From: Coprinopsis marcescibilis
Taxonomy: Eukaryota > Basidiomycota > Agaricomycetes > Agaricales > Psathyrellaceae
DNA: 22,676 nucleotides
Assembly: GCA_004369085.1 (NCBI GenBank)
Contig: ML210396.1
Span: 15,051 to 37,726 of the forward strand
Direction of reading: 5' to 3'
The notes beneath the pieces are model-generated. The model ran no database searches. It was not told the DNA's origin and worked only from the letters and a program-made list of their open reading frames with translations. Positions 1-22,676 of the stretch are shown here, one piece after another. A program made the position numbers and the translations under genes. The number at the start of each line of letters is the position of its first letter. The first letter of the stretch is position 1.

Positions 1-1429
1 AGCACAATGCGTCAAACAGCCATTGAAAAAATGGCAGATGATGGTGTTGTGATTGATCCAGCTACAGAAAAGGCAGCATTAAGTATTATCCCTCAGGTAT
101 GTCTCTTTTTCATGAATATTAAATGTTTCTAATGTGCATGCAGGTGTCTGGCTTTGCTCATCGAGTGCACGATAGTCCCACATTGAAAGAGCAGTTCAAC
201 AAGCTTGTTGATGCTACTGACTCTCTTGAAGGGACTACACAGCAATTGGCTAGACGAGTTCCAACACGGTGGAACTCTGACTTAGCTTGCTTGCGCTGAC
301 ATGAGTTTTTCAGAACTGTTATCTCAGGCATGACAAGTACCAGTGGGCTTGGTTCATATGCATTATCACCACTTCAGTGGAATCTTCTGCATGATTTGAT
401 TGAAGTTCTCAAGGTACGCTGCTTAAACATTTTTGTTGTACCAATTGATTACTAATAATTTTTGCAAGCTTTTTGAGTTGCTCACAGACTTATTCTCCAA
501 GCCAGATGTTCCACTTATTGTTGATGTCTATCCACTTCTAACAAAGTTGGAGCGCTCTCTCAATGCCTTACAGGATGATACTCCATCTCCTGCAGGCTTG
601 AATGGACAGGAGATTGATCATGAGCTGACAGACCCTGTTTTCCGTGTTGCAGCCCAAGCTTCACTATTCATGGTGGAGAAATATCGGCCATTGCTCAATG
701 AATGTGACTATTACTCTATTTCCATCCGTACATTTCATGTTTTTATTGGCTAAAATTTCAATTTTAATTATTTTCTAGTCATGTGCCCTGATCGGAAAGC
801 CAAGTGGTTTACTAAGGCCAATGGTTTTCCAACAGGGTTTGGAAGAAAGGTAGTGAAGAGGGCTCAGGAGATTTTTAATGCTTGTTACTGAAAGGAGAAA
901 ATACCTTCTCCTGAGCGTTCCCGTTTGCAACCAAAAGATGGTAAAAAACGTGTAAGTTCAATTGCCTTATTTGATTGTAGCTCAGTACTAATTGATTTAA
1001 GTCTAAATGGGAGGAACATTCCAATTCAGATGACGAGGATGGAGATGGCGATGATGAATTCGAAGCATATATCACCGAGCCACTAATGAAGTCCAAAGAA
1101 ATTGAGCGCCTAGGTGGATATCTCAAGTACTGGAATAATGTATTTCCTCAAACCCCTCAGGTTGCGCAAATGGCAATTGACTTTTGTTCTGCACCAGGTG
1201 AATATCTATTATTTGGTTGAAAGCATGCATTGTTACTAATTATTGCACATTTGAAGCTTCATCAGTTGATGCTGAGCGAGCATTCTCAGTTGGACGCCGC
1301 CAGGTCAGCTTCATGCAGCATTCTATGAGTTCTCAAACCTTCAAGGCCAAAATGGCAGTCGGGTCTTGGAGTCAAGCACCATTTTTCCCTGGGATTGCAA
1401 AAGTTGCTGAATATTTGTCAAAAAAATGA
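1..1429 (+). pseudogene. hAT-family transposase, 3' part, two in-frame stops
   Basis: The gene enters from the left edge. Six exons can be joined: 1-96, 144-413, 469-727, 779-951, 1002-1197 and 1257-1429, all with GT...AG introns of 47-59 nt. The joined frame carries the hAT hallmark RVPTRWNSD (255-281), a middle region ending in ECDYYSISI and then MCPDRKAKWF, an acidic stretch, and the C-terminal hATC dimerisation motif DAERAFSVGRRQ near 1270. hAT transposases cut and paste DNA, and the hATC segment mediates oligomerisation. TGA codons interrupt the frame at 297-299 (probably from CGA) and 889-891, so no full protein is expected. The N-terminal zinc finger and first catalytic acidic residue would lie outside the window. 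The family call is firm; the exon joins are by eye. Confidence 0.85.
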
Positions 1430-1831
1430 AATGGTGCAGTATTTATTTATTACCTTCTGGTTTAAACTGCTTTTCTACATATGCCACATCACTATTCTTT
1501 GGTATTGTTCTTTCCTCTGGCTTTTCTATCTTTTTCCAGGCTCTTGAAATATTTTTCAATTTTCTCCGGATTTTCTTGAATTTTTTGCATTTTTCTTGGT
1601 GCTATTACGATTTATTTTATGTACACTTGGGGGTGAAACACATGTAAAAGAAGTGTAAAATAGCTGTATTATTATATTTAACATGATTTTTGCATTAAAA
1701 AGATAATATTTACTTCGACTGCGCGGATGAAACCACAATCCGTGGTTTCAAATCCGTAACCGTATCCGCCAACAGCGGCATCCACGGTTTTGGCCGCGGG
1801 TCGGATACGGATCTTCCCACGCTAGGCCCTA
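1430..1831 (+). mobile_element. 3' flank and inferred right end of the hAT element
   Basis: No gene lies here. The stretch is AT-rich to about 1700, then carries GC-rich subterminal motifs. An 8-bp perfect inverted repeat (729-736 with 742-749, offset 1000) has a 5-nt loop. The ATCCGTATCCG type motif occurs on both strands (about 1748-1768 and 1800-1812). On the minus strand the block ending at 1831 reads TAGGGCCTAGCGTGGG, which fits the TAGGG-like start of hAT terminal inverted repeats. The 8 bases that follow (1832-1839, TGAGAGAG) would then be one copy of the target duplication. The left end is outside the window, so the terminus is inferred. Confidence 0.45.
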
Positions 1832-1989
1832 TGAGAGAGGGCACTCCGGATCTCAGAAATTCGAGTCACAGCAGATTTCAGAACCGCGCCACGCGCGCCA
1901 TGGGTGCTGTCCCACGCCTCCAATTCCCACTTGCCAATGAGGATCTGGTTGTTGTATCACTTGTATTGGGACTCCTACTCTACTACATT

Positions 1990-4193
1990 ATGTTCTCATC
2001 TTTCCTGGACTCTACGTCAGTATTGGAGGTGTTTACACTTGTGAAGTTGGCCACCTATGTGTCGCACCTCAAGAATGAGATTCTTATCACTCACCCGTCA
2101 TCTCAAATCGTAACCGCTGCACCGTTGGCCCTTCCACCAAGTGTTACAAAGTTTCTTGCAGCGGCATGCATGATTGAAGAAGTAGATGTTGAGTCTGGAT
2201 GGCTGCTGGTGAAGGATATTGTCTGGCAGGAGAGAGAGGGGATTTTCGGTGAGAAAGAAACAACGGATGCATTCCGTGTGTTTGGCACCAAACATGGCTT
2301 TCGTGCGTTGTTCAACTACATGCTGGGCCTGGTACTGACGGAGAAATAGCGTCTTTTAGAGCGCTATGGCCTCCCAACCACATGTGCACCAATCCCAAAT
2401 GCACTCGCACTGACAAGGGCCATAAACTTCAGACAGCCATTGCACGGCACGGCATTCTGTATACGGTTGGACAAGGACCTGTCCCTGCATACGTTATTCA
2501 TCTTGAGTGCTCTGGTAGGTAAATTGAGGGTTTGAGGACTGATGTTGTAATAATTCTGATGCATGCAGACTGCAAGACAACTTACTACCCCAATTATAAG
2601 GAACGGTGGCACACGCACCTACTATAATATGGCTCAACCGTTCCTTCAGATCACTGATTTGAAATATGCGGAGGTCCCACTGGTGCAGTCTTGGAAGATA
2701 AATACTAACATAGCCTGGGTTTCGAGCTCAAATAATCCATCTACCTACATGGCCTGGTATCCCAACTGTGACGAAACCCTGCCTGGCGAATGGAAGTTCA
2801 AGGCTAGCACCCTGGATGGGGATGATGTCTTCCTTGGATTCATGATATTATCACTTCTGCAGGACTGTCGCAGGCGGAATACTACGTTGGCCGTTCCCCA
2901 TAGTGGCCCGCAGTCGCACCGCTTCAATAATGCCATACATGGTAGGAACGACCGCATCCGGATGTATGGCCAGCCTCTACGGGAGCATGCCTGCACAAAA
3001 TGTGTACGGATATACAAAGATGGAAACGGAGATGGTAAGTCTTCTATCTATTCCTTTGGTGTACGTTTCTGAATACTTTAAAAAAAAAAAAAAAAAAAGA
3101 TCGCGAGGTTTCTGCTGTTGTGATGGATGGCATTATGCTTGGCCATCCAACGTGTGGTGACCCCCGATGTAAACTACCTCTTGCTAGCACAAAGGCACGT
3201 TTCTGTCCTGAGCACCGGTCACTAGAGGAGAAATGCTCGGTTGTTGGGTGCACAGCAACAGTGGGACAGGGTTACCGAACATGCAACGACAAAGAGCACA
3301 GGAAAATTGAAGAGGTACATAACGCACGGTCGTCAGCAGCCTTTCAGTTGAAGGACCGCCTCGAACGTGCACGGGTTGCTCACCCAAAGAGCGGCGATGC
3401 CATTGACACAAACACCTCAGAGCTGATTGGGCAAGATGATCCACTTGAAGAAACATATGCAGTATTTGACAACAAAATCGTTCCATCATCACCCAACCTT
3501 CTTACGCAGGCAGAAGCTGCACACCAGTTGATCCTTCCATTGGTGCTGGCACCTACTACAGCTAGCAGCATTACTGCACCTTTAACACCTAGCAATCCTG
3601 CTCTTCCAAGGAAGAAGATTAGAGCCAACTTTGGACAAAAACAGACACACAATGAGCAGATCCTTGTTACGCCATGTGGAGTTATCATTGCCCAGGACAC
3701 ATTCTACAACACAGAGTCCATTCCATCCGTAGTAGTATGTGCTTAATTTGCTTCTACTAGCCATTCTCACACTGACCTTTGAATCGTGTAGGACATGATC
3801 AAACGAACCTATCTCAACCAATGCAAGCCAAACCATATTGTCTTCGACAACAACTGCAGCATCAAAAAGCATGTACAAGATGACACATGGTTTGAGAATG
3901 TTGGCCTTGCCGTTGACGTCTTCCACTACCGGTGCAAGCAGTCGCTAACGGACATGTTTTGTCAAGCCAACTGTAATCCTGCCGATTTTCCTGAGCTCAA
4001 AGGGGAAGGAGGAAGAGGTTGGTACTTTAACACCTCTATTGCTGAGCAGACAAATGTCTGGTTGGGGGGATTTCATTCTATCTGCAGGGAGATGACTGCT
4101 GAACGGTTTGATTTCTTCTTGGACAAAATGATTCTCATGCGAAACAAACGAGTAGTCAGGAAAATGAAACAGCATAACATTCTTGTCATTTGA
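1990..4193 (+). CDS. CxC5-CxC6 cysteine-cluster protein of the KDZ transposon system, apparent frameshift
   Basis: Proposed exons: 1990-2302, 2350-2514, 2569-3034, 3100-3734 and 3792-4193, about 659 residues. Domains in order: a helical N-terminus; a CxC5 cluster with CTNPKC and then CSDCKTTYYPNY across the second splice; a CxC6 cluster from about 3120 (HPTCGDPRCKLPL, FCPEH, CSVVGC, GYRTC); and a KDZ-like catalytic remnant with HNEQILVTPCGV, VFDNNC, VDVFHYRCK, CNPADFPEL and AEQTNVWLGGF. These domains accompany Kyakuja-Dileera-Zisupton transposons in basidiomycetes. The first intron (2303-2349) has a CTGAC branch site and removes an otherwise in-frame TAG. The frame of CSDCKTTYYPNY does not continue into RTYYNMAQPF, so one extra base (or a two-base loss) lies at about 2597-2620. 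I prefer Met 1990 over Met 1831, because 1831 overlaps the inferred hAT end. Met 1900 is another possible start. Confidence 0.75.
3080..3098 (+). repeat. A19 homopolymer forming a 3' splice site
   Basis: Nineteen A residues followed directly by G (3099) form the only suitable acceptor for the intron 3035-3099 of the CxC5-CxC6 gene. The donor is GTAAGT and the join is in frame (GAT then CGC GAG). The usual pyrimidine-rich stretch is absent. Confidence 0.7.
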
Positions 4194-4459
4194 TAGAAAC
4201 ATCATCAATTTATTAACTAATAATTGGAATCATTATACGTATCATCTGTGCTACAAAATTATGGGCTACAATTGTTATGCTACAATTACACTAAACAGAA
4301 TGAAACAGGTATGGTTTACAGGGAACGCAGTCGCCAAGAAAGAGAAGAAAGGTGTTGTAATACTGATACAAATCGATGGTAAAAAACAAACAGACGGAAT
4401 AAAAGAGTCCACCCAGGGTGTAACATACAATGGACAGGCAATAGTGGCAGCGGGTGCCC

Positions 4460-6616
4460 TTAATAGTTGTAGTAGTCGTCGTCGCCACTGATATATTCTT
4501 CGCAGGAGGCATCGCTGGCATCGGAGTCATCGTAGTACTCAAAAGGTGGGGTGGGGTCGTGGCCATGGGCTTCAAGTTCCTGGCGGGTCGAAGAGAAAAG
4601 TGCACCATTGAGCTTGTCTTGCTGTTTAGCTTCACGTCGGTGGTGTTGGCGTAGCTTGCGTAACTCTGCGTCCGGCCGAGGTACATTCTTCCTGAACGAC
4701 GAGTAAAGAGCCCAGTTGGCATGGTTCGCTCCCTCATACAGTGCACGATCCTCATCATTGGCATTCAACCAGTGACGGCGGGTCTCAGAGTAGGTACTTG
4801 GGACCCAACGGCACCCAGTCGTGTTTACAAACAGGGTACTGCGTTCGATTGGAGGCGACTGGTCCATAGCCTCGATGAGATCTGCAATTTCGATGCAGAA
4901 AAAATGGGTAGGCCATGATCGGCCACTTGTTCTATTTGAGGCAATAGAAAGAGGTGCAGAGGAACAACGCTTGGGAGGGTATGCAGAGGAGAAAGTGGAT
5001 GAGGATGAGGCAACCGAGAAGGCGCGCAGAGGACTGCCATGGCGTTTGGCCTTTTTCTTGGGATGGGAGTATCCGGGAGTGGAGGCAACACATGTGAGGT
5101 CGATAACCTCTGTAGGCGACAGTGAGTGTTTGCGCTTGAGTGTAGCTGCATTGGTGGCAACTATCTCAACTTCCGACTCTGAGTCTGAAGATGTTGACAA
5201 CTGTGCCTCAAGAAAGCCGTGATAGCCATGGTGGGGTGTTGGGGTGATGGGAGTCCTAGGGGCTTTCAACAGCTGCAACAGGGAATTATTGGTCTTGCGA
5301 AGCCAAGGAGTATTCGACGGTTGAAAATGTTGGTTGGCTGCATTGATGTAAGATTTGTTGGCCTTGGATTTGACAGTGCTGCGCTCAAGTTGAAGGTTGT
5401 TGTAGAGGTGTGGGGTGTCCGGTGCCTTGATATGAACATAGCCATCAAAGCCTTTGCAGGCAGTGACACCATAGGCACGGAGATAGATATCGTGGTTGTC
5501 GTTTGCAAGAGTGACAGTGAAAGGGATGGTGGTAAGGCGCGTCCAGGTTTTGTGGGTGTAGTTGTAAACGGAGACCATAGCTCCAGGTGCCGATGTGAGA
5601 TCAACGGCAGAGAGCTCCGTTTCTGTGATCTTGAAGTTGGGGTAGGTGTGCTGTGATTGGAATGAAGCTTCAATGGGATCCGATTCATTCTGAAATGATG
5701 TCAGATAAGCATATGTCACAATCGTCACACCAGAAAGACATACCGATGCCCAAGCAACAATTGTAATGGTATTTTTGGCATCAGCGATAGCATCCCGTCG
5801 AGCTGCTTCTGCATTGCGCCGCTTCTCCGCAATCTCCTGTTCAATGGCTTTCTGCTCTGTAAAAACGGGTTGAAGCTGAGAGGAGAAACGGTAATTGATG
5901 GTCGGATCAGTCGATTTGTCCTTGTTGGGAGTAGTCTGGGTGGAAAGTAGTAGTGAATCGGCAACGGGTGACAGCCCCTGTGAGGTGCGTGCCACGGCAG
6001 GGACTGGGGGTGTGGCCTGACTCGGAGATGGCCCAGCAGCAACAGCCAAGATGGCTCCTGTATGGGACGGTAGGCTGTGGTCCTTTACTCCATGGCAGCC
6101 CCCCATATGCATGACACAGTGCTGGCGACAGGCCTTGTTGTGGCACTTGATGTTGACCCGGGAACTGGCGCAGCCACCCTTCCACGTACATTTCAGCTTC
6201 TCAGAAGTGCCAGCAGCAGTGGGCTGTGATGACGGTATTGGAAATGGGGGAGGGAGGGAGGCAAGTGAGGCCGGGAGTTGAGGTTGGGATGCTGGCTGTG
6301 TAGCCGATGGCGACCGTGAGTGCAACCGGGGCCAGTACTGCTTATGTTCATGGCGGCGGTCAGCGGTTCCATCACACTGAAGCCACAGTTTATTAGTACC
6401 AGTAAAATTATGTATTCGCAAAACACATACCTTGTAATATGTCTTTCTCAAGTTGCCATTCAGATTCGTGGTACAAATGAGGGGAAGCAGCATGAGGTAG
6501 CAGGGGCTCCCATCACTCAGGATGGCAGTGCAGAGACGAGCCTCAGGTGGAGGAGTCATGCTCTGATAAATGCCCCAGGGGTTGTGGAAAGCTAGCTTCT
6601 CTGTAAGCTGGTGCAT
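4460..6616 (-). CDS. Uncharacterised Cys-cluster protein, convergent with the CxC5-CxC6 gene
   Basis: The unspliced frame is 718 codons, but two 54-nt stretches look like introns. The first, 6377-6430, has donor GTATGT and acceptor TTCAG. The second, 5690-5743, has GTATGT, branch CTGAC and TTTCAG. Both lengths are multiples of three without stops, so the frame stays open either way; the spliced protein would be 682 residues. Spliced residues about 125-162 hold a Cys/His cluster (CTWKGGC, KCHNKACRQHC, GGCHGVKDHS), probably zinc-binding. An acidic-Ser stretch, an EVIDLT sequence like a SUMO-interacting motif, a basic HPKKKAKR (likely nuclear signal) and a C-terminal block with PSTYSETRRHW follow. 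I recall similar Cys-cluster proteins in Agaricomycetes but know no function. The gene ends 266 bp from the CxC5-CxC6 stop. The C-terminus is acidic and Tyr-rich. Confidence 0.75.
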   Translation of the reverse strand: MHQLTEKLAFHNPWGIYQSMTPPPEARLCTAILSDGSPCYLMLLPLICTTNLNGNLRKTYYKVCVLRIHNFTGTNKLWLQCDGTADRRHEHKQYWPRLHSRSPSATQPASQPQLPASLASLPPPFPIPSSQPTAAGTSEKLKCTWKGGCASSRVNIKCHNKACRQHCVMHMGGCHGVKDHSLPSHTGAILAVAAGPSPSQATPPVPAVARTSQGLSPVADSLLLSTQTTPNKDKSTDPTINYRFSSQLQPVFTEQKAIEQEIAEKRRNAEAARRDAIADAKNTITIVAWASVCLSGVTIVTYAYLTSFQNESDPIEASFQSQHTYPNFKITETELSAVDLTSAPGAMVSVYNYTHKTWTRLTTIPFTVTLANDNHDIYLRAYGVTACKGFDGYVHIKAPDTPHLYNNLQLERSTVKSKANKSYINAANQHFQPSNTPWLRKTNNSLLQLLKAPRTPITPTPHHGYHGFLEAQLSTSSDSESEVEIVATNAATLKRKHSLSPTEVIDLTCVASTPGYSHPKKKAKRHGSPLRAFSVASSSSTFSSAYPPKRCSSAPLSIASNRTSGRSWPTHFFCIEIADLIEAMDQSPPIERSTLFVNTTGCRWVPSTYSETRRHWLNANDEDRALYEGANHANWALYSSFRKNVPRPDAELRKLRQHHRREAKQQDKLNGALFSSTRQELEAHGHDPTPPFEYYDDSDASDASCEEYISGDDDYYNY

Positions 6617-7289
6617 TCCTAACCCTGGTATAATGCGGACAACTCATGACCATTGTAAGTGAATGAGATCGCATAAAGAAGCTGAAAAGCACAGTACGTA
6701 TTTACAGTCAAGGACGGCTTAGTCATACACCAAAAAATGAAGGGCTTCGTTCCAGTCCAGTTCTCAACCAATGGCCTTGATATTCGGCAAGAATATGCAC
6801 TATAGTTACTTCCACCATTCCAGAAAGTCTCATACTGTGAAAAGCATTCCTTGCAAAGCTATGTATTAAATATAGGTGTATGATTGTGTGATCTTGGCAT
6901 AGCCATGATTTAACCTCTCTTCAAGGCTGCTTTTTGTGACCAACTACTTGCCAGAATCACCTCATGCTTGTTAATCACACTCTTCTAATGCAGTACTCTT
7001 AGTCATAACTTATTTGGTGAGGTTTAAGCAAGCCATTCACGAGATATCAACATGGACATTGTGTCTGATTCGGTGACCCTGTATGACTAAGCCATCTTTG
7101 ACTGTATGATATGAGATAAAAAAGCCTTAACTTACAAGAATTGGGATGTATATACCACATACCATATGGGCGGGATTGAAAAAGGGTGAGATGCAGACGA
7201 TGAGAAAGATGACGGGCGTGGTTGTGGATGAAGTGCCAGCTGGCGTCGTGAGCGGCGCAAAGGCGCGTCTCGGTAATTGCCGAAGCGGG
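6617..7289. other. No gene recognised
   Basis: This is the 5' side of the minus-strand Cys-cluster gene and is AT-rich to about 7140. A minus-strand acceptor-like CTTTTCAG near 6690 could end a 5' leader intron, but no coding exon is supported. The open frame starting at 7146 has no recognisable content. Confidence 0.4.
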
Positions 7290-7323
7290 GTTCGACTCGC
7301 GGGAAATCAGCCGCGAGTCGAAC
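7290..7323. repeat. Perfect 13-bp inverted repeat, 8-nt loop
   Basis: Arms 7290-7302 (GTTCGACTCGCGG) and 7311-7323 (CCGCGAGTCGAAC) are exact reverse complements around GAAATCAG. It lies about 220 bp upstream of amidohydrolase copy A and is not seen upstream of copies B or C. It could be a hairpin, a palindromic protein site, or a transposon footprint. Confidence 0.7.
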
Positions 7324-7354
7324 TTCTCAGATTCGGAGCTCTTTGCTACGAGAC

Positions 7355-7544
7355 AGCCTTGGTATTCGGATCGGACACCGAGTGGGTTTCGGCGATCAGA
7401 CTTCGGGCATCTTTGACGTCATTTGGACGTCGTTCGCTTTCTTTCTTGCATTGCTCTTTCGATTCCCTAGTTCACTGCGTCCACTCTCTTTAGCCTCAAA
7501 CTCTGGATTAACCGAGGTCCGACGCCCTCAAACTAGAACGGCCC
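7355..7544 (+). repeat. 5' flank of amidohydrolase copy A, shared with copies B and C
   Basis: Blocks such as CGAGTGGGTTTCGG followed by a GATCAGA...TCGGGC segment, the TCTCTTTAGCCTCAAACTCTGG segment and CTAGAACG just before the start codon recur at about 13060-13203 and 20900-21063. This is the probable promoter and leader of the ancestral amidohydrolase gene. No core promoter element can be named with confidence. Confidence 0.6.
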
Positions 7545-9465
7545 ATGTCTGAAAAAACTCCAGCCAAATCTCATGAGGACGATGAGCGTGGTACTACTGG
7601 AACGCCCGCAAGTTCACCGTTAATGGCGAAGAAACGGACGAAAGTTCTCGTTCCCGCCGTCGTGCTCTCTCTGCTTACTCTCTACACCAACACAAACGGC
7701 AACCGCTACGATGGACTTGCGTTCGAGTACAACGTCACCAAACCTTTACCGCCAAGTAGCTACACGCTGTGCTCGGCGGAAGGAGGTCCGAGGGGCGTGT
7801 ACACTGTCGATGCGAAGGATGGCGTCGTGAAGTGCGTTTTGGTAGTTGATGAGTGGGTCAAGGGTACTGGATCTTTGGGTGAGGCTCCAGTGCACTTGGG
7901 AATGCGGCCGAATGCTGATGTGCATGGTGTGTTGGCGTAGGTGAAGTGCAGGATCTGTGGAAGGGTATTGCAACCTCTATATTGGAATCGACGGACTCAT
8001 GATTATCAAAGGTACGTGTCCAGACCTTCTTTACGGGACCGCTGGCTTACGTGCGTTGTAGAAAGCGTGGAGGCCGTGGCGCATTGCGTGCAGTTCAACC
8101 CGGATATCATCGCTGATGAGAGTGGGATTGTGGAGGGGTGGCGATGGGACCATGAGGCTTTGAGGGCGGCAAGAGGTCTACTGCTGTGCGTATCACTTTA
8201 TCCAATATCTACCCCTTCCCCAGCCCCTCGATCTTATTCGTACTTGCACTAACCAACTCTCACAATAGGCTGCCTACAGCCCGATCTGTCCTCGCACACG
8301 GTCCTCGCAACCTCCAACGCATTACTGTCAAGCCAGGACGAACACGCAACTTGGTTCTCGCCGACTATTTTGGATGCAAATGGGCCCTACCCGGCTGAAG
8401 TGGACGGGGTGCTATCGTATGGAATGCGCAGGGGGGATACAGGTATGTGGGTCTTTGTTCTTCATTGCACGTTCAGCTTCCGCATATCACAATCTACCTC
8501 CTGCGTTTCCTCTACACTCCCAATTCTCTGCCTGTTCATTCCTATCCGCCTGCTCCTACTCAATCTACCTCGATAGTCGAGGATAGCTAACCAACCTCTC
8601 CAGGCGTATTCATCATCACGGCGATGAAGCTGATCGGACCGCTCACGATCACCCCCCTGGTGCAGCACAAGCGGTTCACGAACACCGTACGCGACACGCT
8701 CAGTTCCGGCTTGACCAGTTTGCTCGGCGCTGGTTCAAACCCCATCTCCTTGGGTTTCCTTCAATAGGTGCGTTTGGTTTTGGTTTTGGTGGTTGGGTCT
8801 CGGGTTGGGTTGGAATCGAGGATACCTGCCATCCAGTTTCCCTCGCTAGGTCTTGCGGAGGGCCCGCGCCGGTTCGCGGCTCTTCGTCTGGCGTTTTGAT
8901 ACCTCTTTGTTCTGTTCTATTCTGTTCTATTCTGTTCTCCGCTTTCCGCATCGCTAACGCCCCGCCCATTTACAGACAATCCAAACGAGAAGGCGGCATC
9001 CCACTATAATCCCACTAACGATATACAGCAGGTCCCTTTTTACCGTTTCCGCTATCGACGCTCGTTTCTTTAGCTCTCCTCCCACCCTCTCTTCCATCCG
9101 ACGACGCGTACTGGGGCTCCCCAAGCCAAAAGGCTGATTATATGGACATCAAGACGCGGCTCGGCATGAAGGCTTTCGCGGATGGGGCTTTGAGCACTAT
9201 GGATGCTGCTGGTGAGTTTTTCCTTTTTCTCATTCTTGTTGTTATCATGTTCTTTGCGGTGGTTCTGTCGTGTGTGTGGGGTTGTTGGTGGGGTCTTGTG
9301 CGATGGGTCTGTCGTTGTCGCCGCCGTTGTTTGGTTGGAGGGCTGGAGGGTTGGAGTTTCTGGACCTTTGTACTCTCGCCCTGCAATGCGCCTTACTAAC
9401 TAACCCACGTCTTTATGCACAGTTTTACGAACTCTGGCGGACGACGCGAGTACGTCGTATGGCTC
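7545..9465 (+). pseudogene. YtcJ-type amidohydrolase, copy A, decayed
   Basis: The first exon keeps a start (MSEKTPAKSHEDDERG), one hydrophobic anchor (KVLVPAVVLSLLTLY) and the family N-terminal strand segment YTLCSAEGG...VYTVDAKDGVV. Later pieces match in order: NPDIIADESGIVEGWRWDH (near 8100), DANGPYPAEVDG (near 8375), a relic of the FTNT-RD-LS-GLTS segment (near 8670), FADGALST (near 9180) and about 40 nt of the LYEPYADDPSTSG exon (from 9423). Members of this amidohydrolase_3 family are metal-dependent hydrolases. Damage: the His-x-His segment is missing around 7960-8000, a T is lost in the run near 8160, the GGVIVRDAQGN segment is altered to VLSYGMRRGD, and the YGMSFFN region is scrambled. 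Copies B and C are the same family; A and B are closer to each other. Confidence 0.8.
8908..8938 (+). repeat. TTCTG/TTCTA pentanucleotide repeat in a copy A intron
   Basis: About six imperfect 5-nt units lie just before the 3' splice site of the intron following the GLTS exon. The equivalent repeat is at 14851-14881 in copy B, so it predates that duplication. Copy C has instead a TTTCCG-type repeat near 22190-22235. Confidence 0.7.
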
Positions 9466-11985
9466 GCTGCCTGGCCCAGCTACATCCTCTCGAGAATCAA
9501 ACTCCCAAAGGCGCATTGGAATGTAGTCATTGGGTGTTTCGCTTTTGGGACGTCTCTCGTTGTTCGATTCAATCCCCATCGCCTTCAGCGGCAATATTCA
9601 GGTCCGTTTCTAGCCTTTATGGTACTCCCTTCTGCTCAATCGCAAACTTCAACTAGGTCATTCTGGCCCTCCTATCGTGCAACAATTTGGTTGTTGTTAC
9701 CTATCTATACCGAGTTTGAAGAAATAGAAAGCGCCACAATGGCAGCGACAACTCCAACGACGAGAGCGATGACGATGTGTGAGAGCTACTAACGGACGAT
9801 CACTGGCTAATGGTGCGAGCAGCGACAGACACATCCAGTGCAATCTCTACAAGTCAAGCAAAGGGAACTGGAAGATCTGGGTCACTACCACTGGGATGAG
9901 CTCTTACCCGCAGTTTACCACCATTCTCACTGACCCAAGCCAGTCTCCAAGCGACCACTCCAACCAGCCCGAAGATTCTAGGAAACCTCCAGTGGGGGTT
10001 GAGATCGAAGCCTCTGCGGACTCGACGTCGCGCCATACAAACAGTATTTTTCGACCTAGCTAGGACGACGGCATACCTGAGCAAGTAACTGAGTAGTCGT
10101 AACAGATAATATACTACTGTTCATCTACGTCCAAACCAAACCCCCAAGATTAACGAATCGGCCCTTGAGTAACCTATGTGAGGGTACCAAACGGACCTAT
10201 CATCGGTCCAGTCTCCATGCTCCGCGTACAGACTGTTCTCTGTGCTGTCATTGCAGATCATCGATAAACTGCCCGTCCGACCATTGTTCATGTCCAAAGT
10301 CCATAGTGAATATCGAGTACCGGCGCACCAGATCACCCTGTCCAAATGCCCTTCCCAAATCCTAGCCGAGCGGTGTGTTTATGCATCCTATCCTTCCATA
10401 ACCTCCATGCTCGTTGGGAATCCGGGGTGGCGATTCCATACTACTGCCTAGGGGTCGGTTCGATAAGATAAGATAGAATCGTGGCTGTGCTTCCATTCGC
10501 TCTTGGGCACTGACGGTCGCGGGTTGCTCTCCTCCTCTCCTCCTCCTCCTCTTCTCCTTGCATCCAACGTCAACGCCAACATTCGCGCAGAAGGCTCTCA
10601 GAGGTACACCTCCGAGTCGAAAAATAACACCGTTGGACCTTGGACTATAGCTAGGGATTGCGACTCAAACCTCAGAAGGGAAAGGAATGTAACGAGTCTG
10701 GAGGCGTGTCTGGAAGAGGGTCTGTGGGAGCGCTTGGGACTGCACGGATGGGATGGCGGTTGCCTGCCCTAGGGTCATCTCTCTCCATCTCCTGCCTTAT
10801 TCCTTGCCCTGAGCCTTTTGGTGGAATGACGGAGGTCCAGAGGTGGCACCGTGGAGGAGGATTGGCTTTCACAGTTCGTTCGTCCTTTCTAAATCTTTAT
10901 CTGTTTGCTCTATGGGACGATGGTGTGGGTGGACTGGCGGTTGGGGTGTCGGCGTTCGGCCAAGGCTGAGTCGCTTTCCCTCCCCTTCAAATTCTCCAAT
11001 TTCATGTTGGCTCTGGCTTAGCCTGTTCGAACCCCATTTACATCCTATTCATTGCACATTGTGACCAAGACTCGAGATGGACAGGGAAAATGGCTTTCGA
11101 CACTCAAATATGGTTCGTAGACGTGTTCTTGACGTCAGGTAGCTCGTTTTAGGGCGCACTGGTTGGCGGGTGGATGCTTCGACACCTCCTTCGGCTTCTT
11201 TTTGGCTTTGGATTCACCTGTAGCGTTCGAACCCCATTCATTCATTCCTTCATCCGTCTTTATCTGTTTGCTGCAATCGAATCCGGAACGACCACTGGTG
11301 GAACATGTCAACAGGCTTGATGCTCAACTTGCGTGGCATCGTGCGGTGCTGAGGATTCATCGACCGAGTGTTGCGTTCTTTGTCGCTCTTGAAGACCTTT
11401 GTCCTCGTCCTCGTTGCTGATATTCTCATTCAGACATCCCTTCCCCGTCATCCTTCGCCCTCCGCGCCCCGCCGTTCCCCGTCGAAATCGTATCGTGTCA
11501 AGTGGGGCTGGGATTTATTTTCTGATTCTCTGTGTTCTTGGATGCATTTGAGAGTCGGGGTACCGACGGTGATCGAGATGTGTGGTCGGTCGGGCTGCGA
11601 CGTTAGTCGGATGAGGGTTGTTGTGTGGAGGGGACGGGTGGCAGGCACCGCGCACAGTTCGAGATTCTACACATCGTGGATGTCCGACGTCATGTTCTGG
11701 TGTGGTTTGGTTGCGCGCCGGACGTGGGGGAACTGTATTTCCGTTCGCCTGCGTTGATCGGTTGGGTTGGCTGGTTCCGTTCGCGTCTGGGGTTGCGCAC
11801 TGCCTGTGGCGACCTCGACCTCGCCCTTCGCTCTTTGGGTCTGTCCTTTCTTGAGCCTCGAACCTCGCTCCTCGCGTCTTCTTTTCATAAAGTCCGACTT
11901 CTCATCATCGTTGCTGAATCCTTCCCCGAGCCTCCCTTGCGTGCCCCGAATATTGGAGCTGCTCCTGTGCTGCGCCCTGAAGGGC
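9466..11985. other. Intergenic, no gene recognised
   Basis: About 2.5 kb without a recognisable domain on either strand. Open frames of up to about 195 codons are scattered and mutually overlapping, with proline-, serine- and arginine-rich low-complexity translations. Short dispersed repeats are visible, such as GTTCGAACCCCAT at about 11026 and 11226 and CTTTATCTGTTTGCT at about 10893 and 11258. Homology to copy A stops at about 9465. It may be decayed duplicated DNA, but I cannot align it to the genes present. Confidence 0.45.
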
Positions 11986-11987
11986 CC

Positions 11988-12560
11988 TGCTGAGTTGCGC
12001 AGCAAGATCGACAAGCTGGTGCATGACCTATCGGCGTCCGAGATACCAAGAGATGCTGCTTTGGAAGTTCGACAACGCGAACTTGTTGAGTGCGTTTCCT
12101 TATACCCTGAATTTATTAGGTGCCTTCTAACAAACCGTTCAGAGCGTTACGCGCCAAGGCGAGATTGCTTGAAGCGCTGTTGGGAGACATTCTATTTTAC
12201 CATATTTCTTCCATCACAAAGATGGTGTGTATTAGACCTTAGATGTGATATTCCTTTGGTGCTAATAAGTTATTCCCCATGCTTGCTCCATCTCATAGGC
12301 AGTAAGTGTTATACCTTGCTATTAAATTCCCTTGCTTATTCCATCCCATAGATGGTTTGTATTTTACCTTAATGCTGTCTTTCCTCAGTGCTGATCCCAT
12401 ACATCTCCATCTCATAGGGGGTATGTATTACATGCATTTTATGGCTATTTTTGCTTTGTGCTGATTCCAACGATCATAGAACTTCAAGCAGCACTTGGCC
12501 AGAATGAAGACAGCTAGAATTACTGATTGGGTTGAAGGCCCCGGCACAAGCTCTGATTAA
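11988..12560 (+). pseudogene. Truncated paralogue of the helical-bundle/codon-array gene
   Basis: The first stretch (to about 12094) matches exon 2 of the gene at 17174 (LRSKIDKLVHDLS against LRSKIEELVDHLS). An intron of about 48 nt follows. The next exon (12143-12224) reads ALRAKARLLEALLGD, matching LRAKAEELEELLDD, and then runs into array-like sequence ending ...ITKM. Three more one-codon exons follow: GCA (12299), ATG (12352) and GGG (12418). The last exon, 12480-12560, is phase 0 and ends at a TAA (NFKQHLARMKTARITDW, then 9 more residues). That end resembles the last exon of the intact gene (PTASITGW). Exon 1 homology is missing and an internal deletion has removed exons 4-6 and most of the array. 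It could still make a short protein, but its 5' end is lost. Confidence 0.7.
12222..12479 (+). repeat. Short array of codon-separated introns, 4 triplets
   Basis: Degenerate version of the large array at 18729-20335. Triplets ATG (12222-12224), GCA (12299-12301), ATG (12352-12354) and GGG (12418-12420) are each followed by a donor (GTGTGT, GTAAGT, GTTTGT, GTATGT). The last three are preceded by a CATAG acceptor; the first is preceded by CAAAG, which is open upstream and is therefore the end of a longer exon. Intron lengths are 74, 50, 63 and 59 nt. Branch-like CTAAT or CTGAT occurs in three of the four. Confidence 0.75.
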
Positions 12561-12564
12561 AACC

Positions 12565-13203
12565 AATATACATCAAAATCCACCAGTATGTCTTCTTTTT
12601 GTGCTATTGGCGTGATGATTGACATGAACCATAGTGCAATACTTTACTTTGGACTGAAAGTACAGATCGGGGTGGGAAGAGACGGTGCAGTTTCAAGCGG
12701 GTTGGAGTCAGCAAGTGCCAAGTTTGTGGCGGGATCGAGTTGGATTCGGGATTGGAAACGGATTGGCTACTGCAGATATTCAGAGAAAATTATTTGTGAC
12801 GCGGTATCAACGCGGATTCCGGAATATGTCATGTCATGCTTTTTATGCGCACCTGTTCAACGTCTGCAAGCTCTGGACAAGCTCTGGAGTGACCAAAGAG
12901 TGACGCGATCAAGCCGCGGTGGTATGGATACCGAGCCCGACCGCCGACGATAACACTTCTGCTATTTGCCAGAGCGCCACTGACCTTCCAAGTACACTTG
13001 TAATGTCGTTTATCGAGTCGTGCTGTTTCGAGGGTAAGTATGTTGTCCTGGAAGTTGGACGGATTCGGATCGGGTTTCGGGGATCAGACTCGGGCGTTCT
13101 TTTGCTCTCACTTTCATTGTAACTCTCTTCCTGCCCCGTTCACCGTGGTCCGCGCTCTCTGACCTCAAACTCTGGACTAAGCGACGACAGAAGGTAGAAC
13201 GAC
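12565..13203 (+). repeat. Spacer and 5' flank of amidohydrolase copy B, duplicated at 20450-21063
   Basis: The segment from the end of the array gene to the amidohydrolase start is shared with unit C. Landmarks include CCACCAGTATGTC, GGATTGGAAACGGATTG, CTGCAGATATTC and CATGCTTTTTATGCGCAC, in the same order and similar spacing. It shows that array gene and amidohydrolase were duplicated together. The open frames inside are not conserved between the two copies and are probably non-coding. Confidence 0.75.
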
Positions 13204-13636
13204 CCAAGGCCTGGACAGGCTCCAGCCATATTTCACGAGGACGATGCGCACGGTACCACTGGAAAGCCCGCAGGTTCACCGTTAGTAGCGAAGAAATGGA
13301 CGAAAGCTCTCGTCCTCGCCGTCGTGCTCTCTCCGCTTATTCTCTACACCAACATCAGCCTACGAAGGACCTGCGAGGGGCGTGTACAGTGTTTATGCGA
13401 CGTATGGCGTCGTGGAGTGCGTGTTTGTTGTTGATGAGTGGGGCAAGGGTACTGGCTCTTTGGGTGAGGTTCCAGCGTGCTTGTGAATGCCGACGAATGC
13501 TGATATTGTGTGTTGGTGCAGGTGAGGTGAAGGAGGTCCGGAAGGGTCTTGCAGTTTCGGACTCGCTGCCAATTGTACGCGTGGAAGGCGCAGTTGTCTT
13601 ACCCGGCTTGCGGATTCTCCTTGGCGTGTACTGGAG

Positions 13637-14227
13637 TATCAGTGAGCAGATCCCGCTCGAGGGTCTCAGGATTATCGAAGGTATGTTGCCTGTCTTTTCA
13701 TTACGCGACCACGACTTACGTGCGTTGTAGAACGCGTGAAAGGTTGTACATTACGTGCAGTCGGACCCGGATATCGATATCCTTTCTGATGAGGGTGGAG
13801 GGTGGGGATGGGACCGTGAGGCTTTTGAGGGCGACAAGATGCCTGCTGCTGTGCGTATCACTTTATCCAATATCTACCCCTTCCCCTCGATCTTATTCGT
13901 ACTTGCACTAACCAACTCTCACAATAATATCAGTGAGCAGATCCCGCTCGAGGGTCTCAGGACTATCAAAGGTATGTCGCCTGTCTTTTCAATACGCCAC
14001 CACGACTTATCTGCGTTGTAGAAAGTGCGAAAGGTTGTACATTAGGTGCAGTGGGACCCGGATATCGATATCCTTGCTGATGCGGGGTGGGATTGTGGAG
14101 GGGTGAGGATGGGACCGTGAGGCTTTTGAGGGCGACAAGATGCCTACTGCTGTGCGTATCACTTCATCCAATATCTACCCCTTCCCCTCGATCTTATTCG
14201 TACTTGCACTAACCAACTCTCACAATA
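13637..14227 (+). repeat. Tandem duplication of one exon and its introns inside copy B
   Basis: 13637-13927 (291 nt) is directly repeated at 13928-14227 (300 nt). Each copy begins TATCAGTGAGCAGATCCC, covers the IPLEGLR exon, the next intron, the GWGWDRE exon and the following intron, and ends CTCACAATA. The junction fuses the intron end to the exon start. The second copy has a TGA inside the EG-GWD segment, while the first has lost the ATTGTG of the GGIVEG segment. Confidence 0.85.
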
Positions 14228-15084
14228 GGCTGCCTACAGCCCGATCTGGCCTCGCACACGGTCCTTGCCAACCTCCAACACGCAACTTGGGTCTCGCAGG
14301 CCATTTTGGATGCGAATGGACCCTACCCGGCTGAGGTGGACGGAGTCCTATCGTGTGGGATGCGCAAGGGGGTGATACAGGTATGTGGCCATTTGTTAAT
14401 TCGTTGCAACGTTCTGCTTCTGGATACCACGATCCACCTCCTGCGCTTCCTCTACACACTCCCAATTCTCTGCCTGTTCATTCCTATCCGCCCGCTCCTA
14501 CTCAATCTACCTCGATAGTCGAAGATAGCTAACCACCCTCTCCAGGCCTACTACTCATCGACGGCGATGACGCTGATCAAACCACCCACGACCACCCCCA
14601 GGTGCAGCGCAAGCGGTTCACGAACACCGTACGCGACGCGCTCAGTTTTGGCTTGACCAGTTTGAACGACGCGGGGTTCAGCCCTATCTCCTTGGATTTC
14701 TTCACTTAGGTGCGTTTTGGTTTCGGTTTTAGTGGTTGTGTTTGGGGTTGGGGATCGAGGATACCTCCCCTCCGGTTTCCTTCGCTTCGTCTTGCGGAGG
14801 GCCCACGCCGGCTTGCGGTTCTTCGTCTGGCGTTTCGACACCTCTCTCTGTGTTCTGTTCTGTTCTATTCTGTTCTGTTCTCCGCTTTCCGCAACCCTAA
14901 CGCCCCGCCCCCTTCCAGACAACCCAACCGAGAAGGTGGCCCCATTAAGGATTACAGCATGTCCTGTTTCAACATTTCCGCCATTGACGCTCGTTCCCCT
15001 CTCGCTTCCCCCTTGTCGTCCGACCACCCGTACTCCCTTTGTCCTTCCTTCTTCGTCTCTGTCCCTGTAATGTAACTAAACGCA

Positions 15085-15119
15085 CCCAACCAACCAACCA
15101 ACCAACCAACCAACCAACC
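15085..15119 (+). repeat. CCAA microsatellite
   Basis: About eight to nine perfect CCAA units sit in an apparent intron of copy B, just before the acceptor at 15132. Copies A and C lack it. Confidence 0.9.
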
Positions 15120-15902
15120 TGCCTTATTATAGCTATTTGAACCCTCCGAACGACCCGAGTACGTTGGGAAGCATTCGTCTTTCAGCAGAGCTCTCCAATT
15201 TGATCATACTACGCTTTTTGGAGGACGGTTGGCAAAGTGGTGAGTTTCCGTTTATCCGATATACTGGGTGCGCTTTCTTGGTTGGTTTCTTTGGCTTCAG
15301 TTGCCGGCGCGGGGTTGATGTCGCGTTCGTGTGACGTCATTGGCTCGGGCGTTTGATCGGGGTTGGGGTCGGGTCGTTTGCTTTTGCTTTTGCTTTCGTT
15401 TGCCTCGCACCAGCTCTCGCTGCTCTGACCGCTTCTATAAACTCATTCCCTCGCGCCCCGTTGCTGCGTCTGGCATCATCCAGACTTAAGAGCGCCTTCC
15501 TCCTCCCGCCCTCCTCCTCCCGCCTCCGGTCTATCATCCATCTGCTACTCTAACGCGTCTCGCGATATCATTCTGCGTTCTGTCTTCTTCATTCCTCCCC
15601 TTGCCGTACTGTATCTTTCCTCTTGCTTTTTTAAAGTCGTTGGAGTGGTGGCTTTGGAGTTGGGCTTCCGTGAGGCTCGTCCTTCAGCAGCTTTAGATTC
15701 CGCTTTCGCTCCATTTTTTCATCGAATACCACTAACTGACCTTTGCCTTTCTCCTCCCATCCTCATCGCGCCCTTTCAAATCAGCCAGTATAGAACGTGC
15801 ACGCAATCGGCGACTGCTCCGGCGGCCTCGTGCTAGACGCGTCTGAACTCGGGCTGTGCAACCTTGGGCTCGCAGACGTTGACGCCTTTAACGACGTCGT
15901 GG

Positions 15903-17173
15903 GTGCGTTTCTCTTATGGATTTTCTTATAATCTTGGTTTTGATTTTACTTATGGTGTACTGGCGCGATATCTGGTTCTGGTTCTCGTTTTAGTTTTTTG
16001 TTGTGACATGTGTTTTGGTGGTTTGGTGTGGTGGGAGAGCGGACTGGCCTCTGGCGCGATGTATATACCCCACAAGGGCTCATGTTCGCATCGGGTCAAT
16101 CGTTGTTCTTCGTTCTTCGTTCGTTGCCCTTGCGATTTCTTTGGCTATTTTACACCTCGTGGTCTGGTATCGTACCCCATCCCCGGTTCCTGCTGGTCGG
16201 GCCGGGGAATGTGGTGGTGCGATCGTGCGATGAGGAGGGGGCATGTGCGTGCTATGGACTCTCTGCGTCCTGGGAGCCTAACACGGGATCTGCTGTGCGC
16301 TATGGTGGGCAGGGGCGCGATGTGCGGCGGTGGAAACGGTGGGAAGGTATGTATGTTCGGCTGGAGGGGCACCCATACTGATTATTCATATCTGACGACA
16401 TCCGCGCCTCGGTACAAGAGGTCTGCGGGTCCCAACACCGGCGATTTGGGGTAGTTGTTGGCGGATATGGTTGAGAGGGGCATAGGCCGTCCATCGCCGT
16501 GCTCGTTTGGGAACGGTCACCCAGTGACGTGGATGGTCAACGCGAGAGTGAACTCAGGCGGGCTACTCTCGACCATGAGCAGGGATGCAGCTGTGGTGAG
16601 TGCATCTTGCCTACCCGTATTCGCTGGGTGCCGAAGATGGCTAACCCAAACTCGCAGATGCTCATTGTGAGCCCTGAGAGAAACAGCCCAGCAACCACGA
16701 CGATCGCTTCACTCACGACTTTGAAGAGGGCTGAAAATCAAACTCCCAGTTCTTCGGGATACTTCACTCTCTGGGAGGTCGAGGCAGGTGCCAGAAAAGC
16801 AGGCGACAAACATGCTCTTGCCCCTGCATGGCCGCAACTGTATGTCAGCGAATCCTGTGTTAATTATTGCACTATATTGTCCAGTTTTCCGGCCCTCACA
16901 ATTTATTTATCTTCTTCACAAGTTCAAAATGCGGGTTTTAAACGTGTTGATGCGCTCAAGATGGGCCAATCTCCACTGTATCTAATGCTGTTGGCAAAAT
17001 TGCACCAAACGTTTCGGTTGCAGGCACGTATCGAAAACACATTGAGTACTATTTTTATCCTGATGCCGCACGCTGTGCACGAGGCACATTCCTGTTTTAG
17101 TCACTGACGAAGCTGTTGGACGTCTGCGAAACACACACTCTCTTCGAACCACGACCTTTGTATTCAGCCATCC
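15903..17173. other. No gene recognised; one anonymous open frame
   Basis: Downstream of the NVHAIGD exon of copy B I find no further amidohydrolase motifs, so the rest of that copy is deleted or unrecognisable. Overlapping GT-rich open frames at 15864-16454 look like low-complexity sequence. An uninterrupted frame of 202 codons at 16499-17107 has no domain I recognise. An intron-like segment (donor GTGAGT at about 16596, branch CTAAC, acceptor CGCAG at about 16658) cuts it, which argues against it as a single exon. Confidence 0.4.
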
Positions 17174-20100
17174 ATGCAGACACCGCCGCAGACTCCAAAG
17201 CCCATTCTCAAGCGACTCTTCTCTCGATTCAATACGACTTTCCGCAGGAAGAAAGAACGTCCTGCAATCAGTACTTTGATTTCGGAATCGACACATGTAA
17301 ACACCCAACTTGCTGGTCCTCGAGCGATTGAGAGCGGAAGTGGATCGAAGGGCGTCTCCTTTGGACGAAGAGTGCTGCAAACAGCGACCGTCGTTGCTGA
17401 CATAGGTGCATCAGTCGCTGAGGCGGTACCTGGAGGGACGATTGCCAAAGGGGCGTTGGAAGCGTTTTGCAAGGTGCTCAAAGTCGTTGAGGTAAGAGGC
17501 ATTGCTGCGAAACTTCCAAAACCTTCCGACGTCCTGACGACATTCGTGTAGCTCAATCTCCAGAACAAGGAAGATGTGGATGACCTGCGCAGCAAAATCG
17601 AAGAATTGGTGGATCACCTATCCGAGTCCACGATTCCAGTGGGAGATGTTGCGTTTGAAGCTCGACAACGTCGGCTTGTTAGGTGTGTTTCGATATTCCC
17701 CAAATGATCACTTATATACCTTTCTGTACGCTGCGCAGGAAACTACGCGCAAAGGCAGAAGAACTTGAAGAGTTGTTGGATGACCCTTGCGCGAAAATCA
17801 GATCCCAAGCGATCGCTCAAGCGATTACCGCCTGCTTCCGCGATGTCGAAGCCTTCAAGATGGATTTCCTGGTAGGTTTTCGTCGAGTCCCGCTAGCACT
17901 CGTTTGAGAAATGAACCAGCTCATGGTCGCTCAACACCAAATGCGAAGAAATGATTTTCTGGTGGCGGAAATGGCTAAGCAGACCGCGGCGTTGGAGGTC
18001 TTTGTTGAGCTGCACCAGTCGGGACCATCTACGCGGTTCCTGGCAACTGTTAAGGTCATGGATCCTCTGGGGCGCCCGCACATGGTTCCAAGGGAGTTTG
18101 TGAACGCCTTCAAGGTATGTGACATCCTTGACGAGGCTTGTCGTAGGTCTTAATGCCTGTACTCACTCATCAATAGAATCTCGGCCAATATATCCTCGAT
18201 GAATGGTCCGATAATCCCTCTCTTCAGGGGATACTAGCTCCCTATATTGCGGAGGGTAGGTATGACCTGACTGTCAACAGTGGTGAGACTATCACAGAGA
18301 TCGCAACTGGCGATGTACCATATGTTGCTGAACCAAACGAGACCATTGTGATGAGTGTTGTAAAGATTAGCAGCAGAGTGCTTGGGAAGGAGTGCATTCA
18401 ATGCGGTAAATCTGTCTTGCTAGGCCGGCATATTTGGTAAGACCCGCTCAACATGATGGATCCTCCATCTAGTACTTTGTTGCTTGGCTCATAGCAGACA
18501 ATAGCCTCAGTGGGCATCAAGCTCAGGACCTTGGGATGAATGAACTATCCATTGCATCATTGGACATACCAAACGAGGACCACACAGTGGAAGCAATACT
18601 AGCCAACATGGTAGTAAAATATTGGGTATGAATTCCTTTGGTTTGTTATGTCCAGTTATAACTTGGTGCTGATCAATGATGGAAACTGTTTCATGTGGCT
18701 GATTCACAACATTTGATCCCCCTCATAGTCGGTGCGTATGACCTTTATGCTATCTTCCTGCCTTGCTGATCCCTATGTTTGTTTTACCTTATAGGAGGTA
18801 TGTATTTGACCTTGATGCTATACATATTCCTTCCTTACTGATCCTCCATTTGTGTTCCACCTCATAGGGGGTGTGTATTTCAGCTTGATGCCATATATAT
18901 TCCTTGCTGATTCTCTATTTGTGTTCCATGTCATAGCCAGTGTGTATTTGATCTTGAGGCTATCTTCCTGCCTTGCTGATTCCCCATTTGTGTTCTACCT
19001 CATAGATGGTGTGTATTTGACCTTGATGCTACATTCCTTCCTTGCTAATTCCCCATGGTTGTTCCTACTTATAGGTGGTGCGTATTTGAGCTTAATGCTA
19101 TAGTCCTGCCTTGCTGATTTCCCATGGTTGTTCCACCTGGTAGGATGTGTGTGTTTGAACTTGATGCCATGTTCCTTCCTTGCTAATTCCCCATGCTTGT
19201 TCTACCTCATAGTTTGTGTGTATTTGATCTTAATGCCATATTCCTTTCTTGCTGATTTTCTATGCTTGTTCCATCTCATAGCTGGTGCATATTTGATCTT
19301 GATGCTATCTTCCTGCCTTGCTGATTTCCCATGCTTGTTCCAACTCTTAGCGGGTGTGTATTTGACCTTGATGCTATATTTCCTGCCTATCTAATGCCCC
19401 ATATTTGTTCCACCTCATAGGTGGTGTGTATTTGACCTTGATGCCATATTCCTTTCTTGCTGATTTCCCATGCTTCTTCCACCTCATAGGCAGTGTGTAT
19501 TTTAACCTTGATATTATCTTGCCTTGCTGATTCCATATGGTTGTTCCACCTCATAGAATGTGCGTATTTGACCTTGATGCCATATTTATTTCTTGCTGAT
19601 TCCCCATGCTTCTTCCACCTCATAGCAGGTGCATATTTGGTCTTGATGTTATATTTCCTGCTTAGCTGATTCCCTATGTTTGTTCCATCTTGTAGATTGT
19701 GCGTATTTGACCTTGATGTCTTCCTTCCTTGCTGATTCCCCATTTGTGTTCCAAACATCCACCTTGATAGCCAGTATGTATCTGATCTTGATGCTATATT
19801 CTCTACCTTGCTAATTCCCCATATTTGTTCCACCTTATAGAAGGTTATATTTGACCTCAATGCTGTATTCTTCTTTGCTGATTTCCCATTTGTATTTCAC
19901 CTCATAGGAGGTGCACATTTGACCTTGATGCTATACCCCTTCCCTGCTGATTTTACATGGTTGTTCTTCCTCATAGACAGTGCGTATTTGACCTTAATGC
20001 TATATTCCTTCCTTGCTAATCCCCTATCTACCTTATAGTTTGTGGGTATTTGATCTTGATAGCATAGTTCTTCCTTGCTGATTTCCCATATTTTTTCTAC

Positions 20101-20449
20101 CTCATAGAAGGTGTGTATTTGACCTTGAAGCCACATTTCTTTCTTGCTGATTCCCCATGGTTGTTCCACTTTATAGGAGGTGTGTATTTGACCTTGATGC
20201 TATATTTCTTTCTTGCTGATTCGCCTTGTTTTTTCCACCATATAGCTGGTGTGTATTTGACTTTGATGCTATATTCCTTCCTTTGCTGAATTTGGCACAT
20301 TTATTGCTCATGATTATTTTAATTGGCAATTCTAGAGCATGTTTGTGGGCTATGTGAATGAGTTGGACCCCACAGCCTCAATTACTGGTTGGGACCTGTC
20401 TTGGGATGATAGTTCTGACTTGTTTGACCTGCTTAGACTCCAACAATAA
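17174..20449 (+). CDS. Helical-bundle / ubiquitin-like protein with a one-codon-per-exon array
   Basis: Exons: 17174-17491, 17552-17682, 17739-17871, 17920-18114, 18177-18405, 18498-18625, 23 exons of 3 nt each (18729-20248), and 20336-20449. The total is 1317 nt, 438 residues plus TAA, with the frame kept across every join. Residues 1-30 are basic. Residues about 50-225 form a helical region (VADIGASVAEAVPGGTIAKGAL, NKEDVDDLRSKIEEL, KLRAKAEELEELLDD) like the MLKL-type N-terminal bundle of Agaricomycete NLR-like proteins. Residues about 233-325 resemble the fungal ubiquitin-like domain (LATVKVMDPLGR, AEGRYDLTV, ETIVMSVV). A CIQC pair follows. Residues 379-401 come from the one-codon exons; the last exon adds an acidic tail (LSWDDSSDLFDLL). 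A role in self/non-self recognition or cell death is inference from the domains. Without the 18406-18497 intron the protein would stop at TAA 18438 after 346 residues. Confidence 0.7.
18626..20335 (+). repeat. Array of 24 introns separated by 23 single-codon exons (69-nt unit)
   Basis: Each internal unit is GTGTGTATTTGACC, a TTGATGCTATATTCC-like stretch, CTTGCTGAT, a pyrimidine-rich stretch, CATAG, then 3 variable bases. Triplets and starts, first half: TCG 18729, GAG 18795, GGG 18868, CCA 18937, ATG 19006, GTG 19075, GAT 19144, TTT 19213, CTG 19282, CGG 19351, GTG 19421, GCA 19490. Second half: AAT 19557, CAG 19626, ATT 19696, CCA 19771, AAG 19841, GAG 19908, ACA 19977, TTT 20039, AAG 20108, GAG 20177, CTG 20246. 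The 22 internal introns are 59-72 nt, most often 66. All have GT, a CTGAT (17) or CTAAT (5) branch site, and TAG. The outer introns, 18626-18728 and 20249-20335, are hybrids: the first shares only its 3' end with the unit and the last only its 5' part. The repeat is certain; that each triplet is an exon is inferred. Confidence 0.9.
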
Positions 20450-21063
20450 CTAACATATGTCCAAATCCACCAGTATGTCAATTTAATTTTGCTCTATCAC
20501 TGATGTTTGTGGGATGGTTGACATGCAACATAGTATGGCTTGGATTGGGGTGGAAAGAGACAGTGCAGTTTCAAGCACATTGGAGTTGAGCAAGTCAAAA
20601 GCAAGTGCCAAGTTTATAGCAAACTCAGAAATGTTGGATTGGATTCAGGATTGGAAACGGATTGCCTGCTGCAGATATTCGGAGAAAAATATTTGTTACA
20701 CAAAATATGCTACGTCATTTTGATGTCATTCATGCTTTTTATGCGCACTTGTTCGTCGTTCGACATTTGCAAGCGCTATCTAATCTGGAGCGCAGCCTGA
20801 CCAGTGACCGGTGACATGATACCACTTTTGGTATTTGCCAATGACCATCCAAAGACCATGGTTGTACCAGAGTCATTTCACTAACTGGTGATAGTTGGTC
20901 ATGTTCGAACCGGACATCGAGTGGGTTTCGGTGATCAGATTCGGGCGTTCCATTCGCTCTCACTTTCACTGTCACTTTCTTCCTGCTCGTTCACCGTGAT
21001 CCACTCTCTGCAGGTTCGACGATAGACTCTGGACCGACCGACGCCACGAAACTAGAACGACCC
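20450..21063 (+). repeat. Spacer and 5' flank of amidohydrolase copy C
   Basis: Counterpart of 12565-13203, with the same landmark segments in the same order, ending in CTAGAACGACCC immediately before the copy C start codon. The open frame at 20514-20723 is not conserved in the other copy, so I treat the stretch as the terminator-to-promoter spacer between the array gene and the amidohydrolase. Confidence 0.75.
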
Positions 21064-22676
21064 ATGGCTGAAAAGACTCCAGCCAAATCTCACGAGGACG
21101 ATGAACGTGGTATCACTGGAAATCCTGCGGCAGGCTCACAGCTAGTAGCGAAGAAACGGACGAAAGCTCTCGTCCTCGCCGTCATGCTCTCGCTGCTTAC
21201 CCTCTACACCAACACCAGCACTGACCGCTACGAAGGCCTTGCGTTCGAGTACAACATCACCAACCCTCTACCCCAAGGCAGCTACGTGCTGTGCTCGGCG
21301 GAAGGAGGGACGAGTGGCGCATTACGTGCAGTCCAACCCGGATATCCTCGCTGATGAAGGTGGGATTGTGGAAGGGTGGGGATGGGACCATGTGGCTTTT
21401 GAGGGCGGCAAGATGCCTACTGCTGTGCGTATCTCATTATGCAATGTCTATTCCCCCCTACTACTCTTATTCGTGCTGGCATTAGCTAACTATCGCATTG
21501 TTCCCCCCACAGTCAGATCTCTCCTCGTACCCAGTCTTCGCGAACCGCCAAATCATACTGTCGAGCAAGGACGGACACGCAACTTGGGTCTCGCAGGCTA
21601 CGTTGGATGCGAATGGGCCTTACCCGGCTGACGTCGACGGGGGTGTTATCGTTCGGGATGCGCAGGGAAATCTTACAGGTGTGTTATTGGTTCTATTTTC
21701 TGCGTTACGTCCTTGTGTCTGCGATATGTTCTACGTTCTACCATCTACGCGCCCTATCCCCTCAATTCTCGGCCTCGCTCTTATCTCCCAGTCACTCACT
21801 AATAATACATTCACTGACACACATTTAAAACTCTGCAGGCGTTCATCGACACGGCGATGACGCTGATCAGGTCACCCGTTATCACCCCCCAGATGCAGCA
21901 CAGGCGGTTCACGAACACCATACGCGACGCGCTCAGCTTCGGGTTGACGAGTTTGCACGATGCGGGGTTTATATTTCGTTGGATTTCTTCACTAGGTGCG
22001 TTCCGGCTTTGCTTTCGTGGTTGAGGCTGGCTTGCGTTGGATTTGCGATGAGCTTTTGGGTCGAGGGTTGGTCGAGGATAGTACCTCTCAGCTTCGTTCG
22101 CTACGTCTTGCGGAGGTCTAGGGTTCACGGTACCTCGCCTGGCATTCCGATATCCCTCTCCTTTGCACTTCACTCTGCGATTTCCGTTTCCTGATTTCCC
22201 CATTTCCGTTTCCTGATTTCCGCTTTCCGTTTTCTGCCATCCACATCTCCAATATCCCTCTCCCCTCTTAGACAATCCAAACGCCACGCCGGCCTCCCAC
22301 TACGGATCTATGGCATGTCCTTCTTCAACGTCTCCGCCATCGACGTCCACTCCTTCTCCTCCCCTCCCTCCCCCTCCTCGTCGTCCAACGAAGCCTACTG
22401 GGGCTCCACACGCCGGAAGGTCGACGATATGGACGGCGAGACGCGTCTGAGCTTGCGCAGCGTCAAGATTTTCGCGGATGGGGCGTTGAGGACTATGGGT
22501 GCTGCTGTGAGTAGTTGTGGTATTCACCTGTCTAACTGACAAACTGACGAACCCGTTCCCTCCCCTTTATGGACAGTTGTACGAACCGTACGCGGATGAC
22601 CCGAGTACGTCGGGGAGCATGCGTCTTTCGGTGGAGGTCCTTAATGCGATCGTGCCACACTTTTTGGAGGACGGTT
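21064..22676 (+). pseudogene. YtcJ-type amidohydrolase, copy C, best preserved, runs off the window
   Basis: Starts MAEKTPAKSHEDDERG with a hydrophobic anchor (ALVLAVMLSLLTLY), probably a membrane-anchored or secretory enzyme. After CSAEGG a deletion of about 300 nt relative to copy A joins, out of frame, to VAHYVQSNPDILADE...GWGWDH, removing the His-x-His active-site segment. Following exons: 21513-21678 (IILSSKDGHATWVSQ, DANGPYPADVDGG, VRDAQGNLTG), 21839-21995 (FGLTSLHDAGF), 22272-22506 (LRIYGMSFFN, SVKIFADGALRT) and 22577 onward (LYEPYADDPSTSG). The fourth exon has lost 2 nt at its start (GTTC against GTATTC in copy A) and 4 nt before TTGGATTTCTTCAC compared with copy B. Its exon sequence is otherwise closest to the family, and it lacks the changes shared by A and B. 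Continuation to the NVHAIGD exon is expected beyond the window. Confidence 0.8.

Follow-up and report, generated by a model that had tools for sequence, protein, structure and literature searches.

A serial array of predicted single-codon exons in a protein-coding gene of the mushroom Coprinopsis marcescibilis

A protein-coding gene of Coprinopsis marcescibilis likely carries a serial array of exons that each consist of a single codon. We consider the array to be a genuine and highly unusual gene structure that is probably spliced codon by codon. The main argument comprises the length of the chain of splice sites compared with shuffled sequence, the retention of splice sites in a decayed paralogous array (C105), the dissimilar introns of an array at another locus (C374) and the variability of the triplet columns.

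Results

The array and its host gene

The window is the whole stretch of 22,676 nucleotides that was analysed. Parsing of its plus-strand block 18626-20335 yields 24 introns and 23 consecutive TAG-NNN-GT seams, and the spacer is always 3 nt, as the first-pass annotation had described. The triplets read, in order, TCG GAG GGG CCA ATG GTG GAT TTT CTG CGG GTG GCA AAT CAG ATT CCA AAG GAG ACA TTT AAG GAG CTG, which in phase 0 gives the peptide SEGPMVDFLRVANQIPKETFKEL. The introns had also been described as nearly identical and 66 nt long. They are instead alike (mean column identity 0.785), with 22 internal introns of 59-72 nt and longer introns at the two ends, the first of 103 nt and the last of 87 nt. 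A branch-like CTRAY motif lies 10-50 nt before the acceptor in all 23 of the window introns tested, the 24th and last intron being outside the test. All 23 seams have the AG-exon-GT arrangement of a spliceosomal micro-exon that is flanked on either side by an intron with donor, acceptor and branch-site motifs.

The block contains 27 AG-NNN-GT places. The four beyond the 23 overlap the seams CCA, GCA, CCA and ACA, where a CAG located 4 bases downstream is a possible alternative acceptor that still leaves an exon of 3 nt. The automatic chain chose this CAG reading, giving the peptide SEGCMVDFLRVCNQIYKECFKEL. The predicted tryptic peptide YWSEGPMVDFLR of the array spans ten predicted splice junctions, and its P becomes C under the alternative CAG acceptor. 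VANQIPK and ELSMFVGYVNELDPTASITGWDLSWDDSSDLFDLLR are further predicted peptides.

The host gene model encodes 446 aa, with 23 residues from the array and the rest in seven larger exons (Table 1). That the upstream exon ends in TAT TGG on a codon boundary, as originally proposed, holds if the AG at 18503-18504 serves as the preceding acceptor; this AG was picked to keep the frame and is part of our own gene model. The array peptide occupies residues 387-409 of this model rather than 379-401 as first annotated. The downstream exon is indeed open for 37 codons up to a TAA at 20447-20449, and its translation is SMFVGYVNELDPTASITGWDLSWDDSSDLFDLLRLQQ followed by TAA.

Table 1. Predicted features of the window and the arrays of the host gene family
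Feature	Position in window	Strand	Basis or content
Remnant of a second array of the same family	12222..12479	+	last four triplets ATG GCA ATG GGG
Terminal exon of the remnant copy	12480..12560	+	NFKQHLARMKTARITDWVEGPGTSSD, then stop
Coding exon 1 (ATG) of host gene	17174..17491	+	gene model; aligns with public proteins P0001-P0004
Coding exon 2 of host gene	17552..17682	+	gene model; alignment with public proteins
Coding exon 3 of host gene	17739..17871	+	gene model; alignment with public proteins
Coding exon 4 of host gene, ubiquitin-like domain PF22893 begins	17920..18114	+	gene model; Pfam
Coding exon 5 of host gene, remainder of ubiquitin-like domain	18177..18436	+	gene model
Coding exon 6 of host gene, C-terminal residues VVKYW	18505..18625	+	gene model
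Putative codon-per-exon array, 24 introns and 23 single-codon exons	18626..20335	+	
23 predicted exons of 3 nt	18729..20248	+	starts 18729 18795 18868 18937 19006 19075 19144 19213 19282 19351 19421 19490 19557 19626 19696 19771 19841 19908 19977 20039 20108 20177 20246
Last coding exon of host gene, 37 codons and TAA	20336..20449	+	gene model; SMFVGYVNELDPTASITGW...
Window array			23 triplets; copy on contig C251
C105 array			19 triplets; KPDAEITPESTATLQMAMG
C272 array			12 triplets; DFMRDFKHWRLR
C163 array			9 clean triplets; EWTEAEETT
C367 array			6 triplets up to contig end; NNRNEE

The fungal ULD_2 ubiquitin-like domain (Pfam PF22893) is found at residues 236-321 of the predicted window protein (E 3.3e-6, 27.7 bits against a cut-off of 24.5). 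The window protein and P0003 lie above the Pfam cut-off and P0001 and P0002 below it. Exon 5 has a dN/dS of 0.25-0.57 (dS 0.18-0.61) in ten pairs of five copies, and thus the host family is under coding constraint. The family sits in clusters with amidohydrolase-type genes (PF07969). Public model P0002, which represents paralog C163, skips the array and joins KYW to the next gene. Public protein P0001 has a short tail that lacks an array-like peptide, and no place matching this tail was found in the C. marcescibilis genome searched. Two protein searches (8000 candidates scored) revealed no homologues of the host gene in other species and returned the same four C. marcescibilis proteins.

Arrays in paralogous copies

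Five copies with an exon ending in VVKYW or, in C105, VVKYL were found, and an array follows this exon directly in all of them (Table 1). The window forms the end of contig C251, whose last 7110 bases recur with 100% identity as C367:1-7110. This overlap was left out as a separate array, and C367 continues the locus beyond it. The count of 19 triplets in C105 stems from parsing by hand, with one spacing of 118 accepted, versus 18 by the automatic rule. Near its end the C163 array has lost one acceptor and has two odd junctions, which preserve the frame only under a reading of 2+1 nt or of one 6-nt and one 3-nt exon. The C272 copy seems to be broken: its first exon contains two TGA and its tail is out of phase by our reading. 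The CTRAY motif is less complete in the paralog introns than in the window (14 of 19 in C105, 10 of 12 in C272, 8 of 9 in C163 and 4 of 6 in C367).

The window also contains the remnant of a second array. Its four triplets are all identical to those of C105, and the introns are 0.915 to 1.0 identical, with three of the four differing in length by one base. The terminal exons of the copies include the phase-0 stretches DPTASITGW (window), PTASIVEVQDSDEDSD (C163), TARITDWVEGPDTSSD (C105) and DPTAILTDW (P0001), identified by eye or alignment. These about nine residues point to a weak likeness among the tails. With the last exon of the window gene as query, a genome search (E up to 1) found nothing beyond the two copies of that exon itself.

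A second array at an unrelated locus

The C374 locus is unrelated to the host family and has 50 successive YAG-NNN-GT seams over 3.4 kb. About forty of its introns are copies of one 68-nt repeat. The unit is mostly 71 nt long, and CTRAY is present in 42 of 49 introns. The last ten introns are mutually unlike (mean identity 0.54 versus 0.49 when shuffled), and the exons between them are still 3 nt. Phase 0 is the sole open phase of the 49 triplets translated and gives EAERRELERQADAPTLERARLERAEELRIRRFEFRENRELFWFTV(V or H)LVKL, with one junction having two possible readings. The composition, judged by eye, suggests that the peptide forms a charged helix. Public model P0005 treats the intron DNA of this locus as coding, and a search for relatives of the C374 protein (85 candidates) returned only this model.

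Distribution in the genome

A DNA search of the C. marcescibilis genome (36.3 Mb, 448 contigs) with the window intron family gave at least 61 matches, all inside arrays (C251, C367, C272, C163), and a search with the 68-nt repeat of C374 gave at least 39, all in C374. Introners have copies scattered across many genes, whereas the matches listed here lie only in arrays. A genome-wide mobile intron was rejected, there being none outside arrays among the matches listed.

A short seam pattern allowing up to 2 mismatches matched 105 times versus 25 times in the reversed control. Among the matches listed, the one-mismatch seam places outside arrays (C6, C383, C77 and C44) have no blastn likeness to the window (E 1e-8) and no chain of 4. 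A gapped pattern restricted to TAG acceptors gave 67 matches versus 30 in the reversed control and led to C374. The described arrays account for 57 of the 67, including 37 in C251 or its overlapping copy C367, and 10 are scattered. An assembly artefact is unlikely because arrays of different sequence sit on several contigs.

Evidence that the triplets are spliced and coding

When YAG-NNN-GT seams spaced 45-95 nt are linked into chains, this automatic rule finds a longest chain of 23 in the window block, 18 in C105 and 50 in C374. The maximum in 1000 dinucleotide shuffles of each was 4, 3 and 4, respectively. The longest chain in 106,774 bases of other genome stretches (both strands) is 3, as it is in the rest of the window. 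The chain of the window array is far beyond chance.

The C105 introns have an identity of 0.58 (18 units), and AG and GT are intact at every parsed junction. Donor positions +5 G and +6 T are at 0.8, and most neighbouring positions are at 0.3-0.5. AG-NNN-GT survives at about 19 of the 20 junctions (P 2.8e-11 for 19 or more, if inner positions match the consensus at 0.70), where the twentieth, lost junction is deduced from a 115-nt intron and units were located via the AG/GT motifs themselves, lost units being visible only as long introns.

Triplet positions 1 and 2 are more variable than every intron column in three of the arrays. Their identity is 0.255 and 0.273 in the window, where the lowest of 66 intron columns is at 0.372 (22 units); 0.323 and 0.249 in C374, versus a minimum of 0.475 among 68 columns (38 units); and 0.255 and 0.273 in C272, versus a minimum of 0.291 among 66 columns (11 units). 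The contrast is weak in C105 because its introns have decayed too; there, the variability of triplet positions 1, 2 and 3 is matched by 3, 2 and 5 of 61 intron columns, respectively. Position 3 is more conserved, being mostly G in the window (14/23) and mostly A in C374 (25/49). A G at this position in the window might be expected next to a donor.

The 118 triplets across the arrays contain no stops versus 3.6 expected from column shuffling within arrays (P 0.012), counted under the TAG-acceptor parse and excluding the first GAG of C374. The automatic chain, which uses a later CAG at some seams, has two TAA in C105. These triplet tests assume independent units, which array units are not. Besides phase 0, there is one further open phase in the window and one in C105, and none in C272 or C374.

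We infer that the triplets are spliced in, since splice sites are kept in C105, the C374 introns are unlike one another, and intron lengths shift while the exons stay at 3 nt. The first-pass annotation had proposed one phase-0 codon per exon. The paralogous arrays, the splice sites of the decayed array, the C374 spacing and the scarcity or absence of stops all favour this, and the splicing itself is what the genomic sequence leads us to expect.

Alternative explanations

The block 18626-20335 could be one long intron that holds a minisatellite derived from an old intron, in which case the whole block would be removed and the triplets would be meaningless. The units are tandem repeats, removal of the whole block would likewise keep the frame, and public model P0002 of C163 omits the array. 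We nevertheless consider this explanation unlikely: AG and GT are kept amid decay in C105 (P 2.8e-11), the 3-nt spacing is held between unlike introns in C374, and the triplets are the most variable columns. Quite unlikely, too, is an origin by introner-like mobile introns whose copies inserted between the codons of a pre-existing coding sequence, such that the triplets were never in the repeat. Independent insertions would hardly land exactly 3 nt apart and in one phase every time, both intron families are inside arrays alone among the matches listed (at least 61 and at least 39), and identical neighbouring triplets exist. What speaks for insertion is that the window triplets are nearly uncoupled from intron likeness (0.856 for introns, 12/66 triplet bases).

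Compatible with the single-codon-exon reading is a function as a peptide-variant generator, in which single codons would be skipped in combinations. Short fungal introns are usually removed singly, and the skipping of one array codon would require an intron of ~135 nt, both of which count against combinatorial codon skipping. A variant generator is therefore doubtful, though possible: all array exons are symmetrical, so that any subset is removable in frame as previously noted, the triplets are unusually diverse, and schistosome MEGs are an earlier case of small symmetrical exons giving rise to variant proteins (available part of PMC4350168). Tandem introns that host snoRNAs are known (available part of PMC11608373), and the introns here could likewise be the product, carrying small RNAs in tandem, for example snoRNAs, with meaningless short exons between them. 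The C105 introns retain little besides splice signals, and an Rfam search of window 16000-21000 at E up to 1 gave 0 matches; we rejected this very improbable explanation on the Rfam result. The minus strand has ORFs of 157 and 90 aa within the array. A coding repeat on that strand was rejected, its probability being negligible, because unit lengths of 62 to 75 nt repeatedly shift its frame; moreover, the 3-nt spacers are constant and the usual 71-nt unit of C374 is not divisible by 3.

Discussion

Possible origin and significance of the arrays

If the array consists of single-codon exons, the short introns would be recognised by intron definition and removed successively. With 3 nt between them, neighbouring splice sites would not be occupied simultaneously; rather, each intron removal would rebuild the context of the next donor and add one codon per step. 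The unit of intron plus codon may multiply in the manner of a minisatellite that is coding and in frame. With each unit gained or lost, the protein would change by one residue and the frame would hold, and arrays would therefore grow easily. After multiplication, selection would preserve the splice sites and the 3-nt length of the exons as the codons diverge.

Neighbouring triplets are identical in C163 (ACA ACA) and C367 (AAT AAT), and triplet identity in C374 rises with the identity of the preceding intron; a codon and its adjacent intron have therefore been duplicated together. Units next to each other in the window array do not clearly resemble one another more than distant units do (rho -0.10, permutation p 0.11), and the corresponding values in C374 are rho -0.15 and p 0.008. 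Simple tandem copying would make adjacent units more alike, and the window array carries no clear signal of it. Nearest-intron identity and the triplet bases matched are 0.856 and 12/66 in the window, 0.912 and 59/117 in C374, 0.878 and 11/33 in C272, 0.929 and 13/24 in C163, and 0.70 and 22/54 in C105. Across reciprocal best introns between arrays, no triplet link was detected in any of the 10 array pairs (p 0.29-1.0). The triplets diverge more than the introns, either because selection diversified them after duplication or because intron copies were homogenised while the codons were held. Triplet hypermutation is not favoured, given the identical triplets and near-identical introns of C105 and the window remnant.

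We speculate, with less than even confidence, that the arrays represent a new architecture: a self-expanding coding repeat with a unit of intron plus codon that lengthens a protein residue by residue in frame. It would have appeared at two or more unrelated loci within a single mushroom. In C374 it may have created a charged, helix-like stretch of ~40 residues, and in the duplicating family with a ubiquitin-like domain a tail of great diversity; exon skipping may also vary these peptides.

If the triplets are spliced in, a known exon size is stretched into a series, and the spliceosome joins dozens of codons singly, ordered and in frame. The arrays would then offer a natural system for studying how splice sites separated by 3 nt are ordered, and a way for intron multiplication and protein lengthening to go hand in hand. 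Gene predictors can then miss such segments, as P0002 omits the array and P0005 translates introns as protein.

Comparison with known systems

A series of single-codon exons was not found in the literature searched, which was mostly outside subscription journals and in which the search on mushroom micro-exons was weak. A comparative paper on five coprinoid genomes, including C. marcescibilis, does not contain the words intron or exon in the available main text (PMC10182949).

Isolated ultra-small exons are described in the available parts of several papers. Arabidopsis APC11 (PMC4674806) and Fusarium CYP621A (PMC12940212) each have a 1-nt exon, Drosophila homothorax has a 3-nt exon (PMC7392893), and PMC12940212 also mentions a white-rot fungus in which several P450 genes have micro-exons. 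Like the arrays, the exons of APC11, CYP621A and homothorax are spliceosomal, 1-3 nt long and easily overlooked by annotation. Each is, however, a single tiny exon in an ordinary gene, whereas 23 to about 50 would occur in series here. The APC11 and CYP621A exons are backed by transcripts, whereas the C. marcescibilis arrays are known from genome sequence.

The schistosome MEGs, as presented in the available text of PMC4350168, resemble the arrays in that they have serial, very small symmetrical exons, form a fast-changing family and lose exons in frame. They differ in that the array exons are all one codon long and most of the introns derive from a single repeat; alternative splicing is a trait of the MEG class and a possibility for the arrays. 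In MEGs of the schistosome type, most of the coding region lies in small symmetrical exons, whereas the array contributes 23 of 446 residues to the host protein.

At the ratchet points of recursive splicing, to the extent that the sources available cover them, the acceptor nearly adjoins the donor, as in the arrays, and the donor is rebuilt at each step, as it would be in the arrays. The arrays differ from recursive splicing in the 3 nt that would be retained per step and in their short introns. A ratchet point has a 0-nt exon, with AG directly followed by GT, whereas 3 nt separate them at all 23 window seams.

Introners and introner-like elements form families of similar introns, as do the arrays, according to the available parts of PMC9860276 and PMC4457414. 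Unlike introners, the array introns have no isolated copies elsewhere in the genome among the matches listed, and their spread seems to be local. The SNORD115/116 host resembles the arrays in its dozens of tandem related introns (available part of PMC11608373). The arrays differ from it in that they have no RNA family match, their introns are of the 66-nt kind and coding exons flank them.

A second array in the genome

Another contig of the C. marcescibilis genome, C374, carries about 50 predicted serial 3-nt exons (8442-11830; about 443-3823 of L024, the stretch taken from it). Forty of them lie between introns copied from one 68-nt unit and ten between mutually dissimilar introns. This locus has no kinship with the array locus of the window.

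The public protein predictions P0005, which covers the C374 array, and P0002, which covers the paralogous locus on C163, both look like wrong gene models. P0002 joins two genes over the array and P0005 takes introns as protein.

On C163 (L010, about 43350-43130, minus strand), two junctions are ambiguous: the exon at one could be 2 nt or 6 nt long, the exon at the other 1 nt or 3 nt. The frame is preserved by pairing 2 with 1, or 6 with 3.

Genomic neighborhood

Array-gene copies are interleaved with amidohydrolase-type genes in the window, and such genes also adjoin the copies on C163, C272 and C105. The two form a co-duplicated cluster. The window also encodes CxC5-like and CxC6 cysteine clusters, which are companions of KDZ transposases.

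Additional features of the window
Feature	Position	Strand	Evidence
Amidohydrolase-type genes	about 7545-9300, 13355-15000, 21064-22676		matches to P0002, PF07969
Open frame, 718 aa	4460-6616	minus	no Pfam match at E 0.01
Cysteine cluster CxC5-like	within 2563-3746		score under Pfam cut-off
Cysteine cluster CxC6	within 2563-3746		Pfam match, 84 bits
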